Source of the DNA: an uncultured Eubacteriales bacterium
Lineage (GTDB): Bacteria; Bacillota; Clostridia; Oscillospirales; Acutalibacteraceae
Reading direction: 5' to 3'
Assembly: GCA_900318495.1 (NCBI GenBank)
Contig: ONLA01000026.1
Coordinates: forward strand, 1-44,045
Length of the DNA: 44,045 nucleotides
Of the stretch, positions 1-44,045 are shown one piece after another. Position 1 is the first letter of the stretch; each line of letters begins with the position of its first letter. The notes below the pieces were generated by a model. It worked only from the letters and a program-made list of their open reading frames with translations, searched no databases and had not been told where the DNA came from. The position numbers and the translations under genes were made by a program.

Positions 1-177
<177 letters not shown>

Positions 178-400
178 TTGTATCTCAACAGCTTTCGCTG
201 TTCAAATCTTTTTTCAGAGCTTTAATCTCTTTATTCAGTAACATATCTTGCTGACACGTTCGTGAATTTACTGTACTTTTTAGTGTGTACTCACTGTAAT
301 TTCCTTGAGTCTTTCCTCAAAGTTATTACGGGTTTCTTCTTTCTCTTATTGTTCAATTTTCAAGGTTCTGCGCGTCTGTTTCCGTAACAGCGCAAGAGCT
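178..400 (-). other. rRNA operon leader with boxA-like element and processing hairpin
   Basis: This stretch has no gene. On the minus strand it is the transcribed leader of the rRNA operon. At 351-369 it carries a boxA-like stretch (CCTTGAAAATTGAAC on the minus strand), similar to the antitermination box of Firmicute rRNA operons. At 187-202 there is a 6-bp hairpin closed by a GAAA tetraloop just before the mature 16S end, a plausible processing signal. The boxA assignment rests on resemblance only. Confidence 0.6.
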
Positions 401-429
401 ATTATATAGCAAATTCAGACTTTTGTCAA
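401..429 (-). promoter_or_regulatory. rRNA operon promoter
   Basis: On the minus strand there is TTGACA at 424-429 and TATAAT at 401-406, separated by exactly 17 bp. Both hexamers are perfect consensus, as expected for a strong stable-RNA promoter. Upstream (430-470) is very A/T rich and may act as an UP element. Confidence 0.93.
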
Positions 430-651
430 CACCTTTTTTGAAATTTTTTCAAAAAAATTTTTAAAGTCACTTTTCTGTTCATTCTGTTCCGCTATTATTG
501 TTCCGTTTTTTATTTAAAAATATTCATTAATCGAGGAGCTGTCCGTCCGCGGAAATCCTTTTTTCTACAGCGCCGGACTTATAAATCCTTACAAAAAGCC
601 GTATAAAATGTGGGGAAAGCAATAACTGCGCAGCAAATTCAGCTTAAAATA

Positions 652-681
652 TTGACTTCCGTTGTTTGGTAATATTATAAT
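652..681 (+). promoter_or_regulatory. Promoter for the XRE regulator gene
   Basis: TTGACT at 652-657 and TATAAT at 676-681 with an 18-bp spacer, about 30 bp before the start codon at 710. Between the rRNA promoter and this site (430-651) I see only A/T-rich non-coding sequence. Confidence 0.8.
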
Positions 682-709
682 TTTATAAACGTAATACGGA
701 GGCGATAGT

Positions 710-2203
710 ATGACATTCGGTCAAAGACTTAAAGCTTACAGAAAAGAAAAAGGAATGTCACAGGACAAGCTGGCATCCATATTGTATGTAACGCGTCAAA
801 GCGTCAGCCAATGGGAAAACGACAAAACTATGCCGTCGGTTGACCTGCTGCTAAAGCTCAGCGAGGTTTTCGGCGTCAGCGTTGACGTATTGCTCGGAAA
901 AAACGAGGAATTAACCGAACGCGTACCGTTTGCCTCGGTTAAAATAATAACGGATAAAAAAAGGCTTGCGCAGTGCAGGAATCATATTTTGCTTTCTTCC
1001 GCCGTGATTTTGCTTACAGTTGCTTTAGGTCTGGGTTTGTATATATTTCTTCAAACCTCGATTTACCCTAAAGCGCTGGAGGGCATAAGATATAGCTTTG
1101 ATATGACTTTGTTCCGGATCATCGGGATTACCGGCGTTGCGCTGATTGCTGTTGCCTGCTCATTTTTTATTTACCGCAACATTATCTTCCGCGCTGACCT
1201 GAAGTACTATTCGATGCTGAGCGAAACTCCTGTTATTGAATTTTATGACGATTGTTTTTCGATTTCGGACGGCAGTGATTCACCGCTTTCTATTAATTAT
1301 CTAAACATAAAACGGGTTTTTGAAACCGATAATTTTATTATGATTCATACGGGAAACAACCGCAGGATTTATTTTGATAAGCAGGAAGCTGACGGAGACA
1401 TTGAGAAGCTTTTTCAAACCCTGCGCGGATGCAAAAAATTCCGCCGCAAGCTGCTTGTTTTCCGCGGAAAAAGAAAAATCGGTGAAAAAGCCGCGAATAC
1501 GGTTGTATGTGTTTCTAACATATTATTTATTTTGTCGCTGTTCACCGTTGAGTTTGAAGTTCTGCTGGAAGCGAGAATTATGACCGATCCGGACATAACT
1601 TACGTAATTAAATGGATTATGATAATTTCGCAATACGCCGTTGCGGCTGCCGCTCTGATTCTTGGAATTTTGCTTATCAAAAGAAAAATTAAAGCGCTGA
1701 GGCTTGTTATCGCAGGTACGGTTATGCTTGCGGTAATTCCGCTTATGACTGTTATTCGTATGCCGTTTTACACATTTCAGCAGCACCGCGTTATGCCGGA
1801 TGAATTTGTGAGCTATATGGAAAGCCATAATATGGAAGTTAATGCAACCAACAAGGGACGCACAGAGCTGCTGCTTATGGACTGTTACACAGCAACCTCA
1901 AAGGATTACGGATTTGATATTGTATACTTTAATTTTAATGATGAAATAGAACAGGACGGACATGTGTATGCCGCCGAGCTGTATAACAAATGCGTTACCG
2001 ACACCAAGATGTTTGCGCGGAAAACAATTAACTCAAATTATCTGAATGTGGCTTATAACTGTTATTATACAGCCGAATCTGAGGATAAATACTGCTATGT
2101 TTCGCTAAACAAGTACAGCGTAATTTATATTTTAACCGACGCGGAAAACAAGGATAATGTGGGTAAGGTTTTAGACGGCTATAAAATGCCGCTGCCTTAT
2201 TAA
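710..2203 (+). CDS. XRE-family regulator with C-terminal membrane region
   Basis: Predicted 497-residue DNA-binding membrane protein. Residues 1-65 form a typical HTH_3 (XRE) domain, with the recognition-helix signature RQSVSQWENDKTMPS and a following LLKLSEVFGVSVDVLLG segment. Hydrophobic segments follow at about 93-115, 135-155, 265-290, 300-322 and 333-353. The remaining C-terminal part (about 370-497) is hydrophilic with no domain I recognise. The start is supported by GGAGG at 698-702, 7 nt upstream of ATG. The neighbour 37 bp downstream is a CPBP membrane protease, and the two are probably cotranscribed. XRE regulators joined to membrane segments often respond to envelope stress or peptides; that role here is inference. 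Confidence 0.85.
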   Translation: MTFGQRLKAYRKEKGMSQDKLASILYVTRQSVSQWENDKTMPSVDLLLKLSEVFGVSVDVLLGKNEELTERVPFASVKIITDKKRLAQCRNHILLSSAVILLTVALGLGLYIFLQTSIYPKALEGIRYSFDMTLFRIIGITGVALIAVACSFFIYRNIIFRADLKYYSMLSETPVIEFYDDCFSISDGSDSPLSINYLNIKRVFETDNFIMIHTGNNRRIYFDKQEADGDIEKLFQTLRGCKKFRRKLLVFRGKRKIGEKAANTVVCVSNILFILSLFTVEFEVLLEARIMTDPDITYVIKWIMIISQYAVAAAALILGILLIKRKIKALRLVIAGTVMLAVIPLMTVIRMPFYTFQQHRVMPDEFVSYMESHNMEVNATNKGRTELLLMDCYTATSKDYGFDIVYFNFNDEIEQDGHVYAAELYNKCVTDTKMFARKTINSNYLNVAYNCYYTAESEDKYCYVSLNKYSVIYILTDAENKDNVGKVLDGYKMPLPY

Positions 2204-2240
2204 TTTTTAGATATAGTTACAGAAAGGCAATGGATGTAGA

Positions 2241-3260
2241 ATGGAGAATAAAACTATTAATAAACAAATTCGCAGCACTTCTAACCGAAGCTCGTTGCTT
2301 TTGCTCTTGTTTTTTGTTATTGCCGTACCATTTCGGACATTACTTAGGTTTGTATACCGCTATGCCGAATACGGCTCTGTTTGGCAAAATGAAAAGCTGA
2401 TACTGTTGTTGGGAGATATCGGATTGTACATTGTAGTATATCCGATTCTGTTTACAGTGTATTATAAAAGAATGAACCGCAAAAACGGACTGCGACTTAA
2501 AGATACATTTCAAAAGTCGCGGCGCTCCAAAGGATGGCTGTTAAAATGGACTGTGATTGCCGTTGGCGTTTCACAACTGTTCAGCATTATAGCAAATAAT
2601 TTAATTATGCTGATATTTCATATTGATTTGACAAATGATTCGGCTTTAGTTGCTGTTACAGGCAAAGATGACGTCTTAGGCTGGCTGCTTTACATAGTAC
2701 CTACCGTCCTGTGTGCTCCTGTGTTTGAGGAAATCCTGTTCCGTGCAACGATTTTCCGCAACAACGAACCGACGGGTCAGCTGTTTGCCGCTGTAGTCAC
2801 CGGCATCGCTTTCGGTTTGTGGCACATTAACCCCGGCCAGACAGTTTTCGCATCCGTTTTTGGTGTTTTTCTCTGCCTGATCTACATCAAAACACGCTCG
2901 ATTGTTTCTGTAATGTTCATACATTTTGTGAACAATCTGTTACACTGTGCCTTAACTTTTGTCAAAGTGCAGCTCGGAACCATACTCTCGGCAGAAGATA
3001 AAATGTTTATGATTGAAGCAATGTTCGATACACAAACAGTACCGGCGATTGCGCTGACATTGTTGATACTGATAACAATAGCAGCTTTAATTGCCGGAGT
3101 TGTCCTTTTGATTGTAGAATTGGTAAAGAGAAAAGGCAAATTCGGACTTGGCAAGGGCACACTCCCCTACGGAGTGTGTAAAAAATCGTTGATTTTCTTC
3201 TCCGCTCCGCTGACTATAATAGCTTTTGTTTTGATGATTGTGCTGACGTTTGCCGGATAA
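2241..3260 (+). CDS. CPBP (CAAX/Abi) family intramembrane metalloprotease
   Basis: Predicted 339-residue polytopic membrane protein. It carries the CPBP (Abi/Rce1-like) signatures in order: EEILFR (motif 1, two Glu and Arg) near residue 161, FGLWH (motif 2 His) near 190, and HFVNN (motif 3 His/Asn) near 227. These are the intramembrane glutamate and histidine residues of the family's active site. Members process prenylated proteins in eukaryotes; in Firmicutes they are linked to bacteriocin immunity or regulated proteolysis, and the substrate here is unknown. The ribosome-binding site is poor (AGAAAGG about 13 nt upstream), so translation may partly depend on coupling to the XRE gene upstream. 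Confidence 0.88.
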   Translation: MENKTINKQIRSTSNRSSLLLLLFFVIAVPFRTLLRFVYRYAEYGSVWQNEKLILLLGDIGLYIVVYPILFTVYYKRMNRKNGLRLKDTFQKSRRSKGWLLKWTVIAVGVSQLFSIIANNLIMLIFHIDLTNDSALVAVTGKDDVLGWLLYIVPTVLCAPVFEEILFRATIFRNNEPTGQLFAAVVTGIAFGLWHINPGQTVFASVFGVFLCLIYIKTRSIVSVMFIHFVNNLLHCALTFVKVQLGTILSAEDKMFMIEAMFDTQTVPAIALTLLILITIAALIAGVVLLIVELVKRKGKFGLGKGTLPYGVCKKSLIFFSAPLTIIAFVLMIVLTFAG

Positions 3261-3334
3261 TTTTGAAGGATTATAAATGCCGCTGCATTTTGCAACAGAT
3301 AATAGTGACGAAATTCAGCAGTATGATGCTTTTC

Positions 3335-3378
3335 CGCAAAACGCCAAACGGCACCACGAGATGAAATGTTAAGTACGC
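3335..3378 (+). repeat. 44-bp imperfect direct repeat, copy 1
   Basis: This 44-bp unit recurs at 3419-3462, 84 bp later. The last 16 bases (ATGAAATGTTAAGTAC) are identical in both copies. The whole 3261-3474 stretch is non-coding and A/T rich, and I see no gene in it. Confidence 0.7.
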
Positions 3379-3418
3379 TAAGCAAAAACTCAAAGCTTCC
3401 GATATTTCTATTCTGTCT

Positions 3419-3462
3419 CGCGAAACACCAAACAATATCATGAAATGAAATGTTAAGTACGC
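3419..3462 (+). repeat. 44-bp imperfect direct repeat, copy 2
   Basis: Second copy of the unit at 3335-3378, beginning CGCGAAACACCAAAC and ending at AAGTACGC. It ends 12 bp before the -35 box of the leuA promoter, so it could affect that promoter; this is only a positional observation. Confidence 0.7.
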
Positions 3463-3474
3463 GAAATAAAATAC

Positions 3475-3503
3475 TTGACATTTTGCGCTTGCGACTATAT
3501 AAT
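3475..3503 (+). promoter_or_regulatory. leuA promoter
   Basis: TTGACA at 3475-3480 and TATAAT at 3498-3503, spacer 17 bp. Both hexamers match consensus exactly. Transcription should begin near 3510, giving a leader of about 310 nt. Confidence 0.92.
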
Positions 3504-3509
3504 AGTATA

Positions 3510-3790
3510 TACAATTAAAATCCCCTTTTAAAGACTGTGACGGGAACAAGATACAAGCTTTGAGGCACAGAGAGCCGTTGGTTGGTGTAAAACGGCGCGA
3601 GGACTTGTATGTATAGCTCATCCCCGAGTTGTCCGCGCGAAGGTTTGAGCGCGGAACGCCGGACAGCGTTATTCGTCAGGACTTTGTTGGAAGTCTGTAA
3701 GGGCTATGCGGTGACGTATGGCTGAATTTGGGTGGTACCACGATTTTTTCGTCCCTTAACGCAACCTTTTGGTTGCCTTAGGGGACTTTA
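3510..3790 (+). ncRNA. T-box riboswitch (leucine-type) with terminator
   Basis: The leader shows the classical T-box parts: a Stem I region with an AGAGAGCC bulge and GGTTGGTGTAAAA distal loop (3578-3603); an upper stem ATACAAG/CTTGTAT; the conserved T-box sequence GGGTGGTACCACG at 3730-3742, which pairs with the uncharged tRNA end; and a long hairpin at 3751-3786 followed by T residues. The triplet CTC at 3617-3619, followed by ATCCCCGAG, sits where the specifier codon is expected and would read tRNA-Leu(GAG). Uncharged leucyl-tRNA would favour read-through into leuA. The element is certain from its motifs; the specifier is read by eye. Confidence 0.92.
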
Positions 3791-3820
3791 TTTGTGAATA
3801 TTTTACAGGAGGAAAAGAGT

Positions 3821-5497
3821 ATGAAGCCGTCTTTTCAAAAGTACATTCCGTTCACACAAATAAACATTCCCGACCGCACATGGCCGGATAAGACTATTAC
3901 AAAAGCACCCGTTTGGTGCAGCGTTGACCTTCGCGACGGCAACCAGGCTTTGGTTGACCCGATGAACCTTGAAGAAAAGCTCGAATTTTTCCACGCGTTG
4001 TGCGACATGGGCTTTAAGGAAATTGAGATTGGTTTTCCGAGTGCTTCCGAAACCGAATATGAAATTTGCCGGGAGCTGATTGAGAAGAACCACATTCCCG
4101 ACGACGTTACCATTCAGGTTCTTGTTCAGGCGCGCGAACACCTGATTCGCAAAACCTTTGAGGCGATTAAGGGCGCAAAGAATGTTATTGTTCACTTTTA
4201 TAATTCTACCTCTACTTTGCAGCGCAAGGTTGTTTTCAAGACGGATATGCAGGGCGTTATTGACATTGCCGTTGACGGCGCAAGGCTGATTAAAAAGCTG
4301 ACCGACGAATACACAGGCGACACAAACATCCGCTTTGAGTATTCTCCCGAAAGCTTCAGCGGCACCGAGCCAGACAACGCGGTCGCGATTTGCGACAGGG
4401 TTATGGAGGAGCTTGGAGCAACTAAGGAAAATCCTGTTATTCTTAACCTGCCGAACACTGTTGAGATGTGCACGCCCAACACCTTTGCGGATCAGATTGA
4501 ATATTTTATCAGGCATATGAAAAACCGCGAGGCGGCTATTATCAGCGTTCATCCCCACAACGACCGCGGCTGTGGCGTTGCCGCCGGCGAGCTTGCGCTT
4601 ATGGCAGGCGCCGACCGTGTTGAGGGAACGCTGTTTGGCAACGGTGAGCGCACCGGTAATATGGATATAGTTACTATGGGACTTAATATGTACACCCAAG
4701 GCGTTGACCCCGAGCTTGATTTTTCACAGCTTCCAAAGCTCCGAGATATTTACGAGCGCTGCACGGGTATGAAGATTGATCCGCGCCAGCCGTATATCGG
4801 CGAGCTGGTATTCACAGCTTTTTCGGGCTCGCATCAGGACGCTATCAACAAGGGCTTCCGGTATATGAAGGACAGCGGCACAGAGTATTGGGAAATCCCG
4901 TATTTGCCGATTAACCCCGCCGACGTAGGCCGCGAGTATGAACCGATTATCAGAATTAACTCGCAGTCGGGCAAGGGCGGCGCCGCGTTTGTTATGAGCA
5001 ATAACTTTGGTTACGACCTGCCCAAGAGAATGCATCCTGAATTCTCGCGCCTGGTTCAGGCAAAGTGCGAGGAGCTTGAACGCGAGCTGATTCCCAAGGA
5101 GCTGTTTGAAGTGTTTGAGCAGAACTACCTTAACCACCCGATGAAATACAAGCTGACCAGCCGCAAGATTTATGAGGAAAGCGAAAACGGCAGGGATTAT
5201 GTTCACTTCAAGGGCAAAATGCTTATTGACGGAGTTAACGAGGTAAGACTGCGCGGAACCGGCAACGGCCCGATTGACGCTTTCTTTAACGCTATAAAAA
5301 AGGTCGGTCTTGACAAATACCAGTTTGTAAACTACAGTCAGCACGCTATTTCGGAAGGCTCGGACGCCAAGGCTGTTTCGTATATCGAGCTGAGAAAGCC
5401 CGACGGGAACACCATTTTCGGTATCGGCGTTGACTCTAACGTAAATATCGCTTCCGTTCTCGGCGTATTAAACGCAATTAACCGCGCTGAAGCGTAA
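3821..5497 (+). CDS. leuA: 2-isopropylmalate synthase
   Basis: First committed enzyme of leucine synthesis: acetyl-CoA plus 2-oxoisovalerate gives 2-isopropylmalate. The 558-residue length and the N-terminal PDRTWPDKTITKAPVWCSVD block mark the long (type 2) LeuA form. The TIM-barrel signatures are DLRDGNQAL (metal and substrate site) near residue 42 and SVHPHNDRGCGVAAGELALM (metal-binding HxH) near 243, followed by GNGERTGN. The last roughly 120 residues form the LeuA dimer/feedback domain. The start is ATG 3821 with AGGAGG at 3807-3812; an upstream in-frame GTG at 3794 lacks a ribosome-binding site. The gene stands alone, without leuBCD, under the T-box leader. Confidence 0.96.
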   Translation: MKPSFQKYIPFTQINIPDRTWPDKTITKAPVWCSVDLRDGNQALVDPMNLEEKLEFFHALCDMGFKEIEIGFPSASETEYEICRELIEKNHIPDDVTIQVLVQAREHLIRKTFEAIKGAKNVIVHFYNSTSTLQRKVVFKTDMQGVIDIAVDGARLIKKLTDEYTGDTNIRFEYSPESFSGTEPDNAVAICDRVMEELGATKENPVILNLPNTVEMCTPNTFADQIEYFIRHMKNREAAIISVHPHNDRGCGVAAGELALMAGADRVEGTLFGNGERTGNMDIVTMGLNMYTQGVDPELDFSQLPKLRDIYERCTGMKIDPRQPYIGELVFTAFSGSHQDAINKGFRYMKDSGTEYWEIPYLPINPADVGREYEPIIRINSQSGKGGAAFVMSNNFGYDLPKRMHPEFSRLVQAKCEELERELIPKELFEVFEQNYLNHPMKYKLTSRKIYEESENGRDYVHFKGKMLIDGVNEVRLRGTGNGPIDAFFNAIKKVGLDKYQFVNYSQHAISEGSDAKAVSYIELRKPDGNTIFGIGVDSNVNIASVLGVLNAINRAEA

Positions 5498-5529
5498 TAC
5501 TATAATATACTATTCTCTGATAAAATCTT

Positions 5530-5561
5530 AGGGGCGGCTCAATGAGTCCGCCCCTGATTTT
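5530..5561 (+). terminator. leuA terminator, first hairpin
   Basis: AGGGGCGG (5530-5537) pairs with CCGCCCCT (5548-5555), followed by GATTTTT. It lies about 30 bp after the leuA stop. Confidence 0.85.
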
Positions 5562-5571
5562 TGCAATATCA

Positions 5572-5606
5572 AGGGGAGGCGTCGGACGCCTCCCCTAAAA
5601 TTTTTG
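5572..5606 (+). terminator. Second terminator hairpin between leuA and glgA
   Basis: AGGGGAGGCGTC (5572-5583) is a perfect inverted repeat of GACGCCTCCCCT (5585-5596), followed by AAAATTTTTG. With the previous hairpin it forms a double stop between the convergent leuA and glgA genes. A third inverted repeat (ATGCCGGC 5631-5638 / GCCGGCAT 5651-5658) has no T-run and was not called a terminator. Confidence 0.75.
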
Positions 5607-5675
5607 TTTGGAATACAAAGAAGCTCAGCGATGCCGGCATAATCATTCAAGCCGGCATAAAATACCCGGCGTAAA

Positions 5676-7103
5676 TTATGCCCAGTTGAGGGTGTCGCTG
5701 TAAACGTTGATGTAATCCTGAGCCGAACGCTCCCAGCTGTTGTCGCTCATCATCGCGCGCCACATAAGCTGGTGCCAGCCTTCGTTGTCCTGAATACCCC
5801 ACAGAGCGCGGCGAACAGCGTGCTGCATATCCGCGGTGTAGTAGTTCTTGAAGGTAAAGCCGTTGCCGTAGTTGTCGGCTGAATCGAATACGGAGTCTTT
5901 GAGGCCGCCGACTTCGCGTACTACGGGGATTGTGCCGTAGCGCAAAGCAATCATCTGTGAAAGGCCGCAGGGCTCCTGAGCCGAAGGCATAAGGAAGATA
6001 TCGGCGCCCGAGTAAATCTTTCTTGCAAGCTCGGGCACAAAGCCGTGGCAGAAAATGAGTCTGCCGGGATACTTGCCCTGCATATAGTTAAAGTAATCCT
6101 CATACTCCTTGTCGCCCGAACCGAGGATAACAAACTGCATATTCTCGGTGTCCATAAGCTCCTCAAGTCCCATGCGGACAAGATCGAGTCCCTTGTGGGA
6201 TACAAGACGGGTTACCATAGCGACGATCGGAATGCTCCAGTTAACCTCAAGCGTGAGTCTTTCCTGGAGTCTGCGCTTACATTCGCCCTTGCCGCTCATA
6301 TCTTCCTTGGTGTAGTTGGCATAAAGCTGATAGTCGGTGGCAGGGTCGTAGCTTGCGAGGTCGATGCCGTTCTTGATACCGCAGAGCTTGTAGTGGCGGA
6401 GGTTGAGCTCGTCGTGGAGTCCCCAGCTGTACCACGGATCTTTGATTTCGGCGGCGTAGCTCGGAGAAACGGTTGAAACACGGGTTGAGGTTTCAATCGC
6501 GCCCTTCATCATATTGAGCTTGCCGTTCATTTCAAGAATTCCGCACTCGTTTGCCGGAATGCCTACGCACTCGGTGTTAACTTCCCAGCCGTATTCGCCC
6601 TGATACTGGATGTTGTGAATTGTGAACAGGCTCTTGATGTTGTAATACCAAGGTCTGTGCGAATAGAACAGATAGTAGTAAACCGGAACAAGAGCGGTCT
6701 GCCAGTCGTTGCAGTGGATGATGTCGGGATGGAAGTCGATATAAGGCAGCATCTCGAGGATCGCGCGCGAGAAGAACGCGAATCTTTCGGCGTCGTCGTA
6801 GTGACCGTAGAGCGTGCCGCGCTTAAAGTAGTATTCGTTGTCGATGAAGTAATAGGTGCAGTCGTTCCAGCGTGCCCAGAAAAGTCCGCAGTACTGATGT
6901 CTCCACGCAACGGGAACAGTAAAGTTTGTGATGAAGTTCATCTGATTTTTAAGATCCTGCGGAATGGTGCCGTAAAGCGGAACAACAATTCTTGCATCCT
7001 GGCCTTTTCTGCACAGGGTGTGCGGAAGGCTGCCGGCTACGTCGGCAAGACCGCCGCTGCCGCAGAAAGGATTGGCTTCGGACGCGCAGTATAAAATTCT
7101 CAT
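5676..7103 (-). CDS. glgA: Glycogen synthase (GT5), lacking the canonical Lys15
   Basis: Predicted ADP-glucose:alpha-1,4-glucan glucosyltransferase of family GT5, 475 residues, a normal length. It has the N-terminal Rossmann start (MRILYCASE), CNDWQTA, TIHNIQYQG, the VTRLVSHKGLDLV segment with the conserved Arg and Lys, and the C-terminal SAQEPCGLSQ motif with the catalytic-site glutamate. In the first motif, however, residue 15 is Gly (PFCGSGGLADV), where the family has K-x-G-G-L; that Lys binds ADP-glucose in E. coli GlgA. The codon lies at 7059-7061. It is last in the glgB-glgC-glgD-glgA operon, 22 bp after glgD. The family call is secure; activity with ADP-glucose is doubtful without the Lys. 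Confidence 0.93.
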   Translation of the reverse strand: MRILYCASEANPFCGSGGLADVAGSLPHTLCRKGQDARIVVPLYGTIPQDLKNQMNFITNFTVPVAWRHQYCGLFWARWNDCTYYFIDNEYYFKRGTLYGHYDDAERFAFFSRAILEMLPYIDFHPDIIHCNDWQTALVPVYYYLFYSHRPWYYNIKSLFTIHNIQYQGEYGWEVNTECVGIPANECGILEMNGKLNMMKGAIETSTRVSTVSPSYAAEIKDPWYSWGLHDELNLRHYKLCGIKNGIDLASYDPATDYQLYANYTKEDMSGKGECKRRLQERLTLEVNWSIPIVAMVTRLVSHKGLDLVRMGLEELMDTENMQFVILGSGDKEYEDYFNYMQGKYPGRLIFCHGFVPELARKIYSGADIFLMPSAQEPCGLSQMIALRYGTIPVVREVGGLKDSVFDSADNYGNGFTFKNYYTADMQHAVRRALWGIQDNEGWHQLMWRAMMSDNSWERSAQDYINVYSDTLNWA

Positions 7104-7125
7104 GGGTTTTTCCTCCTAATAATTG

Positions 7126-8235
7126 TTATACTTCTGATTTTTTAGCTATATAAATCGGATAAGAACCAAAGCCCATCAGCGAACGTCCGTCCTTAATGGT
7201 TACATCCTTATCAATGATTACATAATTCAAGTTGGTGTCCTTGCCGATTACGGTGTCCTGCATAACGATGCAGTTTGAAAGCTTGGCACCCTTGCCAACG
7301 TAAACGCCCTTTGAAATTACGCAGTTTTCAACCTCACCGTCGATTACGCAGCCCTGGGCGATGATTGAGTTTTTAACCTTGCTTTCAAGACCGTAGCGTG
7401 AAGGAGCGTCGTCTCTGACCTTAGTATAGATCGGACGCTTGGGATTAAACAGCTCGTCTCTTACCTCTTTTTTCATCAGATCCATATTGAAGTCAAAATA
7501 GGAGTTGATTGAGCTGATAATGGCTGTATAGCCGGTGTTTTCATAAGCGCAAACCTTGTATCTGTCCAAAATCTGCTGCAAAATCTTTTTTATGTCAAGC
7601 TCATTAACGCTGAGCGCCTTGCGGATTTCTTCCATAAGCAGGCTCTTTTTAACCAGCGCGGAACCGTAGAAGTGGTTAACCTCCTCGTCGGTGTTTTCGG
7701 GCTTGATGAACACCTGGGAAACTTTTCCGTCAGCGTCAACCTCAAGCGTTACCGGACGGTCGTAGCCCGCCGGAACAATACCCTTTTTGTAAATGAGGGT
7801 GATGTCGGCGTCGTGCTTTGAGTGATAATCAAACAATGCGTTATAGTCAAAGTTTGTAACCACGTTGCCCGGAGAAAGCAGGATGTATTCCTCGCGGCAG
7901 TGCTCGATATAGCCGTGCATATTGTAAACTGTTTCTACATAATTTGAGAAAACCTTTCCGCCGTAGGGTGTGAGCAGGGTAAGGTTGCTTCTTCTTTTTG
8001 AAAGGTCATAGGCGCTGCCCGAGCCGACGTGGTCGGTTAATGAAAGGAAGTTGCTTTTTGCGACGATTCCTACATTGTTAACGCCTGAGTTTGACATATT
8101 TGAAAGCACAAAGTCGATTAGTCTGTACTTTCCGCCGATTGGGATGCTTGCGGTTGTGCGCGACGCGGCAAGCTCGGGAATTTTGTCATCAAGTGTGCCG
8201 GCAAAAATAAAGCCTAAAACATCATTACTTCTCAC
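7126..8235 (-). CDS. glgD: Glucose-1-phosphate adenylyltransferase, GlgD regulatory subunit
   Basis: Partner of GlgC in Firmicute ADP-glucose pyrophosphorylase, 369 residues. The nucleotidyltransferase fold is visible ([20 protein letters not shown] near the N terminus), with a left-handed beta-helix of hexapeptide repeats in the last third ([20 protein letters not shown]). The GGxGTRL pyrophosphate loop of catalytic subunits is replaced by [11 protein letters not shown], which is normal for GlgD; the family raises the activity of GlgC. The start chosen is GTG 8235 because GAGGTGG lies 6 nt upstream; a GTG at 8250 has no ribosome-binding site. It overlaps the end of glgC by 11 bp, so translation is probably coupled. 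Confidence 0.92.
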
Positions 8236-9436
8236 TTGCAGCCACCTCACTGTCTATCATTTCTTTTGCCTTAATGAAGGCGTTTTCGGGAATTACGGTG
8301 TTTTCGCCGATTACCGCGATACCCCAGTTATCTCTATCCTCAACTTCTTCGGGCTTCTGACCTACCCTTGCGCCCTTTTTAATTACGGTGTTTTCGGCAA
8401 CAATCGCGAATTTAACGGTTGCGCCTTCCTCGATAACCGCGCCGGGCATAATGATTGAAGAATTAACCGTCGCGCCCTTGCCTACGGTTACGCCCGAGAA
8501 CAAAATTGAGAATTCAAGGTCGCCCTCAACGTTGCAGCCGTCGGCAACCAGGGAATTCTGGATGTTGGCGTCGGGTGAAACATAATGCGGCGGCATCATG
8601 GGATTGCGCGAATAAACGTCCTTGAGGTCAAGGGTTACGTTCGGGTCGAGCAAGTCCATATTTGCTTCCCAAAGGCTGTCGATTGTTCCTACGTCTTTCC
8701 AGTATCCCTCAAACGGATAAGCGAACATTCTCTCGCCCGCGTTGAGCATTGCGGGGAGCACGTCCTTGCCGAAGTCGTGGCTTGAATCCTCAAGCGCGGC
8801 GTCGTCGGTAAGGTATTTTCTGAGCTCCTTCCAGCTGAAAATGTAGATGCCCATTGAAGCGTTGGTGCTCTTGGGATGCTCGGGTTTTTCGTCGAACTCG
8901 TAAATTTCGCCGCTTTCGTAGGTGTTAAGAATACCAAAACGCGAGGCTTCTTCCATTGGAACGTCGATTACCGCGATTGTACAGGCGGCGTTCTTTTCCT
9001 TGTGGTATTCCAGCATCTTATTGTAGTCCATCTTGTAGATATGGTCGCCCGAAAGAATTACAACATAATCGGGATCATAACGCTCAATATAGTTAATATT
9101 CTGATAAATCGCGTTGGCTGTGCCGGAATACCAGTCGGCGCCCTTGATAGCCTGATAAGGGCTGAGACAGTTAACGCCCGAATGCATTCCGTCCAAATCC
9201 CACGGCTGACCGTTTCCGATATACTCATTGAGGATAAGCGGCTGATACTGTGTAAGGATACCCACTGCTTCGATGCCTGAGTTTACACAGTTTGAAAGCG
9301 GAAAGTCGATGATTCTGTATTTTCCGCCAAAAGGTACGGCAGGCTTTGCAAGCTTTTTTGTAAGCACGCCAAGACGCGAGCCCTGACCGCCTGCAAGAAG
9401 CATAGCTACAACCTCCTGTTTAGGGAACATTTGCAT
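8225..9436 (-). CDS. glgC: Glucose-1-phosphate adenylyltransferase, catalytic subunit
   Basis: Makes ADP-glucose from ATP and glucose-1-phosphate, the committed step of glycogen synthesis. At 403 residues it has a normal length. The N-terminal [20 protein letters not shown] loop is intact, followed by [26 protein letters not shown] (metal and catalytic Asp), and a C-terminal beta-helix with [15 protein letters not shown]-type hexapeptides. AGGAGG sits about 8 nt before ATG 9436. It lies 121 bp downstream of glgB, with a palindromic repeat in the gap, and overlaps glgD. In contrast to its operon partners GlgA and GlgB, I see no loss of key residues here. Confidence 0.96.
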
Positions 9437-9480
9437 GCAATTACCTCCTATTGAAAATGTATTTTTTTTCGATTTGATTT

Positions 9481-9517
9481 AGGCAATACCGCTTAATTCA
9501 GGTGTGCGGCGTTGCCT
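9481..9517. repeat. Palindromic repeat family A, copy 1
   Basis: 37-bp near-palindrome starting AGGCAATACCGC and ending GCGGCGTTGCCT, located between glgB and glgC. Related copies occur at 31292-31408, 35282-35318 and 41265-41301. On the minus strand it is transcribed within the glycogen operon and would form a hairpin in the mRNA. Confidence 0.8.
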
Positions 9518-9527
9518 TTATTTTTAT

Positions 9528-9546
9528 AAAAACGTATACCGTTTTT
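9528..9546 (-). terminator. Possible weak terminator after glgB
   Basis: On the minus strand AAAAACG (9540-9546) pairs with CGTTTTT (9528-9534) around a 5-nt loop, beginning 11 bp after the glgB stop. The T-rich arm gives partial terminator character. It could reduce read-through from glgB into glgCDA; this is weak evidence. Confidence 0.35.
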
Positions 9547-9557
9547 AGCCTGTGATT

Positions 9558-11456
9558 TTATTCGTCCTTAGCCAGCCTGAGATACATTACGCTCATGGGC
9601 GGAATCGTTAACGATACGCCCTGATTGCAGCCGTGAATTTTAACCGGCTTGGTTTCAATGTGATGACCGTTGCTTACGCCGGTGCCGCCGAAGCGGGCGT
9701 CATCCGAGTTAAAAAACTCGTTGTAAACGCCTTCCTTTGAAACGCCGATAACGTAGTTTTCGTGTTTAACCGGACGAAAGTTGCACACGGCGATAATTTC
9801 GTTGCCGTCCTCGTCGCTGCGCTTAAACGCGATTACCGAATTTGTGTAGTCATCGTGGTGAATCCAGTCAAAGCCTTTCCAAATTGTGTCGCGTTCATAG
9901 AACGGCTTGGTTTCAAGATAGAGCGCGTTAAGCTCCTTGAAAAAGCTGTGAAGCTGAGCGTTTTCGGGATGGTCGGTCATACTCCAGTCCAGCACGGTTT
10001 CCTCGTTCCATTCGCTGTTCTGACCTGTTTCAATGCCCATAAACACAAGCTTTTTGCCCGGATGGGCGTACATATATGTCAAAAACGCGCGCAAATCGGC
10101 GAAGCCGTTTTTGTTTCCGCCGGGCATACGGCTTAAAAGCGAGCCTTTGCCGCCGGACGCCTCGTCGTGAGAAAGCGGAAGCAAAAAGTGTTCCGAAAAC
10201 GCGTAGAAAAAGCTGTAGGTCAGGTTGTCGTGATTAAACGGCCGCCACTTTGAATCGAGCGTCATATAGTGAAGCATATCGTTCATCCAGCCCATATTCC
10301 ACTTGTAGTCAAAGCCGAGTCCGCCTTCAGAGATGTCGTGGGTGAGCTTAGGCCACGAGGTGACCTCCTCAACACACATTATCGCGCCCTTGTGAAGCGT
10401 GTGAACGGTTGTATTAAGCTTCTTTACAAAATCGATTGCCTCAAGGTTTTCCTTGCCGCCGAGCTCGTTGGGAATCCATTCGCCGCGCTGCTTGGCGTAA
10501 TCGAGGTAAAGCATTGACGAAAGCGCGCCGAGACGTATTCCGTCGGCATGATAAACCTCAAGCCAGAAGTTGGCGCTGGAGATTAAAAAGCTTACGACCT
10601 GCGGCTTTGAATAGTCAAACAGACAGGTGTCCCACGACGGGCGTTCGCCCTTGCGCGGATCCTCGTCCTCATAAAGCGCGGTGCCGTCGAACTTTGCCAG
10701 CGCAAAGCTGTCCTTGGGGAAGTTTGAGGGAACCCAGTCAAGGATAATCCCGACGCCTGCCTGATGAAGCTTGTCAACCAAATACATAAACTCCTTGGGC
10801 GTGCCGTAGCGCGCTGTCGGAGCGAAGTAGCCGGTGGTCTGGTAACCCCAGCTTCCGTCAAACGGATTCTCCATTATAGGCATAAGCTGAACGTGGGTAT
10901 AGTGCATTTCACGCATATACGGCACAAGCTCGTCGGCAAGCTGGGTGTAGGTGTAAAAGCTGCCGTCCGGATTGCGTTTCCACGTGCCGGCGTGAAGCTC
11001 ATAGATATTAACCGGAGCTTTGGTTAGGTCGGTGCAGGCGCGGCGCTCAAGCCAGTCGGAGTCGTGCCATTCATAGCCGTCGATGTCATAAACGCGCGAG
11101 GCATTGTCGGGACGTTTTTCGGCGTAAAACGCGTAGGGGTCGGATTTCAGGATTTTTTCGAACCACGGAGTTTCAATACAGTATTTGTAAAGTCCGAGCT
11201 GCGGCATATCCTCAACGAACAGCTCCCAAATTCCTTCGCCGTCGGTGTTTTTCATATAGTCGGCATTTTTGTTCCAGTCGTTAAAATCGCCCACAACCGA
11301 AACACTCACGGCGTGCGGCGCCCAAACTCTGAACAGCACGCCCTGTTTGTCTTTTCTTACGGCTTTATGCGCGCCGAAAAACTCGTAGGCGCGAAGATTT
11401 TCTCCGCTGTTGAAAAGCTCTGCCGCTGTGCGGTTGTCATCAAGGCGGTTATCCAT
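9558..11456 (-). CDS. glgB: GlgB-like 1,4-alpha-glucan branching enzyme homologue with degenerate active site
   Basis: Family GH13 branching-enzyme homologue, 632 residues. It has an N-terminal CBM48 domain (FRVWAPHAVSVSVVGDFNDW) and then a full-length barrel that aligns with E. coli GlgB throughout (YELHAGTW, FDGSWGYQTTGYFAPTARYG, GEWIPNELGG, GGLGFDYKWNMGWM, LPLSHDE). Two central residues are changed. In region II, ADGIRLGALSSM has Gly310 where GlgB has the nucleophilic Asp (LRVDAVASM). In region I, DWVPSNFP has Asn245 where GlgB has His (DWVPGHFP). The acid/base Glu (CVEEVTSWP) and region IV His-Asp remain. The frame is intact. The start is ATG 11456 with TGGAG 8 nt upstream; ATG 11474 has no good site. 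It is first gene of the glg operon. It is either inactive or has another role. Confidence 0.93.
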   Translation of the reverse strand: MDNRLDDNRTAAELFNSGENLRAYEFFGAHKAVRKDKQGVLFRVWAPHAVSVSVVGDFNDWNKNADYMKNTDGEGIWELFVEDMPQLGLYKYCIETPWFEKILKSDPYAFYAEKRPDNASRVYDIDGYEWHDSDWLERRACTDLTKAPVNIYELHAGTWKRNPDGSFYTYTQLADELVPYMREMHYTHVQLMPIMENPFDGSWGYQTTGYFAPTARYGTPKEFMYLVDKLHQAGVGIILDWVPSNFPKDSFALAKFDGTALYEDEDPRKGERPSWDTCLFDYSKPQVVSFLISSANFWLEVYHADGIRLGALSSMLYLDYAKQRGEWIPNELGGKENLEAIDFVKKLNTTVHTLHKGAIMCVEEVTSWPKLTHDISEGGLGFDYKWNMGWMNDMLHYMTLDSKWRPFNHDNLTYSFFYAFSEHFLLPLSHDEASGGKGSLLSRMPGGNKNGFADLRAFLTYMYAHPGKKLVFMGIETGQNSEWNEETVLDWSMTDHPENAQLHSFFKELNALYLETKPFYERDTIWKGFDWIHHDDYTNSVIAFKRSDEDGNEIIAVCNFRPVKHENYVIGVSKEGVYNEFFNSDDARFGGTGVSNGHHIETKPVKIHGCNQGVSLTIPPMSVMYLRLAKDE

Positions 11457-11512
11457 AGGTTCAACTCCATTCAATCGCCCGTTACCGGATGATATATCTA
11501 TATCTAATATAT

Positions 11513-11541
11513 ATCATACCAAAAAATTATGTGGATTTCAA
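11513..11541 (-). promoter_or_regulatory. Promoter of the glgBCDA operon
   Basis: On the minus strand TTGAAA at 11536-11541 and TATGAT at 11513-11518, spacer 17 bp, about 57 bp before the glgB start. Confidence 0.8.
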
Positions 11542-11594
11542 GCAAATTCAAAAAATTAAAGCCGAAATTTTAGTGTATTTTTTATAAATTATGA

Positions 11595-11630
11595 ACAAAA
11601 AAGGGAGCGTTTATCAATAAAAATGCTCCT
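11595..11630 (-). terminator. Terminator hairpin between gap and glgB
   Basis: GGAGCGTTT (11604-11612) pairs with AAATGCTCC (11621-11629). On the minus strand the hairpin is followed by CTTTTTTG. It is a second stop after gap, separating it from the glycogen operon. Confidence 0.7.
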
Positions 11631-11675
11631 TGGGATTCTTTTTTCGGCAAATTTCGACGTTATTTTTCTATATTC

Positions 11676-11705
11676 GAAAAAAGGGCTGCCCGCACGGACA
11701 GCCCT
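11676..11705 (-). terminator. gap terminator
   Basis: AGGGCTG (11682-11688) pairs with CAGCCCT (11699-11705), and on the minus strand the stem is followed by a TTTTTTC run. It lies 30 bp after the gap stop codon. Confidence 0.9.
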
Positions 11706-11734
11706 AAAAGCATCTTAACTTTTAAACGAAGCAA

Positions 11735-12766
11735 TTAGCCAAGCTCAGCGAAGTACTTAATTGTTCTTACCATCTGGCTTGTGTAAGAGTTCTCGTTGTC
11801 GTACCATGAAACAACCTGAACCTCATAGAGGTCGTCGGCAATCTTGGAAACCATTGTCTGAGTAGCGTCGAAGAGTGAGCCGAAGCGCATACCGATAACG
11901 TCGGAAGAAACGATGGGATCCTCGTTGTAGCCAAAGCTTTCGGAAGCGGCAGCCTTCATTGCGGCGTTGATGCCTTCAACAGTAACGTCTGTGCCCTTAA
12001 CAACAGCTGTAAGGATAGTTGTTGAACCTGTGGGAACAGGAACACGCTGAGCGGAACCGATGAGCTTGCCGTCGAGTTCGGGAATTACAAGACCGATAGC
12101 CTTTGCAGCGCCTGTTGAGTTGGGAACGATGTTAGCGGCACCTGCTCTTGCGCGGCGGAGGTCACCCTTTCTGTGAGGACCGTCAAGAATCATCTGATCG
12201 CCTGTGTAAGCGTGGATTGTGCTCATAATACCGCTCTGGATAGGAGCGTACTTGTTGAGTGTGTCAGCCATGGGAGCAAGGCAGTTTGTTGTGCAGGAAG
12301 CGGCAGAGATGATTTTGTCGTCAGCTGTGAGGATGTCCTCGTTAACGCTGAATACAACTGTGGGAAGGTCTTTGCCCGCGGGAGCGGAGATAACAACCTT
12401 CTTAGCGCCTGCGTCGATGTGAGCCTGGCTCTTAGCCTTTGAGCAGTAGAAGCCTGTGCATTCGAGAACAACGTCTACGCCGATTTCGCCCCAGGGAAGC
12501 TCGGCAGCGTTGGGCTTAGCGTAGATTGTGATTTCCTTGCCGTCTACGATGATTGAGTTTTCGCCTGCTTCAACAGTGTGAAGGTTTTCGCCGATAGTAC
12601 CGCAGTAGCCCTTCTGAGCTGTGTCGTACTTAAGAAGGTTAGCGAGCATCTTGGGATCTGTAAGATCGTTAATAGCTACTACTTCATAACCTTCAGCGCC
12701 GAACATCTGTCTGAAAGCAAGACGACCGATACGGCCGAAACCGTTAATTGCAACTTTTACTGACAT
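11735..12766 (-). CDS. gap: Glyceraldehyde-3-phosphate dehydrogenase, type I
   Basis: NAD-dependent glycolytic enzyme converting glyceraldehyde-3-phosphate to 1,3-bisphosphoglycerate. At 343 residues it has a normal length. The N-terminal NAD-binding start ([15 protein letters not shown]), the catalytic-cysteine motif [12 protein letters not shown] near residue 155, and [20 protein letters not shown] and [14 protein letters not shown] at the C terminus are all present. AGGAGG lies 10 nt before ATG. It has its own promoter and terminator, so it is separate from the glycogen operon that follows it. Codon use is strongly biased, as expected for a highly expressed gene. Confidence 0.97.
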
Positions 12767-12799
12767 AATAATATATCCTCCTAAAATTAAGATACAACT

Positions 12800-12828
12800 A
12801 TTATATTACATTTTCTTAAATACTTCAA
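12800..12828 (-). promoter_or_regulatory. gap promoter
   Basis: On the minus strand TTGAAG at 12823-12828 and TATAAT at 12800-12805, spacer 17 bp, just upstream of the gap ribosome-binding site. Confidence 0.8.
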
Positions 12829-12972
12829 GAGTTTGTCAAAAATTTAACGGGAATTTTTTAAATTTTTTCACACAAATTTTGTTATTACGCCCGTTTTGCC
12901 CGTCATTCTTACGAAGGTGACATCCATAATTCTAAATAACAATTATTTTTTGTAAAAAACTTTTTATTCGTC

Positions 12973-13001
12973 TTGACAAGGCATTGATTTTATATTAAAA
13001 T
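12973..13001 (+). promoter_or_regulatory. Probable rny promoter with long leader
   Basis: TTGACA at 12973-12978 and TAAAAT at 12996-13001, spacer 17 bp. This gives an A/T-rich untranslated leader of about 250 nt before rny. In it I see a small GNRA-capped hairpin (AATGGC-GGAA-GCCGTT, 13118-13133) and no gene. The rest of 12829-12972 shows nothing recognisable. Confidence 0.6.
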
Positions 13002-13257
13002 TAAGTAGAATCCATTAATATGTGATTTTATACTATTAAAGAATCGCATTTTTTGAGATTTTCCTTTTAATCAGACTCTTTTATGAGCCGTTATATATAG
13101 ATATTTTTTATTAATTTAATGGCGGAAGCCGTTCGACAATATAAAAAGTATTTACGAATTTATTAAAATTGAATATCTTGTTAACGGCACCTTAAAGTGT
13201 TTGGTTGTTAATTAAATTATGAAACAAAACAAATCAATCGAAGGAGGTGTCAGGGAG

Positions 13258-14811
13258 ATGGACATGCCAATTGTGATACTCCTTATTGCGGTTGCGCTTA
13301 TTGCCGGAGGAGTTGCCGGTGTACTTATCGGAATCAGGATTCGCAAGAATACCGCCGAAAAGGAAATCGGAAGCGCCGAGGACGAGGCAAAGCGTATTGT
13401 TGAGGACGCCATCAAAACAAGCGAAGCTAAAAAGAAAGAGATTGTTTTGGAGGGTAAGGAAGAAGTTCACAAGTTCCGCAGCGAAAGCGAAAAAGAGATT
13501 GCGGACCGCAGACGCGAGGTTCAGCGGCAGGAGAGAAGAATTCAGCAAAAGGAAGAATCACTTGACCGAAAGCTCGACAATGTTGAGAAGAAAGAGGACA
13601 GGGTTCAGAAAAAGCTGAAGGACGCCGACGCCAAGCTTGAGGAGATTGAAACCCTCAAGAAAAGCCAGTTTGAAATGCTCGAAAAGATTTCGGGTTACAC
13701 CGCTGACCAGGCAAAAGCCCATTTGTTATCCCAGCTTGAAAGCGAGCTGACTCATGAAAAATCAGTTAAAATTCTGGAATATCAGGAGCAGCTTAAGGAA
13801 GAAGCAGACGAAAAGGCAAGAAATATTATTTCGCTTGCCATTCAAAGACTTGCAGCCGAGCAGGTTGCCGAGGCCACTATTTCTGTAGTGCCTCTCCCCA
13901 ATGACGAAATGAAAGGCCGTATTATCGGCCGCGAAGGACGCAATATACGCGCCATTGAAACACTTACGGGTGTTGACCTTATTATTGACGACACGCCCGA
14001 AGCAATTACACTTTCGTGCTTTGAGCCCGTAAGACGCGAGGTTGCGCGCCTTGCGCTTGAAAAGCTTATCGCGGACGGAAGAATTCACCCCGCGAGAATT
14101 GAAGAAACTATTGAAAAGGCACGCCGCGAGGTTGACGCCACCATTAAGCGCGACGGCGAAAGAGCGGTGCTTGACCTTGGAATTCACCACATTCATCCCG
14201 AGCTTGTTAAGCTTTTGGGACGCTTGCGTTACCGCACCAGCTACGGACAAAACGTGCTTAATCACAGCATTGAGGTCGCTTACCTTGCCGGTATGATGGC
14301 AAGCGAGCTCGGACTTGACCCGACTCAGGCAAAGCGTGCCGGACTGCTGCACGACATCGGTAAGTCGATTGACCACGAGGTTGAGGGCACACATATTCAA
14401 ATCGGCGTAGACCTTGCGAGAAAGTACAAGGAAAGCGACGCGGTAATCCACGCGATTCACGCGCACCACGGCGATGTTGAAGCAAAAACAATTGTTGCTT
14501 GTTTGGTTCAGGCGGCTGACGCGCTGTCGGCGGCAAGACCCGGAGCAAGACGCGAAAACGTTGAAAATTACATCAAGCGCCTGCAGAAGCTTGAGGAGGT
14601 TGCCTCCGGCTTTAACGGCGTAGAACGTTCCTTTGCCATTCAGGCAGGCCGTGAGGTCAGGGTTATGGTTAAGCCCGAGGTTGTCAAGGACGAGCGTATG
14701 ATTCCGCTCGCGAGAGAAATCTGTAAGAAGATTGAGGAAGAGCTCGAATATCCCGGACAAATCAAGGTTAACATTATCCGCGAAAGCCGCGCGGCAGATT
14801 ACGCGAAATAG
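13258..14811 (+). CDS. rny: Ribonuclease Y
   Basis: Membrane-anchored endoribonuclease that initiates mRNA decay in Firmicutes. The 517 residues match the usual length (about 520). Order of domains: an N-terminal membrane helix (about 3-26, [18 protein letters not shown]), a long charged coiled coil (about 30-200), a KH RNA-binding domain with [15 protein letters not shown], and an HD phosphodiesterase domain with [10 protein letters not shown] and [12 protein letters not shown] (metal-binding His-Asp). The start is ATG 13258 with AGGAGGTG 8 nt upstream; an in-frame ATG at 13219 has no such site. A strong terminator follows, so it is monocistronic. Confidence 0.97.
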
Positions 14812-14819
14812 ATGTTTAA

Positions 14820-14848
14820 AGCCGACTCTTAACGGAGTCGGCTTTTTG
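14820..14848 (+). terminator. rny terminator
   Basis: AGCCGACTC (14820-14828) pairs perfectly with GAGTCGGCT (14835-14843) around the loop TTAACG, followed by TTTTTG. Confidence 0.93.
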
Positions 14849-14920
14849 TTTACGAATCAGTATATGAAACTTAGGTTTATTTATACAATTGTACAATCAT
14901 ACTTTTGTGTAATGTTTACA

Positions 14921-14949
14921 TTGCATACATTATTATGTTAATATATAAT
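14921..14949 (+). promoter_or_regulatory. Promoter of the dockerin protein gene
   Basis: TTGCAT at 14921-14926 and TATAAT at 14944-14949, spacer 17 bp. A second overlapping TATAAT lies at 14949-14954. Confidence 0.65.
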
Positions 14950-14992
14950 ATAATATGTAGAAATAGTTCTGAATGATGAAAGGATGATTTTT

Positions 14993-15976
14993 ATGAAAAA
15001 AGCATTAATATTCCTGCTTACGGCAGCTATAAGCTTAAGCTTAGGTATAATACCGGCGTCGGCAGTCGCGTTTCCTTATCTTGTATACGGCGATGTTGAC
15101 TATAATTGCCGGGTTGAAATTAACGACGCTACGCTTTTGCAAAAATACCTTGCCGGCACCGCCGAGCTTTATTATAACCAACTGCTGATGTCGGATTATG
15201 ACCATAACGGCAAGATAACAATCGCGGACGTGACCGGTATTCAAAAGGAAATTGCGGGAGCAAGACCGGAGGGCTGCGGCGGATTTGCGGATACTTATGT
15301 AGATTACCATGACTTTTACGCAGAGCTTGATTCCGGCGCCGCGACGAAGGGCAGAGAAGTAACGTTTGTCGCGGTGGTAGGCGACGGCACAACCTGTGAA
15401 TTTTTCGTAAACGACGAGCTTGTTCAGGCTCGAAGCGAAAACAATAAGCTTAACTATGTGTTTGAGGAAGCCGGGGATTACCGGGTATCTCTCAAAGCTT
15501 ATAATAAAGACGGAGTTTATCATTCAGCAGATATATTTTATCAGGTTGTCGAGTCTATTCCGGACGATGTGGTAAGAGTGAGCTATTCACACTTTGATGA
15601 AAGCAACACCGGCCTTTCGTTTAACGTAAAAGCCGAGGGAGGTTCGGGAGAATACACCTATTCATTTAAAATCACGCAGGAATTCGCTGATTTTTACGGA
15701 GAAGGTTTTCCGGCTTCGGACATAGAGGTATATAAAAAAATCGGCGAAAGCAAGGATAACGATTGGGAATTCACTTACGACGAACGGGGCTTGGCTTGTC
15801 TTTATATCGACTATTCCGAAAACAGCTCGCTTTATATTGACAAGGATTTGTTTGACTGGGACATAAACAGCTTGGGCGATTACCCGCTGGAGCTTACAAT
15901 TACCGCAAAGGATTCCAACGGAAAGGTTTCGAAGCCGAAGGTTGTGGAATTGATGCGCGGACTTATATGCGGATGA
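14993..15976 (+). CDS. Secreted dockerin protein with Ig-like domains
   Basis: Predicted 327-residue exported protein. Residues 1-25 are a Sec signal peptide (MKKALIFLLTAAISLSLG, cleavage near ASA). Residues about 31-90 form a type I dockerin: two calcium-binding repeats, GDVDYNCRVEINDATLLQKY and SDYDHNGKITIADVTGIQKE, each with the D-x-(N/D)-x-(N/D)-G-like loop and following helix. The rest looks like two Ig/PKD-like beta domains (about 105-185 and 190-327). No catalytic domain is visible, so it may be a structural or binding component docked onto a cohesin. The start ATG 14993 has GAAAGG upstream; ATG 14984 is too close to it. The gene stands alone between two terminators. The partner cohesin is not in the window. 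Confidence 0.85.
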   Translation: MKKALIFLLTAAISLSLGIIPASAVAFPYLVYGDVDYNCRVEINDATLLQKYLAGTAELYYNQLLMSDYDHNGKITIADVTGIQKEIAGARPEGCGGFADTYVDYHDFYAELDSGAATKGREVTFVAVVGDGTTCEFFVNDELVQARSENNKLNYVFEEAGDYRVSLKAYNKDGVYHSADIFYQVVESIPDDVVRVSYSHFDESNTGLSFNVKAEGGSGEYTYSFKITQEFADFYGEGFPASDIEVYKKIGESKDNDWEFTYDERGLACLYIDYSENSSLYIDKDLFDWDINSLGDYPLELTITAKDSNGKVSKPKVVELMRGLICG

Positions 15977-15983
15977 TATTTTC

Positions 15984-16013
15984 AGCCGGCTCTTAACGGA
16001 GCCGGCTTTTTTG
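15984..16013 (+). terminator. Terminator of the dockerin gene
   Basis: AGCCGGCTC (15984-15992) pairs with GAGCCGGCT (15999-16007) around TTAACG, followed by TTTTTTG. It has the same loop and a nearly identical stem to the rny terminator. Confidence 0.93.
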
Positions 16014-16172
16014 TTAGGCTTTCCCGCGAAACACCGATGTCATCAAAATAACCGACACCAAGAACGCGACGTAAAAATGTCGCTTGAGAAGCGACCACTT
16101 AGGGCTGGCTCTGTTTTATAATATAACCGTAAGATAAAACAAAACAACAAAACATTTTACGGAGGTATTATT

Positions 16173-16838
16173 ATGAAACACAATAAAGAGAAAATGAACA
16201 ACATCACAGAGCTGGTATTTATTCTTGACAGAAGCGGATCGATGGGCGGCCTTGAGGCTGACACAATAGGCGGTTTTAACTCGATGCTCACCAAGCAGAA
16301 AAAGCAGGAAAGCAAGGCGTATGTGACAACCGTGCTGTTTGACCACGAGATTGAGACGCTGCACGACAGAATTCCGCTTAACAAGGTTAAGCCGCTTACA
16401 GACAAAGACTACACGGTTCGCGGCTGCACAGCGCTGCTCGACGCAATCGGCGACACAATTAAGCACATTGCTTCAATCCACAAATACGCGCGCAAGCAGG
16501 ATGTGCCGGCGAACACGATGTTTGTAATCACAACAGACGGTATGGAGAACGCCAGCCGCCGCTACAGCAGCAAAGATATTAAAAGGATGATTGAGAAAGA
16601 AAAGTCGAAGTACGGCTGGGAGTTTCTGTTCATCGGAGCGAACATTGACGCGGTTGAGACGGCGAGAACCTACGGTATAGGCAAGGACAGAGCGGTTAAT
16701 TATCATGCCGATTCACAGGGCACCGGGGTTGTATATGAGGCGGTAAGCGAGGCTGTGGGAAATATGAGATGTTCTGCTCCGCTGGCGCCAAACTGGAGCG
16801 ATAAGATAAACAATGATTATAATAACAGAAAAAGATAA
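16173..16838 (+). CDS. VWA-domain protein
   Basis: Predicted 221-residue cytoplasmic protein made almost entirely of one von Willebrand factor A domain. The metal-ion (MIDAS) residues are visible: DRSGSMGG near residue 20, a Thr in the RGCTALLDAIG segment near 86, and Asp in ITTDGMENASR near 117. There is no signal peptide or membrane helix. GGAGG lies 8-9 nt before ATG. Stand-alone VWA proteins of this size are common in Firmicutes, some in tellurite/stress loci; the neighbours give no clue here. A TATAAT at 16117-16122 may be its promoter, but I found no matching -35. Confidence 0.82.
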   Translation: MKHNKEKMNNITELVFILDRSGSMGGLEADTIGGFNSMLTKQKKQESKAYVTTVLFDHEIETLHDRIPLNKVKPLTDKDYTVRGCTALLDAIGDTIKHIASIHKYARKQDVPANTMFVITTDGMENASRRYSSKDIKRMIEKEKSKYGWEFLFIGANIDAVETARTYGIGKDRAVNYHADSQGTGVVYEAVSEAVGNMRCSAPLAPNWSDKINNDYNNRKR

Positions 16839-16883
16839 TCCGGCTGCGCAGCGTAAGCTTTCGGCAAAAATTTTCGCAAATTT

Positions 16884-16912
16884 AAAACCACCCGTTGACT
16901 CCGGGTGGTTTT
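16884..16912. terminator. Bidirectional terminator
   Basis: AAAACCACCCG (16884-16894) pairs perfectly with CGGGTGGTTTT (16902-16912). It lies between the convergent VWA gene and the transglutaminase gene and has T-rich ends on both strands. Confidence 0.88.
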
Positions 16913-16916
16913 GCCT

Positions 16917-18014
16917 TTACTGAATTTTTACGTGCATCCAATCGGCGCCGGGCGAAATTCCGCCCTTGTAGTTAACGTCGGTGTTTTCGTCGTAGCTGAG
17001 AGCAAAGTAGCTGAATTCGTTGTGGTGCATACTCCATTCGGGATCATAAACCTTGCCTTCAACCTCTGCCCAGCCGTGACCGCCGCTGTTGCAGGCGTAA
17101 CATTCGTCGCAGCCTATCGCTCTTGCCATATAGGCAAACGCCGCGCCGTAGCTGTAACAGTCGCCGGCTCCGTCAACAAGAATGTCGTTAGCGTATTTAA
17201 CTTCCCAGCCGGGATTATGATCGGCAGGGGTTCTGGGTACTCTTTCTATATAGTCGGACTTGATGTGTTCAAAGCAGGCTTTAAGCTTTTCTTCCTTTGA
17301 CATTTCGGGGGTAATGTAGGCTGACACCGCCTTGATTGCCTCCGAAAGGGTTTTGTCGGAATCGGTAACAACCTTTGACGCCTTGCCGTTGATAATGTTC
17401 CAGCCCACACCGTCGGCGTTTACGGTTCCGGTGTATTTGTCGTCAATTACGCCGTCGCCGTTAACATAAAAATAGCCCTCGGAGTCGCTTCCGGCAACAG
17501 TATTCTTCATAAGCTCGCCCTTGTCGCTGTAGTAATAGGTTTTGCCGTTTTCCTCAACCTTGCCGCGAAGTATCTTTTTAAGATTGATTGTCATTCCGTC
17601 ATCAAGGTAAGCTGACTTGTCGGCGTCCGGCTCGTAGTCCTCTGTGGCGAAGCCTGCCTTTTTCACAGCCTGATCAACGGTTCCGTCAAAAAGCTCAACT
17701 GTTTTGGTTTGACCGTCGCACACAATGTTGACCTTGGCATAACGCTTGATTGTAATTGAGTCCGCCTTTGTTTCCTTCCACTTTTTTTCGCGCGGAGGAT
17801 CGGTTTCGTCCTTGTCGCTGATTGTAAGTCCCGATTCGTCAACGAGCTTTTCAACAGTCATTTCGTCAAAGCCTTCGCACTTGTAGTGCTTGCCCTTGTC
17901 GTGAATAACAAGAGAAACCTCTTTGCCCTGATTGCCGCATGAGGACAGCACAGACGCCGCCGCAATCGTCATAACAGCGGCGAGAACACCGGATATGATT
18001 TTTTTCGCTATCAT
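16917..18014 (-). CDS. Transglutaminase-like lipoprotein with YabE-type (DUF348-like) N-terminal region
   Basis: Predicted 365-residue surface lipoprotein. The signal peptide ends in a lipobox (VLSSC). Residues about 30-150 hold two beta-grasp repeats resembling DUF348 of YabE/Rpf proteins (VNIVCDGQTKTVELFDGTVD, then a DDGMTINLKK end). Residues about 155-200 resemble cell-wall-binding repeats (YYYSDKGELMKNT, GYFYVNGDGVI). The C-terminal transglutaminase core has the full Cys-His-Asp triad: GDCYSYGAAFAYMARA, GGHGWAEV and YDPEW. Together these suggest an envelope-associated protease-like or crosslinking enzyme. The start ATG 18014 has AAAGG 10 nt upstream; ATG 18023 is too near it. It is monocistronic. 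The substrate is unknown. Confidence 0.88.
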   Translation of the reverse strand: MIAKKIISGVLAAVMTIAAASVLSSCGNQGKEVSLVIHDKGKHYKCEGFDEMTVEKLVDESGLTISDKDETDPPREKKWKETKADSITIKRYAKVNIVCDGQTKTVELFDGTVDQAVKKAGFATEDYEPDADKSAYLDDGMTINLKKILRGKVEENGKTYYYSDKGELMKNTVAGSDSEGYFYVNGDGVIDDKYTGTVNADGVGWNIINGKASKVVTDSDKTLSEAIKAVSAYITPEMSKEEKLKACFEHIKSDYIERVPRTPADHNPGWEVKYANDILVDGAGDCYSYGAAFAYMARAIGCDECYACNSGGHGWAEVEGKVYDPEWSMHHNEFSYFALSYDENTDVNYKGGISPGADWMHVKIQ

Positions 18015-18173
18015 TAAATACATTCCTTTACTAACATCAACTTGTTAAAATTTTTATCACACAAATTTATTTTACAACAACAAAAACGCAATGTCAACAA
18101 AATGTATTTTTATTTTTGAAAAACAGCAGTATAAACAAGATTAAAGAAAAAGAGCAGTTCAGAGTGTGCTTTA

Positions 18174-18290
18174 TACTAATTCCTGATAGAAAGTAGACTT
18201 ATATTTTGCGAGGATATTTTTCGCAAGACAAGGCGAAGGACGCGGCAAGGCTGGCGCCTTGCAAGGGCTACTTTTTATTAGGTATTAGTA
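18174..18290. mobile_element. MITE-like palindromic element (repeat family B)
   Basis: The 117-bp element is bounded by 23-bp inverted repeats (18174-18196, TACTAATTCCTGATAGAAAG..., and 18268-18290), with 4 mismatches. The core has an AAGGCTGGCGCCTTGC palindrome. It has no coding capacity. A single arm recurs at 34226, and the core resembles the centre of repeat A copy 2. The remainder of the 347-bp gap 18015-18361 holds no gene I can see. Confidence 0.7.
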
Positions 18291-18320
18291 TTATATATTA
18301 TTGACGACAACAGCGAACAG

Positions 18321-18354
18321 CAAAAACCGGCTCATACCGATAAAATGAGCCGGT
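18321..18354 (-). terminator. dapL terminator
   Basis: ACCGGCTCAT (18326-18335) pairs with ATGAGCCGGT (18345-18354). On the minus strand the stem is followed by TTTTTG. It lies just after the dapL stop and ends the ANTAR-carA-carB::dapF-dapL gene run. Confidence 0.9.
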
Positions 18355-18361
18355 GAAATTA

Positions 18362-19540
18362 TTACTTTAGCAGCTTTTTTATTCTTTCAACCGCTTCAAC
18401 GGTGCTGTCCCGGTCGCCGAAGGAGGTAAGGCGGAAGTAGCCCTTTCCGTTTTCGCCGAAGCCTTCGCCCGGTGTGCCGACAACGTTTGCGTTTTCGAGA
18501 AGATAGTCGAAAAATTCCCAGCTTCCCATACCGTTCGGACATTCAAGCCAAATGTAAGGCGAATTTTTGCCGCCGGTGTAATAGATTCCGAGTTCGTCGA
18601 GAGCCGAGGAGATGATGCGCGCGTTTTCCTGATAATAAGAGATGTTTTCGCGGATTTGGCGCTGACCTTCCGCGCTGAACACCGCAGCCGCCGCGCACTG
18701 GACAGGCCACGAAACGCCGTTGAATTTAGTCGCCTGACGGCGGTACCAGGTTTGGTAGATGTTGTGCCCGTCGCGCTCAAGCTCGTGCGGAATTACAGTG
18801 TAGCCGCAGCGTGTGCCGGTGAAGCCGGCGGTTTTTGACAGCGAACACATTTCAATCGCGCACTGCCTTGCGCCGTCAATCGCATAGATAGAACGCGGCA
18901 AATCCTCGGTGATGAACGCTTCGTAAGCGCTGTCGTAGAGGATAACGGCGTCGTTTTCGAGCGCGTAGTCAACCCACGCTTTAAGCTGCCGCGCGGTGTA
19001 TGCCGAGCCTGTGGGATTGTTCGGAGAACAAAGGTAGATTATGTCGGCTTTTACGCTGCTATCAGGCATTGCGGCAAATCCGTTGCTTCGGTTTGACGCG
19101 GCGTATACGATTTTTCTGCCTGCCATAATGTTTGAGTCCACATACACGGGATATACCGGGTCGGTGACAAGCACGGTGTTGTCCTGCGAGAAGATGTCGC
19201 CGATGTTGCCGCAGTCGGACTTGGCGCCGTCGGAAACAAAGATTTCGTCAGCCGCGACGCTTACGCCGAAGCTTTTGTAATAGTCCGAAATTGCCTGACG
19301 CAAAAACTCGTAGCCCTCGTAATCGGGATAACCCCTGAAGCTTTCCTTGTGAGCCAAATCGTCCGCGCCGCGCTTCATTGCTTCGGTTACAACCGGCGCT
19401 AAAGGCAGCGTGACGTCGCCGATTCCCAGACGGATAATTTTTTTGTCCGGATTTGCGGCGGCATAATTCGCTGTCTTTTTTGCTACGTCGGCAAAAAGAT
19501 AGTTTGGAACAAGGTTGTCAAAATTTTTGTTGATTTTCAA
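18362..19540 (-). CDS. dapL: LL-diaminopimelate aminotransferase
   Basis: PLP enzyme converting tetrahydrodipicolinate directly to LL-diaminopimelate with glutamate, bypassing DapD/C/E. The 392 residues have class I/II aminotransferase features: LGIGDVTLPLAP near the N terminus, FVSDGAKSDCGNI, CSPNNPTG, the PLP Tyr region DSAYEAF, and the PLP-lysine motif SLSKTAGFTGTRCGY. The N-terminal region is typical of DapL rather than AspC. The start is TTG 19540: no in-frame ATG occurs before an upstream stop, and AAGGA lies 10 nt before it. It lies 100 bp downstream of the carB::dapF gene; DapF acts on its product. Confidence 0.95.
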   Translation of the reverse strand: MKINKNFDNLVPNYLFADVAKKTANYAAANPDKKIIRLGIGDVTLPLAPVVTEAMKRGADDLAHKESFRGYPDYEGYEFLRQAISDYYKSFGVSVAADEIFVSDGAKSDCGNIGDIFSQDNTVLVTDPVYPVYVDSNIMAGRKIVYAASNRSNGFAAMPDSSVKADIIYLCSPNNPTGSAYTARQLKAWVDYALENDAVILYDSAYEAFITEDLPRSIYAIDGARQCAIEMCSLSKTAGFTGTRCGYTVIPHELERDGHNIYQTWYRRQATKFNGVSWPVQCAAAAVFSAEGQRQIRENISYYQENARIISSALDELGIYYTGGKNSPYIWLECPNGMGSWEFFDYLLENANVVGTPGEGFGENGKGYFRLTSFGDRDSTVEAVERIKKLLK

Positions 19541-19603
19541 TTTTATTCATTCCTTATATTAGATTTTTCCCTAATATCTAATATATCCATACCCAATAAT
19601 TTC

Positions 19604-19626
19604 AGGGAGGCCGCGAGAGCCTCCCT
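19604..19626 (-). terminator. Weak hairpin after carB::dapF
   Basis: AGGGAGGC (19604-19611) pairs with GCCTCCCT (19619-19626). On the minus strand it is followed by GAAATTATT rather than a T-run, so it may be a pause or mRNA-end structure that still allows read-through to dapL. Confidence 0.4.
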
Positions 19627-19640
19627 TGCTGTAGTTTAAA

Positions 19641-22600
19641 TTAAATTTCTACTTCGCCCTCGAAAACTGTTTCCGCGTTGCCCGTCATATATACGGTGTC
19701 GTCGGTGTAATTGATAATAAGGTCGCCGCCCTTGAGCTTAACCTTGATGTCCTCGCCCTTTTTGCAGAAGCCGTTTTCGCAAGCCGCAACCGCAACCGCG
19801 CACGCGCCTGTGCCGCAAGCCCAGGTTTCGCCTGAACCGCGCTCCCATACGCGCATCTTGATTGTGTGTTCGTCAAGCACGGTGACAAACTCGGTGTTGA
19901 CGCGCTCGGGGAACAGCTCGTTTGTTTCGAATTCGGTTCCGATTGATTCGATGTCCATATAATCAACGCCGTCCGTGAACACGACGCAGTGCGGATTACC
20001 CATTGATACGCAGGTAATGTTGTATTCCCTGCCGCCGATTGTAACCGCGCGGTTAACTACCTTGTCGCCGTCGAGCGCAACGGGGATTTCGGCAGGGTTA
20101 AGGATAGCCTTGCCCATATCTACACGAAGCCTTGTAACAACGCCGTCGCTGGTGAACGCCTTCAGGGTTTTTATTCCGCTGAGGGTTTCGATTGTGAACT
20201 CGTCCTTTTCCCTGATGTCGAGCATATGGTGGTCATAGAGGAACTTGCCAACACAGCGGATTCCGTTGCCGCACATTTTGCCCTCGGAGCCGTCGCGGTT
20301 ATACATCTTCATTTGAGCGTCGGCAACCTTTGACGGACAAACAAGGATTACACCGTCGCCGCCGATTCCGAAGTGCTGTTCGGAAAGACGAACCGCGAGC
20401 GCCTCGGGGTTGTTGATTTCCTGGTCGAAGGTGCTGAAATAGATGTAGTCGTTGCCTATTCCCTGCATTTTGGTGAATTTGAGCTTTTTCTTTGAGTCGC
20501 GCATATTATTGATGTCAACAAGCTCGGTGCTTAACTGCGAGTAGCGTGAACGCAGGCAGTCCGCCAAAGCGTTGGCTGTGTCAAGCGAGGTAAGGCAGGG
20601 GATGTTTCTTTCAACGGTTTTTCTGCGGATTTTAACAGAGTCACGCGAGGGGATTCTTCCCTTTGCAGAGGTTGAGATTACGTACTGGATTTTTCCGGAT
20701 TCGATAAGCGTGAGTGTGTTGTTGGATTCGGATTCGTGAATCTTCTTAACGCTTACCGCGTCGATGCCGTACTTGCCGAGCACCGCGGCTGTGCCCTCGG
20801 TTGCGTAAATCTTAAAGCCGAGGTCGTAATACTTCTTGGCGATTTCGCCGATTTCGCCCTTGTCGGAATTGCGGACGGTGATAAATACGCCGCCCTTTTT
20901 CTTCATTTTATAGCCTGCGGCGATAAGTCCCTTGTACAGAGCTTCCTCAAGGTTTCCCGCAATGCCGAGAACCTCGCCGGTTGACTTCATTTCGGGGCCC
21001 AAGTGGTTGTCAACGTTAATGAGTTTTTCAAAGCTGAATACGGGAACCTTTACGGCAATGTAGGGGCTCTTTCTGTAAAGTCCTGTGCCGTAGCCCATAT
21101 CGCTGAGCTTTTCGCCGAGCATTGCGCGTGTCGCGAGGTCAACCATGGGAACTCCCGTAACCTTGCTGATGTAGGGGATTGTACGCGATGAACGCGGATT
21201 TACCTCGATAACGTAAAGCTCGTTGTTATAGATAAGATACTGAATATTTACAAGACCCTTTGTTCTGAGCTCGATTGCGAGATTGCGTGAGCTTTCAACA
21301 ATAATTTGAGTCATTTCGTCGCTGATGTTCCACGCCGGATAAACGGCGATTGAGTCGCCTGAGTGAACGCCCGCGCGCTCGATGTGCTCCATAATGCCGG
21401 GAATGAGGATGTCATCGCCGTCGCAGATTGCGTCAACCTCGATTTCGGTACCCTGGAGGTATTTGTCGATAAGGATCGGGTTTTCGATATCCTGCGCAAG
21501 AATGATCGCCATATATTCCTTAACATCGGCTTCATTGAACGCGATAATCATATTTTGACCGCCGAGAACATATGACGGACGCAGAAGCACGGGATAGCCG
21601 ATTGTTTCGGCAACGTTTAAGGCTTCCTCGGTTGTCATAACCGTTACGCCGCGGGGACGCTTGATGTGGTATTTTTCGAGAAGCTCGTCAAAGCGTTCTC
21701 TGTCCTCAGCCATATCAATCGCGTCGTAGGAGGTTCCGAGGATGTTAACTCCGCTTTCGGAGAGGAACTTTGTGAGCTTGATAGCGGTCTGACCGCCGAA
21801 CGCCACAACAACGCCGTAGGGGTTCTCGGTTTTGATAATGCCCATTACGTCCTCGGCTGTAAGCGGCTCAAAGTAGAGTCTGTCGGAGGTGTCGAAGTCT
21901 GTTGATACGGTTTCGGGGTTATTATTTACGATAACTACGTCGTAGCCTGCCTTTTTAAGCGCCCAAACGCAGTGAACCGAAGCGTAGTCGAACTCGATAC
22001 CCTGACCGATACGGATAGGACCTGAACCGAATACGATGATTGTCTTTTTGTCGCTGTTTTTATTCCTGATAAACTGAGCCGCCTCGTTTTCTTTGTCGTA
22101 GGTCGAGTAGAAGTAAGGAGTTTGAGCCTCGAACTCAGCGGCGCAGGTGTCAACCATTTTGTAAACCGGAAGAAGCGGATTTTCAATTTTTTGTCCCGAA
22201 AACTCCTCGATTGTCTTGTCGAGGAAGCCTGTCTTTTTAGCTTTTTCGTAAAGCTCGTCAGTAAGGTTTCCGGCTTTAAGCTCATTGCTTACGGCAATGA
22301 TATTTTTAAGCTTTTCAAGGAACCATTCGTCAATCATAGTGATTTCGTGGATTTGCTCAACGCTTACTCCGCGCTTTAGCGCCTCGTAAACACAGAAAAT
22401 TCTTCTGTCGTCGCAGGTGCCGAGCTGGTGAACCACCGAAGCGTTTGACAGCTCCTCAAAATGCTTGTCGTCGAGCGTGTTGTGTGAAATTTCGGCGCCG
22501 CGTACCGCCTTCATAATTGCCTGCTCAAAGGTGGGCGCGATAGCCATAACCTCACCGGTGGCTTTCATCTGTGTGCCGAGGTCGCGCTTTGCGTATACGA

Positions 22601-23693
22601 ATTTATCGAAAGGCCATTTGGGAAACTTTACAACAACGTAGTCGATTGCAGGCTCGAAGCAGGCGTAGGTTGTGCCTGTAACGGCGTTTTTGATTTCGCC
22701 GAGGGTGTAGCCGATAGCGATTTTTGCCGCAACCTTGGCGATCGGATAACCGGTTGCCTTTGACGCGAGCGCCGAAGAACGCGAAACACGGGGGTTAACC
22801 TCGATTACCGCGTATTCAAAGCTTTCGGGATCGAGCGCGAACTGACAGTTGCAGCCGCCTTCTACCTTTAACGCGTTAACAATGCTCAGCGCGGCGGTGC
22901 GGAGCATTTGGTACTCCTTGTCCGCAAGCGTAACGGCAGGCGCGATAACGATTGAATCGCCGGTGTGAACGCCGACGGGATCCATATTCTCCATGGAACA
23001 GATTGTGATTACGTTTCCGGAGCTGTCGCGCATAACCTCGAACTCGATTTCCTTCCAGCCGGAAATGCACTTTTCGACCAAAACCTGTGTAATGGGCGAA
23101 AGCTCAAGACCGTTGGAGGTGATTTCGCGGAGCTCCTCCTCGTCGTTTACAATGCCGCCGCCTGTGCCGCCCAGTGTAAAGGCAGGACGGATGATTACGG
23201 GATAGCCGATTTCTTCGGCGAACTGAACGGCGGTTTCAACGTCGTTTACGACCATTGAAGGGATAACCGGCTGGTTGATTTCCAGCATTGTATCCTTGAA
23301 CATTTGGCGATCCTCCGCCTTGTCAATGGTTTCGGGATTAGCGCCTAAAAGCTGAACGCCGTATTTGTCAAGGAAGCCTTCCTTTGCAAGCTGCATTGAA
23401 AGCGTAAGACCTGTTTGTCCGCCGAGGGTTGACAGCAGACTGTCGGGACGCTCCTTTTTAATAATTCGCTTAACGGTTTCAAGCGTAAGAGGCTCGATGT
23501 ATATTTTATCCGCCATTGCGTTGTCTGTCATAATTGTAGCGGGGTTTGAGTTTACAAGGATAACCTCAAGTCCCTCTTCCTTTAAGGCGCGGCACGCCTG
23601 AGTGCCGGCGTAGTCAAACTCGGCAGCCTGTCCGATTACTATGGGGCCTGAGCCGATTACCATTACTCTTTTAATATCCTTTTTCAGTGGCAT
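19641..23693 (-). CDS. carB-dapF: Fused carbamoyl-phosphate synthase large subunit - diaminopimelate epimerase
   Basis: One uninterrupted 1350-residue frame. Residues 1 to about 1063 are a complete CarB: two ATP-grasp synthetase halves (starting VMVIGSGPIVIGQAAEFDYA and IIVFGSGPIRIGQGIEFDYA) and the C-terminal MGS-like allosteric domain (GGVFITVRNSD ... ERNIPCLTSLDTANAL). From about Met1064 (codon at 20502-20504) a complete DapF follows (MQGIGNDYIYF), with both catalytic cysteines in MCGNGIRC and WACGTGACA. There is no stop, frameshift or Shine-Dalgarno at the junction, and the linker is only about 15 residues. AAGGA lies 8 nt before ATG 23693. carA is upstream and dapL downstream. Carbamoyl phosphate feeds arginine/pyrimidines; DapF makes meso-diaminopimelate. 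Whether the product stays fused or is cleaved is unknown. Confidence 0.93.
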   Translation of the reverse strand: MPLKKDIKRVMVIGSGPIVIGQAAEFDYAGTQACRALKEEGLEVILVNSNPATIMTDNAMADKIYIEPLTLETVKRIIKKERPDSLLSTLGGQTGLTLSMQLAKEGFLDKYGVQLLGANPETIDKAEDRQMFKDTMLEINQPVIPSMVVNDVETAVQFAEEIGYPVIIRPAFTLGGTGGGIVNDEEELREITSNGLELSPITQVLVEKCISGWKEIEFEVMRDSSGNVITICSMENMDPVGVHTGDSIVIAPAVTLADKEYQMLRTAALSIVNALKVEGGCNCQFALDPESFEYAVIEVNPRVSRSSALASKATGYPIAKVAAKIAIGYTLGEIKNAVTGTTYACFEPAIDYVVVKFPKWPFDKFVYAKRDLGTQMKATGEVMAIAPTFEQAIMKAVRGAEISHNTLDDKHFEELSNASVVHQLGTCDDRRIFCVYEALKRGVSVEQIHEITMIDEWFLEKLKNIIAVSNELKAGNLTDELYEKAKKTGFLDKTIEEFSGQKIENPLLPVYKMVDTCAAEFEAQTPYFYSTYDKENEAAQFIRNKNSDKKTIIVFGSGPIRIGQGIEFDYASVHCVWALKKAGYDVVIVNNNPETVSTDFDTSDRLYFEPLTAEDVMGIIKTENPYGVVVAFGGQTAIKLTKFLSESGVNILGTSYDAIDMAEDRERFDELLEKYHIKRPRGVTVMTTEEALNVAETIGYPVLLRPSYVLGGQNMIIAFNEADVKEYMAIILAQDIENPILIDKYLQGTEIEVDAICDGDDILIPGIMEHIERAGVHSGDSIAVYPAWNISDEMTQIIVESSRNLAIELRTKGLVNIQYLIYNNELYVIEVNPRSSRTIPYISKVTGVPMVDLATRAMLGEKLSDMGYGTGLYRKSPYIAVKVPVFSFEKLINVDNHLGPEMKSTGEVLGIAGNLEEALYKGLIAAGYKMKKKGGVFITVRNSDKGEIGEIAKKYYDLGFKIYATEGTAAVLGKYGIDAVSVKKIHESESNNTLTLIESGKIQYVISTSAKGRIPSRDSVKIRRKTVERNIPCLTSLDTANALADCLRSRYSQLSTELVDINNMRDSKKKLKFTKMQGIGNDYIYFSTFDQEINNPEALAVRLSEQHFGIGGDGVILVCPSKVADAQMKMYNRDGSEGKMCGNGIRCVGKFLYDHHMLDIREKDEFTIETLSGIKTLKAFTSDGVVTRLRVDMGKAILNPAEIPVALDGDKVVNRAVTIGGREYNITCVSMGNPHCVVFTDGVDYMDIESIGTEFETNELFPERVNTEFVTVLDEHTIKMRVWERGSGETWACGTGACAVAVAACENGFCKKGEDIKVKLKGGDLIINYTDDTVYMTGNAETVFEGEVEI

Positions 23694-23798
23694 ATTATCA
23701 TCCTTATCTTAATAATATAGAGGAATATCAGAGCCAAACTCTGTAAAAATCAGCGTACTTCCGGGAGACCTAAGCTGCGTCTCCGCAAAAAGCGGAAA

Positions 23799-24881
23799 TT
23801 ACGCCTTGTTATCCTTCATAAGCTTAATGAAACGGTCGAACAGGAACGCTGTGTCCTGGGGGCCGCCGCAGGCTTCGGGGTGGAACTGAACCGAAAACGC
23901 CGGCATATTGCTGTAATCCACGCCTTCGCAGGTGCCGTCGTTGCCGTTTTCAAAGCTGGTTTCAGCGGTTTCGGGCAGAGATTGGGAAACAACCGCGTAG
24001 CCGTGGTTCTGGGAAGTGATATAAATTTTGCCTGTGGCAAGCTCCTTAACCGGCTGGTTTGCTCCTCTGTGACCGTAGTGCAGCTTGGTTGTTTTCGCGC
24101 CCTGGGAAAGCGCCATAAGCTGGTGGCCGAGACAGATGCCGAACATTGGTATTTTATTTTCGGCAAGCGCTGTGAGCTGTTTGATGACCTCGGTGTTTTT
24201 GCAGGGGTCTCCCGGACCGTTTGAAAGCATTACGCCGTCGGGGTTCATCGCCATAATTTCCCCGGCGGTGGTGTGAGCCGGAACAACGGTGACCTCGCAG
24301 CCGCGGCTGAGAAGCTCGCGCTCGATGTTGTGCTTTGCGCCGAAGTCCATAAGAACAACCTTAAGCTCAGGATTTTCCGGCTTGAAGTCCTCGCAGTGCT
24401 GAACGGTGGTTTTTTCAACCGCTTCGGTGATTACGTACTTTTTAATCTCGTCCAAATCAGCCTGTGTTACCTCGGGGGTGTACTGAATTTTGCAGTTCAT
24501 AACACCGTATTCACGCACAATTCGGGTGAGAGCGCGGGTGTCGATTCCGCAAACTCCGGGAATTCCGGATTCTTTTAAAAAGGTGTCAAGATCGCCCTCG
24601 CTGCGAAAGTTAGAGGGTACTTGGCACCATTCTCTTACAATATAGCCTTTGAGGGCAGGCGAGTTGCTCTCGAAATCGGAGGGAATAACCCCGTAGTTAC
24701 CGATTAAAGGAAATGTTTGAATAACCACCTGACCGAAATAGCTGGGGTCGGTGAGTGTTTCAAGATAGCCTGTCATCGCTGTGGTAAAAACAAGCTCTCC
24801 CGTGGTTTCTTTTTCGGCACCGAATGCCTTGCCCCCGAAAACAGTTCCGTTTTCAAGAACTAAGTATGCATCACGACTCAT
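23799..24881 (-). CDS. carA: Carbamoyl-phosphate synthase small subunit
   Basis: Glutamine amidotransferase subunit that supplies ammonia to CarB. At 360 residues it has a normal length. The N-terminal CPSase small domain (LVLENGTVFGGKAFGA, TTAMTGYLETLTDPSY) is followed by a class I amidotransferase domain with nucleophile motif FGICLGHQLMALS and the His-Glu pair in VQFHPEA. AAAGG lies about 8 nt before ATG. It lies 105 bp upstream of carB::dapF and 49 bp downstream of the ANTAR gene. Two small hairpins in the 23694-23798 gap (GGAGAC/GTCTCC and TCCGC/GCGGA) carry no T-run. Confidence 0.97.
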   Translation of the reverse strand: MSRDAYLVLENGTVFGGKAFGAEKETTGELVFTTAMTGYLETLTDPSYFGQVVIQTFPLIGNYGVIPSDFESNSPALKGYIVREWCQVPSNFRSEGDLDTFLKESGIPGVCGIDTRALTRIVREYGVMNCKIQYTPEVTQADLDEIKKYVITEAVEKTTVQHCEDFKPENPELKVVLMDFGAKHNIERELLSRGCEVTVVPAHTTAGEIMAMNPDGVMLSNGPGDPCKNTEVIKQLTALAENKIPMFGICLGHQLMALSQGAKTTKLHYGHRGANQPVKELATGKIYITSQNHGYAVVSQSLPETAETSFENGNDGTCEGVDYSNMPAFSVQFHPEACGGPQDTAFLFDRFIKLMKDNKA

Positions 24882-24930
24882 ATAAACATCCTTTCGTTGA
24901 ATATTGCGAATATAAGAATAAGATTAATAA

Positions 24931-25500
24931 CTAATTTTCATAGGTTTGAATAACCTGCTTTGCGACGTTGAGCCTGCTTGTGCGCAAGTCCATCGCCTGC
25001 TTTTCAAGGTAGCGGTGCGCCTGTTCCTCGCTCATACCGAGGCAGGTTACAAGCAAAAGCTTTGCGCGGTCAATGATTTTAATGTCCTCGACCATACCCT
25101 TCAGCCGCTTGTTTTCCTGCTCGACGCGGAGCATTCTGGTGCGGAAGCAGTCGGTAAACTGCAAATAGTGGTGGAACAAATGCTTGTTTATGGGCTTGGC
25201 AATTACCAAAACGCCGTATTGGGTAAGCATATCGTTGACCTCGTCGGCGCTTTTTTGCGGAACGATAATCACGACGGACGACCGCGTTGTTTCGGCAAAG
25301 TGACGCGAAAGCTCGATGCCGTTTTCGTCGATAAGCGGAGCGTTTATACAGATTAAGTCAAACTCGCTGTTTTCCGCCGCTTCCTTTGCGCTGTAGGCGG
25401 CGTAAAACACATTGATTTTGTCATAGCCCTCTGTTTTTAACAGCTTAGCAAGCGGCGACGCGCTTTGTTCGGAGCGTGAAACAAGTAACGCTTTTTTCAA
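24931..25500 (-). CDS. ANTAR-domain regulator with degenerate receiver
   Basis: Predicted 189-residue RNA-binding antiterminator of the AmiR/NasR/EutV type. Residues 1-115 have a receiver-like fold (KKALLVSRSEQSASPLAKLL ... VLVIAKPIN) followed by a short coiled linker. Residues about 130-185 are the ANTAR domain (DRAKLLLVTCLGMSEEQAHR and LRTSRLNVAKQVI). The phosphoacceptor Asp is replaced by Asn53 (DLICINAPL), and the N-terminal acidic pair is absent, so control by phosphorylation is unlikely. The start is TTG 25500 with GGAGGTG 5-6 nt upstream. It lies directly upstream of carA and about 1.1 kb from glnA. ANTAR proteins in clostridia often control nitrogen genes; the target is proposed under Findings. 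Confidence 0.9.
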   Translation of the reverse strand: MKKALLVSRSEQSASPLAKLLKTEGYDKINVFYAAYSAKEAAENSEFDLICINAPLIDENGIELSRHFAETTRSSVVIIVPQKSADEVNDMLTQYGVLVIAKPINKHLFHHYLQFTDCFRTRMLRVEQENKRLKGMVEDIKIIDRAKLLLVTCLGMSEEQAHRYLEKQAMDLRTSRLNVAKQVIQTYEN

Positions 25501-25646
25501 GCCTTCACCTCCGCAACGTCTTTCTTCAACATATTATTGTACAAGATTTACGGCAAATAATTTTTACATAAAGGAATTAAAACAATATTTTTGATTGATT
25601 TATCGGCGCAGCAGCAATTATTACGCTGCGTAAAATACAAATTGTG

Positions 25647-25675
25647 TTGACATTTTGTATTAATTAAGCTATAAT
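25647..25675 (+). promoter_or_regulatory. Promoter of the 25708 membrane protein gene
   Basis: TTGACA at 25647-25652 and TATAAT at 25670-25675, spacer 17 bp, perfect consensus. It lies about 30 bp before ATG. Confidence 0.9.
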
Positions 25676-25707
25676 AATGATGAAATTAATGATAAGGCGG
25701 TGCTGTT

Positions 25708-26574
25708 ATGGAAAAAGTCTTTGCGTCTAAACGGAGAATACCTTTGATTATACTGCAATTTTTTCCGCTGATTACGCTTGGTTTGTCAATAGCGATGCGA
25801 TCTTTCGTTGATGTGGATATGTATTTTTATTTAGGCGATTTGGTTTATTTGGATATAATAGGTGAATGGAGTATGACCGCCGCCTCGCTCGGAGAGCTTA
25901 TGCTTTTGGCTTCGCAGTTTTATTTGCTGCCTGTGTTTGTTCTTACGGCGGTTTTCTCGGAAAGCGCAAAACAGCACGGTATTCTTGTTTTGATACGAAC
26001 CGGAGTTGCCGCGTTGAGCTTTCAGGTGCTAAAGTATTTTTTCCGGGACTTTAATAAATCAGACCAAGATTTTTTCAGCGCGGTTATGCTGTTTATAATT
26101 GTGTTTACAGTAACTTGCGACGCTGCGGTTATATGCGTCAAAAAGCGGCGCGGGCTGCTGAGCCGTTGGGGTGTTGCCGGGACAGAGGAAGACAAACTGA
26201 TACCGTATCCCGACGGCAACACGGTAAAATTAATAAACGGCTTGCCTTATGTTATTAATATTGTATTACCGGTAGCTGTTGCAGCTTCTGCTCTTCTTTA
26301 TGCCCCAAGCCTTGAAAGTTTGTATTCGAGGATATATCTTTTTCTTTGTTTTATCTTAGCGGCGGTTGTCACAAACAGTATTCTGGCGCGAAAGCGATTA
26401 CAGCTTTTGATTTTTCACGCGATTACATTTGCGTTTTTTCTGCATTTTATCTCTATAGCTGTTACGATAAACAAAACGGCTGCTTATTTGTATGTTCTGC
26501 TTGCGGTTACCGCGGCTCAGGGTATTTCAATTGCCGCAAGGCTGTTATACGACAGGATAATGAAGAAAGCATAA
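25708..26574 (+). CDS. Membrane protein of unknown function
   Basis: Predicted 288-residue integral membrane protein with about seven to eight hydrophobic segments (roughly residues 13-30, 65-85, 95-112, 122-142, 180-200, 205-223, 232-250 and 255-275). I do not recognise a family or any catalytic motif. AAGGCGG precedes ATG, and a perfect promoter lies upstream, so it is probably well expressed. A bidirectional terminator separates it from the convergent glnA gene. Its position between the ANTAR gene and glnA gives no functional clue because it is on the opposite strand. Confidence 0.75.
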   Translation: MEKVFASKRRIPLIILQFFPLITLGLSIAMRSFVDVDMYFYLGDLVYLDIIGEWSMTAASLGELMLLASQFYLLPVFVLTAVFSESAKQHGILVLIRTGVAALSFQVLKYFFRDFNKSDQDFFSAVMLFIIVFTVTCDAAVICVKKRRGLLSRWGVAGTEEDKLIPYPDGNTVKLINGLPYVINIVLPVAVAASALLYAPSLESLYSRIYLFLCFILAAVVTNSILARKRLQLLIFHAITFAFFLHFISIAVTINKTAAYLYVLLAVTAAQGISIAARLLYDRIMKKA

Positions 26575-26578
26575 AACA

Positions 26579-26604
26579 ACAGGGTTCGGTTTTCCGAGCC
26601 CTGT
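26579..26604. terminator. Bidirectional terminator
   Basis: ACAGGGTTCGG (26579-26589) pairs with CCGAGCCCTGT (26594-26604). It is followed by ATTGTTTTT on plus and GTTGTTTTA on minus, between the convergent membrane protein gene and glnA. Confidence 0.88.
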
Positions 26605-26611
26605 ATTGTTT

Positions 26612-28705
26612 TTAAACGCCGAAAAGCAAATCGTAATATGACGGATAAGGCCAGAAATCGGACGCTGTTTCGGTTTCCATTGAGTCGCCTACAGCCCGGA
26701 GTTCCTGCATTTTCGCGAAAACTACCTCGCGGAAATATTTGGCGTACTCAAGCTCGTCAAATTTGTGTTCGCTCGCGCCCATAACCGCTTCCTCAAGCTC
26801 GGTTGTTTTGTTTACGAAGCAAACAAGCTTGTTGGAAAGGCTTTTAACAAGGTTTTCCTCAACCGATGTGGGAATGTCTGCGGAAAGCGCCTTTTTTGCC
26901 AAAGCCGCGTCGGTCATTTGGCGTACAAAAGCGGTGACCGCCGGAGTGATTTTCTTTCTTGCCATATCAATCATGGTAAGCGCTTCTATATTAATTTGTT
27001 TGCAGTAGGTTTCAAGCTCAATTTCGTATCTTGCCCGGTATTCAGCCTGGGTGACGATTTTGTTTTTGACAAACAACTCGACGTTCTTTCTGTCGAGGAA
27101 ATGGCTGAAGGCTTCGGGCATTGACTTCAAGTTGAGCAAGCCTCTTCTCTTTGCCTCCTGAACCCACTCGTCGGTGTAGTTGTCGCCGTTGAATATAATT
27201 CTTTTGTGCTCGGAAAGGACGTTTTTAACGAGGGATCTTACAGCCTTTTCGATGTTGTTCTCCTCGTCCTTAAGCTCAACGTAGAACTGGCTTAGCTCCT
27301 CGGCAACCATGGTATTGAGCATATAGTTCGGACAGCCGATGTTGAGCGCCGAACCGAGCGCGCGGAACTCGAACTTGTTGCCGGTGAAGGCGAAGGGTGA
27401 GGTTCTGTTTCTGTCGGAGGTGTCCTTTTTGAAATCGGCGAGAACGTCAACGCCTGTCTGCATTCTTTCCTTGCCGTGGCTTACATATTCCTCGCCGTTG
27501 ATGATTGAGTCAACCATTTCGCCCAAATCATCGCCGAGGTACATCGAGATAATAGCAGGCGGAGCTTCGTGAGCGCCCAGACGGTGGTCGTTGCCGGCGG
27601 AGGCTACTGTAGCTCTGAGCAAATCCTGATATTCGTCAACAGCCTTTACGACCGCCGCGAGGAAAATTTGGAACACAAGGTTGTTTTCGGGATGCTTGCC
27701 GGGGCTTAAAAGGTTTTCGCCGGTGTTGGTGGAAAGCGACCAGTTGTTGTGCTTGCCCGAGCCGTTTACTCCGGCAAAGGGCTTTTCGTGAAGCAGGCAG
27801 ACCATTCCGTGCTTTTCGGCAGTCTTTTTCATAATTTCCATTGTGAGCTCGTTGTGGTCGTTCGCGATATTTGAAGTGGTGAAAATAGGCGCGAGCTCGT
27901 GCTGTGAGGGCGCAACCTCGTTGTGCTTGGTTTTTGCGAGGATGCCGAGCTTCCACAGCTCCTCGTCAAGATCCTTCATATATGCCGAAACTCTGGTTTT
28001 GATAGCGCCGAAGTAATGGTCGTCAAGCTCCTGACCCTTGGGAGCCTTTGCGCCGAACAGGGTTCTGCCGGTGAGCTTTAAATCCTCGCGCTGTTCATAG
28101 AGATCGCGGTCAATCAGGAAGTACTCCTGCTCGGGACCTACGGTTGTTATTACTCTGGTTACGTCGGTTTTTCCGAGAAGATGCAGAATTCTTACCGCCT
28201 CGCTGCTGATTTTTTCCATCGAGCGCAGCAGGGGTGTTTTTTTATCGAGAACCTCGCCTGTGTAGGAACAGAACGCTGTGGGAATATACAGTGAGCCGTC
28301 GCGTACAAACGCCGGAGATGTGGGGTCCCAGGTTGTGTAGCCGCGCGCTTCAAAGGTGGCGCGGATTCCGCCGCTGGGGAATGACGAAGCGTCGGGTTCG
28401 CCCTTGATGAGCTCCTTGCCCGAAAATTCCATAATTACGCCGTCGCCGTTGGGCTGGATAAAGCTGTCGTGCTTTTCGGCGGTAACGCCTGTCATTGGCT
28501 GAAACCAGTGGGTGTAGTGGGTACAGCCCATTTCTATTGCCCAGTCCTTCATTGCGGTGGCAACAACATTAGCCACGCTGAGGTCAAGCGGTTCGCCGTC
28601 CTGAATGGTTTTTTTCAAGGCTTTATAGGTTGACTTAGGAAGTCTTTCCTGCATTTTTTTGTCGTTAAATACATTCATTCCGAACATTTCGGGAACTTTA
28701 CTCAT
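26612..28705 (-). CDS. glnN: Glutamine synthetase, type III
   Basis: ATP-dependent synthesis of glutamine from glutamate and ammonia. The 697-residue length and the N-terminal region ([20 protein letters not shown], then [11 protein letters not shown]) identify the large type III (GSIII/GlnN) form found in Bacteroides and Ruminococcus, not the roughly 440-residue GlnA type I. Other signatures are [46 protein letters not shown] and [25 protein letters not shown] site lies before ATG. It has its own consensus promoter and a structured leader of about 75 nt. The ANTAR regulator gene nearby suggests control of the leader. Confidence 0.96.
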
Positions 28706-28738
28706 AAAAATATCTCCAGTTCAGTAACATATAAATTA

Positions 28739-28775
28739 CGGCACTGCGGGTATTACCCCACAGCGCCGTTGCTGT
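28739..28775 (-). promoter_or_regulatory. Structured leader of glnN: possible ANTAR target
   Basis: On the minus strand the 5' part of the leader folds as ACAGC-AACGGC-GCTGT (28775 to 28760), a 5-bp stem with a six-base loop having A at position 1 and G at position 4, the pattern of ANTAR-bound hairpins. An alternative 12-bp hairpin at 28739-28768 (loop GTAATA) uses the same bases, so the two are mutually exclusive. There is no T-run after the second hairpin, so an ordinary terminator is not evident. Confidence 0.45.
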
Positions 28776-28785
28776 TTATGTTGTA

Positions 28786-28814
28786 AGTATATTCTTTAAA
28801 ATTCAAAATGTCAA
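28786..28814 (-). promoter_or_regulatory. glnN promoter
   Basis: On the minus strand TTGACA at 28809-28814 and TATACT at 28786-28791, spacer 17 bp. Confidence 0.88.
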
Positions 28815-28895
28815 TACCAAACGGCATTTTCATCTCAAAACACAAAAACGGCTAAATTACAATTTACAAAATGTGCAAATTTTTTACTGCCGCGC

Positions 28896-28924
28896 TTGCT
28901 AATTTACGCGCCAAATGATAGAAT
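28896..28924 (+). promoter_or_regulatory. Probable rlmD-like gene promoter
   Basis: TTGCTA at 28896-28901 and TAGAAT at 28919-28924, spacer 17 bp. The start codon follows about 20 bp after the -10 box. Confidence 0.6.
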
Positions 28925-28944
28925 AGGCTAAAGGAATGATGAAA

Positions 28945-30111
28945 ATGAAACAAGCTGAAAACACAATTTGTCCGGTACACAAAAAATGCGGAGGCTGCCA
29001 GCTTCAGAATATGAGCTATGCCGAACAGCTTGCTTTTAAGCAAAACAAGGTAAACAGATTTCTTAAAAAGTTTGCCAAGCCGCTGCCGGTTATAGGGATG
29101 GACAACCCGTACCACTACCGCAACAAGGTTCAGGCGGCGTTTTACACAAGCCGCAGCGGAAAGATTATTTCCGGCGTTTATCAGTCGGGCAGCCACAATG
29201 TTGTCGGAATTGACAGCTGTCAGATTGAGGACGTGACCGCCGACAAAATCATTACCGCGGTGCGCAGACTTATGCCGTCGTTCAAAATGACTACCTACAA
29301 CGAGGACACGCACAAGGGCTTTTTGCGCCACATTCTGGTGAAGCGCGGCTTTGCCACAAATCAGGTTATGCTTGTGATGGTTACGGGCACGGCGATGTTT
29401 CCTTCAAAAAACAATTTTGTTAAGGCAATACGTCAAAAATTCCCCGAAATCACTACCGTTATACAAAACATTAATCCATATGACACAAACCTTGTGCTCG
29501 GCAAAAAACAGAACGTTTTATACGGAAAGGGATATATCGAGGACGTGCTGTGCGGCTGTAAATTCAGAATTTCTCCCAAAAGCTTTTACCAGATTAACCC
29601 CGTACAAACCGAGGTGCTTTACGGCAAGGCGATTGAATACGCAGATTTGAAGGGCAGCGAAACAGTGCTTGACGCTTACTGCGGAATAGGCACGATAGGA
29701 ATAATCGCGGCAAAGCACGGCGCGGGCAGGGTTATCGGCGTTGAGCTTAACGGCGACGCGGTGCGCGACGCAATTGACAACGCCAAGGCGAACGGGCTTA
29801 AAAACATCCGCTTTTTCAAAGGCGACGCCGGAGCGTTTATGCGCGAAGCGGCAGAGGAAAACGAGCGTCCCGACGTAGTGTTTATGGATCCGCCAAGGGC
29901 AGGCAGCAGCAGGGTTTTCCTTGATTCGCTTATCGCGATGTCGCCGAAAACCGTGGTGTATGTAAGCTGCAACCCCGAAACCCTTGCAAGGGATTTAAAA
30001 TATCTGACCGAAAACAGCGCTTACAAGGTGCGCAAGATTCAGCCGGTGGATATGTTTCCGCATACTAACCACATTGAGTGTGTGTCGTTGATATCACAGG
30101 GTGACCGGTAA
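28945..30111 (+). CDS. 23S rRNA (uracil-5-)-methyltransferase, RlmD/RumA family
   Basis: SAM-dependent RNA m5U methyltransferase of the TrmA/RumA (COG2265) family, 388 residues. The Fe-S cysteines are visible at the N terminus (CPVHKKCGGC) with a fourth in GIDSCQIED. The SAM-binding motif is VLDAYCGIGTIGIIAA, then MDPPRAGSS, and the catalytic cysteine is in VYVSCNPETLARDL. There is no N-terminal TRAM domain, so it is shorter than RlmD of about 430-460 residues. The target uridine (747/1939 or other) cannot be read from sequence. Three in-frame ATGs occur; 28945 has AAAGG at best spacing (10 nt). Confidence 0.9.
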   Translation: MKQAENTICPVHKKCGGCQLQNMSYAEQLAFKQNKVNRFLKKFAKPLPVIGMDNPYHYRNKVQAAFYTSRSGKIISGVYQSGSHNVVGIDSCQIEDVTADKIITAVRRLMPSFKMTTYNEDTHKGFLRHILVKRGFATNQVMLVMVTGTAMFPSKNNFVKAIRQKFPEITTVIQNINPYDTNLVLGKKQNVLYGKGYIEDVLCGCKFRISPKSFYQINPVQTEVLYGKAIEYADLKGSETVLDAYCGIGTIGIIAAKHGAGRVIGVELNGDAVRDAIDNAKANGLKNIRFFKGDAGAFMREAAEENERPDVVFMDPPRAGSSRVFLDSLIAMSPKTVVYVSCNPETLARDLKYLTENSAYKVRKIQPVDMFPHTNHIECVSLISQGDR

Positions 30112-30121
30112 GGCATGGAAA

Positions 30122-30160
30122 AAGCGCGCGGTAACGCCTTATGAAGCGTACCGTGCGCTT
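30122..30160. terminator. Terminator, probably bidirectional
   Basis: AAGCGCGCGGTAACGC (30122-30137) pairs with GCGTACCGTGCGCTT (30146-30160). T-runs are CTTTTTCC on minus (strong) and ATTGTTGTG on plus (weak). It separates the methyltransferase from the convergent PASTA/SH3b gene. Confidence 0.8.
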
Positions 30161-30173
30161 ATTGTTGTGAATT

Positions 30174-31157
30174 TTAAACAGCGTCGGGGTCGAAGGTAAC
30201 CCACGATGCGGAAACATAGCCTGTCATACCGCTGTAGCTTACGTAATACCAATTGCCGGATTTTTTGTTAAGATACTTCATTGAGTAGCCGTGAGGGATA
30301 CGCGCAAGCTCGGTGTAGCTTACATCCGGGCCGGTGCGCAGCGAAACAAAATCGCTTGCTGTGCAGTAGAGGTAATCTCCGCTGTAGGTTTTGTAGGATC
30401 GGTTCGCCTGACTTTGTTCGGAGCCGTCGGGTTTTGTGTTAATGGCGGCGTTGGCGTCAAAAGAAACATAGTTCGCTGAGACATAGCCTGTTTTGCCGTT
30501 ATAGCTTACCTTGTACCAGCTGCCGGACTTTTCGTCAAGATATACCATACTTTGACGCGAGGGAATACGAAGAATTTCGGTGTAGCCTACTCCGGGACCG
30601 GTGCGAAGCGATACATAATCTATCGCGATGCAGTAAAGGTAAACCGCTCCGCCCGCAAGCCGCGAGGATTGGGGAGGCGCCGTAGTTTTGGTTTTTGACT
30701 CTGCCTTTGAGGTGGTTTCGGTTTTGGGAGCTTTGGCAATATAAAGCGTAACCTTATCGTTTTTTGAAACAGCGCCGCCCTTGCCCGGCACATGTGACAG
30801 CACGTTGCCCGCTTTTTCCTTGTCGCTTTCAATCTCGCTTATTTCGGCTGTAATGCCGAGCTCCGCAAGCTTGTCAATAGCTTTTTCTTTTGCCATACCC
30901 TTCAAATCAGGCATGGAAGCTGTGGTTTCAGCTTCGGTTTGCGCGACGGTTGTCTCGGCGGCGGTTGCTGTGGTTTCGGGCTTTCCGCCGTCGCTGCCGC
31001 GCGAGTTGTTGCTCAAAAAAATAATTAAAAACGCAACAATTGCCGCCACAACGACCACCGTAACCGCGGCGATTAAAACAATTGTTTTTATATTTTGGTT
31101 ATTACCGGAAGGATTTTGATCCGGCATATACGGACTTGGCATATTATAATTATCCAT
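30174..31157 (-). CDS. Membrane-anchored PASTA / double SH3b protein
   Basis: Predicted 327-residue protein. A short cytoplasmic N terminus is followed by one membrane helix at about 28-50 (IVLIAAVTVVVVAAIVAFLI), a Thr/Ala/Glu-rich linker, one PASTA domain (about 80-145, MPDLKGMAKEKAIDKLAELG), a second Thr/Lys-rich linker, and two bacterial SH3b domains (about 175-230 and 270-325), each containing YVSLRTGPxVxYTE and TGYVSAxxVxFD. PASTA and SH3b domains bind peptidoglycan, so it is likely an extracytoplasmic wall-binding protein. The start ATG 31157 has AGGAG upstream; a longer reading frame extends into repeat DNA and was not used. No kinase or hydrolase domain is present. Confidence 0.87.
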   Translation of the reverse strand: MDNYNMPSPYMPDQNPSGNNQNIKTIVLIAAVTVVVVAAIVAFLIIFLSNNSRGSDGGKPETTATAAETTVAQTEAETTASMPDLKGMAKEKAIDKLAELGITAEISEIESDKEKAGNVLSHVPGKGGAVSKNDKVTLYIAKAPKTETTSKAESKTKTTAPPQSSRLAGGAVYLYCIAIDYVSLRTGPGVGYTEILRIPSRQSMVYLDEKSGSWYKVSYNGKTGYVSANYVSFDANAAINTKPDGSEQSQANRSYKTYSGDYLYCTASDFVSLRTGPDVSYTELARIPHGYSMKYLNKKSGNWYYVSYSGMTGYVSASWVTFDPDAV

Positions 31158-31291
31158 AGCAATCTCTCCTGTCAAACCCGGCGCGACGCCGTTTTTATTT
31201 ATATTATTATACAATATTTTTCGACAGGTTGCAATTGTTTTTTGCTTTTTTAGCGCAAATTCGGGCTTGTTTAATAATAGACAAGCCCTAA

Positions 31292-31408
31292 AGGCAACAC
31301 CGCACAATTCAAGGCGCACGGCTTGCTTGAATATTATTCCGTCAGCTTGCCCAAAAAATCTCGGCAAGGCGTCAGCCTTACCTTGATCTGAATTATGCGG
31401 TATTGCCT
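31292..31408. repeat. Palindromic repeat family A, copy 2 (long form)
   Basis: The outer arms AGGCAACACCGCACAATTC (31292-31310) and GAATTATGCGGTATTGCCT (31390-31408) are inverted repeats like the short copies, but here they are separated by about 80 bp that contains an inner palindromic core resembling the 18174-18290 element. Its right end overlaps the last bases of the deoxyribosyltransferase gene and supplies part of the TAG stop. Confidence 0.72.
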
Positions 31409-31850
31409 AAAATCTTATTCCCGTGTACTTTTTCGGCGGCAGGGCTTCAAAGTCATAGTCCGCGAGTTCTTCGAGAGAAATGTTTGCCCTTGCGCTTTCG
31501 TGCACCATCAAATTTGAGCCGTTTGATTTATCTTTGCCGACGTGGACAGCCACTACAGTGATGTTTTTTCCGCAGGCGTAGCCACACTCCCACGCGGTTC
31601 CGCTGTCGCTGTAGCATCCGTGATACAGGGCGACAACAACGTCCGCGCGGTCGATATATTTTTTATCGTTTATAAATGTTTCAAGCGACCACGCATCGTC
31701 CTTTGGCGAGTTTTCGTCCCTTACTTCGTTAAGCCTCGGGCTGAAAACATCGAAGCCGCGCCCGAAAAGAACCTTTTCAGCCACTTCAAGGCACGACACC
31801 TCATAGTCATTAAAAAAAGGACTTGCAATATATATTTTAAGCTTTGACAT
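31407..31850 (-). CDS. Nucleoside 2-deoxyribosyltransferase family protein
   Basis: Predicted 147-residue cytoplasmic protein of the nucleoside 2-deoxyribosyltransferase family. Family features are KIYIASPFFN at the N terminus, DRADVVVALYHG with the conserved Asp, the SDSGTAWECGYACG segment with the catalytic-type Glu, and a nearby NLMVHESARA region. Such enzymes swap bases on deoxynucleosides or hydrolyse nucleotides. AGGAG lies 7 nt before ATG. The final TAG codon lies inside repeat A copy 2, so the gene end may have been shaped by the repeat. No neighbour suggests a specific pathway. Confidence 0.85.
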   Translation of the reverse strand: MSKLKIYIASPFFNDYEVSCLEVAEKVLFGRGFDVFSPRLNEVRDENSPKDDAWSLETFINDKKYIDRADVVVALYHGCYSDSGTAWECGYACGKNITVVAVHVGKDKSNGSNLMVHESARANISLEELADYDFEALPPKKYTGIRF

Positions 31851-31890
31851 TTATAATCTCCTGTGTTATGATAATAAGTAAATATACAGA

Positions 31891-31921
31891 CAAAAAATAA
31901 GCACTCCGGTTAGGAGTGCTT
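31891..31921 (-). terminator. tRNA-Cys terminator
   Basis: AAGCACTCC (31899-31907) pairs with GGAGTGCTT (31913-31921). On the minus strand the stem is followed by ATTTTTTG. Confidence 0.9.
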
Positions 31922-31925
31922 GAAT

Positions 31926-32000
31926 TGGAGGCGACAGGCGGATTTGAACCGCCGCATCAGAGTTTTGCAGACTCGTGCCTTACCACTTGGCTATGTCGCC
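31926..32000 (-). tRNA. tRNA-Cys (GCA)
   Basis: On the minus strand GGCGACA/TGTCGCC form the acceptor stem, with discriminator T and encoded CCA (31926-31928). The anticodon loop CTGCAAA carries GCA. The T arm GCGGTTCAAATCCGC is standard. A short 75-nt molecule including CCA. Confidence 0.96.
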
Positions 32001-32019
32001 GTCTCAGATAACGACCATA

Positions 32020-32048
32020 ATTATATCACCAAAGGGCAGATATGTCAA
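32020..32048 (-). promoter_or_regulatory. tRNA-Cys promoter
   Basis: On the minus strand TTGACA at 32043-32048 and TATAAT at 32020-32025, spacer 17 bp, perfect consensus. Confidence 0.92.
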
Positions 32049-32160
32049 GGGCAAATTTTAATTTTTTAACAGGACGCCTTTGTTAATCAGCCGCCTTGCA
32101 AACAGCCTTCCGGGACCGCGTATTATACATACGCGGCAAACCGCGGATTTATTACCTAAA

Positions 32161-32655
32161 ATGAGAAATCTTGAATTTTACGCTCTGGAATGTATGTCCG
32201 AGCTTGACGCGATTAAAATAAAATACAGCCCAAACATTTCTTTTGTAATTAATACGCGCGCAAAGGCAAGGCTCGGCCTGTGCAAAAAAATAGGCAACAG
32301 CTATGTTATTGAAATTTCAAAAATACTGCTTGATGAACATATAGACGTAAAGCACGGACTTAAAAACACAATTATCCACGAGCTGCTGCACACCTGCAGG
32401 GGGTGTATGAAGCACACGGGAAAGTGGGCGGAGCTTGCCGCGAAGGTCAACGCCGCCTACGGCTACAACATTAAGCGCGCGACAAACAGCAGCGACGGAA
32501 TTATTCCTCCCCGGCTTCAGGCTCAGCCAAAATACATTATCCTCTGCACAGGGTGTCAAACAGAGATTACGCGGATAAGACGCTCGCCGCTGGTTGACAA
32601 TCCTCAAAACTACCGCTGCGCAAAGTGCGGAGGAAAACTTGAAAGAATAAAATAA
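32161..32655 (+). CDS. SprT-like zinc metallopeptidase domain protein
   Basis: Predicted 164-residue protein. It shows the SprT-like pattern: a helical N-terminal region, KARLGLCKKIGNSYVIEIS, the metal motif IIHELLHTCRGCMKHTGKW (HExxH plus a following His), and a C-terminal zinc ribbon with CTGCQTEI and RCAKCGGKL. SprT-like proteins are related to DNA-protein crosslink proteases; the bacterial role is not established. The start is uncertain: ATG 32161 has no clear ribosome-binding site, and a TTG at 32080 in frame has AGGACG just before it. An 8-bp perfect palindrome lies directly upstream at 32116-32136. Confidence 0.8.
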   Translation: MRNLEFYALECMSELDAIKIKYSPNISFVINTRAKARLGLCKKIGNSYVIEISKILLDEHIDVKHGLKNTIIHELLHTCRGCMKHTGKWAELAAKVNAAYGYNIKRATNSSDGIIPPRLQAQPKYIILCTGCQTEITRIRRSPLVDNPQNYRCAKCGGKLERIK

Positions 32656-32709
32656 TCAAATAGCGGTGTTTTTTATTATGTATATCAGGGCTTGCTCTAA
32701 AAATAACAG

Positions 32710-32738
32710 TTGCAAAATTTTAAAGAATTTGCTATAGT
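32710..32738 (+). promoter_or_regulatory. Promoter of the 32776 gene
   Basis: TTGCAA at 32710-32715 and TATAGT at 32733-32738, spacer 17 bp, about 37 bp before ATG. Confidence 0.75.
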
Positions 32739-32775
32739 AATTTAGTGATTATGTTATTAACAAGGAGTTTTTTAA

Positions 32776-33315
32776 ATGGAAGGCTTTAACGAACAGGTTG
32801 TTAAGCGTCAAAACAGATCGAAACAGCTTATTATAAAAATACTCGCGGTATTTCTTTTGATAGCGATTCCCGGCATTTGCGTAATTCTCGGGTTCATCCT
32901 TACGCCGTATATGATGATGATTGGATTTTTCCTGTTTTTGGGCGGAATCTACGGTGTTTGGTACACTTTTACGTGTCAAAAGGTCGAGTATGAATACTCG
33001 ATTGTAAGCGACACGCTGTATGTATCAAAGGTTATTTCGCTAAGAAGAAGAAAGCAGATGTGCGCGGTTCCGATCAAGGACATTGATATGCTTGAAACCG
33101 GCGATAAAAAAATCCGCGATATGAGCTTTACCAAAACTTATATGGCGGTTGCCGACATCAACAACACCGAAACAAATTACTTTGCTGTTTTTAACTCGCA
33201 GAATTACGGAAGGTGCCTGCTGGCGTTCTGCCCCAACGAACGCATTTTGGAGGGTATGAGACCGTATCTAAAAAAAGAATTGGTTTTGCAGCATTTTTAT
33301 AACAGAAGCGTATGA
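32776..33315 (+). CDS. Small membrane protein, possibly DUF6106-like
   Basis: Predicted 179-residue protein with two hydrophobic helices (about 20-40 and 45-65), then a mostly beta-strand cytoplasmic domain (VEYEYSIVSDTLYVSKVIS, ... QMCAVPIKDIDMLETGD ... TNYFAVFNSQNYGRCLLAF) that could be PH-like. I recall a DUF6106 family of this layout in Firmicutes, but cannot confirm the match. AAGGAG lies before ATG. Its stop overlaps the start of nnrD by 4 bp (ATGA), so the two are translationally coupled. No function is assigned. Confidence 0.78.
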   Translation: MEGFNEQVVKRQNRSKQLIIKILAVFLLIAIPGICVILGFILTPYMMMIGFFLFLGGIYGVWYTFTCQKVEYEYSIVSDTLYVSKVISLRRRKQMCAVPIKDIDMLETGDKKIRDMSFTKTYMAVADINNTETNYFAVFNSQNYGRCLLAFCPNERILEGMRPYLKKELVLQHFYNRSV

Positions 33316-34190
33316 GAATAACGGAATATACCGGTACAAATACAGTTAAAAAGGCTGTTTTTCGCCGTCCCGACGACGCGAACAAGGGCACACTCGGTTC
33401 GCTGCTGAGCATTTGCGGAAGCTACGGAATGGCAGGCGCCGCGCTGATGGCAGGCAAGGCGGCTTTGCGTTCCGGACTCGGACTGTTAAAATGCGCGCTT
33501 CCGGAAAGCATCTACCCTATTGCCGCTTCTCGGCTTTGGGAAAGCGTATATTTTCCGCTTGCCGAAAACGGCGGAGCAATTGCCGCCGGCAACACGGGTT
33601 TTCTGCTGGACGAAGCCGAAAAGTCGTCCGCTGTGCTGATTGGATGCGGACTGTCTGTGAGCGGCGGCACGAAACACCTTGTAACCGAATTCATAAAAAA
33701 CTGCAAAACACCGATGGTGCTCGACGCTGACGCGCTTAACTGCGTCGCGGATTGTCCTGAGGTTTTGCTTAATGCTCACACAGATATTATAGTTACGCCT
33801 CATCCCGGAGAAATGGGCAGGCTTACCGCGAAATCCGCGCGCGAGGTTAACTCCGCAAGAGAATTGACAGCCCTTGAATTCGCGAAAAAATACGGTGTGG
33901 TTACCGTGCTGAAGGGATCGGGAACCTTGATTGCCTCGCCTGACGGACGGCTTGCCCTTAACCGCACAGGCAACAGCGGAATGGCTACCGGAGGAAGCGG
34001 AGATGTGCTCGCCGGAATTACCGCCTCGCTTTTGGCTCAGGGAGCAAAAGCGTTTGACGCGGCAGCGGCGGCGGTTTATCTTCACGGGCTTGCAGGCGAC
34101 ATTGCAGCGGAAAAACTCGGAAAAATTTCGATGCTGCCTTCCGATTTAACGGAAGCGCTGCCGCAGGCGTTTAAAAACTGCGGTTATTAA
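33312..34190 (+). CDS. nnrD: ADP/ATP-dependent NAD(P)H-hydrate dehydratase
   Basis: Repair enzyme that dehydrates damaged (S)-NAD(P)H-hydrate. The 292 residues are a ribokinase-like fold of the YjeF C-terminal/NnrD type: KGTLGSLLSICGSYGMAGAA at the N terminus, LDADALNC and TPHPGEMGRL in the centre, and the C-terminal NRTGNSGMATGGSGDVLAG motif with the catalytic Asp. There is no N-terminal epimerase (NnrE) domain. The start overlaps the upstream stop by 4 bp. It lies before a lipoprotein and the EndoA/MazF gene, an order similar to the Firmicute nnrD-ydcC-alr-ndoAI-ndoA neighbourhood. Confidence 0.94.
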   Translation: MRITEYTGTNTVKKAVFRRPDDANKGTLGSLLSICGSYGMAGAALMAGKAALRSGLGLLKCALPESIYPIAASRLWESVYFPLAENGGAIAAGNTGFLLDEAEKSSAVLIGCGLSVSGGTKHLVTEFIKNCKTPMVLDADALNCVADCPEVLLNAHTDIIVTPHPGEMGRLTAKSAREVNSARELTALEFAKKYGVVTVLKGSGTLIASPDGRLALNRTGNSGMATGGSGDVLAGITASLLAQGAKAFDAAAAAVYLHGLAGDIAAEKLGKISMLPSDLTEALPQAFKNCGY

Positions 34191-34225
34191 CGCATTAAAA
34201 AAATTTAAAGACATATAATGTATTG

Positions 34226-34250
34226 TACTAATACCTAACAGGAAAGCATA
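34226..34250 (+). repeat. Single arm related to repeat family B
   Basis: TACTAATACCTAACAGGAAAG resembles the 23-bp terminal repeat of the 18174-18290 element (its first 13 bases match the right arm read on minus). No second arm follows, so it may be a remnant. Confidence 0.45.
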
Positions 34251-34319
34251 GAGTCTTTGCGGTCTGTTTTCCGCGAATTCAGGTCTGCTTTCTGTCGGGA
34301 ATCAGTAAGGAGGCGCCTT

Positions 34320-34832
34320 ATGACAGGCAGATTAAAAGCATTATGTGTCTTTTTTGTTATGTACATATTACTGGCGTGCGGATGTTCGCAAGGCGGAGGA
34401 GCCAAACAGCTTTGCACCGACTTTAAGGCGGCTTACATTGCGGAGTACCGCGGACAGAGCATAAAGGGCAGGATGCTTTACGGCAGGCAGGGCAATTTTA
34501 ACCTGACGGTTTCGCAGCCGAAAACGCTTGAAGGAATTGAAGCAGGATACAAAAACGGCGTGTTAACGCTGAGCAGGGACAATATTAGCTGTACGGCAGA
34601 CGAAGCCTACATTCCGGACTCGGCGTTTCCGTCGGTTTTACTGCGGGTTTTGAACGGCATAGGCGACGGAAGGGCGGTTTTTGAGCACAAAAACGGCGAA
34701 GAACAGACATACAGCCTTGCGTGCGAAAACGGCAAATGCAAAATTGTTGCCGGGACTGACGGAATGATAAAAAGCCTAAGCCTTGACAATCCAAAGCTTG
34801 ACGTAAGCTTCAGCGGTGTAACCGCGATATGA
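34320..34832 (+). CDS. Lipoprotein, LolA/YdcC-like
   Basis: Predicted 170-residue exported lipoprotein. The signal peptide is followed by a lipobox near residue 22 (ILLACGC). The remaining sequence is beta-rich and resembles the LolA-like fold of Bacillus YdcC/GerS proteins (GNFNLTVSQPKTLEGIEAGY, LSRDNISC, SAFPSVLLRVLNGIG). The match is weak and rests partly on its place next to nnrD and the MazF-type gene, where YdcC occurs in Bacillus. AAGGAGG lies 6 nt before ATG 34320; an in-frame ATG at 34257 would lack a signal sequence position. Confidence 0.72.
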   Translation: MTGRLKALCVFFVMYILLACGCSQGGGAKQLCTDFKAAYIAEYRGQSIKGRMLYGRQGNFNLTVSQPKTLEGIEAGYKNGVLTLSRDNISCTADEAYIPDSAFPSVLLRVLNGIGDGRAVFEHKNGEEQTYSLACENGKCKIVAGTDGMIKSLSLDNPKLDVSFSGVTAI

Positions 34833-34933
34833 ACGTAACAAAAACGGCGTCCGAAAATAATATATAGTAGCTGTATAAAATTTTTTAGAACGGCAAAACT
34901 ATAAGTATCATTAATTTTCGGAGCGTGAAAGCA

Positions 34934-35275
34934 TTGAACATAAAACGCGGAGATATTTATTACGCGGATTTAAGCCCGGTTGTCGGCTCGGAGCAGGGCG
35001 GAATACGCCCTGTGCTGATTGTGCAGAACAACGTCGGAAACCGTTACAGCCCCACTGTTATCGCGGCGGCAATAACCAGCCAGCAGTCAAAGGCAAAGCT
35101 TCCGACTCACATTCCGCTGCACGCAAATTCCGCAGGGCTGTCCAAGGACAGCGTAGTGCTGCTTGAACAGGTCAGAACAATAGACAAACGCAGGCTGAAG
35201 GAAAAAATGGGCAGCGTTGACGAAAACGCCATGAACGCCGTTAACAACGCCATTTCAATTTCGTTCGGGCTGTAA
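34934..35275 (+). CDS. ndoA: EndoA/MazF-type mRNA interferase (toxin) without antitoxin
   Basis: Predicted 113-residue endoribonuclease of the PemK/MazF family, very like Bacillus EndoA, which cuts at UACAU. Family features are [20 protein letters not shown] at the N terminus, the active-site Arg in [12 protein letters not shown], the active-site Thr in [13 protein letters not shown], and [15 protein letters not shown]. The start chosen is TTG 34934 (MNIKRGD aligns with the EndoA start; CGGAG is 10 nt upstream), rather than GTG 34925. There is no candidate antitoxin: the upstream gene is a lipoprotein and the 101-bp gap has no frame large enough. A terminator follows. Confidence 0.92.
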
Positions 35276-35281
35276 CAAATT

Positions 35282-35318
35282 AAGGCAACGCGCGTATAAT
35301 TTACGCGGTATTGCGCTT
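35282..35318. repeat. Palindromic repeat family A, copy 3 (diverged)
   Basis: Starts AAGGCAACGCGCG and ends GGTATTGCGCTT. It lies directly after the ndoA stop and just before its terminator. It is the most diverged of the four copies. Confidence 0.65.
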
Positions 35319-35320
35319 AA

Positions 35321-35362
35321 AACCTCCGGCGTCCGGGATTTTCCGGCGGCGGAGGTTATTTT
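35321..35362 (+). terminator. ndoA terminator
   Basis: AACCTCC (35321-35327) pairs with GGAGGTT (35351-35357), with further G/C pairing inside, followed by ATTTTAT. Confidence 0.75.
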
Positions 35363-35440
35363 ATAATCGCAGACACGGATATAAGACTGAAACCGCGCTC
35401 TTGGCAGCCGGAAAATTGATAAGCGTTTCCCTTCTGTTAA

Positions 35441-35469
35441 TTGACAAAAATATATCACCGTAGTATAAT
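35441..35469 (+). promoter_or_regulatory. Promoter of the GT-C-like gene
   Basis: TTGACA at 35441-35446 and TATAAT at 35464-35469, spacer 17 bp, perfect consensus, 46 bp before ATG. Confidence 0.92.
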
Positions 35470-35514
35470 CTAATAAAGACCGGTACTAAGCATTACATAA
35501 AAAGCAGGAGAATT

Positions 35515-37131
35515 ATGAATAATAATAAAGTTGCCAAAATTCTGAATATTATCTTCGGTTTTCTTTTTACGGTGATTTTTGTTCGCCTTTTGTATATGAT
35601 ACTTGCTATTGGCTACCAAAACAACACCGAGCGGAATACATACAACTGCAGCTTTGATGATTACATAAAAATTATCATCACGGGAATTGTGCTGACCTTT
35701 ATTTTTTCGGCGGTTTACTATGCGCTGCATACCTGCCAAATGCACAAAATAAGGCGCAAAATAACCGACAGCAGAAAGCAAACGCGCATAATTATATTCG
35801 CCGGAGTTGGCGTGATGCTCGTGATTCAGCTTGCGGCGGCATATTTTCTGGCTACAGAGCCTGTAACCGATTTGCAGGTAATCAACCGTTACGCGGTAAG
35901 CTTTGCCCACACGGGAAATTTTGACCTTATTCAAAAGGACGCGCAAAAAAACTTTATTTATATGATACGCTATCCGAACAACCTTGCGCTGATGTTTATT
36001 TTGTCGTTCCTTTACCGCGTTGATTTTCTTATTACGGGCTATGTTTCAAACTACATCGCCGTTATTCTTAACACGCTTTGTATTAACGCGTCGGTGCTTA
36101 TGACGGCGCTTTTGGCTCAAAAGCTTTTCGGCAACCGCAAGGCGCTTATGACACTTTTGCTGTGTATGCTGTTTTTGCCATACTACACCTACACGCCGTA
36201 TTATTACACCGATTCACTTTCGATGCCGTTCTTTGTAGGCGGAATGTACCTGCTGTTTTCGGCAATAAAATCGGAAACAAAATACAAAAAGTATGTGATG
36301 ATGCTGATTTGCGGCGTAGTTTTGATGCTCGGCTTCAAGGTAAAGGGCAGCGTGCTTATACTTTTGGCGGTCGCGGTTGTGTATATGCTTTTAAAGCTGA
36401 ACATCAAAAAAGCGGCGTGCCTGACGCTTGCGCTTCTGATTGGCTTCGGCAGCACATACGCGGTTTACACGGCAGCGTACCGCGCGTCAAACATAATTAC
36501 CCCCGAGCAGGAATACAAGTATGAATTTCCTCCGTCACACTGGATTATGATGGGCTTGAAGGGCTACGGCTGCTACACGATTGTTGACGCCGAATTCACC
36601 GGCAGACGCGACGGCAAGGACGCTAAAATTGAAGCGACAACCGAGATTATAAACAGCCGTATTGAGCAGCGCAACAACCGCACAAACGGCGTTGACGATA
36701 TGCTCACCCACCTTGACAGAAAATCGGTTTGGACATGGGAGGACGGTTCCTACTTTATTTCGCATCACATTGACCAGCCGCGCAACGGAAGAAACGTTTT
36801 GCACAGTTATGTGCTTAACGACGGTGAAAACCACATTATTTATTACGCCTACTGCTGCGGATTCCAGCTGTTTTTGATTTTAATGATGGCAATATCGGCT
36901 TTCAGAAGCATAATACGGCCGTCGGTGAACGAAAACGTTCTGTTCCGCGGAGTGGTGTTCGCGATATTTGTTTTCCTGCTGATTTGGGAAACACGCTCAA
37001 GGTATCTGTATAACTTTACTCCGGCGTTTATTCTGCTTGCGGTTGACGGTCTTGACGCCGTCGGCAGGGGAATTGACTTTGCGCGCGGAAAGCTTTCAAA
37101 TTTAAAAAAGCACAAGCCCCGGCACTCATAA
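35515..37131 (+). CDS. Polytopic membrane protein, GT-C glycosyltransferase-like
   Basis: Predicted 538-residue integral membrane protein with about 11-13 transmembrane segments. After two N-terminal helices there is a large extracytoplasmic loop following a helix (ATEPVTDLQVINRYAVSFAH), with an acidic TD motif, as in the first loop of GT-C glycosyltransferases (PMT/ArnT-like). Two stretches between helices (about 340-450, WIMMGLKGYGCYTIVDAEFT) form a large outer loop. This pattern suggests transfer of a sugar from a lipid carrier to a wall or teichoic polymer. GGAG lies before ATG. The donor and acceptor cannot be told. Immediately downstream is an insertion sequence. Confidence 0.72.
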   Translation: MNNNKVAKILNIIFGFLFTVIFVRLLYMILAIGYQNNTERNTYNCSFDDYIKIIITGIVLTFIFSAVYYALHTCQMHKIRRKITDSRKQTRIIIFAGVGVMLVIQLAAAYFLATEPVTDLQVINRYAVSFAHTGNFDLIQKDAQKNFIYMIRYPNNLALMFILSFLYRVDFLITGYVSNYIAVILNTLCINASVLMTALLAQKLFGNRKALMTLLLCMLFLPYYTYTPYYYTDSLSMPFFVGGMYLLFSAIKSETKYKKYVMMLICGVVLMLGFKVKGSVLILLAVAVVYMLLKLNIKKAACLTLALLIGFGSTYAVYTAAYRASNIITPEQEYKYEFPPSHWIMMGLKGYGCYTIVDAEFTGRRDGKDAKIEATTEIINSRIEQRNNRTNGVDDMLTHLDRKSVWTWEDGSYFISHHIDQPRNGRNVLHSYVLNDGENHIIYYAYCCGFQLFLILMMAISAFRSIIRPSVNENVLFRGVVFAIFVFLLIWETRSRYLYNFTPAFILLAVDGLDAVGRGIDFARGKLSNLKKHKPRHS

Positions 37132-37141
37132 TAATTACGGA

Positions 37142-38965
37142 GCTGGCTCAAAACTCAAAAGAGTTTTGGGTCAGTTTTTTTGTAAAAAAATACGAGAGGC
37201 TATGAAACCTCTCGCAGTTGGTGTATAATTTAATTAGGACAAAAAACCACACCCCAACATAAAGGATTGTACACCAATGAAGATAAATAATCAAGTCATT
37301 TCGCTGTTTAATTCAAATTTTTTTATCAAGGAGAACGATATTGTTTTTCTTGTGTTTAAAATATGCAGCAAGCTCAATTACAAAAAACTCATTGATTCAT
37401 ACGCCAAGGAAGGCAGACCGCCTGCGCTTCCGCTTGACGTCATGTTCATGGTGGTTGTGTACGCATATATTAACGGTATCTACTCGAGCCGGAAGATAGA
37501 ATATGCCTGCAAAACACATATTTGTTTTCTGTGGCTGCTGCAGCAATATGAAGCACCGAGCAAGAGCACAATCAACCGGTTCAGATACGGACACGCCGAA
37601 GAACTTCAGGATTTGTTCAATCAGTTCATCACAGAATTGAAAGAACGAGAGGAAATCAGCTGCGAAAACATCTTCATAGACGGCACAAAAATCGAAGCCA
37701 ATGCCAATCGGTACAGCTTTGTCTGGGGAAAGGCTGTCGCAAAGAACAAAGCCAAGCTCGAAAACAAGGCGGAAAGCTATCTCGCGGAATTGAGAAAAGT
37801 ATATTCCCATAACTTTTCGAGTGTTGTTAAAGCATTGGAGTTTTTATCCAATCAAATTGATGAAGCTGAAATTGAGTTTGTCCACGGCAGAGGAAAGCGT
37901 AAAACACAGCTTCAAAGGGATTATGAGAAGTGTGAGGAGATTCTCGCAAAAAGCAGCCAATATGCCGAATATCAGGAGATACTCGGAGACAGAAACAGCT
38001 TTTCCAAAACAGATAATGACGCTACCTTTATGAGGATGAAGGACGACCATATGAAGAACGGTCAGCTCAAAGCCGGCTACAATATTCAGATTGGCGTTGA
38101 CAGCGAATACATCGTGAGCATGGACGTGTATCAGGACAGAAACGATGTTACAACGTTCATACCGTTTTTGGAAATGACAAAAGAAAATCTGGGATTTACA
38201 TATCCAAACGCAACAACAGACGCCGGATACGAGAGCGAAGAAAACTATGTTTATCTGGTAAAAAACAAGCAAAACAGTTACATCAAGCCGCAGAACTACG
38301 AACAAATCAAGAAAAGCAAAAAGAAGAAACACCCATACGCAAAATTCAATTTTGAGTACAACGAAGAAAAAGATACATTTACCTGTCCGGGCGGAGAGAC
38401 ATTAACGCTGCGCGGAGAAAAGAAATCGAAATCTGCCACAGGCTATGAATCCAAAAAAGGAGTTTACTACACGGAAAAATGCACGGAATGCCCTCACCGC
38501 AACCAATGCACCAAAAGCAAGGATGGCATCAGAAAGCTTGAACATTCAAAGCTTTTCCACAAATACAGACAACAGTCGCTGAATAATATCACAAGCGAGA
38601 AAGGCATTGTTTTGAGAACGAACCGCTCTATTCAGGTAGAGGGAGCTTTTGGCGTGCTCAAGGAGGACTATGGCTTCAGACGGTTTCTGACACGCGGAAA
38701 GAAGAATGTCAAAACCGAAATGCTTTTTCATTGCTTTGCGTATAACTTCAAAAAGTACTACAACAAAATCGCACAGAAAAGAACGAAAACATATCTTTTT
38801 GAGAAAAAGAAACCCAACAAGAAACTAACCGCCTGATTTTTCCACAATTTAACATCAAAAAACAGAGGATAGCGATACCCTCTGTTTGTGTTGCTTGGAT
38901 TTTTGAAAAATAGAGTCTTTTCCGTAGTAATTATGAGGCTGGCTATTTTTCACTTTTGAGCCAGC
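37142..38965 (+). mobile_element. IS1182-like insertion sequence, complete
   Basis: A 1.8-kb element with terminal inverted repeats GCTGGCTCAAAACTCAAAA (37142-37160) and the complement of TTTTCACTTTTGAGCCAGC (38947-38965), 17 of 19 bases identical. The ends carry hairpins that resemble terminators, common in this family. It holds one intact transposase. No convincing target duplication was found. A 17-bp similarity (TAATTACGGAGCTGGCT at 37133 and TAATTATGAGGCTGGCT at 38928) overlaps the ends. Confidence 0.85.
37277..38836 (+). CDS. IS1182-family transposase
   Basis: Predicted 519-residue DDE transposase, full length for the family. The catalytic residues can be seen: Asp in FIDGTKIEANANRYSF (about 135), Asp in NATTDAGYES (about 315), and Glu in IQVEGAFGVLKEDYGF (about 457). 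The N-terminal Tnp_1182 region (EGRPPALPLDVMFMVVVYAY) and a CPGGE/CTECPHRNQC zinc-like insertion precede the last motif. A TATAAT lies at 37224-37229. The frame is intact, so the element may still be active. The family is secure; the copy number in the genome is unknown. Confidence 0.95.
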   Translation: MKINNQVISLFNSNFFIKENDIVFLVFKICSKLNYKKLIDSYAKEGRPPALPLDVMFMVVVYAYINGIYSSRKIEYACKTHICFLWLLQQYEAPSKSTINRFRYGHAEELQDLFNQFITELKEREEISCENIFIDGTKIEANANRYSFVWGKAVAKNKAKLENKAESYLAELRKVYSHNFSSVVKALEFLSNQIDEAEIEFVHGRGKRKTQLQRDYEKCEEILAKSSQYAEYQEILGDRNSFSKTDNDATFMRMKDDHMKNGQLKAGYNIQIGVDSEYIVSMDVYQDRNDVTTFIPFLEMTKENLGFTYPNATTDAGYESEENYVYLVKNKQNSYIKPQNYEQIKKSKKKKHPYAKFNFEYNEEKDTFTCPGGETLTLRGEKKSKSATGYESKKGVYYTEKCTECPHRNQCTKSKDGIRKLEHSKLFHKYRQQSLNNITSEKGIVLRTNRSIQVEGAFGVLKEDYGFRRFLTRGKKNVKTEMLFHCFAYNFKKYYNKIAQKRTKTYLFEKKKPNKKLTA

Positions 38966-38975
38966 CTCGTTTATT
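38935..38975 (+). terminator. Hairpin terminator at the IS right end
   Basis: GAGGCTGGCT (38935-38944) pairs perfectly with AGCCAGCCTC (38959-38968), followed by GTTTATTTTTT. It spans the right IS boundary. Confidence 0.7.
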
Positions 38976-38978
38976 TTT

Positions 38979-39308
38979 TCATTGATTGGGAACAACCGCG
39001 AAAAACACCAAATCGGCGCCGCTGTCGTTAATCAGGCTGTGGCTGTGCCCCTTTGGGCAGTAATGGCACTGTCCCGCGGACAGCTCAAGCATTTTGCCGT
39101 CGTACAAAACGTGCCCTTTTCCGCTTAAAATATAGATTATTTCGCTGTTTGCTTCGTGGGTGTGTTCGCCGATTGTAGCGCCCGGAACCAAGCAGCCGTG
39201 CATAAAACGGTTAAGCTCGTCGCAGTGCATTTTTGCGGCAAAGTATTTTTCTCCGCCCTTAAAGTTCGGAAGAATTTCCGCTTTTTCATTAACAAGATCA
39301 AAAACCAT
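38979..39308 (-). CDS. Cupin-domain protein
   Basis: Predicted 109-residue single cupin (beta-barrel) protein. Cupin motif 1 is seen as PGATIGEHTHEANSEIIYIL (His-x-His, Glu) and motif 2 as GQCHYCPKGHSHSLIN. The metal ligands are therefore present. Small cupins of this kind are often sugar isomerases or regulators; nothing here fixes the role. GAGGTTG lies before ATG. It begins 7 bp after the GNAT gene stop, so the two form an operon (GNAT first). The IS element lies directly downstream. Confidence 0.85.
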   Translation of the reverse strand: MVFDLVNEKAEILPNFKGGEKYFAAKMHCDELNRFMHGCLVPGATIGEHTHEANSEIIYILSGKGHVLYDGKMLELSAGQCHYCPKGHSHSLINDSGADLVFFAVVPNQ

Positions 39309-39315
39309 ATCAACC

Positions 39316-39795
39316 TCATAATTCTATATAGTAAGGACAAATGTCCTCGTATGTTCCGTCCTTCATTAAAAAACCCTTGGGAATAACGCCGAGCTGTATA
39401 AAACCTATTTTCTCGTACAGGTGCCTTGCGGCGGCGTTTGTTCGAACGACCGCGTTAAACTGCAAAATTGCGAACCCGAGTTCCCTGCCCTGAGCCATAC
39501 AGTGGCGCACAAGCTTTTCGCCGGTGTGCTTTCCCCTTGCCTCGGGGCTTACCGCGTAGCTTGCGTTGCAAATGTGTCCGCACCTTCCCACGTTGTTAGG
39601 ATGAAGAATGTAGAGTCCGAAAATTTTTCCGTCCTCCTCGGCAACGCCGCAAAAGCTTTGAGAACCGAAAAACTCCGCCGCGCCCTCAAGGTCAAGCGTT
39701 TCAAGCTGGGGAAAGGCGTTTCCGTCCTCTACAACTCCGTTCCAAATATCCGCCATTCGCGGCAAATCACTGATGCTGTATTTTCTTACAACCAC
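39316..39795 (-). CDS. GNAT family N-acetyltransferase
   Basis: Predicted 159-residue acyl-CoA-dependent acetyltransferase. The GNAT core is visible: SDLPRMADIWN at the N terminus, YAVSPEARGKHTGEKLVRHC with the acetyl-CoA pyrophosphate loop (R/Q-G-x-G/A type), and a VRTNAAARHLYEKIGFIQLG end. Substrate unknown. I chose GTG 39795 as the start because AAAGGAG lies 9 nt upstream; ATG 39804 is only 1 nt from that site. It is transcribed with the cupin gene. Confidence 0.85.
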   Translation of the reverse strand: MVVRKYSISDLPRMADIWNGVVEDGNAFPQLETLDLEGAAEFFGSQSFCGVAEEDGKIFGLYILHPNNVGRCGHICNASYAVSPEARGKHTGEKLVRHCMAQGRELGFAILQFNAVVRTNAAARHLYEKIGFIQLGVIPKGFLMKDGTYEDICPYYIEL

Positions 39796-39875
39796 AACTT
39801 TCATCTCCTTTGTTCAGTTTATTTTATCACATCCGTACAAAATTTACAATAAAAATTATTATTTGTATAAATCAC

Positions 39876-39904
39876 TTGTTTTTTGACTTTTAATATAGTA
39901 TAAT
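39876..39904 (+). promoter_or_regulatory. metK promoter
   Basis: TTGTTT at 39876-39881 and TATAAT at 39899-39904, spacer 17 bp, upstream of the SAM riboswitch. Confidence 0.7.
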
Positions 39905-39922
39905 TACCTTAAATTAATAAAA

Positions 39923-40019
39923 TCTTATCAAGAGCGGCGGAGGGAACAGGCCCTGTGATGCCCGGCAACCTGCAATTGCAAGGTGCTAAATCCTGCGGTT
40001 TTACCGAAAGATGAGTAGA
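39923..40019 (+). ncRNA. SAM-I (S-box) riboswitch
   Basis: Conserved S-box sequence throughout: CTTATCAAGAGCGGCGGAGG, CCCGGCAACC, AAGGTGCTAAATCCTGCG and GAAAGATGAG. P1 forms between CTTATC (39924-39929) and GATGAG (40010-40015). High SAM should favour the terminator at 40025-40051 and shut off metK. Confidence 0.97.
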
Positions 40020-40024
40020 TTTTA

Positions 40025-40051
40025 CGCTTTTGGTAACAAAAGCGATTTTTT
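40025..40051 (+). terminator. SAM riboswitch terminator
   Basis: CGCTTTT (40025-40031) pairs with AAAAGCG (40038-40044), followed by ATTTTTTATT. It is the expression platform of the S-box. Confidence 0.9.
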
Positions 40052-40069
40052 ATTGTGTGAGGAGTTTTT

Positions 40070-41248
40070 ATGGCTAAATATTTATTTACTTCCGAATCGG
40101 TTACCCCGGGACATCCCGACAAGGTATGCGACTGCATTTCGGACGCGATACTCGACAGTATTTTGGAGCAGGACAAAAACGCGCACGTAGCCTGCGAAAC
40201 CGTTGCCACTACAGGTATGGTTCTTATCGCGGGTGAGATTTCAACTACGGCACAGATAAACGCGGCGGAAATTGCCCGCAGGGTTATTAAGGATATAGGC
40301 TACGATAACCCTGATTACGGCTTTGACGGCGACAGCTGCGCGGTGCTTACTTCGCTTGACGCGCAGTCGCCCGACATTGCCATGGGCGTTAACGAAAGCC
40401 TTGAAATCAGGGACGGCGAGGAAGACGCAGACAATCAAATCGGAGCAGGCGACCAGGGAATGATGTTCGGCTTTGCTTCCGACGAAACACCCGAGCTTAT
40501 GCCGCTGCCGGTAAGCCTTGCTCACAAGCTTTCAAAACAGCTTGTAAAGGTAAGAAAGGACGGCGTGCTTGATTATCTTCGCCCCGACGGCAAAACCCAG
40601 GTTACCGTTGAGTATGAGGACGGCAGGGCGGTTAGGGTTGACACGGTTGTTGTTTCGACTCAGCACAACCCCGACGTCACTCTGCGCCAAATCCGCGAGG
40701 ACATTATTGAAAAAGTTATTACCCCTGTAATTCCTCCGGAGCTTATGAGCGACAGCACAAAGATTTTCGTTAACCCCACAGGCCGTTTTGTAATCGGCGG
40801 ACCGGTGGGTGACGCAGGTCTTACCGGAAGAAAAATTATCGTTGACACATACGGCGGATATTCGCGCCACGGCGGCGGAGCCTTCAGCGGAAAGGACCCG
40901 ACAAAGGTTGACCGCAGCGCCGCTTATTACGCGCGTTACATCGCAAAGAACATTGTGGCCGCAGGCCTTGCGCGCAAGGCGGAGGTTCAGCTTGCTTACG
41001 CTATCGGCGTAGCAAAGCCGGTGTCGGTTATGGTTGACACATTCGGCACCTCGGAATATTCAAACGAACAAATCGCTAAGGCGGTTTCAAAGGTGTTTGA
41101 CTGCCGTCCGAATTCTATTATCAACCAGCTTAAGCTGCGTGAAACAAAGTATCTTCCCCTTGCGGCTTACGGCCATATGGGCAGAGAAGAGCTCGGCGTG
41201 CTGTGGGAAAAAACCGACAAGGCGGAAGCGCTTAAAGCTGTTATATAA
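40070..41248 (+). CDS. metK: S-adenosylmethionine synthase
   Basis: Makes S-adenosylmethionine from methionine and ATP. At 392 residues it has normal length with all three signature stretches: the N-terminal [20 protein letters not shown], the hexapeptide GAGDQG, and the [20 protein letters not shown]-loop-like motif. GGAG precedes ATG. It is controlled by the SAM riboswitch in its leader, giving direct product feedback. A family A palindromic repeat lies just after its stop, and then a terminator. Confidence 0.98.
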
Positions 41249-41264
41249 TTCATTTATATTATTC

Positions 41265-41301
41265 AGGCAACACCGCACACCTGAATTATGCGGTATTGCC
41301 T
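41265..41301. repeat. Palindromic repeat family A, copy 4
   Basis: AGGCAACACCGCACACCTGA-type unit ending CGGTATTGCCT, 17 bp after the metK stop. It is nearly the reverse complement of copy 1 and forms a hairpin. Confidence 0.8.
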
Positions 41302-41325
41302 TCATTCAAAAATTCATAAAAAATG

Positions 41326-41362
41326 CCGCCGTGAACCTGCTTTAGGATTCACGGCGGTTTTT
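41326..41362. terminator. Bidirectional terminator
   Basis: CCGCCGTGAA (41326-41335) pairs perfectly with TTCACGGCGG (41348-41357). T-rich tails follow on both strands, serving metK and the convergent ABC-F gene. Confidence 0.9.
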
Positions 41363-41418
41363 ATGTATTATACTTTATACTTTTTAATTGCGCCGCAGGC
41401 GCGTCAAGATTGTATGAG

Positions 41419-43320
<1,902 letters not shown>

Positions 43321-43359
43321 AATCAACACTCCCTATTGCATATCTGCTTTTATTTTACC

Positions 43360-43752
43360 TTAAAAAGCGGAAAAGAGCAATAGGAAATTGACAATATGCC
43401 ACAAGTTGACCGCGGCGTAAACGATTATGCCCATGTTGAGCAAAATATCGGCAAGTCTGCTTTCCCTTATGCCGGCCGCGCGGTAAATCGCGCAGCACAG
43501 CAGCGTTAGCATAAGCGGCAAAATCCCCTTGATTAGCAGCGTCGGCACAAAACCGGTCAGCACCGGGCGCATAACAGGGTTTGCCTCATAAAACCTTCCG
43601 CTTGAAATCAGCGCTTCTGTGCAAATCCAGTCGATTAGGTTCAAAAAGTAAAGAAAGAAAATTTTTTGATAAAAGGAATATTTCGCCGTGGATTTTCTTG
43701 TGTCCTCCGGCTGACTTACGGCTTTGGCAGGCTCCGAGACTGTTGAATTCAT
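43360..43752 (-). CDS. Small membrane protein, DUF5658-like
   Basis: Predicted 130-residue protein with three to four membrane helices after a hydrophilic N terminus. The segment FLNLIDWICTEALISSGRFY followed by EANPVMRP fits DUF5658 (Asn-Asp, Thr, then E-x-N-P), a family of unknown function. The start ATG 43752 has GAGGAG about 8 nt upstream; the ATG at 43770 is before that site. The ribosome-binding site lies at the end of an inverted repeat (CCTCGCATA 43763-43771 / TATGCGAGG 43784-43792), which could mask it in the mRNA. Confidence 0.8.
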   Translation of the reverse strand: MNSTVSEPAKAVSQPEDTRKSTAKYSFYQKIFFLYFLNLIDWICTEALISSGRFYEANPVMRPVLTGFVPTLLIKGILPLMLTLLCCAIYRAAGIRESRLADILLNMGIIVYAAVNLWHIVNFLLLFSAF

Positions 43753-43762
43753 AAAGTCATCT

Positions 43763-43792
43763 CCTCGCATAGTATAAAAATATTATGCGAGG
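43763..43792 (-). promoter_or_regulatory. RBS-overlapping inverted repeat
   Basis: On the minus strand CCTCGCATA and TATGCGAGG form a 9-bp stem (12 with weak pairs) with a loop of about 6-12 A/T bases. The second arm contains the GAGG of the ribosome-binding site. It could be an operator or a translational switch. Confidence 0.5.
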
Positions 43793-43835
43793 AAAGATTT
43801 AATTTATAACTTCTAAAATATTTTCGCGAAAAGTG

Positions 43836-43864
43836 TTGACAAATCCTCCCGATTATGTTATATT
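43836..43864 (+). promoter_or_regulatory. Promoter of the tRNA-Thr/tRNA-Tyr cluster
   Basis: TTGACA at 43836-43841 and TATATT at 43859-43864, spacer 17 bp, 27 bp upstream of tRNA-Thr. Confidence 0.82.
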
Positions 43865-43890
43865 AAATAGGCACTTGAAAGTGTCTATAC

Positions 43891-43966
43891 GCTGGTGTAG
43901 CTCAGTTGGTAGAGCAGCTGATTTGTAATCAGCAGGTCGGGGGTTCAAGTCCGTCCACCAGCTCCA
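43891..43966 (+). tRNA. tRNA-Thr (TGT)
   Basis: GCTGGTG/CACCAGC acceptor stem with T discriminator and encoded CCA (43964-43966). D arm TAGCTCAGTTGGTAGAGCA; anticodon loop TTTGTAA with TGT between CTGA and TCAG; T arm GGGGGTTCAAGTCCGTC. 76 nt. Confidence 0.97.
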
Positions 43967-43969
43967 AAA

Positions 43970-43989
43970 AGCCTACTTAACGGTAGGCT
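43970..43989 (+). other. Intergenic hairpin between tRNA-Thr and tRNA-Tyr
   Basis: AGCCTAC (43970-43976) pairs with GTAGGCT (43983-43989) around the loop TTAACG. No T-run follows, so it is more likely a processing signal than a terminator. Confidence 0.6.
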
Positions 43990-43997
43990 AAATATTT

Positions 43998-44045
43998 GGG
44001 AGAATTCCCGAGTGGCCAAAGGGGGCAGACTGTAAATCTGTTGCG
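43998..44045 (+). tRNA. tRNA-Tyr (GTA), truncated by the window end
   Basis: GGGAGAA acceptor half, TTCCCGAGTGGCCAAAGGG D arm typical of tyrosine tRNA, and anticodon stem-loop AGACTGTAAATCT with GTA. The sequence then enters the long variable arm (GTTGCG) and stops at the window edge. Confidence 0.94.

Follow-up and report, generated by a model that had tools for sequence, protein, structure and literature searches.

Carbamoyl-phosphate synthase (CPS) is a textbook allosteric enzyme, and its effectors act on its last domain. Its large subunit in E. coli, CarB (PDB 1bxr/1jdb), resembles the protein analyzed here in its domain order, in having carA upstream and in the position of the MGS domain as the last of the CPS part. 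However, E. coli CarB ends after MGS, whereas the protein encoded in the window, the whole 44,045-nucleotide stretch of DNA from an uncultured Eubacteriales bacterium, continues directly into diaminopimelate epimerase (DapF). Human CPS1 (PDB 5dou) is comparable as a CPS that an amino-acid derivative, N-acetylglutamate, switches from the C-terminal domain (PMC4655335). There the ligand is bound by the C-terminal domain itself, without an extra domain, whereas CarB-DapF has an added one.

DapF proteins of known structure (PDB 9mro, 1gqz, 2otn) share with the window protein the whole fold, both catalytic cysteines and the pocket, but the window DapF is fused to CarB, and more than half of its unique fused relatives are without Cys73. 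DapF also has a described regulatory role: E. coli DapF activates RppH (PDB 6d13), an effect that persists in the double mutant C73A/C217A (PMC4227774). This is a precedent for regulation of an unrelated enzyme by DapF in which epimerase activity is not needed, although RppH-DapF pairs a separate protein with an RNA enzyme, while the fused DapF is covalently joined to CPS. The bifunctional DapF/glutamate racemase of NCBIfam NF038284 has another architecture, and the window protein scores 112.9 bits against its cut-off of 350. Searches of the open-licence PMC literature gave, judged by title, no paper on a CarB-DapF fusion or on a DapF pseudoenzyme, which is weak evidence of novelty.

CarB and DapF in one reading frame

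Positions 19641-23693 on the minus strand form a single uninterrupted open reading frame of 1350 amino acids with an ATG start. The features of the locus are as follows.

23799..24881, minus strand: carA, CPS small (glutaminase) subunit; NF009475 above cut-off
20544..23693, minus strand: CarB part, CPS large subunit, residues 1-1050; NF003671 (1515 bits) and TIGR01369 (1474 bits), both above cut-off
20589..20852, minus strand: allosteric MGS domain within the CarB part, residues 948-1035; PF02142
20505..20543, minus strand: junction, conserved CarB tail YSQLSTELVDINN, residues 1051-1063; without flexible linker, pLDDT about 90
19644..20504, minus strand: DapF part, diaminopimelate epimerase, residues 1064-1350; TIGR00652, Foldseek matches to solved DapF structures
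20271..20273, minus strand: codon for Cys1141, which aligns with catalytic Cys73, in M-C-GNG
19815..19817, minus strand: codon for Cys1293, which aligns with catalytic Cys217, in A-C-GTG
18362..19540, minus strand: dapL, for an LL-diaminopimelate aminotransferase of the DAPAT_plant type; above the cut-off of TIGR03542 with 509 bits

In the profile search, NF003671 covers residues 1-1050 with its positions 1-1049 of 1058, and the Pfam domains are CPSase_L_D1 in two stretches, L_D2 in two, L_D3 and MGS. The CarB part thus has the full-length profile match, both ATP-grasp halves and the oligomerisation and MGS domains of a CPS large subunit, with the small-subunit gene alongside. TIGR00652 matches residues 1072-1348 (profile 2-268 of 270) and scores 285.2 bits where the cut-off is 114.65, a full-length DapF in which both catalytic cysteines are present; one row in the wrong frame (L028) was left out of the alignment of fused loci used for these positions. 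The original prediction of a complete CarB running without a stop into a complete DapF with both cysteines was therefore correct. Within the window genome (81 contigs, 86% complete), the sole DAP_epimerase Pfam matches and the sole CPSase_L_D3 match fall in this frame. The host of the window is a gut-type bacterium.

Counting the window's own genome, 35 of the 60 genomes in the genus sample have the same fused frame. Matches spanning the junction were found in 139/396 genomes of the order sample (20 families) and in 50/341 of the class sample; of the latter, 45 belong to other orders and add another 20 families. This recurrence excludes chance or assembly error, and with it a hidden stop codon at the window fusion. 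The fusion is strongly supported as real, and the architecture is conserved far beyond one family.

Relatives with separate genes, which were named beforehand as possible counter-evidence, do exist: 19 of the 60 genus-sample genomes have a stand-alone DapF without a fusion. However, the unfused CarBs read from three of them (G017, G026, G044) are 51-52% identical to the window CarB, so these genomes carry another CarB rather than a split version of the window gene. On trees made with FastTree only, fused versus free DapF requires one change among 294 rows, and in the CarB tree (205 tips) the fused CarBs form one clade (support 70) that contains two secondarily unfused genes, besides one truncated where its contig stops. 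That a long ancestral gene was split instead is disfavoured, since the fused genes are one derived clade when the CarB tree is rooted on divergent unfused CarBs. These trees support a single origin; the fusion most likely arose once and is old, and it most likely spread through the class by descent, with some transfer to spirochaetes.

The neighbouring genes carA and dapL were looked for around the fused loci. Of the 100 unique loci where this could be tested, 83 have a carA homolog immediately upstream. The product of dapL is the substrate of DapF, and from this adjacency the original prediction concluded that dapF had probably been in the operon already. In the window dapL does adjoin, but a dapL-like gene is directly downstream at only 9/106 testable unique loci, all nine among the 50 with Cys73 kept, which rules out dapL adjacency as the general cause.

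The junction

The junction is 13 residues long in 61 of the 63 loci listed, the exceptions being L053 with 20 and L065, which was mis-anchored, and its spacing is identical in 231/235 unique loci. AlphaFold2 models of three-domain pieces gave pTM values of 0.86 for the window and 0.84 for L055, which has Ala73, and the junction is ordered in both. The junction is thus fixed and probably rigid, with MGS and DapF following each other directly.

Two products could still arise in the cell, by internal initiation at Met1064, whose codon begins at 20504, or by a proteolytic cut at the junction. The codon at this position is ATG in 179/235 unique loci, but in 52 it is not ATG, GTG or TTG, and an ordered junction is predicted. 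As had been predicted for the window, no Shine-Dalgarno-like 4-mer is present in the 16 bases upstream of the Met1064 codon; the same holds at all unique loci (0/235), against a background of 11.5% in random in-gene windows, which rules out an internal start as a conserved feature. We regard two products as very improbable.

Loss of Cys73 in the fused DapF domains

Cys73 is present in all 77 free DapF examined, i.e. 49 mostly best-scoring TIGR00652 matches and 28 low-scoring ones added (two masked-frame rows, one repeat and one off-target row were dropped, and among the 28 a single sequence ends ahead of Cys217). However, it is absent from 136/236 unique fused domains, a set obtained from 245 by removing nine identical copies, mostly from the same contigs met twice. 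For typing, 31 loci were left out as duplicates; two non-duplicates among them (L080 and L097, from G090 and G033) are missing from the counts. Without L259 and L268, alignment A2 contained 127 of the 129 sequences kept after thinning, and 83 of these were picked by hand for A3. The original prediction did not foresee this loss of Cys73; with the residue gone so often, the pairing of two activities cannot in general explain the fusion.

Most of the rest of the pocket has stayed. The 136 domains without Cys73 keep N64 in 135, E208 in 132, R209 in 131 and Cys217 in 128. The 12 other pocket residues have a mean identity of 0.954 against a column mean of 0.670, and none of 20,000 random sets reached 0.954. 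N11 is replaced, mostly by Asp, in 35/136. The Cys73-less domains are under purifying selection (median dN/dS 0.096 in 19 usable pairs, against 0.117 in four pairs of free DapF; Ks is about 1 or above in many pairs). Having lost an essential residue while retaining fold and selection, these relatives, but not the window protein, appear to be pseudoenzymes.

A purely structural or oligomerisation module, in which DapF dimerisation holds CPS molecules together, would suit the fixed, ordered junction, and E. coli DapF is a dimer (PMC4227774). A small clade (L050, L259 and L260) also keeps the domain with most of the pocket lost. Nevertheless, a pure scaffold would need none of N64, E208, R209 and Cys217, and this reading is quite unlikely.

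The retained Cys217 could mean remaining chemistry. In the proline racemase superfamily, Ser-Cys members are active and dehydratases work with a single Cys (PMC4113996). By analogy, the 15 forms with Ser73 may still be active, and Cys217 alone might catalyze another amino-acid reaction such as elimination or isomerisation. However, the residue at position 73 is varied (Ala 88, Gly 26, Ser 15, Phe 5, Thr 1 and Pro 1); as no single new residue has taken the place of Cys73, loss fits better than gain, and new one-base chemistry is improbable.

A plain bifunctional fusion without a regulatory link, joined by chance, working where needed and decaying beside another DapF or meso-diaminopimelate dehydrogenase (Ddh), would be consistent with the 95/236 unique fused domains, the window and 94 others, that keep both cysteines. 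It would also be consistent with the presence of another DapF or Ddh in 99/105 genomes with a Cys-less fused DapF, against 18/29 genomes with both cysteines. With relatedness taken into account, Cys loss and the presence of such a backup were not significantly associated (median p 1, only seven independent pairs). In six of the 105 genomes no backup was found, and neither another DapF nor Ddh was detected in Treponema sp. C6A8 and three other treponeme genomes with a Cys73-less domain, although incompleteness of metagenome-assembled genomes may mimic such absence. The table behind the counts of 105 and 29 genomes is drawn from the order sample and covers 136 of its 139 genomes with the fusion (G033, G090 and G295 are missing), with DapF counts and Ddh presence entered by hand. 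A second DapF was a second match at E ≤0.001, partly uninspected, and a weak below-cut-off match in G452 was not counted. The Cys73-less domains do not look decayed, with a dN/dS near that of free DapF and pocket residues that, except for N11, are still among the better conserved columns, and the fused clade has come apart in only two genes. We therefore consider a plain bifunctional fusion unlikely.

A proposed second role for the DapF domain

In the window, the chain together with CarA most likely makes carbamoyl phosphate, and its C-terminal domain most likely converts LL-diaminopimelate (LL-DAP), from the product of the adjacent dapL, into meso-DAP. In eleven of the 29 typed genomes with both cysteines, and likewise in Ruminococcus sp. 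FC2018, neither another DapF nor Ddh was found, which counts for epimerase function where both cysteines are kept. Ddh is also present in the window genome, which thus has a route to meso-DAP besides the fused epimerase.

We lean towards a window chain that is bifunctional and whose DapF domain has a second, non-epimerase role in CPS, most likely DAP-responsive regulation. The DapF domain stands end to end behind the allosteric MGS domain, and its second role, as a part of the synthetase, would most likely be that of a diaminopimelate-responsive regulatory domain. The Cys73-less forms would then bind DAP, and CPS would be regulated by the fused domain. Such a role is proposed to account for the retention of domain and pocket in the Cys73-less relatives; the loss of Cys73 with retention of the pocket in over half of the fused copies suggests that DapF is now a control part of CPS. 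The window MGS domain keeps, or replaces conservatively, most residues that form the nucleotide site in E. coli CarB (alignment to PDB 1bxr), while in one large clade of fused proteins this site is altered too. Because the window keeps both cysteines and a near-canonical MGS site, regulation there would be deduced from its relatives.

More tentatively, a large group of Clostridia may use DapF as a DAP-sensing pseudoenzyme that controls CPS where the MGS nucleotide site is lost, tying the pyrimidine/arginine precursor to the cell-wall/lysine branch, with the window protein as the bifunctional, still catalytic type that could give rise to such a sensor.

For annotation, a DapF match on a fused CarB alone does not equal meso-DAP synthesis, and genomes scored as DapF-positive may depend on another copy or on Ddh. 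A metabolic enzyme stands here behind the effector domain of CPS in fixed geometry, with one catalytic base repeatedly lost and the pocket retained. If the proposed role is true, it would document an evolutionary route from a bifunctional enzyme to a metabolite sensor, with both forms alive today.

A continuous CarB-DapF protein and its gene neighborhood

The original prediction of a complete CarB, the large subunit of carbamoyl-phosphate synthase (CPS), running without a break into a complete diaminopimelate epimerase, DapF, with both catalytic cysteines is borne out. The ORF at 19641-23693 (-) is uninterrupted and encodes 1350 residues, the equivalog profiles of both enzymes are matched over nearly their whole lengths, the Pfam domains of CarB are found, and the cysteine pair is intact (Cys1141 and Cys1293, or Cys73 and Cys217 in DapF numbering).

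Residues 1-1050, (-): CarB part, CarB equivalog NF003671, nearly full length
Residues 1072-1348, (-): DapF part, DapF equivalog TIGR00652, along almost all of its length

This protein is most likely bifunctional, serving as CPS together with CarA and as the epimerase for what the neighboring dapL enzyme makes. Its own genome assembly (81 contigs, 86% completeness) has no match to the DapF or CPSase_L_D3 family outside this ORF, and a diaminopimelate dehydrogenase (Ddh) gene on another contig (G000:C23:9426-10397) offers a second route to meso-DAP. Among unique loci of the family that could be tested, carA is the next gene upstream in 83 of 100, and a dapL-like gene is the next one downstream in 9 of 106 (9/50 with Cys73, 0/56 without). 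In the window, genes for an ANTAR-domain regulator (24931-25500, (-)), directly upstream of carA, and for type III glutamine synthetase (26612-28705, (-)), farther upstream, suggest a nitrogen-regulated cluster.

Of 235 unique fused loci, 231 share exactly the same spacing between the conserved end of CarB and the start of DapF (an additional unique locus yielded no anchor), and the junction carries a largely conserved motif, TELVDIN-(one residue)-M/L-R. The absence of a ribosome site for internal initiation, noted for the window, extends to the whole set: a Shine-Dalgarno-like 4-mer precedes the Met1064 position in 0/235 loci, against 11.5% of random in-gene windows, and the codon there is other than ATG, GTG or TTG in 52/235. 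Among a first set of 63 loci, the junction measured 13 residues in 61 and 20 in L053; the 233 printed for L065 is an anchoring artefact of an in-frame repeat insert, and the real junction resembles the others. This insert, an array of 42-base direct repeats between the two halves (L065:3982-4785), adds about 200 repetitive residues. In an AlphaFold2 model of window residues 544-1350 (mean pLDDT 87.9), pLDDT of about 90 across the junction and pTM of 0.86 indicate that the halves are probably packed, not loosely tethered.

Distribution and origin of the fusion

The architecture is shared well beyond the genus of the window. Within a genus sample of 60 genomes, the fusion is present in 35, including the window's, stand-alone DapF without fusion in 19 (one in pieces), and neither in 6. 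A match spanning both sides was found in 139/396 genomes of the order sample, from 20 families, and at E 1e-60 or better in 50/341 of the class sample; 45 of these 50 lie outside the order and add another 20 families. Named carriers include Ruminococcus sp. FC2018, Neglectibacter sp. X58 and Treponema sp. C6A8, taken to be isolates (their records bear no MAG label), and MAGs named Saccharofermentans, Spirochaetaceae and Synergistaceae. A targeted search of open-licence PMC papers found none on a CarB-DapF fusion. Both fusion enzymes and pseudoenzymes acting as regulators are familiar types of protein; we know of no earlier description of this pairing or of its repeated loss of one cysteine.

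A DapF tree with 245 fused and 49 free (stand-alone) domains requires a single change between the fused and the free state. In the CarB tree, which has 224 rows and is rooted on divergent CarBs without the fusion, a single clade (support 70) unites the fused CarBs, and the unfused CarB L324 is its neighbor. Two unfused CarBs nested inside this clade, L331 and L336, probably reflect secondary loss of the DapF domain, and L183, also inside, is a fused gene ended by a contig edge. Five spirochaete loci (Treponema/Spirochaetaceae; L152, L155, L158, L160, L164) carry the fusion and lack Cys73 in 5/5; since a four-locus group and L164 are placed among Clostridia sequences on the CarB tree, they were likely acquired by transfer. 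In L059 (G264:C11:310908-312777), G444:C4:24153-25960 and L141:1-3820, the fused gene is immediately followed by a free dapF in tandem, and the free copies of L059 and L141 keep both cysteines. Presence of Cys73 changes at least 15 times on the CarB tree; because two of the three earliest branches, on a weakly supported backbone, hold it, the two-Cys state would most simply be ancestral.

Loss of Cys73 and retention of the pocket

Catalytic residues named for DapF include Cys73, His159, Glu208 and Cys217 (PMC3581254). At position 73, 236 unique fused domains have Cys (100), Ala (88), Gly (26), Ser (15), Phe (5), Thr (1) or Pro (1); both cysteines are present in 95, only Cys217 in 128, only Cys73 in 4 and neither in 7; the other 2 domains are truncated. 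Free DapF has Cys73 in 49/49, and in 28/28 chosen for low scores, and Cys217 in every non-truncated member of these sets. The 136 Cys73-less domains keep N64 in 135, E208 in 132, R209 and N190 in 131 each, N157 in 129 and Cys217 in 128, and N11 in only 101, its replacement being mostly Asp. Twelve residues other than Cys73 that are taken to form the pocket have a mean identity of 0.954 in Cys73-less domains, versus a column mean of 0.670 (thinned to 100 sequences), a value attained by 0/20,000 random residue sets. A small clade (L050, L259, L260; genomes G094, G199, G447) keeps the fused domain and has lost N157, N190, E208, R209 and Cys217, most of the pocket; it is an exception that counts against pocket retention as a general reading.

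Median pairwise dN/dS of the DapF part is 0.062 with Cys73 (30 usable pairs), 0.096 without (19) and 0.117 for free DapF (4), and that of the CarB part 0.041 and 0.059; the low ratios of Cys73-less domains indicate that they are under selection. A model of the Ala73 form L055 (AlphaFold2, mean pLDDT 86.8, pTM 0.84) has its DapF part at 1.5 A over 281 columns from the DAP epimerase of ligand-bound entry 9mro.

In 136 typed genomes of the order, the fused DapF lacks one or both cysteines in 105, has both in 29 and is truncated in 2. A second DapF match occurs in 71 of the 105, Ddh in 28 more, and neither in six (G064, G086, G305, G319, G374, G423). Among the 29, a second DapF or Ddh is found in 18 and neither in 11, so that the fused domain would be the only route found there. 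The contrast between the two groups gives p 4e-5 by Fisher's test ignoring relatedness, and a median p of 1 over 7 independent pairs. Ruminococcus sp. FC2018, with two Cys, has no other DapF or Ddh found. Nor was a second DapF or Ddh found in Treponema sp. C6A8 or in the L158, L160 and L164 genomes, whose fused domains lack Cys73; the L155 genome has Ddh. In treponemes, ornithine replaces DAP in the cell wall.

Proposed control of carbamoyl-phosphate synthase

Residues of MGS, the allosteric CarB domain directly before DapF, were mapped on 127 representatives via alignment to the E. coli CPS structure 1bxr; Lys954, Thr974, Lys993, Asn1015 and Thr1017 presumably belong to its nucleotide site. 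Ser948, Thr977 and Lys992 are essential for UMP control in E. coli (PMC5417507). Ser/Asn-Thr at 1015-1016 is kept in 37/39 Cys73-containing representatives, the other two differing only by Cys at 1015, and in 32/88 Cys73-less ones. The site is changed in 56 representatives, every one Cys73-less (Tyr1015 in 52, Gly1017 in 53, Asp1020 in 42, His1030 in 50). All 56 fall in one 93-tip clade (support 100) with Cys73 in none of its fused members, which points to one or few events; L265 is a typed member with an unchanged site. The change is in keeping with a transfer of control, away from the nucleotide site of MGS and onto the pocket of DapF.

E. coli DapF stimulates RppH by direct contact, and its C73A/C217A form still does (PMC4227774); in human CPS1, an amino-acid derivative in the C-terminal domain exerts control (PMC4655335). 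By analogy only, the former may serve as precedent for DapF as a regulator and the latter for control of CPS through a C-terminal domain. Across the family, the DapF domain is most likely a ligand-responsive regulator of CPS.
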